Shown here: piece by piece, positions 1 to 64,000 of the stretch
How positions within the stretch are numbered: position 1 is the stretch's first letter
Layout of the letters: each line of letters starts with the position of its first letter
Source of the DNA: Bacteroidales bacterium
GTDB lineage: Bacteria; Bacteroidota; Bacteroidia; Bacteroidales; FEN-979
Direction of reading: 5' to 3'
Length of the DNA: 64,000 nt
Assembly (NCBI GenBank): GCA_017882335.1
Contig: JADGPR010000003.1
Coordinates: 1-64,000, forward strand
Notes under the pieces: generated by a model
Told to the model about the DNA's origin: nothing
The model's database searches: none
Seen by the model: the letters and a program-made list of their open reading frames with translations, nothing else
Position numbers and translations under genes: made by a program

Positions 1-450
1 CTATCCATCGATTGGCGTAAGCCTTTTTACTTTTTATTCACATTCGCTTGTTAATCAATATAATGAATAGTTTATATCAAATTTTTAAACAGACTCTTAT
101 TCTTCAACAAAAATTTCGACTTAGGGGTGATATAGAAAACGAATAAATTTTTGCTATAATTTCTACACGGTAAACCACTTTTGCTCGTTAAAAACGAGCT
201 GTGACCTGGCACGCGTCACAGACGCGCGCCAACTGGGTTCCGGAATTAAAATTCTAAATTATTTAAAGTCGCATAATATAAAGCACATTCCGAGGCATTA
301 ATTATAGTCGAAAAAGCTTAGACGACTCGATAATAAAAAAACGATATTGGTTTTTTGATATAATAATTACGAAAAATAAATTATTATTTAGTTTGATGTT
401 AATAATTTAATTGTTTTTAATAATTTAGCTCAATATTTAAACAAATTCAT

Positions 451-954
451 ATGAGATTTCGTGAAATATTTGGCTTCCTTTGGGCTCAAAAAGGCCAATA
501 CCTTTTATGGTTATCAGCAAATCTGGGTGGATTAATTTTAGCTTATGCTGCAGGGGCATGTATTTGGCTTTTCAGATGTACATATGGTTCTATTCTCCCG
601 GGATATGAATTATTTTTAATAACAGGAACAATTAGTCTTACTATATCAGGTGCTACGTATATAAAGAGTAAAAGTGAAATGGAAGTAGGCACATTATCGC
701 CATTGTTGCTTATTTCTTGGTCATCATTGTTAATGTTAACTTTTGGTTTCCTTATATTAATTGGGCTGAAAGAGTTTCAGCGGACGGAACTGTTTATTTG
801 GGTTTTATGTACAATCCTATTTGTACTCATGATAACATGGAGTACAATAATGTGGGTTTTTGAAACCGATCTGAGAAATAGAAATGTCCCGGATGAACCA
901 GCTTTACCGGAGGACCTTGATGTTAATAATCTACCAATAATGAATAATGAATAA
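451..954 (+). CDS. hypothetical multi-pass membrane protein (about 4 TM)
   Basis: Intact 167-aa ORF with several hydrophobic stretches (LLWLSANLGGLILAYAAGACIWLF, LLLISWSSLLMLTFGFLILIGL, LFIWVLCTILFVLMITWSTIMWVF); 8 nt upstream of the next ORF on the same strand. Confidence 0.75.
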   Translation: MRFREIFGFLWAQKGQYLLWLSANLGGLILAYAAGACIWLFRCTYGSILPGYELFLITGTISLTISGATYIKSKSEMEVGTLSPLLLISWSSLLMLTFGFLILIGLKEFQRTELFIWVLCTILFVLMITWSTIMWVFETDLRNRNVPDEPALPEDLDVNNLPIMNNE

Positions 955-962
955 AATCATAT

Positions 963-2072
963 ATGGAAGAGCAAAATATTGTGAAAATTCCCATTCTAAA
1001 GGTTGAACAAACAGGTTGGAATTTTTATGTCGGGACAATAAATTCCCATGATTTATACCATATTGCGGAAACCGATAGGATTAGATTAGAAAATTTAAAA
1101 GTACCTAAATACTTAGGATTTCAGCGTGCGCTAGTTGAGGAAAGGGTTCGGTCGATAAAAGATTATCTTCTTACCCCGGGAAGCACTTTCCCTAATTCAA
1201 TTATTTTAACACTTGATTCGGAATACATACATAATTGGGAAGAATCGTCAGATCCTTCATTTAGTCTTATCAAGGTTAGAAGAGAAGTCGGTGCAGCAAA
1301 AATTATTGATGGGCAACATAGGTGTGCTGCACTTGAAGCGGCAGATTCTACTTTTGAAGTGATTGTCACAATATTTATAGATCTAGATATTTTTAAATGT
1401 GCTAAAATATTTTCAAAAATTAATAGTACCCAAAAAGCAGTTAATCCATCCATTAGTTATGAATTATTTGGATATTCAAGCGAGCCTAGTCCCCAAAAAA
1501 TTGCTCACGATATTGCTTTGAAATTGAATACGACCGAAGGTTCTCCCTTTTTTAAAAAACTTTTAATGTTGGGTTCACGTGACGGATGGAGTGAAGGTGT
1601 ATTGAGTCAAGCAACATTTTGCAAACAAATAATTAGGTTATATTCTAGAAAGGAAGAGGAGGATGAAAATGTTTTATTAAGAGGAGGAAAGTTGAAAGAA
1701 TATACTGGTTATCCATTGAGACCATATTTTATAAATAATGATGTAAATACAATTCTTTCTTTAATATGGAAATACTTTTACCAAATTGCAGCAACATGGC
1801 CAGATCAATGGAATGATCTGACTAGTACATCTGTGCTTGTCAAAACAACCGGTTTTATTAGTTTTATGGAGGTACTTAAAAAATGGTTGTCAATCAAGAG
1901 TGTTGATGAAATGGCAAGTGATGGTTTTTTTCGACTAGCGTTTATAAAAATAAAAGATAAATATATTGAAACAAATAAACGATTTATTCGGGAGAACTAC
2001 CCATCAGGTCACCAAGGTGTTATAGTTCTCAGAAATTCACTATTATCTGATTTGAATATACCAATCTCCTAG
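963..2072 (+). CDS. DGQHR domain (DndB-like) protein
   Basis: AAKIIDGQHRCAALEAA motif followed by FSKINSTQKAVNPSISYELFG, typical of DGQHR/DndB-like proteins. Confidence 0.85.
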   Translation: MEEQNIVKIPILKVEQTGWNFYVGTINSHDLYHIAETDRIRLENLKVPKYLGFQRALVEERVRSIKDYLLTPGSTFPNSIILTLDSEYIHNWEESSDPSFSLIKVRREVGAAKIIDGQHRCAALEAADSTFEVIVTIFIDLDIFKCAKIFSKINSTQKAVNPSISYELFGYSSEPSPQKIAHDIALKLNTTEGSPFFKKLLMLGSRDGWSEGVLSQATFCKQIIRLYSRKEEEDENVLLRGGKLKEYTGYPLRPYFINNDVNTILSLIWKYFYQIAATWPDQWNDLTSTSVLVKTTGFISFMEVLKKWLSIKSVDEMASDGFFRLAFIKIKDKYIETNKRFIRENYPSGHQGVIVLRNSLLSDLNIPIS

Positions 2073-2098
2073 ATTAAATTTGGGAATTTTTAATCCCA

Positions 2099-4408
2099 CT
2101 AATTATCACTTTCAATTAGTCCGTCAATTAACCATTCATGTAATTCGCAAAGGAAGTCATATTCTTCCTCTTTAACACTATAAGTATGAAAATTCTGATT
2201 TCTAATATATTCAAGTTTTTGCATCCATTTTGTTTTTTCTGTTTTTCCACCTCGAATCTTTTCTTCTCCGGGTTTAGTGTATAATGTTTCAAAAAGATCT
2301 TTCCAATTACTACCGTACTCAGCAATCTTGCGATAATCAATAATATTTAAACGATCCCAAGGTTCAACTTCCTCGGATTTATTTTCAATTTCCCGATTTT
2401 TCTGGGCAGCGGAAAGTACAAGTGTGTCTTGGACTTGAGGAGGAATACCCTTTTTAAACCAACCTTCACCATAATTTGAAAATAGTTTTTCCTTAAAATC
2501 CTTTTTAAGGTTCGTTTCTATATCACGAATCATCTTAAAGGATTCTTCATTAAATTTTTTGGCTTCATCTTTCCAGTATTTCTCAAAACCTTCGGGATTA
2601 AATTCAGGTCGTGCAAGATTTATGGCCCGCTGCAAGATCCTCCAATACCGGGCTTTTAGTCCTGAACCATAGCTTTTCTTTAATTCCAACTTTTGGTCAG
2701 ATGTTAACTCTTTTATGTAGACTATCATTGGATCTAAATAGTACTTAACTTCGATCAATAATTTGTCGGTTGAATCAGCTTTAGGATTAATGCCTTTGGT
2801 TTTGATAACGTGATCAATTATGTCACTAAAAACCCGAATAAAGCTTTCAATAGCTGCGTTAATTGTTACAATACCGTCCCCGTCTTCTCCTTTTTTCCAT
2901 TCTTCAAGTAAAGCTTCTTTGATATATTTAAAATTCTCAATCAAAAAAGGCATTAATAAACCAAAAGTGTCATCATTGTTTCCTTTGTAGAAACTTCCAT
3001 CAACTTTTATTGAATTCTTTGAAAATTGTCCAAAAAAATTACTTCGATCCAAGCCAAGTTTTATGGTTTCTGATGTTATACATCGTTTAGAATCTTTTCC
3101 GTCTTCTCCTAGTATTATTCTTCCAAATAACGGAGATTCAGGATTTTCCCCTAAATTTTTAGCGACTAATAATTTTAGCGCCAGAATTCTTTCTTTTAAA
3201 TCATCCGAAAAATATAATAAGTCTGCATTTAAATCATTCTTCAAATTTTTTGAAACAGCTTTTTGATTTTCATTAATTTGCATAAACAATTTTACTTGGT
3301 CTTTTCGTTTTAAATTGACAAAAGCAACAACTGGTATAGAATTCTTATACTTATATTCAGAATTTGCATACCCATAAAGCCGGTGTTGACCATCGATTAT
3401 AAATGCTGAACTATAGCATTTGGGAAAATGGAGTATCCCAATTTTAGATAAAGCAGTTTCAACTTGTGGAGATGCCAAGTCAAATCGTAAATTTCTCTCA
3501 GTATTAATATTAATAACAATAGAGTTTGGAAAGAAACCTTTGCTTTCAACGAATTGCTGAATGGAAGTCAGCCGAGATTTTTTTATAAGTCTTTGGTATG
3601 TTGGAGAAAGCTTCTCATTTGCCTGATTCCTATGCAAGATGTATCCAATCTTTAATAATTTTTCTGGTTCAATTGAAAAAGAATAATAAACATGACCTCC
3701 CATTTTTCCTTGAATAGCGGGTATTACATTGTCTAATTCGGGTATAGATTTCCCAGCATATAATTGTCCTAAGAATTGATATCTTGCAGCAATGCCTAAA
3801 TGTTTAGTTAGTCCTTGATAATATGAAATAGTCGCCTCATTATAATGGACAATATCAAAGTTTTTTAAACGATCTTTATCCGGATCTGATAAGAAATAGT
3901 TACGAGTAGCTAAAATAAATCTTACTTTAGGTTTACTTTCAGGATACAGTTTTTTAAGCGCTTTAAGAATTCCTTCTTTCTTTCCACCAATAGCTTCAAT
4001 AGTTTCTTTAAAATTACCTTTTTTAATTTCACTTTCAGAAGCCTTGCACTCGATTATTAAAATTGTTTCTTTATCAGAAGCAAAAACATCTATTTGTTGA
4101 GTTAGGGTGAGATCATCGGAATAGGGCAGTCGAAATCTTCTATCCTTATTTAAAGTGGAAAATCCCAGATTAGCTATGACTGACCATACTTCATCTTCAA
4201 AAGCAATGTCGAATGGTTTGAGTTTTCGCATCCTGGTAGTTTGTTTGAATTTTTTTTCAAGGACCCATCCATCTGATTCGTATTTCTCTAGTAATTCAGA
4301 AGGGATACTTTCATATATGAAAGCCTTTTGTCTCTTTTTAATTTCACTTCTTAAACTTTTATCAGTAACAAGTGAATTAAAAAACTTTTCCCGCAGATTT
4401 TCTGACAT
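2099..4408 (-). CDS. large DGQHR-domain protein with N-terminal PD-(D/E)XK-like nuclease region and C-terminal HEPN-like region
   Basis: N-term FEDEVWSVIANLGF...QQIDVFA(x)..ILIIECKAS (D107, E120, K122); central AFIIDGQHRLYGYAN and INENQKAVSKNLKNDL; C-term LEYIRNQNFHTYSVKEEEYDFLCELHEWL (Rx4H). Confidence 0.8.
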   Translation of the reverse strand: MSENLREKFFNSLVTDKSLRSEIKKRQKAFIYESIPSELLEKYESDGWVLEKKFKQTTRMRKLKPFDIAFEDEVWSVIANLGFSTLNKDRRFRLPYSDDLTLTQQIDVFASDKETILIIECKASESEIKKGNFKETIEAIGGKKEGILKALKKLYPESKPKVRFILATRNYFLSDPDKDRLKNFDIVHYNEATISYYQGLTKHLGIAARYQFLGQLYAGKSIPELDNVIPAIQGKMGGHVYYSFSIEPEKLLKIGYILHRNQANEKLSPTYQRLIKKSRLTSIQQFVESKGFFPNSIVININTERNLRFDLASPQVETALSKIGILHFPKCYSSAFIIDGQHRLYGYANSEYKYKNSIPVVAFVNLKRKDQVKLFMQINENQKAVSKNLKNDLNADLLYFSDDLKERILALKLLVAKNLGENPESPLFGRIILGEDGKDSKRCITSETIKLGLDRSNFFGQFSKNSIKVDGSFYKGNNDDTFGLLMPFLIENFKYIKEALLEEWKKGEDGDGIVTINAAIESFIRVFSDIIDHVIKTKGINPKADSTDKLLIEVKYYLDPMIVYIKELTSDQKLELKKSYGSGLKARYWRILQRAINLARPEFNPEGFEKYWKDEAKKFNEESFKMIRDIETNLKKDFKEKLFSNYGEGWFKKGIPPQVQDTLVLSAAQKNREIENKSEEVEPWDRLNIIDYRKIAEYGSNWKDLFETLYTKPGEEKIRGGKTEKTKWMQKLEYIRNQNFHTYSVKEEEYDFLCELHEWLIDGLIESDN

Positions 4409-4414
4409 AATAGA

Positions 4415-5308
4415 CTATTGAAGGCAATTTGTAAAAATGTATTCAATCGTTCTGCCCCGGTAGGAATTTTTTCCTCCTATTAGGCTTGCTCTGGGTAGCT
4501 CAATACGTTTGTCCCCTTTTTCAAAAATCTCTATAATTTTTGGGTGGCTTGCATTGGTTACAATATAAAATGCATCATGAGATCTAATATGATCTATTAA
4601 TTTGCTCAGTCGGTATTGATCTTCAAGGGAAAATAATTTCTGATTATACTTTATAAAACCGTTCATATTATGAGTAACTGTATATGGAGGATCTAAGAAA
4701 ACTAAATCTCGATTCTTAATATTCTTTTTTATATTGTCAAAATCAGAAGAAAATAATGTGGCATTTTGTAACTTGTTGCTGACAAGTCTTAAATTTTCTT
4801 CGTCCAAGAAACCCTTTGTACGATAACCAAACGGTACATTATATTGGCCTTTCTGATTAACGCGATAGATGCCATTAAATGAGGTCTGATTTAAAAAAAT
4901 AAACCGGGCAGCCCCCTCAATAGGTGAAACGCAATCAGATCCTCTGACTTTATAATAGAAGCGCTCATTATTTTTAAAACCTTTCAAAACCTTGATTACA
5001 CCTTCAATATTCGATTTTAAAACTTGATAAGTGGTGATTAAATCCGCATTACTGTCCGAAAGAAACGCTTTGTTTAAATTATTCAAAGAAAAAAATATTG
5101 CACCTCCTCCAAGAAACGGCTCATGGTATTTTTTAAAACCATTTTCAGGTAAAAAAAGATGTAGATGCTTAACTAGCCATGTTTTCCCACCGGCCCATCG
5201 TAAAAAGGGTTTAACAGTTTGTGAAGTAATAGAATGTTTGCAAGGAATTTGAACAGAAGGAGTATTAAATTGCACAATATTCATGAAAATTCGTTCTTTG
5301 GCATCCAA
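4415..5308 (-). CDS. D12-class DNA adenine (N6) methyltransferase, Dam-like
   Basis: PFLRWAGGKTWL motif near the N-terminus, FLDPPYTVTH catalytic motif, FIFLNQTSFNGIYRVN segment; ends 6 nt before the start of the 769-aa ORF. Confidence 0.9.
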   Translation of the reverse strand: MDAKERIFMNIVQFNTPSVQIPCKHSITSQTVKPFLRWAGGKTWLVKHLHLFLPENGFKKYHEPFLGGGAIFFSLNNLNKAFLSDSNADLITTYQVLKSNIEGVIKVLKGFKNNERFYYKVRGSDCVSPIEGAARFIFLNQTSFNGIYRVNQKGQYNVPFGYRTKGFLDEENLRLVSNKLQNATLFSSDFDNIKKNIKNRDLVFLDPPYTVTHNMNGFIKYNQKLFSLEDQYRLSKLIDHIRSHDAFYIVTNASHPKIIEIFEKGDKRIELPRASLIGGKNSYRGRTIEYIFTNCLQ

Positions 5309-5530
5309 ATTTATAAAAAAATCATTTACAATTTTGTAAGATAGTTAAGTTTTAAACATCAGGATACTAAAATTATTCCAAATTTAGTCTGATGGGTTCT
5401 AAAATACGGATAATAAGAACATTCAATTGTACTATCTGTAAACGTGGTGAGGAAGTTCTTAGCATTAGGTAAGGAAGATATTCCTCGTGACAACGGATAA
5501 TTTTCAATCATCAAAACACCATTATTTCGT

Positions 5531-5625
5531 CGATATTAAACCCTTTCAGGGCTTAGCTTATTATTCCTTGCCTGGCCACCGGTTTCACCGGAGGTTATTT
5601 AAATTAAAGCCCTTCGGGCTTTTCC
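5531..5625. repeat. cluster of short inverted repeats (REP/BIME-like)
   Basis: ccctttcaggg, ccaccggtttcaccggagg and aaagcccttcgggcttt in succession with no credible coding content. Confidence 0.45.
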
Positions 5626-5670
5626 GTTTTACGAGACAATATTGTTCACTCTTCACCTCTCACCCTTCAC

Positions 5671-5708
5671 AAAAAACCTCATTTCTGAACAAGAAATGAG
5701 GTTTTTTT
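5671..5708 (-). terminator. Rho-independent terminator-like hairpin downstream of tRNA-Arg
   Basis: aaaaaacctcatttctgaacaagaaatgaggttttttt: 12-13 bp stem with poly-T on either strand. Confidence 0.75.
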
Positions 5709-5710
5709 CG

Positions 5711-5782
5711 TAGCCCCGGCAGGAATCGAACCTGCATTTAAAGTTTAGGAAACTTCCGTTCTATCCATTGAACTACAGGGCC
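5711..5782 (-). tRNA. tRNA-Arg (anticodon CCT)
   Basis: Reverse complement GGCCCTGTAGTTCAATGGATAGAACGGAAGTTTCCTAAACTTTAAATGCAGGTTCGATTCCTGCCGGGGCTA folds as a cloverleaf; anticodon loop TTCCTAA; T-arm GGTTCGATTCC. Confidence 0.93.
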
Positions 5783-5870
5783 GGATTTAATTGACAATTG
5801 AAAATTGATAATTTTTTCTACTACAATTCTCTGTTCCTCGATCCTCCATTCTCCATCCTCTATCTTCACT

Positions 5871-5996
5871 CGGCAGTCGGCAGTCTGCAGTCAGCAGTCA
5901 GCAGTCAGCAGTCAGCAGTCAGCAGTCAGCAGTCAGCAGTCAGCAATCAGCAATCAGCAATCAGCAATCAGCAATCAGCAATCAGCAATCAGCAAT
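5871..5996. repeat. heptanucleotide tandem array (cggcagt/ctgcagt x3, cagcagt x7, cagcaat x8)
   Basis: 18 contiguous 7-nt units read directly from the sequence. Confidence 0.97.
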
Positions 5997-6175
5997 CGGA
6001 ATCGGGGTGCAAAGATAGAGAAAATCTGAGATCAGGCATTGGGTATTAGGTGTTGGGTTCTAGGTACTGGACACTGGGTTCTGGTTTTTTTGCTATTTTA
6101 CAATTTTGCGATATAGCCATTTTACTATCTAGCGATTTTGCCATTTACTGCTCACTCTTCACCCTTCACCCTTCA

Positions 6176-8248
6176 CTATTTAACGGTACTTCCGTTCTCA
6201 GCCTCCGGAACGGTCGAGACAAAGAACAACATCCCACCCGCGTCCTCCGCCATCAGGATCATTCCCTGGGATTCGATCCCCTTTAATTTCCGGGATTCAA
6301 GATTGGCAAGGATACAGATCTTGCGGCCGATGACCTGCGAAGGTTCAAAATGTTCGGCAATACCCGCAACCAGCGTTCGCTGGTCAAGGCCGGTATCCAC
6401 CTTCAACTTCATCAGTTTCGTGGTTTTCGGGATCTTCTCAGCTTCAAGGATAGTTGCCACACGGATATCCATTTTGGAGAAATCTTCGTAGGTGATTTCC
6501 GGCTTTGCAGGTTTCAATGGGAGAGAGGCAGCGGCTTCTGCAACTGCCGACTCATTGTTCTTTTTTGTGTCGAGCAAACGCTGCACCTGGGCTTCGATCT
6601 GTGCGTCGTCGATCTTTTCGAAAACATAATCGGCCGGGTTTAGCGGATTCCCGGCGACAAGCCATTCGAGCCGTGTTGCTTTGTCCCATGTTATGGCCGG
6701 CAGGTTAAGCATCTTTCGGATCTTTTCAGATGAAAACGGAAGGAAGGGTTCTCCCACGATAGATAGCTGTGCGCAGATCTGCAGGGAAATATTCAGTATT
6801 GTACCGGTACGCCCGGGATCGGCAGGGAAAGTTTTCCAGGGCTCATTTTCGGTAAGGTACTTATTCCCGAGCCGGGCAAGGTTCATAAATTCAGCCAATG
6901 ACTCCCGGAAACGGAAATTCCGCAGGCTGCCTGCAATCCTGTCCGGAAATTTTTTCATTGCATCCAGGGTTTCCTTGTCGCTAATTTGCAATGCTCCTTT
7001 TTCTGGTACGATCCCGTTAAAGAATTTATGAGTCAGCACCATGGTGCGGTTTACAAAGTTTCCCAGGATAGCAACGAGTTCATTGTTGTTCCTGGACTGG
7101 AAGTCCTTCCAGGTAAAATCATTGTCTTTAGCCTCAGGGGCATTGGAGGTAAGGACATACCGCAATACATCCTGCTTCCCCGGAAAATCCACCAGATATT
7201 CATGAAGCCAGACGGCCCAGTTGCGGGAAGTGGAGATCTTATCTCCTTCCAGGTTCAGGAACTCAAAAGCCGGGACATTGTCGGGCAGGATAAAGGTGCC
7301 TTCCGCCCTGAGCATGGCCGGGAAGATGATGCAATGAAATACGATGTTATCTTTCCCTATAAAATGGATCAAACGGGTTTGGGGGTCCTTCCAGTATTTT
7401 TCCCAGTGGGGAGTAAGTTCTTTTGTGGCAGAAATGTACCCGATTGGTGCATCAAACCAAACATACAACACTTTCCCATCGGCTCCTTCCACCGGAACTT
7501 TCACGCCCCAGTTCAGGTCGCGAGTCACAGCACGCGGCTGCAACCCCTGGTCGAGCCAGGATTTACATTGGCCATAAACATTGGTCTTCCAGTCGTCTTT
7601 ATGGCCTTCCAGGATCCATTCTTTCAGCCAGGGCTCGTACTCGTCAAGCGGGAGAAACCAGTGCCTGGTATCTTTCAGGATGGGAGAATTTCCGCTTAGT
7701 ACCGAAACAGGGTTGATCAGGTCGGTGGCATTTAGCGAGGTGCCGCATTTTTCACATTGATCACCGTAGGCTTTTTCATAGTTGCAGTGAGGGCAAGTCC
7801 CGGTGATGTAACGATCGGCCAGGAACTGACCTCTTTCCTCATCATAATATTGCTGGCTGACTTTTTCAATGAATTGCCCGGCATCATACATCTTACGGAA
7901 AAATTCTGATGCGGTTTCGTGGTGGATCTTATTTGAGGTTCTGGAATAAATATCGAATGAAATTCCGAATTCTTCAAAAGATTTCTTGATAATGGTATGG
8001 TAACGGTCGACGATTTCCTGCGGGGTAACGCCTTCCTGCAATGCCTTGATGGTAATGGGAACACCATGTTCATCCGAGCCGCCGATGAAGATGACATCTT
8101 CTTTGTTCATCCGCAGAAAACGCACATAGATATCGGCGGGAATGTAAACGCCTGCCAGGTGGCCTATATGGAGAGGACCATTGGCATAGGGGAGCGCAGA
8201 AGTGACTAGCGACCGTTTAAATTTTTTTTCGTTTGACAGGTGTTCCAT
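6176..8248 (-). CDS. metG: methionyl-tRNA synthetase with C-terminal tRNA-binding domain
   Basis: [29 protein letters not shown] (HIGH), zinc-knuckle [29 protein letters not shown] (KMSKS-like), C-term [18 protein letters not shown]. Confidence 0.97.
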
Positions 8249-8267
8249 ATAAATTTGTAATTTTAGG

Positions 8268-8275
8268 CAAAGATA
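8268..8275 (-). promoter_or_regulatory. Bacteroidota -7 element TATCTTTG upstream of metG
   Basis: Matches TAnnTTTG about 20 nt upstream of the metG start on the minus strand. Confidence 0.5.
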
Positions 8276-8342
8276 GGAAATCGTAACGCGTAACGCGTGA
8301 CACGTGACAAAAAAGCGAACAGCGAATAGCGAAAATTAAATA

Positions 8343-9248
8343 GTGATAACACCACCTTACCTCACAAAAGACGACAAGATCGGCATTATTGCTCCGGCAC
8401 GATGCATCAACTTTGATGAAGTGCATCCCTGCCTCCGGGTTTTTCAGAAATGGGGATTGGAGGTAGTGCTCGGCACGAATATCTTCCGGAAATGCAACCA
8501 GTTTGCCGGGAAGGATGAATTACGGCTGGCCGACCTTCAGCAAATGCTCGATGATGATTCGATCCGTGCATTGATTTGCGCCCGGGGAGGGTACGGTACG
8601 GTGAGGATCATTGATCAGATCGATTTTAAGGCATTCCGGAAAAATCCGAAATGGATCGTGGGCTACAGCGATGTCACGGTATTGCATTCGCATATACACC
8701 GTCACCTGGGCATTGAAACACTTCATGCCGTTATGCCGATCAACATCACTTCTGACGACACGTCCAACGATGCACAGGATACCTTGAAAAATGCGCTGTT
8801 CGGAAAGATCAGAAGTTATTCCTATCCAACTACTCCCATGGCCAGGACCGGCGAATCGGAAGGCGTACTGACGGGCGGTAACCTTTCCATTCTATATTCA
8901 CTGATGGGTTCTGTTTCGGAAATCGATACTACCGATAAAATCCTTTTCCTGGAAGATGTAGATGAATACCTTTACCACATCGACCGGATGATGATGAACC
9001 TGAAGCGTGCGGGAAAACTCAGCAAACTTAAAGGATTGATTATTGGCGGCATGGACCGGATGAACGACAATACGGTTCCTTACGGTAGAACGGCCAATGA
9101 AATAATTGCAGCGGCCGTGGCTGAATTTAATTACCCTGTCTGTTTCGATTTCCCATCAGGCCATGGAGAGAACAATCTTGCATTGATACTTGGGAGAAAA
9201 GTTAAACTTAACGTGGGAGTTGAAGTTGAATTGGTTTTCAGCAAATAA
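8343..9248 (+). CDS. ldcA: LD-carboxypeptidase (peptidase S66)
   Basis: KIGIIAPAR, ICARGGYGTVRIIDQIDF, KWIVGYSDVTVLH, GNLSILYSLMGS, FPSGHGENN. Confidence 0.92.
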   Translation: MITPPYLTKDDKIGIIAPARCINFDEVHPCLRVFQKWGLEVVLGTNIFRKCNQFAGKDELRLADLQQMLDDDSIRALICARGGYGTVRIIDQIDFKAFRKNPKWIVGYSDVTVLHSHIHRHLGIETLHAVMPINITSDDTSNDAQDTLKNALFGKIRSYSYPTTPMARTGESEGVLTGGNLSILYSLMGSVSEIDTTDKILFLEDVDEYLYHIDRMMMNLKRAGKLSKLKGLIIGGMDRMNDNTVPYGRTANEIIAAAVAEFNYPVCFDFPSGHGENNLALILGRKVKLNVGVEVELVFSK

Positions 9249-9260
9249 GTGGTGAATTGG

Positions 9261-9324
9261 TGAACTGGTGAATTGGTGAGTTAAGGTTTAATTTCTCATT
9301 TTTACTCACCAATTCACCAGTTCA
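9261..9324. repeat. 21-bp perfect inverted repeat (tgaactggtgaattggtgagt / actcaccaattcaccagttca)
   Basis: Arms 9261-9281 and 9304-9324, within a longer TGGTGAAT word tract. Confidence 0.9.
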
Positions 9325-9365
9325 CCACGTAAAAAGTACAAACATTTCCCTTTTATACTAAACTT

Positions 9366-9731
9366 ATGGCAGAACACAATGAATTCGGGAAGAAGGGCGA
9401 GGATATTGCCGCTGATTACCTGCAAAAGAAAGGATACAAGATCCTTGAAAGGAACTGGGTTTCGGGGAAAAACGAGATCGATATTATTGCCCGCGAAGGG
9501 AAATACATTATTGTGATCGAAGTGAAAACCCGTCATTCAAATTATGCCGGGGAACCCGAAATAGCCGTCACCCGCGATAAGCAGAAATCACTCATCCGGG
9601 CTGCGAATTCCTATGTCCGGAAGATGAACATGGACGAGGAAGTCAGGTTTGACATCATTTCCATTCTCGTTGTCAAAGGAAAAGAGCAGATCAACCACAT
9701 CGAGGATGCTTTTTACCCAACACTTTTTTAA
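9366..9731 (+). CDS. yraN: YraN family protein (UPF0102)
   Basis: GKKGEDIAADYLQKKGYKILERNWVSGKNEIDIIARE....VIEVKTR. Confidence 0.93.
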   Translation: MAEHNEFGKKGEDIAADYLQKKGYKILERNWVSGKNEIDIIAREGKYIIVIEVKTRHSNYAGEPEIAVTRDKQKSLIRAANSYVRKMNMDEEVRFDIISILVVKGKEQINHIEDAFYPTLF

Positions 9732-9806
9732 AGCCAATGAACCCATCCCCCGTCCCCTTCCCTTCTTGAAGGGAAGGGGTGCAGGGGTTGGGTTTCTCTA
9801 GCAGCA

Positions 9807-10439
9807 CTATTTCCTCCCGAAATCCGCAGGAATTTCTCCCCAATAGGCAGTTTCCCATTTCAGGATGGGGTTTTTCCAGGGATTGGTCATTATCCAGTCG
9901 ATTGCCCGGTCAACAAGGATAAAAAGCTGTTCGTTTTTCGCTGTTCGATTCAGGTTCGTCTTGATCCGTTTGGCTTTTACCCAGGCGATGGCAGTTCTGG
10001 AGTCCGAATAGACGGGCCAGTCGGAATCAATTTTTGTAAGAAGTGCCAGTGCATGAACGATGGCAAGGAATTCTCCGATGTTCACAGTTCCTTCCGGGAA
10101 TGGCCCCTGCCGGAAAAATTCTGCCCCCGACCGGGTATCGACACCACGGTACTCGAGGATGCCGGGATTGCCCTTGCAGGCTGCATCCACGGATAAGCTG
10201 TCAAGAATAGGCGTTCCGATCAGGGGATTGGAACAAACAATTTTCTTCGGTGCATTCAGGTCTTTCTTCAGGTACTTTTCAAAATCATCATGATATGCGG
10301 CTTCTGCCAGCTCACGGGTGGCAAAACCTTTGTATTTTGCACCCTCAACACCGTCCACCTGTGACTTGCAATGATTCCAATCCGCATATATTCCGGGTTT
10401 CCGCCCGCTCCAGACGACGTAAAATTTGTTTTTGGGCAT
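9807..10439 (-). CDS. rnhA: ribonuclease H family protein with N-terminal viroplasmin domain
   Basis: KFYVVWSGRKPGIYADWNHCKSQVDGVEGAKYKGF viroplasmin module; LSVDAACKGNPGILEYRGV, GEFLAIVHAL, VYSDSRTAIAWV. Confidence 0.9.
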   Translation of the reverse strand: MPKNKFYVVWSGRKPGIYADWNHCKSQVDGVEGAKYKGFATRELAEAAYHDDFEKYLKKDLNAPKKIVCSNPLIGTPILDSLSVDAACKGNPGILEYRGVDTRSGAEFFRQGPFPEGTVNIGEFLAIVHALALLTKIDSDWPVYSDSRTAIAWVKAKRIKTNLNRTAKNEQLFILVDRAIDWIMTNPWKNPILKWETAYWGEIPADFGRK

Positions 10440-10549
10440 GATGGGTTGCTTAATTATTGGAGCGAAATTACGGAATTTCGCTATTCGCTCACGCGCTAAG
10501 TGTCACGATTCCCTTGTCACGCGTCACGCGTTACGTGTCACGATTTCAT

Positions 10550-10557
10550 TATCTTTG
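10550..10557 (+). promoter_or_regulatory. Bacteroidota -7 element TATCTTTG
   Basis: TAnnTTTG 5 nt upstream of the likely ATG at 10563; would give a very short or leaderless mRNA. Confidence 0.45.
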
Positions 10558-10562
10558 TTCCA

Positions 10563-12062
10563 ATGAATCCCCTCAAACGCCTTGCAGGTCAGACGGCTAT
10601 TTATGGAATTCCTACCATCCTGGGAAGATTTCTACAATATCTATTGGTCATCCTTCTTACCCGTGTATTCACAAAAAGTGAATATGGTGTTATTAGTGTC
10701 TTCTATTCATATGCTTCCTTCCTTATGGTCATCCTCACCTATGGCATGGAAACTACTTTTTTTCGGTTCAGTGAAACGGAAGAAAGAAAAGATCGTGTAT
10801 TCAGCACGGCAATGTTATCGGTTGGTTTGACATCCATTGCATTTCTATTGCTCTCCAATCTGTTTGCTGGTAAATTGGCATCATGGATGGAATATCCCTT
10901 CCATTCTGAATATGTGATCTGGTTTGCATGGATTCTTGGATTGGATGCGCTTGCATCAATTCCTTTTGCCAGGCTCAGGGCACAAAACAAAGCCAAAAGG
11001 TTTGCTTCCATCAAATTTATCAACATTCTGACAAACATAGGTCTCACGTTATTTTTCCTTGTACTTTGCCCTTTTATCGTCAGGCATTATCCTTACGCGC
11101 TGCAGTCTAACTGGCTGTTCAGCCTCGTTTATAGGGGCGATTGGACCATCGAGTATGTATTCATTGCAAACCTGTTTGCAAGTATCCTCACTTTTGTTCT
11201 GCTTTTTCCCCAGGTCATTGGGATGAAGTTTGAATTTCACAAAGTGCTATGGAAGAAAATGCTTCTCTATACCTGGCCTTTGCTTTTCGCAGGGATGGCA
11301 GGCATCGTAAATGAAACCTTTGACCGTCTCTTGCTGAGATACCTTTTACCCCGGAACATTTCCGAAGCGCAGGTCGGGATTTACAGTGCCTGTTACAAGA
11401 TATCCATTCTAATGACCTTGTTTGTCCAGGCATATCGTTTTGCCGCCGAACCTTTCTTTTTTGCACAGGCCAAAGAAAAAGAAGCAAAATTGGTCTATGC
11501 CAGGATAATGGATTTTTTTATTATCACTGTATCCTTAATTTTCCTGCTGACTATGCTTTATCTGGATGATGTTTTCATTTATTTCATCGGTGCGAAATTC
11601 AGGGTTGGAAAGAATGTAATTCCGATCCTTCTATTGGCTAATCTTTTCCTCGGAGTCTATTATAATCTGTCGATCTGGTACAAGCTTACCTCAAAAACCT
11701 TATGGGGCGCCTGGCTATCCTTGATCGGTACCGTGATCACGCTGGTCCTGAATTTCTGGTGGATCCCACTGAGTCCCGATCACCTCATTTATGGTTACCT
11801 GGGATCGGCCTGGGCAACTTTCATCTGCTATGGTGCCATGATGATCCTTTCGTATATGATTGGCCGGAAATATTTCCCGGTGCCCTATAACCTGCTTAAG
11901 TTTTTCGGGTATCTCGGACTTTCTGTCCTGCTTTATACCATCAGTGTTCTTGTGCCCGTTCAATCTGCATTTCTGCGGATCGCTTTTCATACTTTTCTCC
12001 TGTTGGTTTTTGCCGGTGTGGCATGGCGTATCGAAAAGCCAGGACTGGCAAAGGCCTTCTAA
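10563..12062 (+). CDS. oligosaccharide flippase / polysaccharide biosynthesis membrane protein
   Basis: MNPLKRLAGQTAIYGIPTILGRFLQYLLVILLTRVFTKSEYGVISVFYSYASF; multi-TM. The longer track start (10500) lies in a repeat tract and the promoter. Confidence 0.88.
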   Translation: MNPLKRLAGQTAIYGIPTILGRFLQYLLVILLTRVFTKSEYGVISVFYSYASFLMVILTYGMETTFFRFSETEERKDRVFSTAMLSVGLTSIAFLLLSNLFAGKLASWMEYPFHSEYVIWFAWILGLDALASIPFARLRAQNKAKRFASIKFINILTNIGLTLFFLVLCPFIVRHYPYALQSNWLFSLVYRGDWTIEYVFIANLFASILTFVLLFPQVIGMKFEFHKVLWKKMLLYTWPLLFAGMAGIVNETFDRLLLRYLLPRNISEAQVGIYSACYKISILMTLFVQAYRFAAEPFFFAQAKEKEAKLVYARIMDFFIITVSLIFLLTMLYLDDVFIYFIGAKFRVGKNVIPILLLANLFLGVYYNLSIWYKLTSKTLWGAWLSLIGTVITLVLNFWWIPLSPDHLIYGYLGSAWATFICYGAMMILSYMIGRKYFPVPYNLLKFFGYLGLSVLLYTISVLVPVQSAFLRIAFHTFLLLVFAGVAWRIEKPGLAKAF

Positions 12063-12076
12063 ACCAATATTTTTAT

Positions 12077-12084
12077 TAATTTTG
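12077..12084 (+). promoter_or_regulatory. Bacteroidota -7 element TAATTTTG upstream of dut
   Basis: TAnnTTTG 18 nt upstream of the ATG at 12102. Confidence 0.45.
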
Positions 12085-12101
12085 CGTTTCATTTCCCAAC
12101 G

Positions 12102-12533
12102 ATGAAGATCAGGATTGTAAACCATTCCAGGCATTCTTTGCCATCTTATGAAACTGTTGCTTCTGCAGGGATGGATCTGCGTGCAAACCTGCCGGAGGAT
12201 GTCCTGCTGAAACCCCTGGAAAGGGCGCTGATATACACAGGGTTGTTCATTGAATTACCGGTTGGTTACGAGGCCCAGGTGAGACCAAGAAGCGGGCTGG
12301 CAATCAAAAAGGGGATCACAGTGCTGAATACGCCCGGAACCATTGATGCCGATTACCGCGGCGAAGTGATGGTGATCCTGGTCAACCTATCGGCTGAGGA
12401 TTATTGGGTTCATGACGGAGACCGGATTGCACAGATGATCATTTCAAAGCATGAAAAGGCAGAATGGGAAGATGTGGCTGAACTGAAAGAAACGAAAAGG
12501 GGTGCCGGAGGATTCGGGCACACCGGTAATTAA
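12102..12533 (+). CDS. dut: dUTP diphosphatase
   Basis: [56 protein letters not shown]. Confidence 0.97.
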
Positions 12534-12560
12534 TTACGAATTACGAATTAGGAATTACGA

Positions 12561-14303
12561 ATGAAAAAAAATATAATCATATTTGTTGGCGTTTTGCTGC
12601 TGGTTTGTTTTTTTCTGGATTCTTGTACGGTAACCAGCCATAAGGGAAATAAAAAGCATAAAACGAATCAGGCAGGTCAACCGAAAGTTGCATCAAACAT
12701 TTCGATGCTTATCGAAGCAAAGAAGAATGAGATCACCGGCAATGTTGAAAAAGCCGAAGAACTTTTCAGACAATACATCGGTAAATACCCGGATGACGCT
12801 ACTGCCTATTTTGAACTGTCGCGGATAGTCGCAAACAAAAAACAGGTCCATGAAGCAGCTGAACTGGCCGGCAAGGCAGCAAAGCTTGTCCCTTCAAACA
12901 CCTGGTACCAGCTTTTTTATGCGGAAGTGCTTCAACTGGATGGCAAGTACAAGGATGCCATATCCGTTTATGAACAGATTACGGAAACAAATCCAGATAA
13001 CCTTGATTATTATTACCAGCTGGCAGCACTTTACCTGTCGACCGAAAAATACCCCGATGCGGTAAAAGTGTATGATAGAATCGAAAATAAAGCCGGCATA
13101 TCGGAGGAGATCAGCCTTCAGAAAGAAAAGATCTACCTTCTTCTGAATGATCTGCCGAAAGCACAGCACGAATTGGAGGCGCTGGTTACCGCCTATCCTG
13201 ACGAGATCCGTTATTTATCGATCCTGGCCGAATTCTTTATGAACAATAAGATGCAGGAAAAAGGCCTGGAGACCTATCATAAGATCCAGCAGACCGATCC
13301 GGGAAATCCTTTTGTGCATATGTCGATGGCTGATTATTACCGGAAGAACGGTGAAAAACAAAAAGCTTTTGAAGAGCTGAAACAGGGGTTTGCAAACCCG
13401 AATCTTGACATCGACTCAAAAGTGAATATTCTTCTTTCCTTTTTCAATGTCAACCAGTTGCCGGATGATTCCAAAGCAATGGTGTTTGAGCTGACCCGGA
13501 TTCTTACCACCGTTCATCCAAACGATCCCAAGGCACACTCGATCTATGGGGATTTTTTGATTCAGGATAAAAAAAGTGAAGAGGCGCGCGAAGAATACCT
13601 GAAAGTCATCGCTCTCGACAGCAGTAAATTTGTTGTTTGGGAAGAAATTCTTCGGATTGATCTTGTCCTTGAAAAATATGACCACCTGGTTGAATACAGC
13701 CAACGTGCCATTGAATTATTTCCCGATCAGCCTGTTCCTTATATGTTTGCCGGTATCGGCAATTACCAGCAGAAAAAATACAGGGATGCTGTTAAGTCCT
13801 TTAACCGCGGGCTGAAACTGGTAGCGGATAATGATCAATTGCTCTCTGAGTTCTATATGTACCTTGGCGACAGCTATCATTCCCTAAAGGATACAAATGA
13901 ATCGGATAAGGCTTACGAGAAATCACTTTCGATCAAAAATGACAATGCCTATGTCCTGAATAATTATGCCTATTACCTGTCGCTTCGCAACCAGGACCTT
14001 GATAAGGCAGAATCCATGTCGAAAAAAGCCGTCACGCTGGAACCGAAAAATTCTTCTTTCCAGGACACCTATGGGTGGGTGCTTTACAAACTTCAGCGGT
14101 ACGATGATGCCAGGACATGGGTTGGCAAAGCACTGGATGATAAAGACGGAGTCAGCGCAGAAGTAATGGAACATTACGGAGATATTCTTTACAAACTGGG
14201 CGATACTGGCCAGGCATTTGAATACTGGCAAAAGGCAAAGACAAAGGGGCCCGGGTCGGTTCTGCTCGATAAAAAAATTGCGGAAAAGAAACTCGATGAA
14301 TAA
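12561..14303 (+). CDS. TPR-repeat lipoprotein
   Basis: Signal peptide with lipobox-like LLVCFFLDSC; multiple TPR units. Confidence 0.88.
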   Translation: MKKNIIIFVGVLLLVCFFLDSCTVTSHKGNKKHKTNQAGQPKVASNISMLIEAKKNEITGNVEKAEELFRQYIGKYPDDATAYFELSRIVANKKQVHEAAELAGKAAKLVPSNTWYQLFYAEVLQLDGKYKDAISVYEQITETNPDNLDYYYQLAALYLSTEKYPDAVKVYDRIENKAGISEEISLQKEKIYLLLNDLPKAQHELEALVTAYPDEIRYLSILAEFFMNNKMQEKGLETYHKIQQTDPGNPFVHMSMADYYRKNGEKQKAFEELKQGFANPNLDIDSKVNILLSFFNVNQLPDDSKAMVFELTRILTTVHPNDPKAHSIYGDFLIQDKKSEEAREEYLKVIALDSSKFVVWEEILRIDLVLEKYDHLVEYSQRAIELFPDQPVPYMFAGIGNYQQKKYRDAVKSFNRGLKLVADNDQLLSEFYMYLGDSYHSLKDTNESDKAYEKSLSIKNDNAYVLNNYAYYLSLRNQDLDKAESMSKKAVTLEPKNSSFQDTYGWVLYKLQRYDDARTWVGKALDDKDGVSAEVMEHYGDILYKLGDTGQAFEYWQKAKTKGPGSVLLDKKIAEKKLDE

Positions 14304-14345
14304 TAGGACTTTCTGACATTAAAACTGCATCTATCAATCATTAAA

Positions 14346-15176
14346 ATGAGTAAGATTAAAAATAACGCTTTTATTTTTCCTTTTTCCATTCTTTTAGTGC
14401 TGATCATCCTTGCTTCCTGCAGTTCCCAGCGAAAGATCATAAAAGCCCCGATCAAAGAAGAAGGTGCGGAGTACCTATTCAAAAAGCTTAAGGAACGCGA
14501 ACTTCAATATAACTGGTTAACAGCAAAATTTTCTGCGGAATATACAAACAAAGGACAGACAACTTCCTTAAACGGACAAATCAGGATCCGGAAGGACAGT
14601 GTGATCTGGCTTTCCTTTTCACCGGCATTGGGGATTGAGGTTTTCAGGATGATGTTGACACAGGATTCGGTTAAATTCATTAACCGGATGAACAATACTT
14701 TTTTTGCAGGGGATTACAATTATGTGAATCGTTATCTCCATACCAACATTGATTTCGATATTCTTCAATCTTTCCTTACGGGAAATGACCTCTCGTTTTA
14801 TGAGAACGGAAAATTCAGGGCCGGACTTGAGAATAACTCTTATAAACTAGCGACGGCAGAACGCATGAAACTGAAGAAATTTATCCGGAACAGCCAGGAG
14901 CACCTGAGGGTTCTGATTCAGAACATCTGGATCGATCCGGAGAGTTTCAAGATCACCCGCGCGAATGTGAAAGAGATCCGGGAACCGAACATCAAGTTGG
15001 AAGCCCGGTATTCCTCCTTTGAAAAGATCGGAGACCAGCTTTTCCCGAAGGAAATGTCATTTGATATCTCTGCAGATAATAACCTTTCTGTTACCGTCAG
15101 TTTCAATAAAATCACGATCAATACAGCCCAGGCGTTTCCATTTAAAATACCGCAGAGCTATCACCAGGCAAAGTGA
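14346..15176 (+). CDS. DUF4292-type lipoprotein
   Basis: LIILASCSSQ lipobox; TAKFSAEYTNKGQTTSLNGQIRIRKDSVIWLSFSPALGIEVFRMMLTQDSVKFINRMNNTFF; position between TPR and EnvC-like genes. Confidence 0.85.
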   Translation: MSKIKNNAFIFPFSILLVLIILASCSSQRKIIKAPIKEEGAEYLFKKLKERELQYNWLTAKFSAEYTNKGQTTSLNGQIRIRKDSVIWLSFSPALGIEVFRMMLTQDSVKFINRMNNTFFAGDYNYVNRYLHTNIDFDILQSFLTGNDLSFYENGKFRAGLENNSYKLATAERMKLKKFIRNSQEHLRVLIQNIWIDPESFKITRANVKEIREPNIKLEARYSSFEKIGDQLFPKEMSFDISADNNLSVTVSFNKITINTAQAFPFKIPQSYHQAK

Positions 15177-15201
15177 ACCTGCGCGGAACAACCGATAACT
15201 C

Positions 15202-16479
15202 ATGATGAAGTTTTCTCATCCATTCCGGCAGATTTTTCCAGGCTTCATCCTGATACTCATACCCGTTATTCTTTTCCGGTTTTTATCCTATTCACAGGAA
15301 TCAAAAGAAAAACTCCAGAAAACAAAAAAGCAGCTGGAGGAAGACATCCGGTACACTTCCAGGCTGCTGGAAGAAACGCATCGGACAAAACAGAATTCAC
15401 TCAACAAAGTAATCCTGCTGAATAAGCAGATCGAGAAACGGCAATCGCTGATCAGCGCTATTTCAGGGGAAGTCGACCAGATTCAGGTACAGATGGAACT
15501 CCAGCACAGGCATATTTCAACGCTTTCTGAGGAGCTAAAAAAGATGAAAAATGAATATGCCCGGATGATCTATTATGCCTATAAGAACCTGAATTCGTAT
15601 AACCGCTTGCTTTTTATCTTTTCTGCAGAGGATTTTAACCAGGCCTACCGCCGGTTGCTTTACTACCAGCAATACAGCGCTTACCGGAGAACGCAGGCGG
15701 AACTGATCCGGGATGCACAGATGACAATCAACCGGAAACAAAAGGAACTCGAAGAAACGAAACAGCAAAAATTAACGCTGGCCCGGTCGGAAGAATCTGA
15801 AAAGGGACAATTGACACATGAAAAGGAAGAAAAAGACAAAACCGTTCAGCAGTTAAGCCAGAAGGAGAAGGAACTGGAATCCACATTACGGGAGAAACAG
15901 AAAACAGCCCAAAAGCTTGAACACGAGATTGAAAAACTCATTACTGCTGAGATCAAAGCTGCTGCCGAAAGAGCAAAGAAAACCGATAACCGCGATGCAA
16001 AAACAAAAATGAAAACGGTCCGCACCGAGATCCTGCTCACCAATGATGAACAGGTTTTATCCAGTTCGTTTGCGTCCAATAAAGGGAAATTGCCATGGCC
16101 TTCGGAACATGGCGTGATCACCGGGAGATTCGGCGAGCACCCGCACCCGGTACTGAAGTATGTGAAAGTGAAAAATAACGGCATCGATATTTCCACCGAA
16201 AAAGGGGCTTCCATCAGGACGGTGTTCAACGGGAAAGTGAGCCGGGTGATGTCGTTTCCCAACCTCAACAATGTCGTGATCATCCGTCATGGGGAGTACC
16301 TTACGGTCTATTCCAACCTGGAAAATGTCAATGTGAAAGATGGACAGACGGTGACGACCAAACAGCTGATCGGGAAGATCCATACGAACCCGGAAGATTC
16401 AAAGACTGACCTTCATTTTGAAATATGGCTGGGAAAAACCACTCAGGATCCGCAGGAGTGGCTTTATGGCGCTAATTAA
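15202..16479 (+). CDS. EnvC-like M23 family metallopeptidase with N-terminal coiled coil
   Basis: Coiled coil then LPWPSEHGVITGRFGEHPHPVLKYVKVKNNGIDIST...GKVSRV...VVIRHGEYLTVYSNL...LHFEIW. Confidence 0.92.
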   Translation: MMKFSHPFRQIFPGFILILIPVILFRFLSYSQESKEKLQKTKKQLEEDIRYTSRLLEETHRTKQNSLNKVILLNKQIEKRQSLISAISGEVDQIQVQMELQHRHISTLSEELKKMKNEYARMIYYAYKNLNSYNRLLFIFSAEDFNQAYRRLLYYQQYSAYRRTQAELIRDAQMTINRKQKELEETKQQKLTLARSEESEKGQLTHEKEEKDKTVQQLSQKEKELESTLREKQKTAQKLEHEIEKLITAEIKAAAERAKKTDNRDAKTKMKTVRTEILLTNDEQVLSSSFASNKGKLPWPSEHGVITGRFGEHPHPVLKYVKVKNNGIDISTEKGASIRTVFNGKVSRVMSFPNLNNVVIIRHGEYLTVYSNLENVNVKDGQTVTTKQLIGKIHTNPEDSKTDLHFEIWLGKTTQDPQEWLYGAN

Positions 16480-16485
16480 AACTGC

Positions 16486-17442
16486 ATGTTGAAACACCCC
16501 GGAGAACTTGCCGCATTACTTACTGCTGTGTTCTGGACGATCACGGCCTTGTCTTTTGAGGCTGCAAGCAAAAGGATCGGGTCGATGATCGTCAACCTGT
16601 TGCGGCTGATCGTCGGGTTTGTCTTCCTCAGCATTTTCGCATGGATCTACCGGGGCTATCTTATGCCCATGGATGCATCCGGCCGAACCTGGTTGATTCT
16701 TGTCATTTCCGGCCTGATCGGTTTTACCTTCGGCGACCTCTGCCTGTTTCAGTCGTTCGTTGTCATAGGCGCCCGTATTTCCATGCTCCTGATGGCATTA
16801 GCGCCTCCCATGACCGCCCTGATAAGCTGGATGATCCTGGGCGAAGAAATGACAGGAAAAAGCTGGCTCGGAATGTTCGTCACCATTACGGGAATTGCAC
16901 TGGTAGTGCTCAGAAGGGAAGAGATCCCGAAGAAACCCGAAGGAAGGAGGAAATTCAGGTTTAATTATCCGATCTGGGGCATCCTCCTGGGTCTGGGCGG
17001 AGCCTTCGGACAGGCGCTGGGACTTGTTCTAAGCAAATTCGGGATGCATGATTCCATTTCTGTTGCAGCAGGCCGGATCCACGGTATTGCACAGAGTTAC
17101 GATCCCTTCGCATCGGCACAGATCCGTGTGATTGCAGGGATCGCAGGATTTGCCATCCTGTTTACTATCCTCGGCATGTGGAAGTCCACATACCAGGCGA
17201 TCTCCAACCACAAGGCGGTTGTACAACTCTCACTCGGGGCTTTCTTCGGGCCTTTTCTCGGTGTTTCCTTCTCCCTGCTGGCAGTACAGCTCACCAACAC
17301 GGGGGTTGCCGCCACGATTATGGCCATCGTTCCCGTGCTCATCATCCCGCCCTCCATCTTATTATTTAAAGAAAAAGTAAACCTTAAAGAAGTTTTAGGC
17401 GCCATACTTGCAGTAGGCGGTGTTGCGTTGTTCTTTTTGTAA
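16486..17442 (+). CDS. EamA/DMT family transporter
   Basis: Ten-TM pattern, two EamA repeats (MILGEEMTGKSWLGMFVTITGIALVVL; LLFKEKVNLKEVLGAILAVGGVALFFL). Confidence 0.88.
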   Translation: MLKHPGELAALLTAVFWTITALSFEAASKRIGSMIVNLLRLIVGFVFLSIFAWIYRGYLMPMDASGRTWLILVISGLIGFTFGDLCLFQSFVVIGARISMLLMALAPPMTALISWMILGEEMTGKSWLGMFVTITGIALVVLRREEIPKKPEGRRKFRFNYPIWGILLGLGGAFGQALGLVLSKFGMHDSISVAAGRIHGIAQSYDPFASAQIRVIAGIAGFAILFTILGMWKSTYQAISNHKAVVQLSLGAFFGPFLGVSFSLLAVQLTNTGVAATIMAIVPVLIIPPSILLFKEKVNLKEVLGAILAVGGVALFFL

Positions 17443-17476
17443 AATTGCTATGACCGTTAATTGAAAACTTTATCCT

Positions 17477-18013
17477 ATGAAAGAAAACCGAACGATTGGT
17501 GCTTTGAGCCCGCCGAATCCCGGAGCACGGTTTTATATCGGTCTGGGAATCTTAATTCTCTCCTTCTTCATGCTTCCTATGGGCATATTTTTGCAGCGGT
17601 TTGCCTACCACCACTATTTGAAACATCTGATTGTAGGGATATTCTGGCTCAGCGCCCCGCTAATGAAGATCAGCAGTGTAGCCATACTTGGAAAACCGTC
17701 CTATCTCTATATCAAATCGATCTTCCGGCATCATGTTGCACGTGTGATCAAACCCTACCATGCCAGCCGCATTCGTTACAATATCGGCCTTTTCCTGTTT
17801 TGCCTGCCGGTTATTCCAACTTACATCCTGGCCTATGCTCCCCAGTTTTTCTCCGAAAACTTTTACCCGCGGCTGATCCTGAATATTTCTTTGGATGTCA
17901 TCTTCCTAATCAGCCTTTTCGTTTTGGGAGGCGATTTCTGGGATAAACTGAAAGCTTTGTTTATCTTTTCGGCAAAAGTAAGTTTCCCGGAAGATGGTCC
18001 GAAGGAAAAATAA
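17477..18013 (+). CDS. hypothetical membrane protein
   Basis: 178-aa ORF with several TM segments; in the same orientation downstream of the EamA transporter. Confidence 0.65.
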   Translation: MKENRTIGALSPPNPGARFYIGLGILILSFFMLPMGIFLQRFAYHHYLKHLIVGIFWLSAPLMKISSVAILGKPSYLYIKSIFRHHVARVIKPYHASRIRYNIGLFLFCLPVIPTYILAYAPQFFSENFYPRLILNISLDVIFLISLFVLGGDFWDKLKALFIFSAKVSFPEDGPKEK

Positions 18014-18103
18014 AAAGGGACTTTAAAAAAATTACCGCTAAGTATTTTCCTGATATTTTTTATTAGGAACATCAATGGATGATAACAATTTTTCACCTAC
18101 TAT

Positions 18104-18136
18104 GTCCTTTCTTTTGCTACCACCAAAAGAAAGGAC
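18104..18136. repeat. 13-bp perfect inverted repeat gtcctttcttttg-N7-caaaagaaaggac
   Basis: Arms 18104-18116 and 18124-18136. Confidence 0.92.
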
Positions 18137-18152
18137 GAAAGAAAAGTCACCG

Positions 18153-18210
18153 CTGCTCCCTTCGACAAGCTCAGGGAGCAGATCGGTGGTTGAGCTTGTC
18201 GAAACCACCG
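18153..18210. repeat. two adjacent hairpins with perfectly complementary 11-nt loops
   Basis: CTGCTCCCT-TCGACAAGCTC-AGGGAGCAG and CGGTGGTT-GAGCTTGTCGA-AACCACCG. Confidence 0.93.
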
Positions 18211-18234
18211 GAAGTTCGCTTCGCTCCTAGCCCC

Positions 18235-18278
18235 ACCCCCTTCCCCTCCCCAATTGGGGAGGGGAGTAAGGGGAGGGG
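18235..18278. repeat. C/G-rich palindromic repeat (tcccctccccaattggggagggga core), copy 1
   Basis: 24-bp perfect palindrome, shared nearly verbatim with 41470-41510. Confidence 0.9.
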
Positions 18279-18467
18279 CCTCGATTTTCTTAACGAAAAT
18301 TTCATAAGGCGGAAAAGAAAAAAATACCAGTCGCCACATAAGCAGCCTTGGCTGGTGCCATCGAACGAAGAGAGATTGCGCCAGACGCAGCTGCGTTGTG
18401 GTGACGAGGCCGCCCGGCCTGAGGGCAAATAAAGAATCGCAGACAGGAACGGAAAAAAAACAATTTA

Positions 18468-20627
18468 TCAGAACCTCAGTTTCAGACTTAAAAAGAATTC
18501 CCTTCCCGGGGCAGCCTGGAAGCTGTTATAATCCGGACCGTTATTGGGTTCAGTGAACCCAAAATATTGTTCGTCGAAAAGGTTCTTGGCAAAAAGACTG
18601 ATCTCATTGTGACAACTCCCGAGGTTGAATTTATAGCTCAGGTTTGCACCATAAGTATTAAAGCCCTTCACCCAGGAGTCGCGTTTTTTTCCATTCTCGG
18701 TAAATTTGTTGTAAATGGAGTCGTCTGTCTGGATATACCATTTCGATTGATATTCCATATTCAGTGCAAACGTAAAATGTTTCAGGAACTTCACGGCTGC
18801 TTCAACTGCAAGGATGTGCTCAGGACACTGTGGGATCCATTGGCCCTTTACGCTGTCGGGGGAAGTATACTGGAAATGTGAATAAGTGTATGCAACATCA
18901 AATTTCAGGAAATCGACCGGAACATATGATAAATAGGTTTCCACTCCATACCGTGTGCTTGCGCCAATATTCCCAAAAAATGCCGTGTTATTTCCCCTTC
19001 CGATAATGCTGTAGCGGTAGAATTCATTTTTGGAATTAACATAAAACCCGGTAAGATCATAATAAAACCTTTTTCCGACATCGCCTCTCAGGCCCAATTC
19101 CACACCCATGAAGGCGGAAGGTTTGATCAAAGAATTGAATCCTCCCCAATGCTCGGGATTGTTGTACAACTCATCCTCCGTGGGAACTAAAAATCCTGTG
19201 CCATAACTTGCATAGATATTGAGGAACCTGGCAGCATCATATACGAGTCCGAAACGGAAAGAAGTATTTTGAAAAGCCCTGTTTCCGGAAGGCTGTACCA
19301 CTGAGTCGGGCAGTGGGATGTTATTGATGAGTTCGTTGTACACATAATCGTAACGAACATTGAGTGTAGCATATAGCTTTTTCATGATATCCAGTTTATC
19401 AATGAAGAAAACGCCCACACTTTTTTGTTTAATAACCTGGTTGATCAGGATGGTATCGCGGTCTAAAACAGTCTCACTGAAATGGCTATCCTCCCTGGCT
19501 GGATCCTTATCAACAGCAAACATGATTTCCGTCATTGTCTTCGAAGCATAATCGGCTCCCAGGCTGATGTGGTTCCTGAGATTTTCTTTCCCGAAATGAA
19601 GGTTATATTGTGCCGAAAAGCCTGTGTTGATAAAGGGTTTGTGGTCGTCACCATTATTGGAAGTCTCGCGGTACTTGTTCATTCTGAAAAATCCTTTTAA
19701 CTGGATATCCTGGTTTTTACAGATGTCAAATTTACCCAGGAGGGCGTCGGTCAGCCTTTGTGTTTTATGAAATTCATTATAAGGAATAGCGTCGGTATTC
19801 GCAGCCTGATGGCCAACCGTATCATAACGGCCCAAGTTGATCCCTTCGGAATTCTGGTCGAAATAATCCGTATAGGTGAGCAATTGGGTAAATTTAATTT
19901 TGTTGGAAGGTGTCCAGTTGAGTTTTTCACTGAAAATATCTCCGTAATAAGCCTGGTGTTTGCGATATCCGTTGCCTTGTGTATGAGAGTAGGAAACCCT
20001 GTAGTTCACATTGCCCTGGGTGCCATCTACCTGGCCTAATACTTTCCAGAAACCATACGAACCTGCAGACGCATAAAATAAGCTGTTGACGGGTTTTTTA
20101 CCTCCATCGGCAGTGAGGATATTCACCACGCCACCAGTTGCACTGGCCCCATACATGGAAGCGGCAAGCCCTTTCACAACTTCAACATTGGAAACAGTAG
20201 CCCAGTCAACATCGTAAAGATCGGGAGCGAACCCACTCGGGTCATTCACGGGAATTCCATCAATAAAAACCCCGATTCCCCTGAAGCCGCTTTCGGTCAA
20301 TACGCCTTGTCCGCGAATATACAGATGAACGCGTGAGCTGCCTGATGCTCCGTTATCGATCCGCACACCGGGTACCAGCCTTAAGGCTTCATCTGCGGCA
20401 TTGGTTTTTGAAAATGTGGATAACTGATCGGATGAAACCACAGAAATGGCTGCCGGTATTTCTCTCAGTGGCACTTTGGTCCGGACTGCAGTTACCTCAA
20501 ATTCATTGAGGTTTTTGACAAGAAGAGTGTCTTGTTTCTGGGTGAGTTGTGATTTTTTCTCCTGGGCGAAAACCGAAAGGAACGTCAGAGAGAAAATAAA
20601 AATGAGAATAAAGTATGTCGATTTCAT
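18468..20627 (-). CDS. TonB-dependent outer membrane receptor
   Basis: Plug domain (VVSSDQLSTFSKTNAADEALRLVPGVRIDNGASGSSRVHLYIRGQG... IPVNDPSGFAPDLYDVDWATVSNVEVVKGLAASMYGASATGGVVNI) and C-terminal beta-signal EFFLSLKLRF. Confidence 0.95.
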   Translation of the reverse strand: MKSTYFILIFIFSLTFLSVFAQEKKSQLTQKQDTLLVKNLNEFEVTAVRTKVPLREIPAAISVVSSDQLSTFSKTNAADEALRLVPGVRIDNGASGSSRVHLYIRGQGVLTESGFRGIGVFIDGIPVNDPSGFAPDLYDVDWATVSNVEVVKGLAASMYGASATGGVVNILTADGGKKPVNSLFYASAGSYGFWKVLGQVDGTQGNVNYRVSYSHTQGNGYRKHQAYYGDIFSEKLNWTPSNKIKFTQLLTYTDYFDQNSEGINLGRYDTVGHQAANTDAIPYNEFHKTQRLTDALLGKFDICKNQDIQLKGFFRMNKYRETSNNGDDHKPFINTGFSAQYNLHFGKENLRNHISLGADYASKTMTEIMFAVDKDPAREDSHFSETVLDRDTILINQVIKQKSVGVFFIDKLDIMKKLYATLNVRYDYVYNELINNIPLPDSVVQPSGNRAFQNTSFRFGLVYDAARFLNIYASYGTGFLVPTEDELYNNPEHWGGFNSLIKPSAFMGVELGLRGDVGKRFYYDLTGFYVNSKNEFYRYSIIGRGNNTAFFGNIGASTRYGVETYLSYVPVDFLKFDVAYTYSHFQYTSPDSVKGQWIPQCPEHILAVEAAVKFLKHFTFALNMEYQSKWYIQTDDSIYNKFTENGKKRDSWVKGFNTYGANLSYKFNLGSCHNEISLFAKNLFDEQYFGFTEPNNGPDYNSFQAAPGREFFLSLKLRF

Positions 20628-20720
20628 GGGTTGGATTGGTTAAATGAAAAATGAAGAATGAAGAATGAAGAATGAAAAATCATTTCATCATTACATTTCA
20701 TAAATTAAAAAGAAAAGAGA

Positions 20721-21251
20721 TCAGACGAACCTGGGGGGAGGGAAGGATGGAAGAATGAAAACAGACTTGAAATCCTGCTGAGGTTCAAAAAACAAAACAA
20801 CAAAAGAAGTTGGTGGTGATGGAACAGAATATTTCTTCAGAAGGGCATGTTTGATGATGTTATGCAGCATGGCCTGACTGTTCTTGCTTCTTTCCGGTAA
20901 ATTCATGCCGGTAACCCAGGTGGAATATTTTTCGTAACGAGCGAGCAGTTGTTCTTCTTTGGTATCATTAATGCACCGGAAAGTTACAGAAGTTCCTGAG
21001 ATCCTGGTATAAATAACATCATACAACTTTCCGCGATACCGGATCTCACCTTTGTCCAGCATCTTAAAATCGCGATCAGTAGCAGGATTGAGAATAGTGA
21101 TCTCCTCATAGTCCCGGAAAGATCCACTACGGATCATTGCTTTCATCTCGGTTTTTACACGGATCTGATCACATTTGAATACCAAATAGTATCCAAAAAG
21201 GTTAAAAAGGATCAACCCGGCAAAAAGGATGGGAAGAAATTTCCGTATCAT
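20721..21251 (-). CDS. hypothetical protein with N-terminal TM anchor and proline-rich C-terminus (SFPPPRFV)
   Basis: 176-aa ORF directly upstream of the TonB-dependent receptor gene; -7 TATTTTTG upstream at 21283-21290. Confidence 0.65.
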   Translation of the reverse strand: MIRKFLPILFAGLILFNLFGYYLVFKCDQIRVKTEMKAMIRSGSFRDYEEITILNPATDRDFKMLDKGEIRYRGKLYDVIYTRISGTSVTFRCINDTKEEQLLARYEKYSTWVTGMNLPERSKNSQAMLHNIIKHALLKKYSVPSPPTSFVVLFFEPQQDFKSVFILPSFPPPRFV

Positions 21252-21282
21252 TTGTTCTTCAGGATTTTTATCCCGGATTGTG

Positions 21283-21290
21283 CAAAAATA
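21283..21290 (-). promoter_or_regulatory. Bacteroidota -7 element TATTTTTG
   Basis: TAnnTTTG about 32 nt upstream of the 20721-21251 start. Confidence 0.4.
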
Positions 21291-21405
21291 TAAAATTGTA
21301 CTGATAACAGGTTAAACAATGATTTTTTCTGGTTTGCAGGATTCTGTTTCTGTCTGGATTTAATGCAACAAAGAAACTGGAAAAACCAATGCGCAAACCA
21401 GAGGA

Positions 21406-24400
21406 CTATTTTACAATCATCTTAATATTGGTTTTCCCTTCATTGTCTTCCAGCGTGAGGATATAGATTCCGGGAGACAGGAAATTCAGTTTGTAGGTTT
21501 TGATAAAGCCCCTGGAAATTTCAAGATCCTTATCCTCGAAGATCATGAGATTAAGTGCATTCTGCAACCGCAGGGTTACATGCCCCGGGCTATGGTTTTT
21601 GATCTTCAACGTAAAGGTTCCATTGTTTGGATTAGGGAAGACCTCATAACTGTAGGCGGTTTCTGTTTCCTGGATACCGGTACAATCCTTAAATGTGACC
21701 ATCAGCGAATCGTAGGAGGAGCAATTAGAGGAATTGGTGATCCGCACCCGGAACCATTTTGAGCCAAAACCACCTGTCAGGGATGTGTCGACGGTGATCC
21801 CGGGTGTAGTAAACCCTCCGGGTGTCCAGAGATAATGACCACCGGGGATGGTGTCAGCAAAAAGGTGGACTGCCTGTCCGCCACAGACCGTATCATCGGG
21901 CAGGATGGTGAGGTGGGGAACCGGGATTGCGGCAATTGCCAGGTGAAGGCTGCTTGCATAACACCCATTGGCTCCGTTGGCCTTCAGCCGGAGTTTTACG
22001 GACCCGGAACTCACATCGGTTAAACCGGGAGTATAGATTGGGGTTAATATTGTATCGTTCGAAAAGGTTCCATCCCCGAAAGTGTTCCAGCGGAGGGAAT
22101 CATAAGAAGAAGCTATTCCAAGCAACTGCAGTATATTCCCCGCGCAGATCGTGGTATCGTTCCCTGCATAAACATTGGGCAGGGGTGGTGGCGGGAATTC
22201 AATGTTATCGATCCAGGCCGCGTTGCTGCCGTTCAGATAGGAAATATCTGTAACATACCACCATTTGAAGGTATGCGTTCCGGCTGTCACGGGATATGCA
22301 GCCCTTTGCCAACCTTGTTCTCCCGACCATTGTCCTAAAGGTACATCATCGATAAAAAAGTGGAGCCAATCATAATCCTGTTCGGAAGAAACTTTCGTGT
22401 AAAACGAAATACTGTCATCTTTCCCGGCACTGAATGTAACCTGTAATCGGGAGGTTTGGTTATTATAGATCACCCCCGACCGGGCACTGTAACTTCCCTG
22501 GTAATGGATCGTATCAATGACCCAGTTTGCGTTTCCGCCGAAACCCCATGGGAATTTTGTAAATCCGTCGGTTTCCCAGTCTTCCACGAGTAATCCGATA
22601 GTTTCAAATACCGTCTTTACCGACCGGTACAAACCGGAACCTGCGATCAGGTGAAGGTCGGCAGAGGAATAGAGGCAGGCATCCGGTGCAACCTCCAATT
22701 TGAGAACAACTGTTTTGGTATGAATCGGCAAAATGGTGTCGAGATAAACGGAATCGATCGTAAAATGTAAGTAATCCGAGGGAGACGAAATTTTCAGCCA
22801 GGTGCCAGGACACGCGAAATCCCCTGAATTCAAAACGGTAACTGCAACATCGATGCTTTCTCCGGGATCCAGGCGCCCGTTGTTATTACCGTTGATGGTA
22901 TCATGGATCACAACATTCCCGATATGCAACCCGGGAGCATGGGCTTCGATCCTGAAATTGCTCAGCCAGGAAGTATCAGTGTTAACGGCCCTTACATTGA
23001 ATTTGACCCTTAATCCGTCAGGAATGGTGTCTGATACTTTAAAGGAAAATCCATTGGCAGCCGATTTCACTTCCCCAGCGGAAAAATCACCATACTGTTC
23101 TGTGCTGTCGGTGATCGTAATATAAGGGGAATCTGAGGAAAGATAAGCCGTGACATTATTTGCAGGTTGGTCGCCCACATTTTTCAGGCTTAAAGTCAGG
23201 TACAGCGAATCGGCATAATTCATGTCTTGCCCGCTTTTTTTCTGGATCGATGCCAGGTCGTAGGAATCATAAACAACGTAAGGCTGATTTGGCGCCGGCC
23301 CCAGGTTAACAGGCGAAACATAGGTAAGAGCATTACCGTTCCGGTTATCAGTCCATACCGGGTATGCCATCATGTTTCGTGAGTTCACTCCAAGATAATC
23401 GCCGAAATAGCTGATTGCAAGTCCCGGAATCGGGGTGGGGGTAAAAGCAACATCGCTGACTTTCATGTCGGTCCAGGTATCCCCGGCGTTATTCGAATAA
23501 GAGATCCATGTTTCGCAAGCTGTAGACGACACATTGCGGTCGTCATAATAAATCACGCAGAGGTTTCCTGTCACAGGATCACAACTGATCCAGGGAAAGA
23601 AATGTTGCTTGCCAAAGCCGGTAGCATCCTGGTTTACCTTTAAGGGCGCCGACCAGGTGCTTCCCTGGTCGGTGGACCGGAGCACATACACATCAATGTC
23701 GCTTCCGGTATTAACACCGGGGAATCCGATATTAGCCCAAACAATGTAAATATTTCCCTTGTGCGATCCATTGCTGATGTCCACCGTCATGGAAGGAAAA
23801 GAATTCACCCTCATGTTTTTGGCGGTTCCGCTTGTACGGATCCCTTTGATGTTATTGATGATCCGCGTGGCCGGAGTAAAGACGGATCCCCCGTTAAGGG
23901 ATTTGGCGAACCCGATGGCAGATTCATCTCCGGGCCAGGTATCGTAGACAGTAAAAGTCCCGTAAACCTCCCCGTTAGGGCCGGTTTGGAGGTTGACTCC
24001 CTGGCAAAAACCTCCGGCTGCAACGCCCGGACTTATAGCCAGAGGCGTGATCCAGGTCAAGCCATTGTCAACCGATCTTGATACTTGAATCTGGTTATAA
24101 TACGGTGAAATGCTGACAAAATTTGTCCAGGCATCATACAGCATGCCCTGGAAGGGACTGGTAAGTGAGTTATCGATGCAGAGGTGATTTTTATCCAGTA
24201 TATCCTGCCCGGGCGAAGGAACGCTTGAAACGACAACATCATGCCAGGTCACGCCTTGATCGGTAGACCAGGCAACCGATTGACCGAAGTTGTTGTTGAT
24301 CTTCCCGACATACCACCAACCATTCCGGCCGATGGCTACTGAAGGATCACCCATGTTGGTATTCCCTGCTCCTTCAATCTCTCCTGCCCAGCTAACTCCT

Positions 24401-24822
24401 GCATCTTCCGAGGAACGGTCGTCGGCCCCGAACAGTGAATTAGCGGTAGACCCGTCCCAATCAGTGGAGTTATTGGAATTCAGGAGTTCATCTTCGTTTT
24501 CAGGGTTGATGAAGATGGAATTTTCACTTTGTGTGGTGCCACTTGTTCCTGTCACACATATGTCCGGTGAATCCTGTATCTGTATTCCTTTTGCTTCGAT
24601 CCGGCTTCCGGTAAATACTGCTTTTGGTACAGTCACCCTTGGATTAGGTGTAACGTATCCCAGCTTCACCATATGCAGCCAGTATCCCATGTTATCGATC
24701 CTTGTGTTTACTTTTCCTTTCCCTGCGCGGGTGATCCCCGGAGAATACCGGTGCAATTGTGCTTCCATCGAAAAAAAAGAAAAGATAAACAGCAATACAA
24801 GGATGCAGGATAACTTTTTCAT
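21406..24822 (-). CDS. secreted sialidase/BNR-like protein with T9SS C-terminal sorting domain
   Basis: Signal peptide MKKLSCILVLLFIFSFFSMEAQ; BNR-type motifs (WSTDQGVTW, VDNGLTW, STDQGSTWSAP, SNNAGDTW); C-term GIYILTLEDNEGKTNIKMIVK. Start set at 24822 rather than the track start 24879. Confidence 0.85.
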   Translation of the reverse strand: MKKLSCILVLLFIFSFFSMEAQLHRYSPGITRAGKGKVNTRIDNMGYWLHMVKLGYVTPNPRVTVPKAVFTGSRIEAKGIQIQDSPDICVTGTSGTTQSENSIFINPENEDELLNSNNSTDWDGSTANSLFGADDRSSEDAGVSWAGEIEGAGNTNMGDPSVAIGRNGWWYVGKINNNFGQSVAWSTDQGVTWHDVVVSSVPSPGQDILDKNHLCIDNSLTSPFQGMLYDAWTNFVSISPYYNQIQVSRSVDNGLTWITPLAISPGVAAGGFCQGVNLQTGPNGEVYGTFTVYDTWPGDESAIGFAKSLNGGSVFTPATRIINNIKGIRTSGTAKNMRVNSFPSMTVDISNGSHKGNIYIVWANIGFPGVNTGSDIDVYVLRSTDQGSTWSAPLKVNQDATGFGKQHFFPWISCDPVTGNLCVIYYDDRNVSSTACETWISYSNNAGDTWTDMKVSDVAFTPTPIPGLAISYFGDYLGVNSRNMMAYPVWTDNRNGNALTYVSPVNLGPAPNQPYVVYDSYDLASIQKKSGQDMNYADSLYLTLSLKNVGDQPANNVTAYLSSDSPYITITDSTEQYGDFSAGEVKSAANGFSFKVSDTIPDGLRVKFNVRAVNTDTSWLSNFRIEAHAPGLHIGNVVIHDTINGNNNGRLDPGESIDVAVTVLNSGDFACPGTWLKISSPSDYLHFTIDSVYLDTILPIHTKTVVLKLEVAPDACLYSSADLHLIAGSGLYRSVKTVFETIGLLVEDWETDGFTKFPWGFGGNANWVIDTIHYQGSYSARSGVIYNNQTSRLQVTFSAGKDDSISFYTKVSSEQDYDWLHFFIDDVPLGQWSGEQGWQRAAYPVTAGTHTFKWWYVTDISYLNGSNAAWIDNIEFPPPPLPNVYAGNDTTICAGNILQLLGIASSYDSLRWNTFGDGTFSNDTILTPIYTPGLTDVSSGSVKLRLKANGANGCYASSLHLAIAAIPVPHLTILPDDTVCGGQAVHLFADTIPGGHYLWTPGGFTTPGITVDTSLTGGFGSKWFRVRITNSSNCSSYDSLMVTFKDCTGIQETETAYSYEVFPNPNNGTFTLKIKNHSPGHVTLRLQNALNLMIFEDKDLEISRGFIKTYKLNFLSPGIYILTLEDNEGKTNIKMIVK

Positions 24823-24846
24823 AGGGAAGAGGTTGTATTGGTCTAA

Positions 24847-24854
24847 CAAAGGTA
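24847..24854 (-). promoter_or_regulatory. Bacteroidota -7 element TACCTTTG
   Basis: TAnnTTTG 24 nt upstream of the start at 24822 (minus). Confidence 0.5.
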
Positions 24855-24871
24855 AGAAATCTGAAAATAGA

Positions 24872-24907
24872 AAAGCCACCCGGCTGGATTCCCGGATGGC
24901 CTTTTGA
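24872..24907 (-). terminator. terminator-like hairpin after the C25 peptidase gene
   Basis: Minus strand AAAAGGCCATCCGGGAATCCAGCCGGGTGGCTTTTC, just past the stop at 24923. Confidence 0.6.
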
Positions 24908-24922
24908 TATTTGAGAAAAGGA

Positions 24923-27900
24923 TTACTTACGGATGACCAGTTTCCTGATCAGGGTACCCGTTTCGGTTTCCACTTTCAGGTAATAAACACCTTCAGACAG
25001 TGTGGAAAGATCAATGTTCTGTGTGAATTTTCCGGTAACTTTCACATTGTTTTCGGTGTAAACCAAAGATCCAAGTGTGTTTACGATCCGGATGTTGATG
25101 TTCTTCTCATTCCCCTGCAATACGATCGCGAATTTTCCCGGATTCGGGTTGGGATAGATCTCTGCTCCGAATTCATTGGAATTAAAAATCCCGAGTGTGT
25201 TTTTCACGATGACAGTTTTATCCAAAGATGGAAGTCCCGGGCCGCAAGTATCAGTGCCTTTTACAACAATCACAGCAGACGGGCCCCTGAACGAGAGATC
25301 CCAGGTAACTGTCCCGGTAAGGCCTGTTCCGGCAATCGTTCCGGCGGCTTCAGGTGTGATTGACCATGCATAGGTCGTTACAGAAGGGACACCGGTTGTC
25401 GTGAATTCAGAAGTGGGGGCATTGGCAATGTTGACAGAATCGGCTCCTTCGGGTTTGGCAGGTGCGGCAATAGGAGCAGAAATGTTTACATCATAGGATG
25501 GGGAAGGTGTTCCTTCTCCGCAATCATTCAATCCTTTAACGACAATGCTAACCGGTCCCGAATAGGTGGCAGATGCATTGAAAGTAGCCGTTGTAGTTGT
25601 GCCGTCGATGGTTCCGGCAGCAGCAGGTGCGATTTCCCAGGCATAGGAAGTGGCATAGCCGGCACCCGGCGTTGTATACGGGGTTCCGGTTGAGCCCGGA
25701 CAAACTACAGCCGGCCCTGCAGGCTGAGCGGCAGGATTTGGTGCCTGCCCGACAACAACCTGTTTCGTGACCTGGTTGTCGCAAGTGCCGTTATTTTTAA
25801 CCTGGAGCGTCACATTGAAAGTGCCGCCAGACGTATAGGTATGCGAAGGATTCTGGCTGGTTGCCCCGGCAGAGCCATCGCCGAAATCCCACAGCCAGTC
25901 TGTAATGGTTCCTCCGTTGGCATTTGACAGGTCTGAAAAAATGGTGGCCTGGTCAATGCAGGAAGCATTGCTGGTGGTAAAATCTGCGGTTGGCTGATGA
26001 TAAACGTGGATATAAGCTGTTTTTGTGGTAGAGTCGGAATTGGCTGATCTTGAAATCACAAGTTTCACTGAATAATCTCCGGGTGCACTGTAAACTATGT
26101 TAGAAGGATTTTTCACGGTGGCTGTTCCCGGTGTTCCTCCATCAAAAGTCCATACCCATGACGCAGGACTTCCTGCAGATTCATCGGTGAAATTCACACC
26201 CGTTCCCGGGCAGAGATCTGTAACATTGGCTGAGAAGTTGGTGATCAGCTGGCCATAAGTCACAGGTACATTGTCCTGGTAACGGAAGAAATTCTGCTTG
26301 GTTACCGTGACCATCACCTGGGTTCCGGCTGTTTGTGAAGGAATTGTAATTACAACAGGCGTAGCGCCGCTGCCATAGCCGGTAGCGATAATTTCATTAT
26401 TTACTGTCAAAGCAATGAACGCGCTATCATTAGTAATTATATTAAAAGTCGTTGCTCCTGCCTGGATCTCTTCATCATGAGTTACGGTCAATTGCTGGGG
26501 AACCTCAAAATAGACAACAGAGAATCCGTCTCCAAGCATATGGAACAGACGGTAAGTAACCTGTTTATTACCTGTATTATAAGGCCAGCTGGATAGTTTC
26601 AAAAAGTATTTTCCGGCGGCATTGCCAAAAGCAGGAAAAACACCCCTTGAACCGGGTTGAGTTTCTTTGTCGGGCATAAAATTTGGCCACATATTGTCCA
26701 TCATACCCCATACATAAGTATCATTGACAAATGAATAAGAAACTTCTGAAGGGCAAACAATACCCAATGCTCCTGCATTATGACCATTTTTTGTTTGGCG
26801 GACGAACTTTTCACCGAAACAATCTGCTGAACGGTGATAAGCGCCCGTCTGGCAATTGATGGAAAAAACAAAAGGAAGCAACGTATTGTTTAATGCAGTG
26901 ACGTTCGAGGAACTATAGGCAGGTTCGCCCCATCCGTCATAGTAACCATGATCCCTGTGCATCAGGATAAATGCGCCTGAATCGATGGCCTGATTAATTT
27001 TGGTTGCATTTCCCCCGGTCCATCCGCCTAATTCACCGGGAGTAGCCGGAATATAACCCAGGCCGGTGGAACCAAAATAATTGGTTACCTGAGATGTATT
27101 AGTAGCTGATGACCATATATTCTGACTCCCTTCGTATATTGCATTAATACGCCTGGGGTGTTTGTTCATGGTATTTTTCCAGAATCCTCCGACAATTTCA
27201 GAACAAAGCTGGAACCACCGCACCGTCTGCCATCCTAAAGCGGTAATAGGTTTATCATAGAATAATGGATCGACCGGTGGATTCCGCTCATAATCAAGGA
27301 ATCTTGAGCAAAGGATCTGTAACTGGCTGGCGTTATTGGCAACTATTCTTGCAAATACCACATCGGGCATTTCATCGCCGGTGACATCAGCATATTTATT
27401 ATCGGATGCAAAATTCGGATACCCATCCGGATGGATGTACATATGGCTAATGATGTTTTTGGTCGCATCTGTACCATAATCGCCCAATAAAAGACAAGCT
27501 ACAGGTTTGATAGTCCAGTTATTGTATGCGTTGTCGATAAAAGCTTCAATTGCGGTCTCCGTATTGCCACCTACGTCAGTTAAAGTATAGATATGCGTGA
27601 GGATACCTTGTTGGTTACGGAAATTAGCAATAGAATCTGCCCAACTGAGGAAATCGCTTCCCGTAGGGGTTATGATGATATATTCACATTCTATATCACG
27701 TTGCCCTTTTGAGTAGGATTGAAAACGTTTATCATAATCAACGGCAGGCAAAGAGGAATAGTTTAAAATGTTATCCTGCATAATGGGATCCCACCAGCGG
27801 CTGCGAAATGCATCATTCCCGAATTGTCCGGTGCCTCCTTCGAATGTAATCTCAACCTTCAGGTCCTGATAAACGATCAGATCTTTGGTAACCGGGTTAT

Positions 27901-28417
27901 ACTGGAATGGGGTTATGCCTAAGTTTATGGCATCAACACCACGGATTTGGTTAACTTCGGAGATCATAACCGGAGATTCAGGATAAAAGGCATTTTTTGA
28001 ATAAACCGACTGATTTTTCACCAGCGGGAAATCTTTTTCGGTATCTAAAGGAATGCGTTGGGCAGGAGCGATTTCAATATAGTGAAGGGTTTCAGTGCGC
28101 TGAGAAACGATCCTTACTTTTGGTGTGGAGCCTTGCGGAATAGCAATAAAAGAACCTTTTCCCGGTAAATTCGGCATTCCTTCGTCATTGCCAAGAAATG
28201 TACCCGGAAGCGTAATGTTCTTCATGACCTGACCATCAACCTGAACATCTTCCATAGTAAATTCAGGTACAGAATAAATAAGCTGTATGGCATTCGACCT
28301 GGAGTCCACAAGGTTTAATCCGGATTTTCCCCAGGAATCAGTATACGAAAAATTTTGTGCCTGAATTCCGAATACCGCGGACAGCATGCAGATTGTAAGA
28401 AGTGTAAATTTTTTCAT
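24923..28417 (-). CDS. gingipain-like C25 family peptidase with PKD domains and T9SS sorting domain
   Basis: CEYIIITPTGSDFLSWADSIANFRNQQGI; catalytic-like FILMHRDHGYYDGWGEP and VFSINCQTGAY; PKD WTFDGGTPGTATVKNPSNIVYSAPGDYSVKLV and WDFGDGSAGATSQNPSHTY; C-term GVYYLKVETETGTLIRKLVIRK. Confidence 0.9.
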   Translation of the reverse strand: MKKFTLLTICMLSAVFGIQAQNFSYTDSWGKSGLNLVDSRSNAIQLIYSVPEFTMEDVQVDGQVMKNITLPGTFLGNDEGMPNLPGKGSFIAIPQGSTPKVRIVSQRTETLHYIEIAPAQRIPLDTEKDFPLVKNQSVYSKNAFYPESPVMISEVNQIRGVDAINLGITPFQYNPVTKDLIVYQDLKVEITFEGGTGQFGNDAFRSRWWDPIMQDNILNYSSLPAVDYDKRFQSYSKGQRDIECEYIIITPTGSDFLSWADSIANFRNQQGILTHIYTLTDVGGNTETAIEAFIDNAYNNWTIKPVACLLLGDYGTDATKNIISHMYIHPDGYPNFASDNKYADVTGDEMPDVVFARIVANNASQLQILCSRFLDYERNPPVDPLFYDKPITALGWQTVRWFQLCSEIVGGFWKNTMNKHPRRINAIYEGSQNIWSSATNTSQVTNYFGSTGLGYIPATPGELGGWTGGNATKINQAIDSGAFILMHRDHGYYDGWGEPAYSSSNVTALNNTLLPFVFSINCQTGAYHRSADCFGEKFVRQTKNGHNAGALGIVCPSEVSYSFVNDTYVWGMMDNMWPNFMPDKETQPGSRGVFPAFGNAAGKYFLKLSSWPYNTGNKQVTYRLFHMLGDGFSVVYFEVPQQLTVTHDEEIQAGATTFNIITNDSAFIALTVNNEIIATGYGSGATPVVITIPSQTAGTQVMVTVTKQNFFRYQDNVPVTYGQLITNFSANVTDLCPGTGVNFTDESAGSPASWVWTFDGGTPGTATVKNPSNIVYSAPGDYSVKLVISRSANSDSTTKTAYIHVYHQPTADFTTSNASCIDQATIFSDLSNANGGTITDWLWDFGDGSAGATSQNPSHTYTSGGTFNVTLQVKNNGTCDNQVTKQVVVGQAPNPAAQPAGPAVVCPGSTGTPYTTPGAGYATSYAWEIAPAAAGTIDGTTTTATFNASATYSGPVSIVVKGLNDCGEGTPSPSYDVNISAPIAAPAKPEGADSVNIANAPTSEFTTTGVPSVTTYAWSITPEAAGTIAGTGLTGTVTWDLSFRGPSAVIVVKGTDTCGPGLPSLDKTVIVKNTLGIFNSNEFGAEIYPNPNPGKFAIVLQGNEKNINIRIVNTLGSLVYTENNVKVTGKFTQNIDLSTLSEGVYYLKVETETGTLIRKLVIRK

Positions 28418-28516
28418 GGTCGGTTTTTGTTAATGAATGGATATAAGTAAGTCTGTGTCACACACAGTTAAGACAATTTTTTATATATGCAAGAGATCAG
28501 AATATTTTTCCTTGCC

Positions 28517-30643
28517 CTACCGGATGACCACAAGTTTTTTAGTTTGTGAGGTCTTATCAGTCTCCATCCTGCAATAATAAATCCCGGAAGAAAGGCCGGT
28601 AAGATCAATGGAATACTGATGTTTTCCGCTGCCTTCTGCTTTCCAGGAATGATCATTTCCAATCTGTTGCCCGGTGGCGTCAATGATTCGCAGGGTCACA
28701 TCAGATGGTTCAGGAAGTGAAAAACTGATATTCAGGGCACCATGGGTTGGATTAGGGTAGAGTAAGAAATACATGGAAGTGCTTATAACAGGAATGCCGG
28801 ATACCGGGTCTTCTATGCGTATCCAGAGTGCCGGATCGCCCAGCAATGTGCAGTCGTATTGGGTCCAGCGTTGTGCACCGGGTTCAAATTCACCAGGTAA
28901 GCCGATCCAGGGCGCTGTTTTAATCTTTGATATCATATGCACCTTGCCAATATGGTTCTCGGGAAGCGTATCGTTGTATAGTGCACTCACGAATTCCCGC
29001 TGCAGGTGTTCTGATGGTCCTTCGGTTGTGCCCTGGTCGAACCAACCAAACCGTGTATTGAAAATTCCTGCTGCAACGAAATTATTGATGGCCAGGCTTC
29101 TCGAAGCAATGCAGGATGGGAGGTCGAAACTTCCGTCATCACAACCTTGGGTATAAAGAAGAGCATAATTATGATCAACGCCATTTACCATGTTAAAGTT
29201 GGCATTGGTGATCTGGTTGATGTCAAAGCGTAGCATATATGAAGTATTTGCATGGCCGAGGTGATGGATGAAGGATGTTCCCCGGTTTATCTTTGCAAGC
29301 AATGTATCCGTACTCCATTGCCAGTGATTGGTGGAGCCCGGAGGCCCGGTCAGCGTATCATAGAGCTTTTCAATGTGGTTTGATCCCGATGGGATCCCAT
29401 GGGAGAAATACCCGTTATCATTTTGGTTATCGACCAGCAGGTCCATATAATCGCCTCCCAGTGTAATGGGAGTGTCATACAAGTATTCCCCGACCAACAG
29501 CGGACGATCGGCCTCTCCAAGCACAGGGTTGGCCTGGTAAGAAACCGATTTGTGGACCATGGAGGCCTGGTTGGCTTGAGTAGTGAAGGGAAGCCGCCCT
29601 ACGGCCACATCGGGCAGCAGGTCGGTGGAATCAGCAACTTCTCCATACACCAGATTTCCATTCAGATCATCCGTGCCATCCAGTGCTGAATAATAGATAT
29701 CAGCGGGAATATCCCAGCTTTCCTCTTCTTTAACTCCGAAACCATCATATACGACACAATAAAATTTCCGCGAGGGAACCCATTGTTCACTTCCTCCTAA
29801 AAGAACATATTCGATGCTGTTGTTCTGGTATTCCTGCCGGATATAGTTCCGCATTTTTTCCTGGAGATCAACCCCAGATGTCCCTGAGTTAATATCTTCT
29901 GTGCTGACGATCTGTGTACTCAGGCCTATTGAGGTATAATAATTCACAAGGTCAGTAAACCCGTCTTCAAAAGAAAATGGAGTGATAATCAGGATCTGGT
30001 AACTGGTTTGTTTCTTCGATGGTTCAGGATATAGGCTCATCATTTCCGGATTCTGAGCAAATGACCGGACGCGATCGAGGCCATCTTTTGAGGATATAAG
30101 ATTTTTCAGCGAAACTGTTGATTTAGCATCCGGACGTGTCTTGATCCGTACCGTCACATCCCTGAAATAAGAAACTTTTCCCGTTGCGGGGTTATAATTC
30201 ACCGGTGTAAAGGTCGACAATGCAAAGGAAAAGCCGTTGAGGTATTGGTTGAGGAGATGGCCTGAGACCGATGCAGGATAGTTGCCATTCATCCGGTAAA
30301 CGGCTTCATTCTTAAGAAATTCGCCGAAAGGTTTTTTTGATATAGGGAGGACATCCTGTTTGGGATAGAGCAGATAGGTTCCCGGAAGAATGGTTTCATT
30401 TTCACGGATGATCTCGATGGACTCGGCAGATTCTCCCGGCGGAAGCATCAGTGAAACGGCCAAATAGGGAAGTGTAGGTTCCCCGGGTATTCCGGATAGT
30501 TTGGCATTATCAACCGTTACCGTCTGGTATTGACCGATGTTCCGGATCGAGCAATTGCCGATACGAAATGTTTTCTCAACATTTCCGGAAAAGACTGCCA
30601 CTGAAAGAAAAGAAACAAGGAAAAGAAAAGATATTTTTTTCAT
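28517..30643 (-). CDS. C25 family peptidase with T9SS sorting domain
   Basis: SYQILIITPFSFEDGFTDLVNYYTSIGLSTQIVSTEDI; FIHHLGHANTSYMLRF; YALLYTQGCDDGSFD; C-term GIYYCRMETDKTSQTKKLVVIR. Start set at MKKISFLF. Confidence 0.88.
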   Translation of the reverse strand: MKKISFLFLVSFLSVAVFSGNVEKTFRIGNCSIRNIGQYQTVTVDNAKLSGIPGEPTLPYLAVSLMLPPGESAESIEIIRENETILPGTYLLYPKQDVLPISKKPFGEFLKNEAVYRMNGNYPASVSGHLLNQYLNGFSFALSTFTPVNYNPATGKVSYFRDVTVRIKTRPDAKSTVSLKNLISSKDGLDRVRSFAQNPEMMSLYPEPSKKQTSYQILIITPFSFEDGFTDLVNYYTSIGLSTQIVSTEDINSGTSGVDLQEKMRNYIRQEYQNNSIEYVLLGGSEQWVPSRKFYCVVYDGFGVKEEESWDIPADIYYSALDGTDDLNGNLVYGEVADSTDLLPDVAVGRLPFTTQANQASMVHKSVSYQANPVLGEADRPLLVGEYLYDTPITLGGDYMDLLVDNQNDNGYFSHGIPSGSNHIEKLYDTLTGPPGSTNHWQWSTDTLLAKINRGTSFIHHLGHANTSYMLRFDINQITNANFNMVNGVDHNYALLYTQGCDDGSFDLPSCIASRSLAINNFVAAGIFNTRFGWFDQGTTEGPSEHLQREFVSALYNDTLPENHIGKVHMISKIKTAPWIGLPGEFEPGAQRWTQYDCTLLGDPALWIRIEDPVSGIPVISTSMYFLLYPNPTHGALNISFSLPEPSDVTLRIIDATGQQIGNDHSWKAEGSGKHQYSIDLTGLSSGIYYCRMETDKTSQTKKLVVIR

Positions 30644-30666
30644 TTGTGAATGGTTTAACAATTAGA

Positions 30667-30674
30667 CAAAGATA
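30667..30674 (-). promoter_or_regulatory. Bacteroidota -7 element TATCTTTG
   Basis: TAnnTTTG 23 nt upstream of the start at 30643 (minus). Confidence 0.5.
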
Positions 30675-30727
30675 AAGCATTTTCCGTTGCCTGGAAGTGA
30701 AACAATTAATAATGCTATTCCCGTCTT

Positions 30728-30760
30728 AAAAAAATGGGCGGCATTTGAAATGCCGCCCAT
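30728..30760 (-). terminator. Rho-independent terminator of the 30794-31450 gene
   Basis: Minus strand ATGGGCGGCATTTCAAATGCCGCCCATTTTTTT. Confidence 0.85.
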
Positions 30761-30793
30761 CTGATTTGGAAATGATTGTTTTATAGAAAATAC

Positions 30794-31450
30794 TTACTGA
30801 ATTACATGGTGTCTGACCAGGCTCCACATAGTGTCAATATTACCAGTTCTCATTTTAAATATTACCAGACCGATGTTCTTTGCAAAGTAATAATCCCTTA
30901 CCGCAGAGTCATTAACATAGAGGAGTTCGGAATACCTGGTGTGATATACATTGTGGTAGAGAGAATTATTAACCGTCAGATTGCTGAAAACCTCAATCAC
31001 ACCAAAAGTATGGCCATTCCCTGAATAATATTGCGGATCAACTATTAATGAGGTAGTTAATGCCCTGCTACTGGAATTTATATCCAACACAGATAAATCC
31101 GCATAATCATCTTTTCCGGCCCCTGAGGTAAAATTAACAAGGAACGGACTTTTAAAGGTCACGACAATATGGTCATAAATAGGATCCTTGGAAGATTCAG
31201 AATATACCCACAATTCCGGGGCTTTCTCCACATAGGTGCAGTCCTGTTTATTGGAAATTTCATTTTTATAGATCCAATAACTTCCCTTTGAAAAAACCGT
31301 CCATTCTTTGAACCAATCCGGAACGTTGTAATGATCCTGGCCTTTCTTGCAATTTGTTGACCCCAATATACACAAGACGAATAGGATAATTTTTGCTTTA
31401 TTCAAGCAATTTGTACTACTGTTCTGGTTAAGTTTATTCATATTTGGCAA
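30794..31450 (-). CDS. hypothetical lipoprotein
   Basis: FVLCILGSTNCKK lipobox-like; intact 218-aa ORF with terminator downstream. Confidence 0.65.
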   Translation of the reverse strand: MPNMNKLNQNSSTNCLNKAKIILFVLCILGSTNCKKGQDHYNVPDWFKEWTVFSKGSYWIYKNEISNKQDCTYVEKAPELWVYSESSKDPIYDHIVVTFKSPFLVNFTSGAGKDDYADLSVLDINSSSRALTTSLIVDPQYYSGNGHTFGVIEVFSNLTVNNSLYHNVYHTRYSELLYVNDSAVRDYYFAKNIGLVIFKMRTGNIDTMWSLVRHHVIQ

Positions 31451-31682
31451 GATATTAATTTCATAGTAGTTACTTCCCTAAAAAGGAATTGAAATAAAAT
31501 TAATGAAAAATCTAATTACATACCTCTTTACAGTATTTATTTTTATTTATGATCAGTTTACTTTTGATAGTAGTACCTGGTTGAGTTTCGTATCATTGAT
31601 GAGAATGTAATGGTCCTGCATGCTACAAACTTGGCCGGATTTATATTATCCACTTTTTTAAGTTCATCCGGGTATTTTATTT

Positions 31683-31840
31683 GTGAGACTCAAATTTCAA
31701 AAACAAAGTGCATTGGAATTTGTAAGTCGAACCCTTCCTGCGGCAGGCAGGAATCCCGACGAAGTCAAAGAGTAAATACCCCGCTGCTCCGCAGCGGAAA
31801 CAGGGTTCAGGGCTTGCCCCGGGGGTTCATCCCCGTGATT
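31683..31840. repeat. interspersed intergenic repeat, copy 1 (gtgagactcaaattt ... gtcgaac ... cccgacgaagtc ... ccccgtga)
   Basis: Shares an ordered series of blocks with 49066-49187. Confidence 0.7.
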
Positions 31841-31901
31841 GGCAGGTTAAGGCTCAAAATCAAATCCCGGCTTCCATTGAATTTGAGTTCTTCCAAAAAA
31901 A

Positions 31902-31934
31902 AGATGGGCAGCATTTCAAATGCCGCCCATCTTT
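31902..31934 (-). terminator. Rho-independent terminator of the 31956-33488 gene
   Basis: Minus strand AAAGATGGGCGGCATTTGAAATGCTGCCCATCTTTTTTTT. Confidence 0.85.
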
Positions 31935-31955
31935 CTGTGAATTTGAAAGGGTGTG

Positions 31956-33488
31956 TTATTTCACCAGGAATTTCTGTACAATATTCTTTCCTGAATTCCG
32001 GATTGACATGTAATAAACTCCTGCTGACATTTTATTCAGGTTGATGGATTTCACCAGTTTTCCGCTGAATGAAATGCCATTTTCCGAATAAACCTTCATC
32101 CCCATTGTATTGGTGATTTCAATATTGATGTTCTGAGGAGTCAATGAGTTCATTTCGAGGGTAAAACTTCCCTGGTTAGGGTTCGGGTAAATCAGTGTAC
32201 TCAGATCGGTTTTGTTCTGAGCGAACCCAACATTGTCGTAAAAGAAAATACGTGAAATGATGTACTGTGAACAGCCATCCGGTGTATTGACCGTAACGGC
32301 ATAAATATGAGCGCCGACTCCAACGACAGCCGGATCAATGGTGATGCTCGGTGTTGTTTCACCACCGGGAGCCCAGAGGTAAGTTGCGCCGGCGGTTGTT
32401 GCATCCAAGGTAATCGGCTGGCTGCCGGAAGTCGTATCATTGGGGATTGCCAATACGTTCACAATGGTACCAACATTGATGTAGTTTGTTTTTGTAATAG
32501 TATCGATTTGTCCGCCACGGTTCACAACCAGCATAACATCATGGGCTCCGCATTCGGAATAAACCACCGTCACATCTTTGTCGGTGGAAGTAGCCGGTGT
32601 ACCACCAGGGAAAGACCATTCGTAAGATTCATTGGTTCCGATATAGCCGCCTGAAGTATTATTTGTGAAGGTCACGGAACCATCCTTCGGAATGGTCGTC
32701 TGACTGGCCGTAAAATCAACATACAAGTCAATGACGGCGCGCTTGATGCACTGGTAAACCACCCATTTCTTGATTGGGCTTGATCCTCCTCCGGGTATAT
32801 TTCCCTGACCTGCATCCTTATTCTGGAGCATTGCGATAAATTCACAATCGGCAATGGGCCATGAAGCAGCCATGGTAAAGTTCAGCGTAACAACCTGGGT
32901 ATCCCCGCTGGTGAAATCAATTGGGGTTCCGGTCTGACTCGGAGACATCAGCCTGTTAACATGTTCCAGGTGGTTTTGACCCTGCCAGTTTTGCGTGATG
33001 TGCGACTGGGTGACGAAGAAATATAGCACATTGCTTGTGGAAGTAATCGTTCCAACCTTGGTCATTGTGACCACTACAGTATAATCCAATCCTGTGTTTG
33101 AAATTGTCCATGTCATTGCAACCGGAGAAGTTACAGCGATCGACTGGTTGTATTTTGGGAGGTAGGAAGAATACATTGAAGTTGTATGATTGCCACCCAC
33201 AACACCTAGTGTACCGTCAAAGGAAACAGAAGGATATCCAGTGATGTTCCACATAGTATTCCTTGCATTGGAGTATGTATTAGCATACGAATCACCGTTG
33301 TGATTTGCAACTACTGCAACAAGGCAGCCATTGGAAAGAAGATCGTCGCAACCCATTGCAGCGCCGGGGCAGTATTGACACCATGTACCGGTAGCGTCTT
33401 CAACTGCAACCATCGTGCGGGGAACATTCTGTGCAATCAATGCTGAAAAGGACAACAGCATGATAATTGAAAGGAAAAGTTTTTTCAT
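31956..33488 (-). CDS. Omp28-like/thioredoxin-fold secreted protein with PKD domain and T9SS sorting domain
   Basis: MVAVEDATGTWCQYCPGAAMGCDDLL (CxxC); PKD YEWSFPGGTPATSTDKDVTVVYSECGAHDVMLVV; C-term GVYYMSIRNSGKNIVQKFLVK. Confidence 0.85.
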   Translation of the reverse strand: MKKLFLSIIMLLSFSALIAQNVPRTMVAVEDATGTWCQYCPGAAMGCDDLLSNGCLVAVVANHNGDSYANTYSNARNTMWNITGYPSVSFDGTLGVVGGNHTTSMYSSYLPKYNQSIAVTSPVAMTWTISNTGLDYTVVVTMTKVGTITSTSNVLYFFVTQSHITQNWQGQNHLEHVNRLMSPSQTGTPIDFTSGDTQVVTLNFTMAASWPIADCEFIAMLQNKDAGQGNIPGGGSSPIKKWVVYQCIKRAVIDLYVDFTASQTTIPKDGSVTFTNNTSGGYIGTNESYEWSFPGGTPATSTDKDVTVVYSECGAHDVMLVVNRGGQIDTITKTNYINVGTIVNVLAIPNDTTSGSQPITLDATTAGATYLWAPGGETTPSITIDPAVVGVGAHIYAVTVNTPDGCSQYIISRIFFYDNVGFAQNKTDLSTLIYPNPNQGSFTLEMNSLTPQNINIEITNTMGMKVYSENGISFSGKLVKSINLNKMSAGVYYMSIRNSGKNIVQKFLVK

Positions 33489-33526
33489 ATTTTTCTTTTT
33501 ATTGGTTAAGAATAAATTGAATGTTA

Positions 33527-33534
33527 CAAAGTTA
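33527..33534 (-). promoter_or_regulatory. Bacteroidota -7 element TAACTTTG
   Basis: TAnnTTTG 38 nt upstream of the start at 33488 (minus). Confidence 0.45.
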
Positions 33535-33605
33535 ATAATTAATCAATTCAGGTATGTAGGAAATTAAATATATATTTGGGATGCATTTCGTACATATATT
33601 CCAAA

Positions 33606-34712
33606 TTATTTTGCATCCATCTTCTGCAAAGCATAGGCATAAGCGCCAATCGAAACTGCATTGGAAGTTCCCAGCCGTGAAATTCCGACACCGGTTTTTT
33701 TGATAGGGTCATACATCGCTTTTTTTGTACTGAAAGGAACCGGGATCTCAGCCGCTGAAGGTTCAAGGAATTTTCCAAGGTCTGTTTCGTCTTCCAGGTT
33801 GAAGGCAATGATCTCCAACCGTTCGAGGAGTTGCCCGGCCACTGTTTCGAAAGGACGATTCATTTCACTCACCAGTTTTGGCAGAAACAAGGGATAGGCG
33901 CCCGACAATCCTCCACCGATCACGATCAGTCCGTCAACCAGGGTGATGGCATTGGCAAGTGCATCGGCGGCGGCGATGGCAAATGATTCGAATGATTTTA
34001 CTGCTGCTTCGCGGTTCCCGGGTTTCTTTCCCGTCCCGATCTCGCAGATCTCTTTGGGCTCGGGGCAACTCGCCATGTTGATCCCGGTATAATTGGCATA
34101 TTCCCTTTTTATCCCGCGGATACTGACACTTTCCTCCGCATCAAATTGTTTGAAAATACCATTTCTAACCCGGTTGATCTCTCCCTGTGCCGAATTATCA
34201 CCCTGAAAAAGTACACCCCTTGTGACGATACCGCCGCCAAACCCCGTTCCGAAAGTGACTCCAAGAAGATTTCGGTAGCATTTGGGATTCCCAACCTTTT
34301 CCAGTTGCCTGTTGATATCCGGCAATAAACCTGATATCGCTTCACCATAAGCAAACAGATCGCCGTCATTGTTGATGAACACCGGGATGCCGAATGTTTC
34401 TTCGAGCATCGGTCCCAATGCAACCCCGCCTCTGAACGATGGCAGATTCTGCAAGTCGCCAATGATGCCGTTTTCATAATCCGCCGGGCCGGGGAAGGAA
34501 AAACTGATCGCAACAGGTTTTTTGCTGATCATTAATTTTATCCGGTTGAATCCTTCAATGATGTTTTTCAGGATAGCTTCAAGATTTTCACCTTTGGCAG
34601 ATAGGTGAACCGGTTCAATGATTTCTTTTTCCCCCTGTACTGCAGAAAATACGAAATTCGTGCCCCCGGCATCGAGGGTCATTACCACTCTTTTATCTGT
34701 GTTGTAGCTCAT
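33606..34712 (-). CDS. ROK family sugar kinase / glucokinase-like
   Basis: MTLDAGGTNFVFSAVQG, ISFSFPGPADYENGIIG, VFINNDGDLFAYGE, GVTFGTGFGGGIV, GLIVIGGGLSGAYP. Confidence 0.88.
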   Translation of the reverse strand: MSYNTDKRVVMTLDAGGTNFVFSAVQGEKEIIEPVHLSAKGENLEAILKNIIEGFNRIKLMISKKPVAISFSFPGPADYENGIIGDLQNLPSFRGGVALGPMLEETFGIPVFINNDGDLFAYGEAISGLLPDINRQLEKVGNPKCYRNLLGVTFGTGFGGGIVTRGVLFQGDNSAQGEINRVRNGIFKQFDAEESVSIRGIKREYANYTGINMASCPEPKEICEIGTGKKPGNREAAVKSFESFAIAAADALANAITLVDGLIVIGGGLSGAYPLFLPKLVSEMNRPFETVAGQLLERLEIIAFNLEDETDLGKFLEPSAAEIPVPFSTKKAMYDPIKKTGVGISRLGTSNAVSIGAYAYALQKMDAK

Positions 34713-35009
34713 GGAAAAGCAGTTATAAAGTTTATTTTAAAAGTACGAAGTACGATTTACGAAGTACAAATGAATTTTTTAAAGAACGAGGTACAAATTT
34801 ATTTTAAAAATATCTTTGCGAATTTTACATTTAAGGAGAATTTTATAACAATTATTTCTCGCAGATTTACGCTGATTTTACGCTGATTTTCGCAGAGAAA
34901 GACTCATCTACTTACTTATTCTTCAATCCCTAATGGCTAATGGCCAATGGCTAACTCCTAAAATCAAAAATTTCATTCGTAATCCGTAATCCGTAATTCG
35001 TAATTTGTT

Positions 35010-37877
35010 TTAGTGTGCTTCCAACCAGTTTCCTCCTGTACTGATTTCAACCTCCACGGGCACATCCATTGGGATGGCATTTTTCATCTTATCCTCAACG
35101 AGCATCCTGACCTGTTCTGCTTCACTTTTTTTGACATCGAACACCAGTTCGTCATGGACCTGGAGGATCATCCTGCTTTTCAGGTTCAGCCGTGAAAACT
35201 CATTGAAGATATCGATCATGGCGATCTTGATCAGGTCGGCGGCGGTTCCCTGGATCGGGGCATTGATGGCGTTCCGCTCCGCAAAACCGCGAACGGTGGC
35301 ATTGCTGCTGTTGATATCGCGCAGGTACCTCCTGCGTTTCATCATGGTTTCAACATAGCCATTCTTCTTGGCTGAGGCAATGGTCTGATCCATGTATGTC
35401 CGGATCCCGGTAAACCTGCTGAAATATTGCTGGATGATCCCCGATGCTTCCTTCCGGGGAATGTTCAGCCGTTCAGACAAACCGAATGCCGACATACCAT
35501 AAATGATCCCGAAATTCACAGCCTTGGCATTTCTCCGCATTTCCCGCGTCACTTCCTCCAGTTTTACCCCGTAGACTTTTGCTGCAGTCGCCGCATGAAT
35601 ATCAAGCCCGGCGCGAAAATCGGAAATCATTTCACTGTCCCTGCTCAGATGGGCGATGATCCGCAATTCCACCTGGGAATAATCTGCAGAAAGCAAAATG
35701 TAATTTTCGTTTCGCGGGACAAATGCTTTACGGATTTCTCTGCCTTTTTCGGTACGGATCGGGATGTTCTGGAGATTGGGGTTATTGGAGCTCAGCCTCC
35801 CGGTGGCCGCTACTGCCTGGTTGTATGAAGTATGGATCCGCCCGTCCCTCGTGCTGACCAGAGTGGGTAGAACATCAACATAAGTGGATTTTAGTTTCGT
35901 CAGGGAACGGTAATCTAATATTTTCTGGATGATCGGGTGTTTATTGAGGAGTTTTGTCAGGATGTCTTCACCGGTTGAATATTGTTTTGTTGCTGTTTGC
36001 TTTGGATTGTCGATGATTTTCAGCCTGTCGAAGAGGATCTCCCCGAGTTGTTTTGGGGATGCAATATTAAAGGTTGTTCCGGCATCTTCAAATATACCCG
36101 TTTCCAACACTCTGATCTCCTGTAAGAGTTCTGATGAATAATCATGAAGGGCCGATGAATCCAGTTTGATTCCTTCTGCCTCCATGGAAGCAAGCACGGG
36201 AACAAGCGGTACTTCAATCTTATCGAAAAGCTCCAGGGTGTTGGTGGAAGTGAGCATCGGCCCGAAAACCTGTTTCAGCTGCAAGGTCACATCGGCATCT
36301 TCTGCCGCATATTCCTTGATCATTTCAAATTCAACATCCCGCATGCTCAGTTGTTTCAGACCTTTTTTACCGATCAGGGCTTCGATGGCAACAGGTTTGT
36401 ATCTGAGGTAGGTTTCCGAAAGAAAATCCATATTATGTCGCTGATCCGGCTGAAGAAGATAATGGGCCAGCATGGTATCGAAGAACTTCCCCTTAACGTC
36501 AATATCATACCATTTCAGCATGGAGAGATCGAATTTCATATTCTGCCCGATCTTCTCGATCTTTTCATCTTCAAAAACCGGCTTGAATTCATTCACGATC
36601 TGGTGTGAATCATGATAGTTTTCAGGTAGGGGAACATACCAGGCTTCATGCGGCTTAAAGGCAAACGACATCCCTACCAGCTCAGCCTCGTGGGTATTGA
36701 GGCCGGTGGTTTCGGTATCGAAGCAGATTGATTTCTGGTTCTTCAGCAGGTTGATAAGTTCTGCGCGTTTTTCAGCTGTGTCGACAAGAAGATACGTGTG
36801 TGGTGTTGTTTCAATGGTGCCAAATGTTGAATTTGGATCAGTATCTTTTACCGGAACAGTAGCAGGGTTTTGAGTATTGTTGAACATGGAAAGCTGCTGG
36901 CTGGCCGGGTCCATCGACTTTTTGTCTTTTTCGGGGGTCGATATTAAAAGAGGTCCTTCGGCAGGCTGTTCAGGTGAACCGGCGTATGGATTTACAGAGA
37001 GCCAGGTAAACACCCTTTGCGCAAAGGCCCTGAATTCAAGTTCGTCAAAGAGTTTTTTCAACCTGTCTTTATCCGGCGGTTCCAGGATCAGTTTGTCTTC
37101 TTCAAACTCCATTGGTACATCGAGGATAATGCTGGCCAGCTGTTTCGAAAGTAGCGCCATGTCCTTGTTGGCTTCAACCTTTTCGCGGAGTCTATCGTTT
37201 TTGATCTCTTTTATATTTACAATCAGGTTTTCCACGCTGCCGAATTCAGCGATCAGCTTTTTGGCACCGACTTCACCGATACCATGGATTCCCGGAATGT
37301 TATCCGAAACATCACCCCAGATACCCAGGATATCTTTCACCTGCTCCGGCCGTTCAATCCCGAATTTTTCGCACACCTCTTTCGGTCCCCAGATCTCAGC
37401 GGGATTCCCGAATTTCGCAGGCTTGTAGATCAGCGTCGTTTTACTCACAAGCTGACCGAAATCCTTATCGGAGGTCATCATATAGGTGAGAAACCCCTTC
37501 TCCTCTGCTTTCTTTGCCAGCGTTCCGATAATGTCATCGGCTTCATAGCCGGGAAGGATCAGCGTGGGAATGTTGAATGCTTCGATCAGTTCATGGATAT
37601 AAGGCAGGGAGGCAATCAGGTCTTCAGGGGCTTCTTCCCGGTGCGCTTTGTATGCAGCGAAATCGACATGCCGCTGGGTGGGTGCAGGAGTATCAAACGC
37701 CACTCCGATGTGTGTGGGCTTTTCATTTTTCAAAACATCGAAAAGCGTATTCGCAAATCCCATGATGGCACCGGTATTCAGGCCTTTTGAGTTGACACGT
37801 GGGTTCTTGTTCAACGCATAAAAGGCCCTGTAGATAAGGGCCATCGCGTCAAGCAGAAACAGTTTCTTCTTCGGCAT
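35010..37877 (-). CDS. polA: DNA polymerase I
   Basis: 5'-3' exonuclease N-term (LFLLDAMALIYRAFYAL), 3'-5' exo SICFDTETTGLNTHEAELVGMSF, polymerase motifs DYSQVELRIIAHLS, RRNAKAVNFGIIYGMSAFGLS, QVHDELVFDV. Confidence 0.98.
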   Translation of the reverse strand: MPKKKLFLLDAMALIYRAFYALNKNPRVNSKGLNTGAIMGFANTLFDVLKNEKPTHIGVAFDTPAPTQRHVDFAAYKAHREEAPEDLIASLPYIHELIEAFNIPTLILPGYEADDIIGTLAKKAEEKGFLTYMMTSDKDFGQLVSKTTLIYKPAKFGNPAEIWGPKEVCEKFGIERPEQVKDILGIWGDVSDNIPGIHGIGEVGAKKLIAEFGSVENLIVNIKEIKNDRLREKVEANKDMALLSKQLASIILDVPMEFEEDKLILEPPDKDRLKKLFDELEFRAFAQRVFTWLSVNPYAGSPEQPAEGPLLISTPEKDKKSMDPASQQLSMFNNTQNPATVPVKDTDPNSTFGTIETTPHTYLLVDTAEKRAELINLLKNQKSICFDTETTGLNTHEAELVGMSFAFKPHEAWYVPLPENYHDSHQIVNEFKPVFEDEKIEKIGQNMKFDLSMLKWYDIDVKGKFFDTMLAHYLLQPDQRHNMDFLSETYLRYKPVAIEALIGKKGLKQLSMRDVEFEMIKEYAAEDADVTLQLKQVFGPMLTSTNTLELFDKIEVPLVPVLASMEAEGIKLDSSALHDYSSELLQEIRVLETGIFEDAGTTFNIASPKQLGEILFDRLKIIDNPKQTATKQYSTGEDILTKLLNKHPIIQKILDYRSLTKLKSTYVDVLPTLVSTRDGRIHTSYNQAVAATGRLSSNNPNLQNIPIRTEKGREIRKAFVPRNENYILLSADYSQVELRIIAHLSRDSEMISDFRAGLDIHAATAAKVYGVKLEEVTREMRRNAKAVNFGIIYGMSAFGLSERLNIPRKEASGIIQQYFSRFTGIRTYMDQTIASAKKNGYVETMMKRRRYLRDINSSNATVRGFAERNAINAPIQGTAADLIKIAMIDIFNEFSRLNLKSRMILQVHDELVFDVKKSEAEQVRMLVEDKMKNAIPMDVPVEVEISTGGNWLEAH

Positions 37878-37919
37878 AGGCGTTTATTTCTGCTCAATCC
37901 CTTTAGGACTGAAACAATG

Positions 37920-37927
37920 CAAAGATA
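37920..37927 (-). promoter_or_regulatory. Bacteroidota -7 element TATCTTTG upstream of polA
   Basis: TAnnTTTG 42 nt upstream of the polA start. Confidence 0.5.
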
Positions 37928-38239
37928 AAACGAAATGGCCGAAATAACCGGGAAGTTATCTTATCTGCGGAGAATTTCCTTATGATCAATCGAACATTCG
38001 ATCAACGAGTTCTGAACTTCGATCGAATTTCAAAAATCGTTGATCAATATTCGAGTATTCAAAAACAATGCAGATTTCAGATCCCACGCAAAATCAGGGA
38101 GTAAGTGATTTCCTCTTCGCTGTTCGCAATAAACTCATCTCTTGATTACTATTCTGATGTTATTTTGAAAAGATATTCCAAACAAAAAAAATAATAATTG
38201 TAAAATAAAGGGTAATTTTATTTCAATTAATAAGCCTGT

Positions 38240-39865
38240 ATGAAAATTTTCGGAATTCTCATGCTTTTAATATTATTTCCCTCCATGTATTCCTATTCAC
38301 AGGATTGGCCTAAAATTTTTGGGGGAACTACTGACTATTGGTCGCGAGGTTTAATTGAAACCTACGATAAGGGTTATTTGATGGATGTTCAGGTTGACCC
38401 TGGCCCGGGGGTTGCGCAAATGCAGGGGTTGTTGATCAAAACAGATATCAACGGTAATAAACTTTGGACCAAATCAGTTCTGTCGTACTCATACCAGGTT
38501 GCATTTTTCGGATTTGATAATACCGATGATGGAGGTATAATATTAACCGGTGCAACAAATAAACCGGAACCTTCGAATTACGATATTTTCTTCATGAAGT
38601 TGAATGCATGCGGGGAAAAAGAATGGTGTAAAATAATTTCAACACTGGGTAATTCTGATCAAGGATTAAAAATTAAACAAACAGAACATAGCTATATTGC
38701 ATTAATACAGTATTTTCAGGATTTGGTGACGAAAAGGATATGGCTTTTCAAGTTGGATACGGAAGGGAATATTTTATGGGAACAACTGCTGAATCGACCA
38801 ATTGACAGTATTGAAAATTCGGAAGGGTATGATTTTGAAATATTGCCGGATAATAATTTTGTGGTTGCGGGGGATGGTTATGACAGATCCTCGGGGACAG
38901 TTGCATATCTTCGGCCATTGGTGATTAAAACAGATTCAAATGCGAATGTTCAATGGGTCCTACCATACGGGCGGAATAGTGGTTTTCGCGGTGATATTGC
39001 ATCATTTCCACGGCAGAATCAATCCGGCTTTTTGTATGTGGCGGCAAGGCATTTTCGCATAACACAGCCCTATGGTGATTCACCCTGTTTTTTAAAAGTC
39101 AGCCCTACCGGGCAGGAAGTTTATTATAAAGATCTGATTCCTGATTCCTATCTTGGTAGTTCAAGTACCCTACTCCTTAAAAACAATGATTCATTGTTTA
39201 TCGGAGCAATTTGGCAAGACACCAGCGATGTGATTAGTGTCGGAGTGATTAAATGTGATACGGTTGCAAATATTCTAAAAACAAGAATATTATTGCAAAA
39301 TTCACAGAATTCATTTGGACGGTTGGACGATGCCTTGTTTACATATGACAATAACTATGTTACTGTAGGTTCTTTTTATCCCAATAATGCTATACCCAAA
39401 GTTTACCTTTATAAGTTTACCTCAAATCTGGATGACGCCCCGCTGAACACCCAGCCTCGTGTTTACGATAGTTTGTGTCCTCATCCCATTGTTTCGGATA
39501 CAATCTCGCTGGATGATTGTGCCATCATCACGCAGGTTTACGATCCGGTACAGGCACCGGAGAGGTTTACCCTTCATGTTTATCCGAACCCTGCAAAAGA
39601 CGAATTAACAATTGATCTGCCGCAATTTTTGCTAAGGCAAACTTCCTCGGGAACAATGCAGGTCAACACAATTTACCACCAGTGGAATTTTTCAAAGCTT
39701 GAGATTTACTTTCAGAATGGTAAATTAATTTACTCGGGGGAAATCCCGAAGAGTAAGGATAAAGTTAAATTAGACGTGAGTTCCTGGGAGTCGGGAATGT
39801 ATATCGCAAGGGTGGTATTTATGAATGAGGTTGTTGCCAAATCAACGTTTATCATAAGAGATTAA
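38240..39865 (+). CDS. secreted hypothetical protein with T9SS C-terminal sorting domain
   Basis: Signal peptide MKIFGILMLLILFPSMYSYSQ; repeated IKTDxNGxxxW-type beta-propeller motifs; C-term LHVYPNPAKDELTI...GMYIARVVFMNEVVAKSTFIIRD. Confidence 0.82.
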   Translation: MKIFGILMLLILFPSMYSYSQDWPKIFGGTTDYWSRGLIETYDKGYLMDVQVDPGPGVAQMQGLLIKTDINGNKLWTKSVLSYSYQVAFFGFDNTDDGGIILTGATNKPEPSNYDIFFMKLNACGEKEWCKIISTLGNSDQGLKIKQTEHSYIALIQYFQDLVTKRIWLFKLDTEGNILWEQLLNRPIDSIENSEGYDFEILPDNNFVVAGDGYDRSSGTVAYLRPLVIKTDSNANVQWVLPYGRNSGFRGDIASFPRQNQSGFLYVAARHFRITQPYGDSPCFLKVSPTGQEVYYKDLIPDSYLGSSSTLLLKNNDSLFIGAIWQDTSDVISVGVIKCDTVANILKTRILLQNSQNSFGRLDDALFTYDNNYVTVGSFYPNNAIPKVYLYKFTSNLDDAPLNTQPRVYDSLCPHPIVSDTISLDDCAIITQVYDPVQAPERFTLHVYPNPAKDELTIDLPQFLLRQTSSGTMQVNTIYHQWNFSKLEIYFQNGKLIYSGEIPKSKDKVKLDVSSWESGMYIARVVFMNEVVAKSTFIIRD

Positions 39866-40097
39866 GAATAAACACTTGCAGGAACAATCCTGATTCACCT
39901 CACCCCGGCCACTTTTATTACTATTAATTCACCTCACCCCCGGCCCCTAATATAATGTCACCGCTACGCGGTTCAATGGTAATTATATTTTTTATTTTTC
40001 ACTTTTCACTTTTCATTCTTCATTCTTCATTTATTATTGAACATTTGCCTGTTTATATCTTGATGAGATATCCGGTACCGGACGGGTATTCTTCAGT

Positions 40098-40105
40098 TAC
40101 ATTTG
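40098..40105 (+). promoter_or_regulatory. Bacteroidota -7 element TACATTTG upstream of phoH
   Basis: TAnnTTTG 20 nt upstream of the ATG at 40126. Confidence 0.45.
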
Positions 40106-40125
40106 GATAAACCAAACCGAAATCT

Positions 40126-41463
40126 ATGGGAAAAACTAAGTCCACCGAAAAAAAAATATTCGTCCTGGACACCTCGGTTATCCTTTATAACCATAATGCC
40201 TTCAATAGTTTTGAGGATAATGATGTGGCGATCCCCATCACCGTTCTCGAGGAACTCGATAACTTCAAAAAAGGGAACGATACCATCAACTTTGAAGCCC
40301 GTGAGTTTATCCGCGTCATGGACAAACTTTCAGACAAATCGACGTTGACCAATTGGATCCCGCTGAACCATCCCAAGGCTGGCAAATTCAAAGTGGTAAT
40401 GAACGAGCAAAGCGAGCTGGATGCTGTCAAGGTATTTGGTGAGAATAAGCCTGATCACCGCATTCTGAATGCGGCTCTTATCATGATTGCCGAAAACCCG
40501 GGAAAGAAGATCATCCTGGTCACCAAGGACATCAACCTTCGCCTGAAGGCAAAATCGCTCAACATTCCGGCCGAAGATTTTGAAACCGGCAAGATCAAGG
40601 ATGTGGATTCGCTTTATTCCGGAAAAACGCTGATCGAAGGGATTGAGAAAAGCGTGATCGACATGATCTATACTGACGGTTCCATTCCGCCTGAATATGT
40701 CGGGATCACCAACCCCGTCCCCAATCATTATTTTATTCTCAAAAACGGGAAAACATCTGCCCTCACATTCTATAACCCGGAATCGGAAAGAATTGAAAAG
40801 ATTGAAAAACATTCGTGTTACAAGATCACTCCGCGGAATGCAGAACAGGTGTTCGCCTTTCATGCCATCATGAACCCGAATGTGAAACTGGTCACCCTGC
40901 AAGGGATAGCCGGAACGGGAAAAACCTTGCTGGCGCTGGCTGGTGCACTGGAGCAGAAGCGGAACTTCAGACAGATTTACCTTGCACGGCCAATCGTTCC
41001 ACTGAGCAATAAAGATATAGGATATCTTCCCGGAGATATCAAATCGAAACTCAATCCCTACATGGAACCGCTATGGGATAACCTGAAATTCATCCAGAAC
41101 CAGTATGCCGAGAAAGACAAGGAATACAAGGTGATTGCCGATTCTGTTGAAAATGAAAAGCTGGTGATCACCCCGCTGGCCTATATCCGCGGCCGCAGCA
41201 TCTCTAATGTGTGTTTCATTGTGGATGAGGCCCAAAACCTCACACCGCACGAAGTGAAGACCATCATTACCCGCGCCGGAGAGAATACCAAGATCATCTT
41301 TACCGGCGATATTTTCCAGATCGATACCCCCTATCTTGATTCCCAGAGTAACGGCCTCTCCACCCTGATCGACAGGATCAAGAAACATCCGCTTTATGCG
41401 CATGTACGGCTGGAAAAAGGAGAACGGTCGGAACTGGCCAACCTGGCGAACGAGTTATTATAA
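40126..41463 (+). CDS. phoH: PIN domain-PhoH family ATPase
   Basis: KIFVLDTSVILYNHNAF PIN domain; LVTLQGIAGTGKTLLALAGAL Walker A; FIVDEAQNLTPHEVKTIITRAGENTKIIFTGD. Confidence 0.95.
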   Translation: MGKTKSTEKKIFVLDTSVILYNHNAFNSFEDNDVAIPITVLEELDNFKKGNDTINFEAREFIRVMDKLSDKSTLTNWIPLNHPKAGKFKVVMNEQSELDAVKVFGENKPDHRILNAALIMIAENPGKKIILVTKDINLRLKAKSLNIPAEDFETGKIKDVDSLYSGKTLIEGIEKSVIDMIYTDGSIPPEYVGITNPVPNHYFILKNGKTSALTFYNPESERIEKIEKHSCYKITPRNAEQVFAFHAIMNPNVKLVTLQGIAGTGKTLLALAGALEQKRNFRQIYLARPIVPLSNKDIGYLPGDIKSKLNPYMEPLWDNLKFIQNQYAEKDKEYKVIADSVENEKLVITPLAYIRGRSISNVCFIVDEAQNLTPHEVKTIITRAGENTKIIFTGDIFQIDTPYLDSQSNGLSTLIDRIKKHPLYAHVRLEKGERSELANLANELL

Positions 41464-41469
41464 GTCCTA

Positions 41470-41512
41470 CCCCCTTCCCCTCCCCAATTGGGGAGGGGAG
41501 TAAGGGGAGGAG
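41470..41512. repeat. C/G-rich palindromic repeat (tcccctccccaattggggagggga core), copy 2
   Basis: Palindrome 41476-41499; about 39 nt identical with 18235-18278. Confidence 0.9.
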
Positions 41513-41514
41513 CT

Positions 41515-42534
41515 TTATTTTTCACTTGCGATCACCGCCATCAGTGTTTTTCCTACAACATCGAGCGTTGTTTTATCGATGGAATTCAGATTGTCGCTGG
41601 TGGTATGCCAGGTGGGATAAAAATCGGTTCTGCCTGTACTATTATTTTTGACAAGATGAATGATGTCTATAGTAGGGATGTTAAGGATCATATTGATGTA
41701 AAGATGATCATCGATGATCTCTCCTCCTTTTTCATAAAGAAAATAAGCCGAATACCCGAGCTTTCCGGCAATATTCCATACATTCCTGACGACGGCCGGA
41801 GCATATTTCATGGAAAATTCCTCTTCCAGGAAGGTGGCATTGGGCGCTCCAACCATATCGAGAAGGATCCCGTATTTTGCAAAATAATTTGCCTTGTGCG
41901 GGGTTTTTGCCCAGAACTGGGAACCAAGTCCCCACCAGTCAGTCGTATCCTCGTTCCGTTTCTGATCATCCGGAGGTCCATAATCTTCTGCATCCAGAAA
42001 AATGATATCTACCCCGATGGCAGGTTTGGAAATGCCTAACTGGCGGGCAATTTCAAGTAGGATGCCCACTCCGCTGGCACCGTCATTCGCGCCGTCGATC
42101 GGGGTAGTGTGTTTCTTCACATCGGGGTCATGATCGGCAAAAGGGCGGGAATCCCAGTGGGAACAAAGGAAGATCCGGTTATTGGTTCCGGGATTATAAG
42201 AGGCAACCAGGTTTTTGAAATTCAAAGTTGTGCCGTTAAAGGCTTTTACCTGGCCCTTCTGAACAATAACGTCGGGGCAGAATTGTTTCAGTTTCTTAAC
42301 AAGGAAATCAGCACATTTTTCATGTGCAGCAGAATTGCATACCCGGGGACCAAAATCCACCTGGGCCTTCACATAACCATAGGCTGAATCTGCATTGAAG
42401 GGTGGAACTTTCAGAGGTTCTTCCTGCTTTTGTTTCTCTTCATTCCCGGCGTTTTGATTGCGGTTGGCATTGTTACACGATACGTATAATATGACGGTCA
42501 GGATAAGAATGACGGGTAATCTGGGAATCTTCAT
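41515..42534 (-). CDS. M28 family peptidase / glutaminyl cyclase-like lipoprotein
   Basis: YVSCNNANRN lipobox; IFLCSHWDSRPFADHDPD, PIDGANDGASGVGILLEIARQL, DIIFLDAEDYG. Confidence 0.9.
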   Translation of the reverse strand: MKIPRLPVILILTVILYVSCNNANRNQNAGNEEKQKQEEPLKVPPFNADSAYGYVKAQVDFGPRVCNSAAHEKCADFLVKKLKQFCPDVIVQKGQVKAFNGTTLNFKNLVASYNPGTNNRIFLCSHWDSRPFADHDPDVKKHTTPIDGANDGASGVGILLEIARQLGISKPAIGVDIIFLDAEDYGPPDDQKRNEDTTDWWGLGSQFWAKTPHKANYFAKYGILLDMVGAPNATFLEEEFSMKYAPAVVRNVWNIAGKLGYSAYFLYEKGGEIIDDHLYINMILNIPTIDIIHLVKNNSTGRTDFYPTWHTTSDNLNSIDKTTLDVVGKTLMAVIASEK

Positions 42535-42572
42535 GGGATATTGTCCTAAGAGTATAAAACCTGCTGAAAAGG

Positions 42573-44201
42573 TTATTTGTAAAATTTTCTTTTTTTATGG
42601 ATAAAATGCATAACGAGGCTGAGCAGGAAAAGGATTCCCCCGCAGTAAGATGCGATCCTTGCCAGGTAATCCCCGTGTTTTACATAAAAGGTCAGCTGAT
42701 CATTGGCATTGACGATTCCCTTGATCGCTGCAGGTTCCCAATATTTGGTCACCTGGTGTGGGTCGCCGCGCTGGTCGATGAATGCAGAAATCCCGGTGTT
42801 GGCTGAACGGGCAATACTGCGTCGTGTTTCGATGGCCCGCAGGGATGCAAATGTAAAATGCTGACGGTGTCCTGCAGTATTTCCCCACCAGCCATCGTTA
42901 GTTATGATTATCATCACCTCTGCCCCGTTCCTGACGAATTCGGCGAAAAACTCACCGAAGATCGACTCATAACAGATCGTTGGAGAAACTTTTACCGTCT
43001 TCACAGTGGTATACACCCTCCGGATCTTATCCATACCCAGGCTGCCAACCGTTCCTCCCATGTTGATCGCCAGTTTTTCAAGGAGTCTAAAATGCTTGTA
43101 GGTGGGAAGAATTTCTACGCCGGGCGTGAGTTTTGATTTATGATACAATTGGATGCTGTCCCTGGAATTCAGAAGCATGGCAGTATTGTATTCATCATAA
43201 TAAATATCTGCATCGGAAAATTTTCGAGCAGTATTGCTGACTACTTCCCCAGGACCAAATTCATGACGTGTAGATCCTCCTACGAGCAGGTTCAGGTTGG
43301 GGTATTTCTTTACGATATCCTTCAGCAGGGTTATGCTCTTAAACGTGGCAATATCATTCTCCCACATAAATTCCTGGATAGCCGACTCGGGGGCAACCAG
43401 GAAGTTGGTATTGCTATCAGTGAGCGGTTCTGCCAGCTGCATGATCCTTCCCACGACTTCAACCGGGGGAATGGTATATTGTTCCTTGTATGGATCCAGG
43501 TCGGGCTGAACTACCACGATCGTTACCGGGTTGGATTTTTCTTTATAAGAATGATAGATCGACCAGGAAATGATTAGCGGTACGATGATCCATAGCAGGA
43601 ATGCGGGGATCAGGATGAAATCCTTTTCTTTAAGCGGGAAAAGAAACCGGGTTAATGAACCTCTGTAAAGAACTTTGAATAGCAAAATATTCGCTACCAG
43701 CACCCAGATGGTTCCCCCAAATGTACCGGTAAACTCATACCATTCCACCCATCTGTAATATGAAGAAAACCCATTGCCGATATTCAGCCAGGGCCAGTTG
43801 AGATCCCAGTTGAGGTGAAGGTATTCGAAAGCCATCCAGTAAAAGATCAGGGCCGCATAAGCGGACAGGTCATTCTTCAGTTTCCTACGGGTAAAATGAA
43901 AAAGCTGGAAGATGATTGACATGAACAGGGCATTCATCCCGATGGCGATAAGGGCCCCGGCACCGGTCGAGTTGTATATCCACCATGTTGTTAAGCCGTT
44001 CCATATGAGGAATGCAGGATAGGAATAGAAGAGCAGGCTGAACTTGATAAATTTCCCGGGATGCCGGTAGATGAAATCTTCCACGATCAGCAGTGGTACG
44101 AACCCTGCAAACAACAACCCGGGGAAACCTCTCTCAGGCCAGGCTGCTGACATGAGCAATCCCGAAAGGGCCGATAACAGAAACAGTTGGTATTTTTTCA
44201 T
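42573..44201 (-). CDS. lnt: apolipoprotein N-acyltransferase
   Basis: AAWPERGFPGLLFAGFVPLLIVE, multi-TM N-term, nitrilase-like NFLVAPESAIQEF, KSKLTPGVEILP, SPTICYESIFGEF, IITNDGWWGNTAGHRQHF. Confidence 0.95.
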   Translation of the reverse strand: MKKYQLFLLSALSGLLMSAAWPERGFPGLLFAGFVPLLIVEDFIYRHPGKFIKFSLLFYSYPAFLIWNGLTTWWIYNSTGAGALIAIGMNALFMSIIFQLFHFTRRKLKNDLSAYAALIFYWMAFEYLHLNWDLNWPWLNIGNGFSSYYRWVEWYEFTGTFGGTIWVLVANILLFKVLYRGSLTRFLFPLKEKDFILIPAFLLWIIVPLIISWSIYHSYKEKSNPVTIVVVQPDLDPYKEQYTIPPVEVVGRIMQLAEPLTDSNTNFLVAPESAIQEFMWENDIATFKSITLLKDIVKKYPNLNLLVGGSTRHEFGPGEVVSNTARKFSDADIYYDEYNTAMLLNSRDSIQLYHKSKLTPGVEILPTYKHFRLLEKLAINMGGTVGSLGMDKIRRVYTTVKTVKVSPTICYESIFGEFFAEFVRNGAEVMIIITNDGWWGNTAGHRQHFTFASLRAIETRRSIARSANTGISAFIDQRGDPHQVTKYWEPAAIKGIVNANDQLTFYVKHGDYLARIASYCGGILFLLSLVMHFIHKKRKFYK

Positions 44202-44234
44202 CAGGGAATAAGAATGATTTCAGTGCTGATGAAA

Positions 44235-44242
44235 CAAAGGTA
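44235..44242 (-). promoter_or_regulatory. Bacteroidota -7 element TACCTTTG upstream of lnt
   Basis: TAnnTTTG 33 nt upstream of the lnt start (minus). Confidence 0.45.
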
Positions 44243-44298
44243 GTAAATAAATCATAATTGATCCCGTATATGCTGTAGGCACAGGGATCCGCCATCGT

Positions 44299-45474
44299 TC
44301 AGGATAAAGAAGGATACCGCAGCTTCCGGATTTTCAACACTTCCTGGTAGATCATTTTTTTCAACATGTCAATGTTCGTTTTTTCCCTGGCAGAGATGAA
44401 AATTGATAGCAAATGGTTCTTCGCCATCCATGTGTTTTCAAGGTCTTTTAGGGTGAGGTTTTCTTTATTAACAGGAGTAAGGTCGTCTTCTTCCTTTGGT
44501 ATATGGGAATATTGATCGATCTTGTTGAACAGCATGATTACAGGTTTGTCGGAGGCGCCAATATCAGTCAGTGTTTGATTCACTACCTCGATCTGTTCTT
44601 CAAAGGCGGGATGTGAAATATCCACGATGTGAACCAGTATATCGGCTTCACGCACTTCATCCAATGTGGATTTAAAGGATTCAACCAGGGTATGCGGCAG
44701 TTTCCGGATGAAGCCGACCGTATCTGACAATAAAAAAGGAAGGTCATGGATCACCACTTTACGGACGGTTGTATCGAGTGTCGCAAACAACTTGTTTTCC
44801 GCAAATACATCCGATTTGCTGAGGAGGTTCATCACCGTAGATTTCCCGACATTTGTGTATCCGACAAGCGCTAATCGTACAAGTTCCCGGCGGTTCTTGC
44901 GTTGGGTTGCTTTTTGTTTGTCGATCTCCTCCAGTTTTTTCTTCAGCAAAGAGATCCGGTAACGCAGGATACGCCGGTCGGTCTCAATCTCCTGTTCACC
45001 CGGGCCTCTCATGCCGATACCTCCCTGCTGTTTCTCCAGGTGCGTCCACATCCGTGTAAGCCGCGGAAGCAGATACTCGCATTGTGCCAGTTCGACCTGC
45101 GTGCGTGAATGTGCAGTCCGGGCGCGCTTTGCAAAGATGTCGAGGATCAGGTTATTGCGGTCGAGGATCCTGCATTTGAGTTCCCGTTCGATGTTGCGGA
45201 TCTGGCTGGGAGAGAGTTCATCATCAAACACTGCAATATCCACTTCATGGAGAGAGATGTATGCGCGGATCTCTTGCAGCTTTCCTTTGCCTACATAGGT
45301 TCTCGGATCAGGAAATTCCAGTTTCTGGATGAATTTTTTCACTGGTACGCCACCAGCTGTATCCACCAGGAATGCGAGCTCTTCCAGGTATTCCTCAACG
45401 ATAAAGAGATCCTGATGATGATGGGCAACGCCAACAAGGACGACGGTTTCAGTGCCAGGAGCGATTTCCTTCAT
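44299..45474 (-). CDS. hflX: GTPase HflX
   Basis: TYVGKGKLQEIR, DDELSPSQIRNIE, RTQVELAQCEYLLPRLTRMWTHLEKQQGGIGMRGPGEQEIETDRR, LVGYTNVGKST, LSDTVGFIRKLPH. Confidence 0.97.
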   Translation of the reverse strand: MKEIAPGTETVVLVGVAHHHQDLFIVEEYLEELAFLVDTAGGVPVKKFIQKLEFPDPRTYVGKGKLQEIRAYISLHEVDIAVFDDELSPSQIRNIERELKCRILDRNNLILDIFAKRARTAHSRTQVELAQCEYLLPRLTRMWTHLEKQQGGIGMRGPGEQEIETDRRILRYRISLLKKKLEEIDKQKATQRKNRRELVRLALVGYTNVGKSTVMNLLSKSDVFAENKLFATLDTTVRKVVIHDLPFLLSDTVGFIRKLPHTLVESFKSTLDEVREADILVHIVDISHPAFEEQIEVVNQTLTDIGASDKPVIMLFNKIDQYSHIPKEEDDLTPVNKENLTLKDLENTWMAKNHLLSIFISAREKTNIDMLKKMIYQEVLKIRKLRYPSLS

Positions 45475-45490
45475 GTTCGTTGGTTATTGT

Positions 45491-45584
45491 AAATTATGAA
45501 TTATGAGTTTGAATCTTGAATTATGAGTTGACACAATCATGATCGTTGATTCAACAATCATAATTCACACTCATAATTCATAAT
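45491..45584. repeat. 17-bp perfect inverted repeat aattatgaattatgagt / actcataattcataatt
   Basis: Arms 45491-45507 and 45568-45584. Confidence 0.88.
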
Positions 45585-45589
45585 TGAAT

Positions 45590-46585
45590 TCAGAAGCTCT
45601 TAAAACCGATGATTTCCCTGACTTCACGGATGGTTTTCTGTGCGCTGGCATGGGCTTTTTCGGCGCCCAGTGCGACCACCTTCTTCAGATAGGCGTTGTT
45701 GGCATGCAGTTCCCTGATCTTCTCCCGGAAGGTTTCGGTAAACAGGATCACATCTTCGGACAGTTGTTTCTTCATATCACCGTAGCGGATCTGGCAGGTA
45801 TCGTAAAGATTGCTGAAGTGAGCAAAGGTTTCGGGAGCCGAAAGCGTTTTCATCAGGGTGAACAGGTTCTCGATAGCCTGGGGTTTGGGCTGGTTCATTT
45901 CGGTGGGGCCGGCATCGGTAACGGCACGCATCACCTTTTTACGGATCACCTCGGGAGGATCGGCAAGGAAGATTGCGCTGTTTTCGTTTTCCGATTTAGA
46001 CATCTTGAGGCTGCCATCCAGTCCAGGCATTTTGACCAGGTTTTCTTCAAACGTATATGCAACCGGTTCGGGGAAATAATCGACATGATACAAACGGTTG
46101 AACCGGTTGGCAAAGGTGCGTGTCATTTCCAGGTGCTGTTCCTGGTCTTTGCCCACTGGTACCTTATGTGCCCTGTGAATAATGATGTCGGCCGCCATCA
46201 GAGTTGGATAGGTGAGCAGTCCGGCATTTACATTCTGAGGTTGCTGGCGAATTTTTTCCTTGAAGGAGGTGCAGCGTTCCAGTTCGCCCACATAGGCATT
46301 CATGTTGAGGAGCAGGTAAAGCTCTGCCGTTTCCGGAAGATCACTCTGGATATAAAGGGTTGCTTTTTCAGGATCGAGTCCGCAGGCAAGAAATTCTACA
46401 AGCACATTCTTGACATTGCCGTGAAGGTCGGCGGGTGTAGGATGCGTGGTAAGGGAATGGTAATCGGCAATGAAGAAAAAACACTGGTTCTCTTCCTGCA
46501 TCCGGATAAAACTTTTCAGCGCCCCGAAATAATTTCCGAGATGAAGGTTACCGGTTGGCCGAATTCCGCTTACAACGACTGTCAT
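45590..46585 (-). CDS. trpS: tryptophanyl-tRNA synthetase
   Basis: SGIRPTGNLHLGNYFGAL, PVGKDQEQHLEMTR, LDGSLKMSKSENENSAIFL. Confidence 0.97.
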   Translation of the reverse strand: MTVVVSGIRPTGNLHLGNYFGALKSFIRMQEENQCFFFIADYHSLTTHPTPADLHGNVKNVLVEFLACGLDPEKATLYIQSDLPETAELYLLLNMNAYVGELERCTSFKEKIRQQPQNVNAGLLTYPTLMAADIIIHRAHKVPVGKDQEQHLEMTRTFANRFNRLYHVDYFPEPVAYTFEENLVKMPGLDGSLKMSKSENENSAIFLADPPEVIRKKVMRAVTDAGPTEMNQPKPQAIENLFTLMKTLSAPETFAHFSNLYDTCQIRYGDMKKQLSEDVILFTETFREKIRELHANNAYLKKVVALGAEKAHASAQKTIREVREIIGFKSF

Positions 46586-46753
46586 GTTAAATTACGAATT
46601 ACGGATTACGGATTTTTTGGGTATTGGGCTTTAGGCATTAGGTTTTGGGTTTTCACAATTTCGCTATTTCGCTACTTCGCCATTTATTCAATCACCATTT
46701 CACCATGTCACTACTTCACCACTTAATCACTCGCCAGCTCGCCAGTTCGCCAG

Positions 46754-48301
46754 CTACATTTTAATCTCATCACCTGCCTTATTAAAAAAATGATATTCCA
46801 AAAAATGATACGATGGCATGGGTTGGAGCTTGATTCTTCGCTTGAACCGGAAATACCATTTCCATTTCATATTGAAAAATCCTTTTGTAAAGTAGGCGTA
46901 GATGTAAGGATGTAAGCACAGCAAGAGGTGTTTTTCATTCTGTTCTCGGATGAGATAACTGATGTTATTCTCAATGTCGTCGGTCACCAGGATACTGGGC
47001 CGTATTTCGCCGGTGCCGTCGCAGGCGGGGCATTTTTCCAGGATCTGGACATTCATTTCCGGGCGGACCCGTTGGCGTGTGATCTGTACCAGTCCGAACT
47101 TGCTTGGAGGAAGAATGGAGTGCTTGGCGCGGTCCCTGTTCATCTCTTCCTTTAGCCGGTCATAGAGTTTACGGCGGTTGTTCCCTTGATTCATGTCGAT
47201 GAAATCGATCACGATGATTCCGCCCATGTCGCGGAGCCGCAGTTGGCGTGCTACCTCTGTAGCCGCTTCCAGGTTCACTTCCAGCGCATTGGCTTCCTGG
47301 TTTTGCTCGGAGTTGACCCTGTGTCCGCTGTTGATGTCAATCACATGCAGGGCTTCGGTATGCTCAATGATCAGGTAAGTTCCGCTTTTTATGGTGATCG
47401 TTTTCCCAAAAGAAGCCTTAATCTGCTTGTCGACGCCATACTGTTCAAAGATGGGTATCTTCCCCGAATGAAGCTTTACGATATGGACTTTCCCCGGGGA
47501 TATCTTCTGGATGTAATTCCGGATTTCCTCGTGTAAAACAGCGTCGTTGACAATGATGTTGTTAAAATCTTCGTTCAGCACATCCCGCAGGATGGCCGAG
47601 GTACGGTCAATTTCGCCAATGATCTTCTGAGGTGCCTTGGATGTAGGTAACTTTTGTGATGTGATCTCCCATTTTTTGTAAAGGTTCCGGAGGTCGCCGT
47701 CGAGGTCGGCAACCAGTTTGCCTTCGGCAACGGTACGAATGATCACACCGCAGTTTTTGGGCTTGATGCTCGCGATGAGGCGTTTGAGCCTGTTCCGTTC
47801 TTCGGCGCTCTTGATCTTCTGTGAAACCGAGATCTTATCGGAGAAAGGGATCAGCACGACGTATCTTCCTGCAAATGAAAGCTCGGAAGTCACCCGCGGC
47901 CCCTTGGTGGAAATGGGTTCTTTTGCAACCTGTACCAGGATCTGCTGGTTGGGTTTCAGCACATTATTGATACGCCCCGATTTCTGGATGTCTTCTTCCA
48001 TCTTGTGTTCACCGATGGAAAGACCGGGGGTGTTGGAAAAGCTGGCTTTGATGTATTTTAAAAGGGAGTTGATCTGGGGGCCCAGGTCAAGGTAATGCAG
48101 AAAGGCATCTTTGCCATACCCGACATCCACAAATGCTGCATTCAGCCCGGGCATTATCTTCTTGACTCTTCCAAGGTAAATGTCGCCTACGGCAAATTCG
48201 CTATTCGATTTCTCTTTATTTAACTCAACGAGTAGCTTTTCCTCAAGAAGTGCGATTTCAACCTCATTGGAAGTCGAATTGATGATTAATTCCTTATTCA
48301 C
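46754..48301 (-). CDS. rng: ribonuclease E/G family protein
   Basis: GDIYLGRVKKIMPGLNAAFVDVGYGKDAFLH S1 domain; GGIIVIDFIDM, KFGLVQITRQRVRPE, CPACDGTGEI. Confidence 0.95.
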   Translation of the reverse strand: MNKELIINSTSNEVEIALLEEKLLVELNKEKSNSEFAVGDIYLGRVKKIMPGLNAAFVDVGYGKDAFLHYLDLGPQINSLLKYIKASFSNTPGLSIGEHKMEEDIQKSGRINNVLKPNQQILVQVAKEPISTKGPRVTSELSFAGRYVVLIPFSDKISVSQKIKSAEERNRLKRLIASIKPKNCGVIIRTVAEGKLVADLDGDLRNLYKKWEITSQKLPTSKAPQKIIGEIDRTSAILRDVLNEDFNNIIVNDAVLHEEIRNYIQKISPGKVHIVKLHSGKIPIFEQYGVDKQIKASFGKTITIKSGTYLIIEHTEALHVIDINSGHRVNSEQNQEANALEVNLEAATEVARQLRLRDMGGIIVIDFIDMNQGNNRRKLYDRLKEEMNRDRAKHSILPPSKFGLVQITRQRVRPEMNVQILEKCPACDGTGEIRPSILVTDDIENNISYLIREQNEKHLLLCLHPYIYAYFTKGFFNMKWKWYFRFKRRIKLQPMPSYHFLEYHFFNKAGDEIKM

Positions 48302-48445
48302 GCTTCATATTTTTAAATTCCTACTCACCGGTGGGTTACCGGTGAAGTCAATGACTTAAGGAATTGTAGCAGGCAGTGGGCGAGGAAAGAAAATATAACC
48401 CCCGCATCATGCCGTATCAAACAGCAGGATGCAGAGGTCAGCTGT

Positions 48446-48535
48446 TTATTTTTTCTTATGTCTGTTCTTACGCAAGCGTTTTTTCCGCTTGTGGGTAGCC
48501 ATCTTGTGTCTCTTTCTTTTTTTACCGCTTGGCAT
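48446..48535 (-). CDS. 29-aa highly basic protein, AURKAIP1/COX24 (bS22/mS38)-like
   Basis: Minus-strand ORF MPSGKKRKRHKMATHKRKKRLRKNRHKKK*; not in the supplied ORF track (too short); lies between rng and the HU gene. Confidence 0.82.
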   Translation of the reverse strand: MPSGKKRKRHKMATHKRKKRLRKNRHKKK

Positions 48536-48553
48536 GATGTAATGTTTAAAAAG

Positions 48554-48844
48554 TTACTTTGCTTTAACAGAGGATTTTACCTTGTTAACGAAGGTTTTTG
48601 CTGGCTTGAATGCCGGAATGTTGTGAGCGGGGATGATGATAGTAGTGTTCTTGGAAATGTTCCTTCCTGTTTTCTCTGCCCTTTTTTTGATGATAAAACT
48701 TCCGAACCCTCTTAAATAAACGTTTTGTCCGTGAATCATGGAGTTCTTCAAAGTTTCCATAAAAGCTTCAACAGTTGCCTGAACGGCTACTTTTTCGATG
48801 CCTGTTTTATTAGCGATGTCTGCTACAATTTCTGCTTTTGTCAT
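48554..48844 (-). CDS. HU/IHF family DNA-binding protein
   Basis: MTKAEIVADIANKTGIEKVAVQATVEAFMETLKNSMIHGQNVYLRGFGSFIIKKRAEKTGRNISKNTTIIIPAHNIPAFKPAKTF. Confidence 0.96.
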   Translation of the reverse strand: MTKAEIVADIANKTGIEKVAVQATVEAFMETLKNSMIHGQNVYLRGFGSFIIKKRAEKTGRNISKNTTIIIPAHNIPAFKPAKTFVNKVKSSVKAK

Positions 48845-48903
48845 GTTGATTTAAATTAGTTATTCTATTAATAATGATGTTTTTATTGGTCAAAACGGGG
48901 GTG

Positions 48904-48911
48904 CAAATATA
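48904..48911 (-). promoter_or_regulatory. Bacteroidota -7 element TATATTTG upstream of the HU gene
   Basis: TAnnTTTG about 60 nt upstream of the HU start (minus). Confidence 0.45.
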
Positions 48912-49065
48912 GAATATTTTTGATTGACAAGGAAATAAATTCACATTTTACTTGGAAGGCAAAATTTTTTTAGGAAGAGTTTGTCTGAATTTACTTGATC
49001 ATCCCGGTGATTGAAATCGATTTATATGTACATTCGGGCACAAAATAAGGATTCCGGAATTATTC

Positions 49066-49187
49066 GTGAGACTCAAATTTTTAGAACGTAGTGAAGAAAA
49101 ATTTGATAGTCGAACAATCCCGATGAAATCGGAGGGTAAAATACACCATCCCGGAGCGGAATTTGGGGTTTATACCCGTGAATTTTT
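49066..49187. repeat. interspersed intergenic repeat, copy 2
   Basis: gtgagactcaaattt...aatttgatagtcgaacaatcccgatgaaatcggagggtaaa...gagcggaatttggggtttatacccgtga, collinear with 31683-31840. Confidence 0.7.
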
Positions 49188-49208
49188 CATATTGAATTTT
49201 CTGATAGC

Positions 49209-50267
49209 ATGAATTTCACAAAGATCCTGGCGAAGTGGTATGATAAGAACAAAAGGGAACTTCCCTGGAGAAGAACTAAAGACCCTTACCGGATCTGGGT
49301 TTCGGAAATCATCCTTCAGCAAACCCGGATCGAACAAGGTTGGGATTATTACCTGCGCTTTCTTGAAAAATTCCCCATCCTCTGTGCTTTGGCGTCAGCG
49401 GAGGAAGAAGATGTGCTTAAACTCTGGCAGGGACTTGGATATTATTCCCGTGCCCGCAACATGCATGCAACTGCGAAAGAGATCATGAACATGCATCAGG
49501 GCATATTTCCCAAAACCTACGAAGAGATCCGGAAGCTGAAAGGGATCGGGGATTACACCGCAGCTGCCATCTCCTCCATCGCCTTCGGAATTCCTTCGCC
49601 GGTTGTGGATGGAAACGTCCTTCGCCTTTTTTCCCGCTTCTTCGGGATCCCGGACCCGGTCGACACCCAAAAAGGAAAGACCGCTGTCCTGGAAAAAGCA
49701 AAAGAACTGATCAGTCCTCAGCATCCCGGCGATTTCAACCAGGCTATCATGGAGTTCGGCGCATTACAATGCAAACCAACTCCGGATTGTAAAACATGTC
49801 CGCTGAAACCAGGTTGTGTGGCTTTTCAGCAAAACCGCATTGCTGAATTCCCAGTCAAATCAAAAAAGCAGCGACAGCGCACTCGGTATTTCCATTACCT
49901 CTTTATAACAGTTGATAAAGGAAAGAATCGTTCAGTTTTCCTGAAGAAAAGAACCGGTAACGATATCTGGAAAAACCTTTTTGATTTTCCCCTGATTGAA
50001 ACGGGAAAAGCGATAAGCCACAAAAAGTTGATCCTGTCAAAAGAATGGAATGATCTTTTTTCAGGAAAGAATGTGGTATTGGTGAAAGAATCGAAGCGAT
50101 ACCGCCACATCCTTTCTCATCAGATTATTGTTGCAAAATTTTATCAATTAAAAATATCGCCTTTCTCAGGCTTGCCTTTTCAAAAAGTCGCTTTAAAAGA
50201 GATACTGAAATATCCCGTCCCTAGATTAATAGAAAAGTATTTGGAAGAAGTCAGGAATTTATTTTAA
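49209..50267 (+). CDS. mutY: A/G-specific adenine glycosylase
   Basis: RELPWRRTKDPYRIWVSEIILQQTRIEQGWDYYLRFLEKFP, LKGIGDYTAAAISSIAFG, Fe-S CKPTPDCKTCPLKPGCVAF. Confidence 0.96.
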   Translation: MNFTKILAKWYDKNKRELPWRRTKDPYRIWVSEIILQQTRIEQGWDYYLRFLEKFPILCALASAEEEDVLKLWQGLGYYSRARNMHATAKEIMNMHQGIFPKTYEEIRKLKGIGDYTAAAISSIAFGIPSPVVDGNVLRLFSRFFGIPDPVDTQKGKTAVLEKAKELISPQHPGDFNQAIMEFGALQCKPTPDCKTCPLKPGCVAFQQNRIAEFPVKSKKQRQRTRYFHYLFITVDKGKNRSVFLKKRTGNDIWKNLFDFPLIETGKAISHKKLILSKEWNDLFSGKNVVLVKESKRYRHILSHQIIVAKFYQLKISPFSGLPFQKVALKEILKYPVPRLIEKYLEEVRNLF

Positions 50268-50406
50268 CCGCAAAGGGCGCAAAGTTTATGCAAAGAACGC
50301 AAAGAGAATGATACCAATACCCTAATCCCACACAACCAGTATCCAGCATCCAGCATCCAGCATCCAAATTATCCATTATCAATTTTCAATTATCAATTAA
50401 AAATTT

Positions 50407-50414
50407 TACTTTTG
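50407..50414 (+). promoter_or_regulatory. Bacteroidota -7 element TACTTTTG
   Basis: TAnnTTTG about 150 nt upstream of the CDS at 50561; implies a long 5' leader. Confidence 0.5.
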
Positions 50415-50440
50415 CCGCGCAATCAAAGTTGAATCACAAG

Positions 50441-50512
50441 ATGGACGACGGACCGGCGAAACGAAATGAAAACAACAACCTGCTCTCTGTAGGGATGTCC
50501 AGCCTGCCATAA
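50441..50512 (+). CDS. candidate leader peptide MDDGPAKRNENNNLLSVGMSSLP
   Basis: Small ORF between the putative promoter and the MgtE_N-CBS gene. Confidence 0.35.
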   Translation: MDDGPAKRNENNNLLSVGMSSLP

Positions 50513-50513
50513 C

Positions 50514-50560
50514 CGCAAGTTTCCGCCTTCCAGTCAGCACAACAAAGGAAGGAGGCATCG
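50514..50560 (+). promoter_or_regulatory. possible SD-sequestering stem in the 5' leader
   Basis: gCCTTCC pairs with GGAAGGagg, the ribosome-binding region upstream of the ATG at 50561. Confidence 0.4.
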
Positions 50561-51835
50561 ATGACATTACAGACCACTTTCTACTTAAGCCAGATTCTCG
50601 GGAAAAAATTTATTTCTCCCGAAGGGAAGATCCTTGGCGTGATCCGGGATTTCCTGATCGATACCACAATCCAGGCTGGGCCTGAACCTGAACCCTTGCG
50701 GCCCCGTGTTATTGCAGTGAAAGTGAAAGCCGTCAACGCAGCAAAAATTTATGATTTTGCCACTTTCGAAGTAAAAAGATTCAAACAAAAGCTGCAGGTG
50801 ACCTGTTATGAAGTACACGAAACTTCGGAAGAAATCTGCACCAACTGTCTCTGGCTTGCCGAAAATATCCTGGATAAGCAGATCGTGGATATCAATGGGC
50901 GGAAGCTTGTTCGCGTGAACGATGTCAGGATGGTGATGATCCCTTCAGGCACGTATGCGATTGCTGTTGATGTGGGCATCGAAGGGCTTTTCCGGCGCAT
51001 CGGCATCGGCTGGTTACTTCAAACAGCCTTGGATCCTGTGAATGTCACCATCCCGGGAAAAATGATCCTCTGGGATGACATTGAAACCGTCGATTTTTCC
51101 AATTCCAGTATCAAACTTTCCAAATCATCCTCAAAGCTGCATACACTTCATCCTTCCGATCTGGCCGATATCATTGAGGATCTTGACCGTGCTACCAGGA
51201 CATCCATTTTCGCCTCATTGGATGATGAACAGGCTGCCGATGTACTCGAAGAACTCGAACCAAAGGCCCAGATCGAACTTGCAGAAAGCCTCCCGGTAGA
51301 AAAGATGGCCGACCTCCTCGAGAAGATGCCTGCCGACGAAGCAGCCGACCTGCTGGATGTTCTGGAAGAAGAAAAAGCCATCAAGATCCTGGATGAGATG
51401 GAGAAAGAATCTTCCGAAGAAGTCAGGGAATTACTTGAATACCCGGATAAGGCCGTAGGATCGATTATGACAACCGACTTTCTCACTTTCCGGGAAGATA
51501 TGACGGTTGAAGAAACCATCAAGGAGATCCGGAAAGTACAGCCCGAACCTTCCAACATCTATTCGATCTTTGTTACAGATAAGAACAATAAGCTGGTTTT
51601 TGCCATTTCCCTCATGGAGTTGATCATTGCAAATCCATCCTTAAAACTTAAAGAGATCACGAAACAGAAACCCTTAACGGTTTTCGACCAGGACAAGGTG
51701 GATTCACTGGCCGAGCTATTCTCAATGTACAACCTGCTGGCTATTCCAGTGATCAACCGCAACATGGAGATGGAAGGAGTGGTGGTGGTTGAAGACATCG
51801 TAGAAGATCTTTTAAAACGGAGAAAAACCCGTTAA
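50561..51835 (+). CDS. PRC-barrel-like + MgtE N-domain + CBS-pair protein (no transporter domain)
   Basis: GKKFISPEGKILGVIRDFLID; LHPSDLADIIEDLDRATRTSIFASLDDEQAADVLEELEP (MgtE_N); VGSIMTTDFLTFREDMTVEETIKEIR and LLAIPVINRNMEMEGVVVVEDIVEDLL (CBS). Confidence 0.9.
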   Translation: MTLQTTFYLSQILGKKFISPEGKILGVIRDFLIDTTIQAGPEPEPLRPRVIAVKVKAVNAAKIYDFATFEVKRFKQKLQVTCYEVHETSEEICTNCLWLAENILDKQIVDINGRKLVRVNDVRMVMIPSGTYAIAVDVGIEGLFRRIGIGWLLQTALDPVNVTIPGKMILWDDIETVDFSNSSIKLSKSSSKLHTLHPSDLADIIEDLDRATRTSIFASLDDEQAADVLEELEPKAQIELAESLPVEKMADLLEKMPADEAADLLDVLEEEKAIKILDEMEKESSEEVRELLEYPDKAVGSIMTTDFLTFREDMTVEETIKEIRKVQPEPSNIYSIFVTDKNNKLVFAISLMELIIANPSLKLKEITKQKPLTVFDQDKVDSLAELFSMYNLLAIPVINRNMEMEGVVVVEDIVEDLLKRRKTR

Positions 51836-51853
51836 TTTCAGGTAGGAGTTGAG

Positions 51854-53101
51854 ATGGCCTTCGCGATGAGAAGAAAATCGATCTGGCGGAATGTTGCATT
51901 GTTCCTGGCAATTCTCGGCCCGGGTATCATTACCGGCAGCGTGGATAATGATGCCGGCGGAATCACCACCTATTCCGTGGCAGGCGCCTTGTATGGGTAT
52001 AACCTGATCTGGACGCTCATTCCTTCGTTCCTAGTGCTCATCATCATCCAGGAAATGAATGCCCGGATGGGGATAGTTACCGGGAAAGGCCTTGCAGACC
52101 TGATCCGGGAGAATGCCGGCGTCAAAATCACATTTTTTATCTTTATCGGGCTGCTGGTGGCGGATATCGGGAATACTACCACTGAATTTGCAGGCGTGGC
52201 CGGCAGTCTTGAAATCTTCAGCGTGAGTAAGTACATTTCTGTTCCCATCGTGGCGGTCATGATCTGGGTGATGGTAGTGAGGGGAAATTATAAGATCGCG
52301 GAACGAATCTTTCTTGTTTTCAGTGTAGCGTTACTGATGTATGTGGTCTCTGCGCTGATGGGCAAACCGCACTGGCAGGAAATCGGCCACTCAGTCATTC
52401 ATCCGGAGATGAAAATGAATACCCGGAGCATCGAAATGATCATCGGGATCATCGGTACCACGATCGCTCCCTGGATGCAGTTTTACATGCAGTCGAGCGT
52501 GATCGAGAAAGGGCTGAAGATGCGGCAGTACAAGTTCATTCTCCTGGATATCATTATCGGCTGCCTGGCTACTGTTGTCGTTGCTTTCTTTATCATGGTG
52601 GCCTGCGCTTCCACCCTGCACATCAATAACATCGTGATCAATGAAGCAAAAGATGCAGCCATGGCGCTGAAACCACTGGCCGGTGCAATTTCGTCGCAGG
52701 TATTTGCCTTCGGGTTGTTCATAGCTTCGATCTTTTCCGCTACCATCTTGCCGCTGGCAACAGCATTTTATGTTTGCGAGGCATTTGGCTTCGAAGCCGG
52801 GATCGACAAAAAATGGAATGAAGCTCCACAGTTTTACTGGCTGTATACCGGCATCATCGTGCTTGGGGTGATCATCATTCTCATTCCTAATGCCCCGTTG
52901 ATCGCAATCACGCTGTGGTCGCAGATTATCAATGGACTGCTTCTTCCGGTTGTATTGGTTTGCATGATCCTGCTGGTTAATAATAAAAAGATCATGGGGA
53001 AGCATGTCAACAAGCCGATACAGAATATCATCGGGTGGGTTTCGATTGCAATTTTGGTGGGATTATCGATGACGCTGATTCTTATGCCGCTTTTTAAATA
53101 A
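51854..53101 (+). CDS. Nramp-related divalent metal transporter with non-canonical TM1/TM6 motifs
   Basis: LGPGIITGSVDNDAGGITTYSVAGALYGYNLIW; multi-TM; TM6-like GTTIAPWMQFYMQSSVIEKG. Confidence 0.9.
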   Translation: MAFAMRRKSIWRNVALFLAILGPGIITGSVDNDAGGITTYSVAGALYGYNLIWTLIPSFLVLIIIQEMNARMGIVTGKGLADLIRENAGVKITFFIFIGLLVADIGNTTTEFAGVAGSLEIFSVSKYISVPIVAVMIWVMVVRGNYKIAERIFLVFSVALLMYVVSALMGKPHWQEIGHSVIHPEMKMNTRSIEMIIGIIGTTIAPWMQFYMQSSVIEKGLKMRQYKFILLDIIIGCLATVVVAFFIMVACASTLHINNIVINEAKDAAMALKPLAGAISSQVFAFGLFIASIFSATILPLATAFYVCEAFGFEAGIDKKWNEAPQFYWLYTGIIVLGVIIILIPNAPLIAITLWSQIINGLLLPVVLVCMILLVNNKKIMGKHVNKPIQNIIGWVSIAILVGLSMTLILMPLFK

Positions 53102-53474
53102 TATCCAGACATCACTTCCATATTTTTACTGCTTTATTTTTCTCGCAGATGACCGCAGATTTATTGCAAACTTGCCTACCTGCAGGCAGGTTTTTGCAGA
53201 AAAGATACCAACACGAATTGAAAAAGAACCATCTTAAAAATGAACTTTAATGGATTCTGCGTGAATCAGCGTTTAATCTGCGAAAATCAGCGAGAACTTT
53301 TTGTTTTGAAATTCATGAATCAATTATTTGCGTTTCTTAGCTTAGCGGTGAAATTATTTTTCGAAGAAGACTCAAATTTGATTCCTATAAATAAAAAAAA
53401 TCCCCAAAACCATATTACCTTTTCAATTTTGACCGATTAATGTAAAAATAATGAAACCGGCCGGACATTATTTG

Positions 53475-53482
53475 TACTTTTG
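53475..53482 (+). promoter_or_regulatory. Bacteroidota -7 element TACTTTTG upstream of ssb
   Basis: TAnnTTTG 33 nt upstream of the ATG at 53516. Confidence 0.5.
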
Positions 53483-53515
53483 TTCACGGAGTATTTACAA
53501 AAAAAACGAAAAATC

Positions 53516-53947
53516 ATGGCAACAGGAATCAACAAAGTGATCTTGATCGGAAACCTTGGAAAAGACCCGGAGATTATACGGTTGGAAAGCGGGGTTAAAA
53601 AGGCAACATTTTCACTTGCAACGACAGAAGTTTACAAGAACAAGGAAGGGGTAAAAACGGAGCATACCGAATGGCATAACATCGTGTTGTGGAGAGGTCT
53701 TGCAGAAGTTGCTGAAAATTACCTGAAAAAAGGAAATTCAGTATACATCGAAGGCCGGATCCGCAAACGCGATTATGAGGATAAAGAAGGCCAGAAACGT
53801 TATATCACCGACATTCTCGGCGATGTGATGACCATGCTGGGCGGCCCGAAACGGGAAGGTACACCTGAAGAACATGCTCCCATCGTGACCGAAAAAGAGA
53901 ATGGCACCGGGGAAACAACCACGCCTGAGGATGATCTTCCCTTTTAA
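53516..53947 (+). CDS. ssb: single-stranded DNA-binding protein
   Basis: MATGINKVILIGNLGKDPEIIRLESGVKKATFSLATTE...TEWHNIVLWRGLAEVAENYLKKGNSVYIEGRI; acidic tail ending DDLPF. Confidence 0.97.
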   Translation: MATGINKVILIGNLGKDPEIIRLESGVKKATFSLATTEVYKNKEGVKTEHTEWHNIVLWRGLAEVAENYLKKGNSVYIEGRIRKRDYEDKEGQKRYITDILGDVMTMLGGPKREGTPEEHAPIVTEKENGTGETTTPEDDLPF

Positions 53948-53950
53948 AAG

Positions 53951-54034
53951 GTGGTGACATGGTGAAGTGGTGACATGGTGAATTTGAAAGAATTTTTTTA
54001 CTCGCCACCTCACCACTTCACCAGTTCACCAGTT
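53951..54034. repeat. GTGGTGAAGT-type word repeats forming an inverted repeat
   Basis: ggtgaagtggtga (53961-53973) / tcaccacttcacc (54010-54022), embedded in ggtggtgacatggtgaagtggtgacatggtga ... ctcaccacttcaccagttcaccag. Confidence 0.85.
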
Positions 54035-54051
54035 TTTCCAGTAGCACACGC

Positions 54052-54633
54052 ATGAGAATAAACCGTCTAATTTTATTAGCACTCATCCCGCTCGCTCTCT
54101 TCTCCTGCCAGAATAGTTACGTTCCAAAGCCCCGTGGTTATTACCGGATCGATTTTCCCGTAAAGGAATACCGGCTGTTTGATACTACTTTCCCCTATAC
54201 TTTCGAGTATCCCGTGTATGCAAAGATCGTTCGCGACAGTTCCCGGATGGCTGAACCCTATTGGATCAATATTGTTTACTATTCTTATAATGCCCAGCTG
54301 CACATCAGTTATAAACCCATCAGCAAAAACCTGGCAAGCTATCTCAACGATGCACACACCCTGGTGAACAAGCACATTCCGAAAGCCAATGCCATCAGTC
54401 AGCGGGAATATATTGATTCTGCTGAAAAAGTGTTCGGGCTTGTTTATGAGATCAGTGGTTCGGATGCAGCTTCCACCTACCAGTTCTACCTTACCGACAG
54501 CACCAAACATTTTGTCAGGGGAGCGCTTTACTTCGATCTTGTTCCGAACAATGATTCCCTGGCGCCGGTCATCGATTTCCTGAAGAAAGATGTTGAACAC
54601 ATGATCACGACCTTCCGGTGGAAGAAGCGTTAG
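54052..54633 (+). CDS. gldD: gliding motility lipoprotein GldD
   Basis: LIPLALFSCQNSYVPKPRGYYRIDFPVKEYRLFDTTFPYTFEYPVYAKI...EPYWINIVYYSYNAQLHISYKPI. Confidence 0.92.
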   Translation: MRINRLILLALIPLALFSCQNSYVPKPRGYYRIDFPVKEYRLFDTTFPYTFEYPVYAKIVRDSSRMAEPYWINIVYYSYNAQLHISYKPISKNLASYLNDAHTLVNKHIPKANAISQREYIDSAEKVFGLVYEISGSDAASTYQFYLTDSTKHFVRGALYFDLVPNNDSLAPVIDFLKKDVEHMITTFRWKKR

Positions 54634-54647
54634 AGCCGTTACAAGTC

Positions 54648-55046
54648 TTAAGCTATTTTTTTACCAGCTGTAGGACCTGGTTTAAGTGAATGAATTTCAT
54701 TTATTTGAATTATACAAACAGCATAGGGTTTACGTATTCCTAGTTTTACAGACATTGCAACTGCCAGTTCATACAACTCTCCACTTTCTTGCAATGAAGC
54801 AGTTCCAACAAATCTGTATCCATCTAGGATATCACGATTTACAACAGAAACACAAACTTTTGAACCTCTTTTGATATTTGTATAAGTTGCACCACCGGTA
54901 CCTTCGGTAAAAATAAGCGAATCATCAGATAATACACGGGTTGAGCGCTTTGGTGCTACATTTGGCGTTCCGTCTGTATTGACTGTTCCTACAAAACATT
55001 GCTGTGTTGCAATCATATCTTTCATTTCCTGTGTCAGTGTTGCCAT
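54648..55046 (-). CDS. pyridoxamine 5'-phosphate oxidase family protein
   Basis: MIATQQCFVGTVNTDGTPNVAPKRSTRVLSDDSLIFTEGTGGATYTNIKRGSKVCVSVVNRDILDGYRFVGTA. Start set at MATLTQ. Confidence 0.85.
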   Translation of the reverse strand: MATLTQEMKDMIATQQCFVGTVNTDGTPNVAPKRSTRVLSDDSLIFTEGTGGATYTNIKRGSKVCVSVVNRDILDGYRFVGTASLQESGELYELAVAMSVKLGIRKPYAVCIIQINEIHSLKPGPTAGKKIA

Positions 55047-55383
55047 ATCTGTTTTTTTTAATAAATTAAACATTTATACTATTATCAAACCAGTTATTTT
55101 ATCTGTCCGGGGGTTAATAGTGCTTTGTTGTTCTAATTTTAACGATGTCAAAAGTACAAATAGGAAATGAATCTTTTTACTTTTTCCAATTTTATTGGTT
55201 TTAAGCTATTTTTATCCCAAAAATCTCATCATTCTAATTCCCTATTGATGGTCGTGACTTTATTTGTATAAAATATATCATAGAATCTTACGTTATGTTA
55301 ATATTATCTTTTACCCATCCGGATGAAGCACTGATACCTTTTCAACTTTACGTTCCATTTAGTTTTAACATAAACGTCATCGT

Positions 55384-56046
55384 ATGAAAAGTAAAATGCT
55401 TTTTACCTTAGCCATTCTTGCATTGATATGCTTCTCCTGCAAGAAAAAGAGTACCGAATCAACCTCATCTTCAGAACCCGATTTCACACAACTTAAGGTG
55501 GGGAATTACTGGGTTTATAAAGTTTATAAAGTCGACACGAACGGAGTGGAAACTGACCAGAACAAAACCGATAGCAGCTACATCCTGAAAGATACCCTGA
55601 TCAATGGGATTCAGTATTTCGTCAAAATTTCTTCATCTTTCCCGTTTTCACGCTCTACTAATCCCCTGATGCCCCCTGATACTACTTGTCTGAGGGATTC
55701 GGCAGGTTATCTTCTGGAACGTACCTGGAATGGAGGATCCTTGATTGTATTTGCACGTGACAATTTTACGGATGTTTTTTTGTCAGACTCAATTGACAAC
55801 CTTGCTCTGAGGCAGATAAAGATGACCGGAAAAGATTCTGTTGTCAACGTACCGGCAGGAACATTCACTACACGAAGTCTGTGTCTTATTTTATATCCGC
55901 TTCATCCGGATTACCCATGGGGTATTCGAAGGTTCTTTTATATCTATGGCAGCGGTGTAGGTCAAATTAAATTTACCTTTGGCTTCTATTCTGAGCCCGG
56001 CCATTATGAAGCCCAGCTTGTCAGGTACCATATTGGGAAACCGTAA
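55384..56046 (+). CDS. hypothetical lipoprotein
   Basis: LALICFSCKKKS lipobox; FTQLKVGNYWVYKVYKVD. Confidence 0.7.
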   Translation: MKSKMLFTLAILALICFSCKKKSTESTSSSEPDFTQLKVGNYWVYKVYKVDTNGVETDQNKTDSSYILKDTLINGIQYFVKISSSFPFSRSTNPLMPPDTTCLRDSAGYLLERTWNGGSLIVFARDNFTDVFLSDSIDNLALRQIKMTGKDSVVNVPAGTFTTRSLCLILYPLHPDYPWGIRRFFYIYGSGVGQIKFTFGFYSEPGHYEAQLVRYHIGKP

Positions 56047-56110
56047 CTTGTGACACGTTATGCGTCACGATTGTTCGAGTTTCAGATAGTTCCTTCATAA
56101 AAGCACAAAA

Positions 56111-57325
56111 ATGAAAAAAAGCCTAAGCCTTATAATTCTGAATTTACTTGTTTCCGTTCCCCTGTTTTCCCAATGGGTTTACCTGGATTCCGTGGGTAAT
56201 AACATCAGAGCATTATCCTCATCTCTAAATTATTTATATGCCTGCACTTCATTGGATGGAATATTTTATTCGGTGGATTCCGGATTTTCCTGGCATGCTT
56301 CGAATAATGGAATAACTAATATGAATGTCAGAACCATTGCAGGTAAGGATAGTTTACTTTTTGCAGGAACAGAAACAGGTCTTTTCAAATCACTGGACCT
56401 TGGGATGACCTGGATTCATGCATACGGAATTCCAAGTTCAGACATTCGTGAAGTCAGGTTCAGGGGAGATTCCATATTAATCGGTTCCTTTGGTAGCGGA
56501 ATTTATATTTCGGTGGATGATGGATTCAGCTTTTCCCTAGTAAATAATGGCTTATCGGATCACTACATAAATTGCCTGTTCGTTCATGGTTCTAGGATAT
56601 TTGCCGGGACCGATCAAGGGGGAGGCATTTTTGCTTCCGATGATAACGGGGCAACCTGGGTTCAGAAAAATAACGGAGTTCCGGTGAATCCCTGGGCTCC
56701 GTCAAAATATGATATGATTTTATGTTTCGCGAACAATGGATCCACTTTATTTGCTTCCACATGGGATTGTGGTATTTTAATCTCGGAAGATAATGGGGAA
56801 AGCTGGGGTCAGATCCAGGTTGGTAATAACACGGTGTGGAATTATATCAACTCGATAACATGCTACAATGGAGGTCTCCTGGCAGGATGTTATGGTACAG
56901 GTATTTATAAGTCGATAGATAACGGGATGACCTGGGTAGAAATAAATGAGGGTCTTCCGGATTGGTCTGTACAATCCATCCACATTTACGGGAACTATTT
57001 ATATGCAGGAACAACAAATGCTCATGTTTTCCGCAGGCCTCTGAGCGAGATAATCACCAGTATCCAAGAGAATGGGAATATAGAAGAGACGAACGTATAT
57101 CCCGATCCGGTTACCGGCATTTCAAAGATCCTCTTCCCGGATTATCAACAAGAACAATACTCTCTCGCGATATATTCAATAAATGGCAACCTAATCAAGG
57201 GGAATGAGCATCCCTCAGGAAATTTCTTCACAATTTCCAAGAGTGATTTTAACAAAGGTTGTTATTTCTTTTCCCTCAAGAAAAATAGAATCCGGGTTTC
57301 ATCCGGGAAATTCATTGTGAATTAA
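56111..57325 (+). CDS. secreted beta-propeller (BNR/YCF48-like) protein with T9SS-type C-terminus
   Basis: Repeated SVDSGFSWHASNNGI, SLDLGMTWIHAYGI, SDDNGATWVQKNNGV, SEDNGESWGQI, SIDNGMTWVEINEGL; C-term GCYFFSLKKNRIRVSSGKFIVN. Confidence 0.82.
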   Translation: MKKSLSLIILNLLVSVPLFSQWVYLDSVGNNIRALSSSLNYLYACTSLDGIFYSVDSGFSWHASNNGITNMNVRTIAGKDSLLFAGTETGLFKSLDLGMTWIHAYGIPSSDIREVRFRGDSILIGSFGSGIYISVDDGFSFSLVNNGLSDHYINCLFVHGSRIFAGTDQGGGIFASDDNGATWVQKNNGVPVNPWAPSKYDMILCFANNGSTLFASTWDCGILISEDNGESWGQIQVGNNTVWNYINSITCYNGGLLAGCYGTGIYKSIDNGMTWVEINEGLPDWSVQSIHIYGNYLYAGTTNAHVFRRPLSEIITSIQENGNIEETNVYPDPVTGISKILFPDYQQEQYSLAIYSINGNLIKGNEHPSGNFFTISKSDFNKGCYFFSLKKNRIRVSSGKFIVN

Positions 57326-57367
57326 GAATTCCGGATTTCTGATGCCCTGATGCCGAACTTCCTCGTC

Positions 57368-59833
57368 CTACTTTTCGAATAACTGATCATAGGTGTTCTC
57401 CCATCCCGGCAGTTTTCCTTTCACCGACAAGTCAAGCGGAGGATTTTGACCGCCCATATTCAGGAGCCGAAGCAATCCTGTGGAAATATAAGGGTTCTTC
57501 GCGGGATTAAATGTTTCTCCCGTTTCCTTTGCTAACCGTTCATCGTTGCATCCTTCCAGGAATGCATGCTTTTTTTGAAGGTTATACAGCGCAACGGAAT
57601 AAGGAACTGCATATTTCTGTTTCAGCCGGGCTACCTCAAAAGCCTTTTCGAGCAGGTCAGATTCATTTTCACCAATACCGTTTGAAAGTCCCAGGTCATG
57701 TGCCCGTTGTGCAGTCAATCCCTGCAAAAACAATTCGTCAATGACCGACTCCCCGAAGCCAAGCCGGATCAGTTCCTGTATTGCTCCGAAGCCTGCAAGG
57801 ATGGCATATTCAATTTCAGGCTGGTTATAATTTTTCTTTACCCGGAATACATTCTTTCTTTTCAGGGAATCAAATTCAACACCTTTTATCACCAGGTCAA
57901 AACGCTGGTTAAGGAAATAGGTGAATTCTGCGCCTCCGCCCCATTTTTCTCCAAAAACGCCGATCGTCCATACCGGCATTTCCTGGATGAACCGGAATAA
58001 TTTCATACCGCATCTGGTAAAATAAGAAGCCTCTTCCTCACCCAGGAACTGGTAGCCGGTATTTGCATCGAACCATCCTTTGTTGAATTGGCGTGCATCG
58101 GCCCCCAGCATACGCATCCCTTTGCCCGAAGCAGTGAAAAGAAGTGCCCCGAGTTGACCTTTCATGTAAAGCCTGGTCGAAACCCCGATGGCATGATCAA
58201 GCTGATCGATGGTATTACGGTTCCATACATTTCCGTTCAAGGGATTATCGAAAATGATAGATGCCACGCGGTCTTTCCGGGTCGGAAAAATATATCTCAG
58301 ATCATTATAATAAAGATCCATCTCTCCTGTAATAAAGTTTCGCTGGCTTACAGGAGTTCCATAGATCCGGCCATAACCCAGCAGGTTTGACCAGCCTTTC
58401 TTTTTCATAAAATAAAGCAGGCTGGGCTTATTTATCCGGGGGCCTGTCTTACCGTCAAGATCGAACAATTCCGTACGGTCGGGATTTTCACTGGCCGCTT
58501 TCTTCACAAGCCCAATGAAGCCATCGAACCCATAAAAATCAAGAAATCCGTCGATAATTTCGCACAGGCCATGTTTGAAACGCAATCCCACTTTGGTGGA
58601 AGCATTGATATCTGCAGCGGTCGCATGGTTATCCTGGATCAGGTCCAGCGAATATAACATCAGCGGTATCACGTACCGCCTGAATGTTTTCCCTCCCATA
58701 TCGCAGGATCCTGCAATTTTGATTAGTCCTTCTATACTTTTGATGGAAGAGTTCCGGTGATCAAGGGAGTTTGCCTCGGTCACAGACCAGTACTCCTGGC
58801 GATTTATTTCAAGGATGTCGACATATTTTTTACTCCCGGGATCATATACTTTGACTGCTTTTTCCCGGTTTGGAATACCCGACCATTTAAAGAAACCCTC
58901 CTTTTCCCCGCTATAGATTCCAATTCTTCCCGCTTTTTCAAGTGCGCCAACCCAGGTGGGGTAATGTTTGCCTTTCTGGTTGTAAAGAACCCTTAACCGG
59001 TCATCCGCCGGTAACGCCTTGTTCAGGTGCTTTGCACATTCTATATAAGGCATATGGCCAGTCCGGTCAAGAACCTGGAAAGGATTTGCTGTAAGCAGCT
59101 CAAACACCTGCGGCAACTCAACCAGATCCTGCCCCGTTTTTACATCCCAGCTGATGATAGCTGCCATCCCTTCAAAAATCGGATCCGCCACATAACCATG
59201 ATGATCATTCCTCAAGGCAATCACTTTCTTTTCCAGGATCTGTTCGGCAAAAGCGACACCCATCGTGAAAGTCTCCTCACTGGCATACTTCCCTTTCATG
59301 ACATCGAACAAACGGTTGATGTGAAATGGGAAATAACCGTGTCCGGTGAGAAACCTGTCACGCAAAAACCGGTCATTGAATAGTTCTGCAAGTTCAGCCG
59401 TCGTATGAGAAGATGTGTTGGAAAAGATAAAGATCAGTTTTTTCGGATCGGCATGTTTTTCAATATTTGCAAAGATGACCTTTTTGACATCGAGCCGCTC
59501 CGTGGCAACTTCCCATATGACCTCGGCATCTTTAAGCAGGGCAAAGTCTTTGGTATAAATAACCCTGTTCATAAAGTCATTCATCTGTTCCGCAAGAAGC
59601 CTCCCGCCTTCAACCATATCTGAAAAATATGCGGAGATATCCTTTTTCGCCCTTTGAAGTGAAGGATCTGAAATATCTATAAAGATCACATCGTAGTCAG
59701 TCTTGTTGAGAATATCGATCCCGATCCCGATTCCCATGGTTCCGGATCCGATAAGGGCAATCCTTTTAATGCTGTTCAGTTTTGGTATTTCCCGCTGCAG
59801 TAACCGGTTTCCGTATGAAAAAACAGTACCCAT
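57368..59833 (-). CDS. 3-hydroxyacyl-CoA dehydrogenase / enoyl-CoA hydratase fusion
   Basis: IKRIALIGSGTMGIGIGIDILNKTDYDVIFIDIS; NTSSHTTAELAELFNDRFLRDRFLTGHGYFPFHINRLFDVMKG; C-terminal crotonase-like region (LLFTASGKGMRMLGADARQFN... GGGAEFTYFLNQRFDLVIKGVEFD). Confidence 0.88.
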   Translation of the reverse strand: MGTVFSYGNRLLQREIPKLNSIKRIALIGSGTMGIGIGIDILNKTDYDVIFIDISDPSLQRAKKDISAYFSDMVEGGRLLAEQMNDFMNRVIYTKDFALLKDAEVIWEVATERLDVKKVIFANIEKHADPKKLIFIFSNTSSHTTAELAELFNDRFLRDRFLTGHGYFPFHINRLFDVMKGKYASEETFTMGVAFAEQILEKKVIALRNDHHGYVADPIFEGMAAIISWDVKTGQDLVELPQVFELLTANPFQVLDRTGHMPYIECAKHLNKALPADDRLRVLYNQKGKHYPTWVGALEKAGRIGIYSGEKEGFFKWSGIPNREKAVKVYDPGSKKYVDILEINRQEYWSVTEANSLDHRNSSIKSIEGLIKIAGSCDMGGKTFRRYVIPLMLYSLDLIQDNHATAADINASTKVGLRFKHGLCEIIDGFLDFYGFDGFIGLVKKAASENPDRTELFDLDGKTGPRINKPSLLYFMKKKGWSNLLGYGRIYGTPVSQRNFITGEMDLYYNDLRYIFPTRKDRVASIIFDNPLNGNVWNRNTIDQLDHAIGVSTRLYMKGQLGALLFTASGKGMRMLGADARQFNKGWFDANTGYQFLGEEEASYFTRCGMKLFRFIQEMPVWTIGVFGEKWGGGAEFTYFLNQRFDLVIKGVEFDSLKRKNVFRVKKNYNQPEIEYAILAGFGAIQELIRLGFGESVIDELFLQGLTAQRAHDLGLSNGIGENESDLLEKAFEVARLKQKYAVPYSVALYNLQKKHAFLEGCNDERLAKETGETFNPAKNPYISTGLLRLLNMGGQNPPLDLSVKGKLPGWENTYDQLFEK

Positions 59834-59881
59834 AATAATCCTCTTTTAGATTTATTTCTATTTTTTTAGATAATGATATTG

Positions 59882-61153
59882 TCAGATCACTTCAACACAA
59901 ACGGCTCCTCCCTGGCCTCCGCCGATGCAGGCAGAAGCAATACCTGTCTTCAGGTTCCGCCGTTTCAACTCATAGATCAGATCGGTCGTTATGCGTAATC
60001 CTGTCGCAGCAATGTTATGCCCGATAGCTATGGCTCCGCCATTGACATTGGTCAGATCACGGGGCAGACCCAGTTCTTTTTCAACACCAAGGTACTGGGC
60101 TGCAAAGGCCTCATTGATTTCAAAAAGATCGACATCTGAGAGTTTCATCTTCAGTCTCTTCAGAAGTTCACGGATAGCCGGAACCGGTCCCTGTGCCATG
60201 ATCTCCGGAGCGACCGTGGAAAACTGGTATCCTTTTAATATTGCCAGATAAGGGATGTGATGTTTATCCGCATATTTCCGGTCCATCAAAAGGGCAGCTG
60301 CTGCGCCGTCGCTGATCTGGCTTGCCGTACCTGGAGTAACCATCCCATCCTTTTTTACCAAAGGTCTCAGGTTTTTCAGTTCCTCAAGGCTGATATCGGA
60401 TTTTGTCCCTTCATCCCGCCAGACAGACAAAGAATTCCCTGCATTATCCACAGTTTCCAGGGTGAATATTCCTTTGAGATAATCATTCTTTCCAGGTTTA
60501 GTGAATCTGTTCCATTGTTTCGACTGAGCTTCAATGGCCCTTGTGTGGCTTAGGTAAGCAAATCCGTCACATGCCTTCCGGCTGATCCCGGTCAGGGTTC
60601 CGTATTCCTCAGCGGTACGGGGCATCATGGTTTTAAAAAGGTTGTGATTAAATCCTTCAAGAAGATAATCTTTCAGAGGTGCATCTTCAAAATTCCAGAC
60701 ACTATCCTGTTTTCTTCGTCCCTGGTGAATCAGGTTTGTTTGCGACATGTTTTCAGTTGCAAACGACAACACACAGTTTGCTTTACCGGGAGTATCTGAA
60801 TTCAGCAGGTCGAATGCATCGGCAAGTACCTGAAACCCTGTTCCGCAGATCCGCAAAGTAGTTTTCCCCGGAGCGACCTTCAGGTTATCCGTATCATTAA
60901 ACATCGCGGCTACCCTCATCGCCACGTTCCTGGGCAGGTATATTTGCTGGTTGAGTGAATCTATATAGATCATACCGGCAATGACTTGGTCGATCCGGAT
61001 CGCCGATAAATTTATACCCGATCGTATGATCGCTTCTTTGACTGCAAGAACGGCCAGGTCCTCGGCCGAAAGATGATTGTAATATCCTCCGTGTTTTCCG
61101 ATAGGAGTCCTGGCGGCGCTTACAATTACTACTTCTTTTTGATTGTTGTTCAT
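59882..61153 (-). CDS. acetyl-CoA acetyltransferase (thiolase)
   Basis: VVIVSAARTPIGKHGGYY, GMVTPGTASQISDGAAAALLM, INEAFAAQYLGVEKELGLP, NVNGGAIAIGHNIAATGLRI, ASACIGGGQGGAVCVEVI. Confidence 0.95.
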   Translation of the reverse strand: MNNNQKEVVIVSAARTPIGKHGGYYNHLSAEDLAVLAVKEAIIRSGINLSAIRIDQVIAGMIYIDSLNQQIYLPRNVAMRVAAMFNDTDNLKVAPGKTTLRICGTGFQVLADAFDLLNSDTPGKANCVLSFATENMSQTNLIHQGRRKQDSVWNFEDAPLKDYLLEGFNHNLFKTMMPRTAEEYGTLTGISRKACDGFAYLSHTRAIEAQSKQWNRFTKPGKNDYLKGIFTLETVDNAGNSLSVWRDEGTKSDISLEELKNLRPLVKKDGMVTPGTASQISDGAAAALLMDRKYADKHHIPYLAILKGYQFSTVAPEIMAQGPVPAIRELLKRLKMKLSDVDLFEINEAFAAQYLGVEKELGLPRDLTNVNGGAIAIGHNIAATGLRITTDLIYELKRRNLKTGIASACIGGGQGGAVCVEVI

Positions 61154-61161
61154 ATAGGTTT

Positions 61162-61905
61162 TTATCTGTTAAGCAGGACACATCCATAAGCAGCTAAAAA
61201 CTGGGAATGCTCAGGACTGTCAGAATTAATAAATGCTTTTTTAAATAATTTCACGATCATAGGATGTGTATCCGGCAAACCACCGGTAATGACAAGATAA
61301 TCTTCCAGTGGGGATAATTCAATGCAACGTACCACAATGGAATTATAAATGCCGATGATAATGTTTGGCAAAGATATACCGTTCTTTATCAACCCGATGA
61401 TCTCAGAAATGGCAAAGACGGTACAAAAACTGTTGATCCTGACCTCCTCTGTAGCCTGTTCCGCAAAGCGGGTAAATTCGGAAGGAGCTATATCCAGGCG
61501 GAAAGCGATCTCTTCCAGAAACGATCCTGTACCTGCTGCGCATTTCCGGTTCATCTTGAATTTATCGACTTGTCCGAGATCATTTATTTTGATGTATTTC
61601 GTATCCTGTCCCCCGATATCAATAATGGAACATTTCCTTTCATATTTTTTAAAAACGGCTTTTGACAAGGCGATGATCTCAGAATTCGGAATAAACGGAA
61701 CATCCAATTGTTCCCTTCCATATCCGCAGGTATAAACCGGATACTTTATCTCAAAATCCGGTGTAAAGTTATCAATGATCTTTTTTGCGGCTGTGGGGAA
61801 ATTATACCCCGTTTTGACGCAAAAGTACCCACAGACCAGGTCATTTTCATCAACCACCACACCTTTAGTATATGATGATCCCAGGTCAATTCCGAGTCTG
61901 TACAT
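61162..61905 (-). CDS. BadF/BadG/BcrA/BcrD (HgdC)-family acyl-CoA dehydratase/reductase activase
   Basis: MYRLGIDLGSSYTKGVVVDE, CSIIDIGGQDTKYIKI, FKMNRKCAAGTGSFLEEIAFRL, INSFCTVFAISEIIGLIKNGI, VITGGLPDT. Confidence 0.95.
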   Translation of the reverse strand: MYRLGIDLGSSYTKGVVVDENDLVCGYFCVKTGYNFPTAAKKIIDNFTPDFEIKYPVYTCGYGREQLDVPFIPNSEIIALSKAVFKKYERKCSIIDIGGQDTKYIKINDLGQVDKFKMNRKCAAGTGSFLEEIAFRLDIAPSEFTRFAEQATEEVRINSFCTVFAISEIIGLIKNGISLPNIIIGIYNSIVVRCIELSPLEDYLVITGGLPDTHPMIVKLFKKAFINSDSPEHSQFLAAYGCVLLNR

Positions 61906-61953
61906 TTCCTGAAATTATCAGATAAAACATGATATGTCCTTTGTTTGTTTTTA

Positions 61954-63207
61954 TCATTTCTGATGACCGGCTAACTGGTCGATGAATGTCTCAATGGCAA
62001 TGATACTTTGTTCCTCACTGAAGCATCTCGGATCATTCAGGTCGCCGTTTATTTCCAAGTACGGGATCCCGGTGGTTTCAAACAGCCTGTTTTGCAATCC
62101 GTACAGGTTGTTGGAATTCCGGTGACATGTTTTAGATTCATGGTAAATCAACCCGTCAATCGAAAAATCCTTTAAAAGTTTCTCCAGTATTTTTTCTTTA
62201 GCGTTATCCGATCTCACGATAAAAAGTTTGCTGTAAGCCAGAGCACTGGATTCAAAAGGGTTTCCGGCATCCAGGTCATCAAACACCCAACTGTTGCAGT
62301 AGGTTGAAGCAACAATGCAGGTATCCAGCCTTGAAAATACTTTTGCGAGGCTGCTCAACTTGTACCATAAGGGCATACCATCCCAGTAGATCCTGTGTTT
62401 TTCCAACGGAATCGCACCGATATTATTCTGAATCCGCTCCTCAAGTTCAGCCAGCAGGATCTTATAATAATCGACTGCATATTGTGTTCCCCGCATAACC
62501 ACAATCGGTCCCATGTGAATAACAGAATCAAAGAAATTAATCGGGGATGGTTTGTGCATGGCTTTTTCCAGTACTGTTCTCCATAATATGCAGCCTTCGT
62601 GTGACAAAGCAACTGCTTCCTTCAACCTGTCCGGATCGAATTTCCGCCCAGCTGCTTTTTCCAGTTCCGGGATAAGTCCTTCGATCTGATCTGAAACGTT
62701 TTTAATGATGCCCGGGGTCAATTCATCTATACCAAGAGGGGTATGAATACCCAGCACAGGCACATTAAAATGCCTGGCATAAAAGGAGAACCAGTCGCTT
62801 ACCTCCCGGCATTGGTTGGTATTATACACCAGGATATCCGGTTTTGGAATTGATTTGAATCCCATTTTCTGAAGAGGAGTTTCATTTTGAAGAAAGGCTC
62901 CTATATCACTGGTCAGGTAAGAGCATATTTCCGGGGAATAGCCGATTGCAATGGCTGAAGGGATATATTTATCAGCATTTTTACCAGCGCCGAGCATTGC
63001 ACCGTGGTTTTCGGGGAAATAGACTTCAAATCCCATGGAATAGAGTAATTCCGTCGGTCCGACACTGGTGCACCAGGCAATCTTTTTTCTTCCCGTTTCT
63101 GCAGCATCCCTGAGCCGGCCGAAATAATCATCCATGGTTTTACGAAGATCATCCGCGGCTTTTAACCGGATGATCTCGTTTTTTTCATGACTAGCTGCAT
63201 TACTCAT
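61954..63207 (-). CDS. 2-hydroxyacyl-CoA dehydratase / benzoyl-CoA reductase (BcrB/BcrC/HgdA-B-like) subunit
   Basis: KIAWCTSVGPTELLYSMGFEVYFPENHGAML, LVYNTNQCREVSDWF, STYCNSWVFDDLDAGNPFES, ESKTCHRNSNNLYGLQNRLFETTGIPYLEINGDLNDPRCFSEEQ. Confidence 0.92.
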   Translation of the reverse strand: MSNAASHEKNEIIRLKAADDLRKTMDDYFGRLRDAAETGRKKIAWCTSVGPTELLYSMGFEVYFPENHGAMLGAGKNADKYIPSAIAIGYSPEICSYLTSDIGAFLQNETPLQKMGFKSIPKPDILVYNTNQCREVSDWFSFYARHFNVPVLGIHTPLGIDELTPGIIKNVSDQIEGLIPELEKAAGRKFDPDRLKEAVALSHEGCILWRTVLEKAMHKPSPINFFDSVIHMGPIVVMRGTQYAVDYYKILLAELEERIQNNIGAIPLEKHRIYWDGMPLWYKLSSLAKVFSRLDTCIVASTYCNSWVFDDLDAGNPFESSALAYSKLFIVRSDNAKEKILEKLLKDFSIDGLIYHESKTCHRNSNNLYGLQNRLFETTGIPYLEINGDLNDPRCFSEEQSIIAIETFIDQLAGHQK

Positions 63208-63246
63208 ATTTAAATTTTATTTATGATTTTGGTTCGGACTTTTGAT

Positions 63247-64000
63247 TCAGGAGTTCTTCCAGACAGGTTTTCTTTTCTCAAGAAAGGAATTTATCCCTTC
63301 ATTGGCATCGCTGGTTTCCATCAGCCCGTTTATAAAAAGTTCAGTGAATGCGGGCAGGTTTTTTTGCATGAAAAAGTCGAAAGATGCCCGTGCAGCTTGG
63401 GTGGCATACCTTATTGACGATGCGCTTTTCCCGGTAATGTTCTTTGTGATCCATGCATCCGTGGCTGTTTCCATATTTTCCCTGTCATCAAAGACCTCAT
63501 TGATCAGTCCCCATGCTTTTCCTTCTTCAGCAGAGATCACTTTCCCAGTGATCAGCAGTTCCTCCGCCCTGGCATTTCCGATCTTGAGCGGAAGCATGAT
63601 GGAAGCCGGCGGGGCGAAAACGCCAAGCAGGATTTCCGGCTGGCCAATCCTGGCTGATTTGTCAGCAAAAATGAAATTACAAGCAAGCGGAAGTTCAAAT
63701 CCTCCTCCCAGGCATTGTCCGGAGATCTTTGCCAGGGCCGGAATATGAAGATCCATGAGGTTGTAAAAGATGCGGTGAAAATTTTCCAGCATTTCCGCGG
63801 CTTTATCCTTTGTATGCTCCTCAACGCTTGCCCCGAAAGAAAAATTCTTGCCGGCGCCTTCAAACGTGATCAGTTTAAGGTCATTTTTATTTTTGAAGGA
63901 AGCCAGCAAACTATTCAGGTCATTCATCATGATACTGTCCAGAACATTGCCTTTTCCGTCATTCAGGATCACCCTTGCGACGGTATTTTCAAAAAGATAT
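63247..64000 (-). CDS. enoyl-CoA hydratase family, cyclohexa-1,5-dienecarbonyl-CoA hydratase-like (5' end truncated by window edge)
   Basis: GAGKNFSFGASVEEHTKDKAAEML, KISGQCLGGGFELPLACNFIFADKSARIGQPEILLGVFAPPASIMLPLKIG. The reading frame stays open to position 64000 (YLFENTVARVILNDG...), so the 63972 start in the track is artefactual. Confidence 0.88.
   Translation of the reverse strand, partial: YLFENTVARVILNDGKGNVLDSIMMNDLNSLLASFKNKNDLKLITFEGAGKNFSFGASVEEHTKDKAAEMLENFHRIFYNLMDLHIPALAKISGQCLGGGFELPLACNFIFADKSARIGQPEILLGVFAPPASIMLPLKIGNARAEELLITGKVISAEEGKAWGLINEVFDDRENMETATDAWITKNITGKSASSIRYATQAARASFDFFMQKNLPAFTELFINGLMETSDANEGINSFLEKRKPVWKNS

Follow-up and report, generated by a model that had tools for sequence, protein, structure and literature searches.

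Two DGQHR modules beside a Dam-type methylase in a Bacteroidales genome: a candidate methylation-linked defence locus

Four genes near the end of a Bacteroidales contig (JADGPR010000003.1, assembly GCA_017882335.1; the whole stretch analysed, 64,000 nucleotides, is called the window) form a locus which is best seen as two modules sharing one partner, each able to stand with a methylase alone, and not as one four-gene system. In module 1 a Dam-type adenine methylase is paired with a long DGQHR protein, and in module 2 a small transmembrane (TM) protein is paired with a short DGQHR protein. The genes and their spacing (8 nt between the TM and short DGQHR genes, 6 nt between the methylase and the 769-aa gene, 26 nt between the convergent stops) are exactly as the first-pass annotation had described them, and the same pairs recur in dozens of genomes, far beyond chance. 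The roles suggested there, the methylase as self mark, the 769-aa protein as effector and the small DGQHR protein with its membrane partner as another arm, would fit the comparative data, while the view of a single system has to be replaced by that of two modules. We see about an even chance that the locus is a horizontally acquired, methylation-linked two-module defence of the kind proposed below.

The locus was recently and horizontally acquired, as follows from its GC content of 33%, against 45% in the rest, and from the lack of the Dam gene in close relatives. The methylase gene is present in a single copy in the host genome; no match was obtained in the four same-genus genomes sampled, and one weak match was found among the other same-family genomes sampled, nearly all of which are without it. 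A duplicated 3' end of the tRNA-Arg gene was sought as an island boundary and was not found. Beside this tRNA gene, at 5873-5994 of the window, a 7-bp unit (GCAGTCA/GCAATCA) occurs in 17 tandem copies. Since the window starts at the contig end, the view of the locus upstream of the TM gene stops at position 1. The methylase reading frame comprises 297 aa from a TTG, and the in-frame ATG at 5284 is the likelier start. The terminator-like hairpin between the convergent genes is a weak feature, since such sites are no more numerous here than in shuffled sequences.

Table 1. Features of the locus and its flank in the window.
Feature	Position	Strand	Remarks
TM protein gene, 167 aa	451..954	+	about 4 hydrophobic segments by hydropathy; partner of short DGQHR gene
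Short DGQHR gene, 369 aa	963..2072	+	ParB/sulfiredoxin-type fold; TIGR03187 7.7e-51
Gap between convergent stops, 26 nt	2073..2098	.	terminator-like hairpin 2081-2098
Long DGQHR gene, 769 aa	2099..4408	-	N-terminal nuclease-like domain, DGQHR core, C-terminal HEPN
Swt1-like HEPN region of long protein (aa ~640-762)	2123..2491	-	R736-N-x3-H741 motif
DGQHR core of long protein (aa 229-400)	3209..3724	-	invariant D339-G-Q-H-R343
PD-(D/E)XK-like domain of long protein (aa ~66-170)	3899..4213	-	D107-E120-x-K122 triad intact here
Dam/DpnM-type adenine methylase gene	4415..5308	-	TIGR00571 5.1e-64; DpnM 2dpm 1.3e-43
tRNA-Arg (CCT) gene	5710..5782	-	flanks low-GC locus; possible island border

The methylase belongs to the Dam family (216.5 bits with TIGR00571, cut-off 114.85; FLGGG and LDPPY motifs present), and DpnM is its closest match. 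It carries the signature NGIYRVN...GQYNVPFG of the hairpin by which Dam and DpnM read GATC, and the residues N-G-x-x-R-x-N...N-x-P-x-G of this hairpin are invariant in 61/61 Dam proteins paired with a long protein. From these residues the enzyme is predicted to methylate GATC.

Relatives of the long protein were collected by a contig scan seeded with motifs of the DGQHR region only, Dam not being in the seed. The best 80 loci, from several phyla, were kept; three of them are cut at the contig start, which leaves 77 assessable. A D12-class adenine methylase is present in every one of these (77/77). A Dam-like methylase lies directly upstream on the same strand in 62, and in five more a second gene of about 300 aa stands between Dam and the long gene. 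Dam is directly downstream of the long gene in one locus, and another D12-class methylase is nearby in eight, where four calls were made by motif and position and Pfam confirmed L035, L044 (one of those four), L062, L066 and L068. L091, with a Dam-like gene about 4 kb off, is the sole distant case. The intervening gene of L036 is DpnII (PF04556, 4.5e-95), a DpnA-like methylase follows downstream in the same operon, and the layout with a DpnII-type gene between Dam and the long gene is repeated in four more loci. The commonest form is the stand-alone pair of Dam and long protein, with no other nuclease. The distance matrices of Dam and the long protein are correlated (r = 0.43), and none of 2000 permutations gave a value as high.

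The PD-(D/E)XK triad is intact in the long protein of the window, yet no region of the protein was found to change with the methylase when L062 and L066 were compared with L069 (74-75% identical). In the absence of recognition-like divergence on methylase swap, a simple cognate type II endonuclease fits poorly. Moreover, since DpnII is already present in some loci, the long protein is not the sole nuclease there. Avoidance of GATC was looked for as a trace of restriction and is absent from the host window (1.20 observed/expected), and the window holds no endonuclease of the DpnII, MboI or Sau3AI type. In chosen examples, the defence neighbours of the loci are type I R-M, AbiU, DrmB, type IV REase and PDC-M27 genes. 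The long protein is also attached to a NERD-SLFN helicase and a DrmB-like protein in Clostridia, and to Septu-like AAA and HNH proteins. The latter cluster (L062 8001-14266 and L066 4154-10346; AAA and HNH identified in L066) consists of a D12 methylase, an AAA_21 ATPase, an HNH protein and the long DGQHR protein. Distant long relatives on alphaproteobacterial plasmids have no Dam, and are accompanied by a short DGQHR protein, radical SAM, GHKL ATPases and a PIN protein instead. Two such sets (L012 11923-22403 and L013 8203-18591), with a long DGQHR-HEPN relative, a short DGQHR protein, radical SAM, HATPase_c_3 and PIN_8, appear to be a separate modification or defence system that draws on the same proteins.

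The DGQHR model TIGR03187 matches residues 231-530 of the 769-aa protein (4.3e-45), and the single-sequence matches to nuclease and HEPN models are weak (Hjc 0.021, HEPN_Swt1 0.06). Across 55 members of the long family, Pfam detected DndB in 51, HEPN_Swt1 in 29 (best 1.9e-5), Hjc in 21 and the Card1 nuclease in 13. The AlphaFold2 model (pLDDT 87) is mixed alpha/beta at its N-terminus, has a central domain and ends in helices; this predicted helical end, together with R736-x4-H741, may be of the HEPN kind. Foldseek aligned the model with Card1/Cdn1/Can2, EndoMS, McrC and Hjc nucleases and gave fainter matches to ParB and PadC; no PDB match was below 0.001, and the nuclease and ParB matches were weak but consistent. 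A viral library searched with the same model returned ParB-like, GmrSD_N and 'DNA-sulfur modification' proteins. PDB sequence searches with the long protein, the short protein and the long-family profile gave nothing meaningful. We infer that the long protein is a nuclease, DGQHR and HEPN fusion with putative nuclease and RNase activities.

In the alignment of 80 relatives the DGQHR motif and its surrounding residues are essentially invariant and are the only invariant part of the long protein; this core could be a regulatory element. The triad residues are conserved less strictly (D107 86%, E120 74%, K122 72%), as are R736 and H741 of the HEPN motif (about 63% each). When motifs were scored in the best 80 relatives, 51 had an intact triad and 50 an intact HEPN motif; 30 of the relatives had both, and 9 had neither. 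Since one or the other is missing in many members, neither activity is universally required. Both motifs are lost in 9/9 members of a Clostridia clade (L078, L082, L085, L087-L089, L092, L095 and L097), the set of which comprises a DrmB-like protein, a NERD-SLFN helicase, Dam and the long DGQHR protein; helicase and DrmB were matched in L089, and the remaining loci were assigned by size, position and sequence look. The Fisher tests for triad and HEPN loss in this clade are significant (4e-5 and 6e-5) but were rejected as independent evidence, since only one clade is concerned.

Both DGQHR proteins of the window carry the motif and score well above the TIGR03187 cut-off of 58.85 (173 and 155 bits). 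Both proteins, called DGQHR (DndB-like) in the first-pass annotation, are closer to the TIGR04172 and DpdB models than to DndB. The match of the short protein to TIGR04172 (1.2e-47) spans most of the protein; like its match to DpdB (1.7e-28), it is below cut-off. The top PDB match of the short protein's model (pLDDT 81) in Foldseek is Noc (7ol9, E 8e-4). Its 167-aa partner has at least three hydrophobic segments and was called a TM protein by hydropathy. Matches of TM proteins to DUF7027, MadM and 'accessory gene regulator B' were rejected as spurious.

Using a profile of the short protein, 46 short-DGQHR loci were gathered from genomes, plasmids and viral contigs. A TM-type gene (at least three hydrophobic segments) is found directly upstream on the same strand in 45/46; for other genes of this size the same count gives 6 of about 258. 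Across the loci the TM proteins have 3-5 TM segments and the short DGQHR proteins are of about 380 aa. The TM proteins are 16-20% identical among themselves, a homology too weak to prove, and their pairing rests on position and topology. A truncated short DGQHR remnant lacking a TM partner occurs at L132 6261-6998. A DNA-modification system lies in the neighbourhood, that is within the fetched stretch, of 41/46 loci: a 6mA methylase in 30 and dnd/dpt phosphorothioation in 11. No modification gene was seen in the other five, two of which are at contig ends and one of which is a fragment. The 30 methylase loci include DpnII and BglII/BstYI R-M, the sites of which share GATC. In the tree the 30 GATC-type short DGQHR rows, with the exception of the window's, make up one supported clade (100/99), within which BglII partners have about three separate origins. 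The dnd-linked rows fall outside this clade, as does the long branch of the window's protein. The convergent order of the window (TM and short DGQHR genes facing Dam on the opposite strand) is shared by several IMG/VR loci, two of which adjoin P2-type tail genes, one of these also a CI-like repressor. P2-like prophages carry TM, short DGQHR and Dam genes, and the pair is also met on conjugative or mobilizable plasmids and, in Aliivibrio, between dptFGH and dndBCDE.

The modules stand side by side in the window and in four other loci. The four gene types which the first-pass annotation had taken together are all present in L024, L026 and L042, and L050 has three of them, its contig being cut before the methylase. 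This co-occurrence and a comparison with named defence systems (see below) were the refuting checks proposed in that annotation, and neither went against its reading. Random placement would give 0.008 side-by-side cases in 80 loci, as calculated from how often the short module occurs in a sample of the class; clustering of defence genes would raise this expectation. In most loci each module is alone, as in L020 and L147 with Dam, TM and short DGQHR genes. In L026 (Pedobacter jejuensis, 4037-5268) a transposase-like gene pair, which from its sequence looks like IS256, separates the long DGQHR gene from the TM and short DGQHR pair.

In the mechanism that we propose, the Dam-type methylase would mark the GATC sites of the host as self, and the ParB-like DGQHR domain of the long protein would survey DNA in an NTP-dependent manner. 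GATC-unmethylated incoming DNA, or failure of the methylase, would trigger the long protein, whereupon the PD-(D/E)XK nuclease would act on DNA and HEPN on RNA, that is, restriction plus suicide. The short DGQHR protein would survey the same mark and signal to, or be anchored by, its partner of 3-5 TM segments, and the two would constitute a second, membrane-linked arm. The trigger, the anti-phage effect and the role of the membrane protein we infer, as we do the GATC specificity, which is read from residues. More tentatively, and with somewhat less than even confidence, the TM and short DGQHR pair may be regarded as a portable modification-status membrane effector, a ParB-like NTP switch that reads whether DNA bears the mark of its partner system, gates a small membrane protein and serves very different R-M systems as a backup arm. 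The mark read might be, with similar reserve, 6mA in GATC in one clade and phosphorothioate in others. Binding of ATP and GTP is described for a DndB-like protein, and Noc, a relative of ParB, acts at the membrane (PMC12704722).

Since no region of the long protein changes with the methylase, a guard of the PrrC kind is a serious rival for module 1, although we consider it unlikely. The long protein would then not read GATC; the methylase or R-M complex, together with the nucleotide state, would keep it inactive, and a phage attack on the modification system would set its HEPN RNase free. PrrC and RloC, HEPN RNases linked to R-M systems (PMC3710099), are a precedent, and some long proteins do sit with DpnII, NERD-helicase/DrmB or AAA/HNH sets which already supply nucleases. 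However, the HEPN motif is lost in 30/80 relatives, the whole NERD-helicase clade included, and the predominance of the Dam and long pair lacking any other nuclease speaks against a guard as well. Still less probable, in our view, is a role of the DGQHR proteins as modulators or cofactors that tune the number of sites which the methylase modifies, the nuclease-like domains mainly binding DNA or RNA. Dam-type methylases work alone, and the D-E-K and R-x4-H motifs kept by most members, together with the HEPN fusion, would suggest catalysis. Such a role would nevertheless agree with the DGQHR core as the sole invariant part, with DpdB and DndB being modification-side proteins (PMC12839542; PMC4507180) and with the ATP/GTP binding of the DndB-like protein (PMC12704722).

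Two further explanations concern module 2 and the link between the modules, not module 1, and our confidences in the rivals overlap. The TM and short DGQHR pair could be an entry checkpoint or a means of superinfection exclusion, in which a TM tether holds a ParB-like, DNA-reading protein at the membrane so that unmodified DNA is caught on entry, and no cell killing takes place. The closest fold, that of the membrane-working, ParB-like Noc, and the carriage of the pair by P2-like prophages and conjugative or mobilizable plasmids favour this rather doubtful reading, but the topology is a prediction from hydropathy, and a toxin-like membrane role is equally compatible. It is likewise somewhat unlikely that the two modules are unrelated neighbours, each following Dam genes because defence genes cluster. 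Each module does occur without the other in most loci; the four side-by-side cases besides the window nevertheless far exceed the random expectation, and the same rare domain is used by both modules.

Prior art covers parts of the two-module arrangement only, and the locus looks like an undescribed variant of anti-phage defence. As the first-pass annotation had stated, no dndA/C/D/E-like gene is found among the four genes; the same is true of dndF/G/H, and none is apparent in the adjacent ORFs of the window, the upstream side being cut by the contig end. In PADLOC 2.0.0 the whole gene set matches no system, only single-gene MTase, DpdB and DndB matches being obtained. The literature searched, which took in little from subscription journals and bioRxiv, yielded no report that links Dam to DGQHR or to the TM pair. 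PADLOC dates from 2023, and a named system may have been published elsewhere. Among DpnII-type R-M systems (DpnM, DpnA, DpnII) the window's methylase is most like DpnM and has the GATC-reading residues, and DpnII and DpnA are retained in the operon of a few relatives; the partner of the methylase here is the nuclease-DGQHR-HEPN fusion. The DndB equivalog TIGR03233 gave 25 bits against a cut-off of 328, and the short protein, although it matches most of the length of TIGR04172 (DGQHR_dnd_1), scores far below the TIGR04172 and DndB cut-offs. In the window the partner is Dam. In PADLOC both DGQHR proteins match DpdB of the dpd (7-deazaguanine) system best (1.8e-28 and 4.3e-20); the NCBIfam model of DpdB gave 99.5 and 67.5 bits against a cut-off of 300, and neither DpdA, DpdC nor any other dpd gene is among the four genes.

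GmrSD type IV restriction has, to our knowledge, no methylase partner; its GmrD nuclease is of the HNH type and targets modified DNA, whereas the long protein is PD-(D/E)XK-like. GmrS has a DGQQR motif and the ParB/Srx fold (PMC4619093). PrrC with EcoprrI is, as proposed here, an HEPN RNase tied to an R-M system and controlled by NTP, but it combines an ABC NTPase with a type Ic methylase, in place of the ParB-like protein and orphan-like Dam of the window. The predicted ParB and Swt1 HEPN architecture of the long protein is shared by Saro_3948, which Anantharaman et al. 2013 (PMC3710099) list only as a fusion; its pairing with Dam, an N-terminal nuclease and a TM module are not described in the passages of that paper covered. 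A full-length relative of the long protein is present on plasmid pNL1 of the same organism and is probably the Saro_3948 gene, the locus tags not having been matched.

We know of no agreed role of DndB/DGQHR proteins beyond the regulation of phosphorothioation. The fusion of the DGQHR fold to nuclease and HEPN domains and its tie to adenine methylases suggest that these domains read the DNA modification state. The other DGQHR protein, which has a membrane partner and is met near GATC methylation and phosphorothioation systems alike, suggests the same. The long-open question of DGQHR function thereby becomes directly testable, also in E. coli, where 123/5426 complete genomes (about 2%) have sequence matching the dnd-linked pair, 109 of them over at least 80% of the query. 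Ho et al. 2015 (PMC4373003) observed that 1-3 hypothetical proteins separate dpt from dnd and that they are confined to dnd-positive genomes. In E. coli 55989 (L191 9077-10756) dptH and dndE flank the pair. Its DGQHR gene is broken into two separately annotated parts, and the AgrB-family label of the TM gene is probably wrong.
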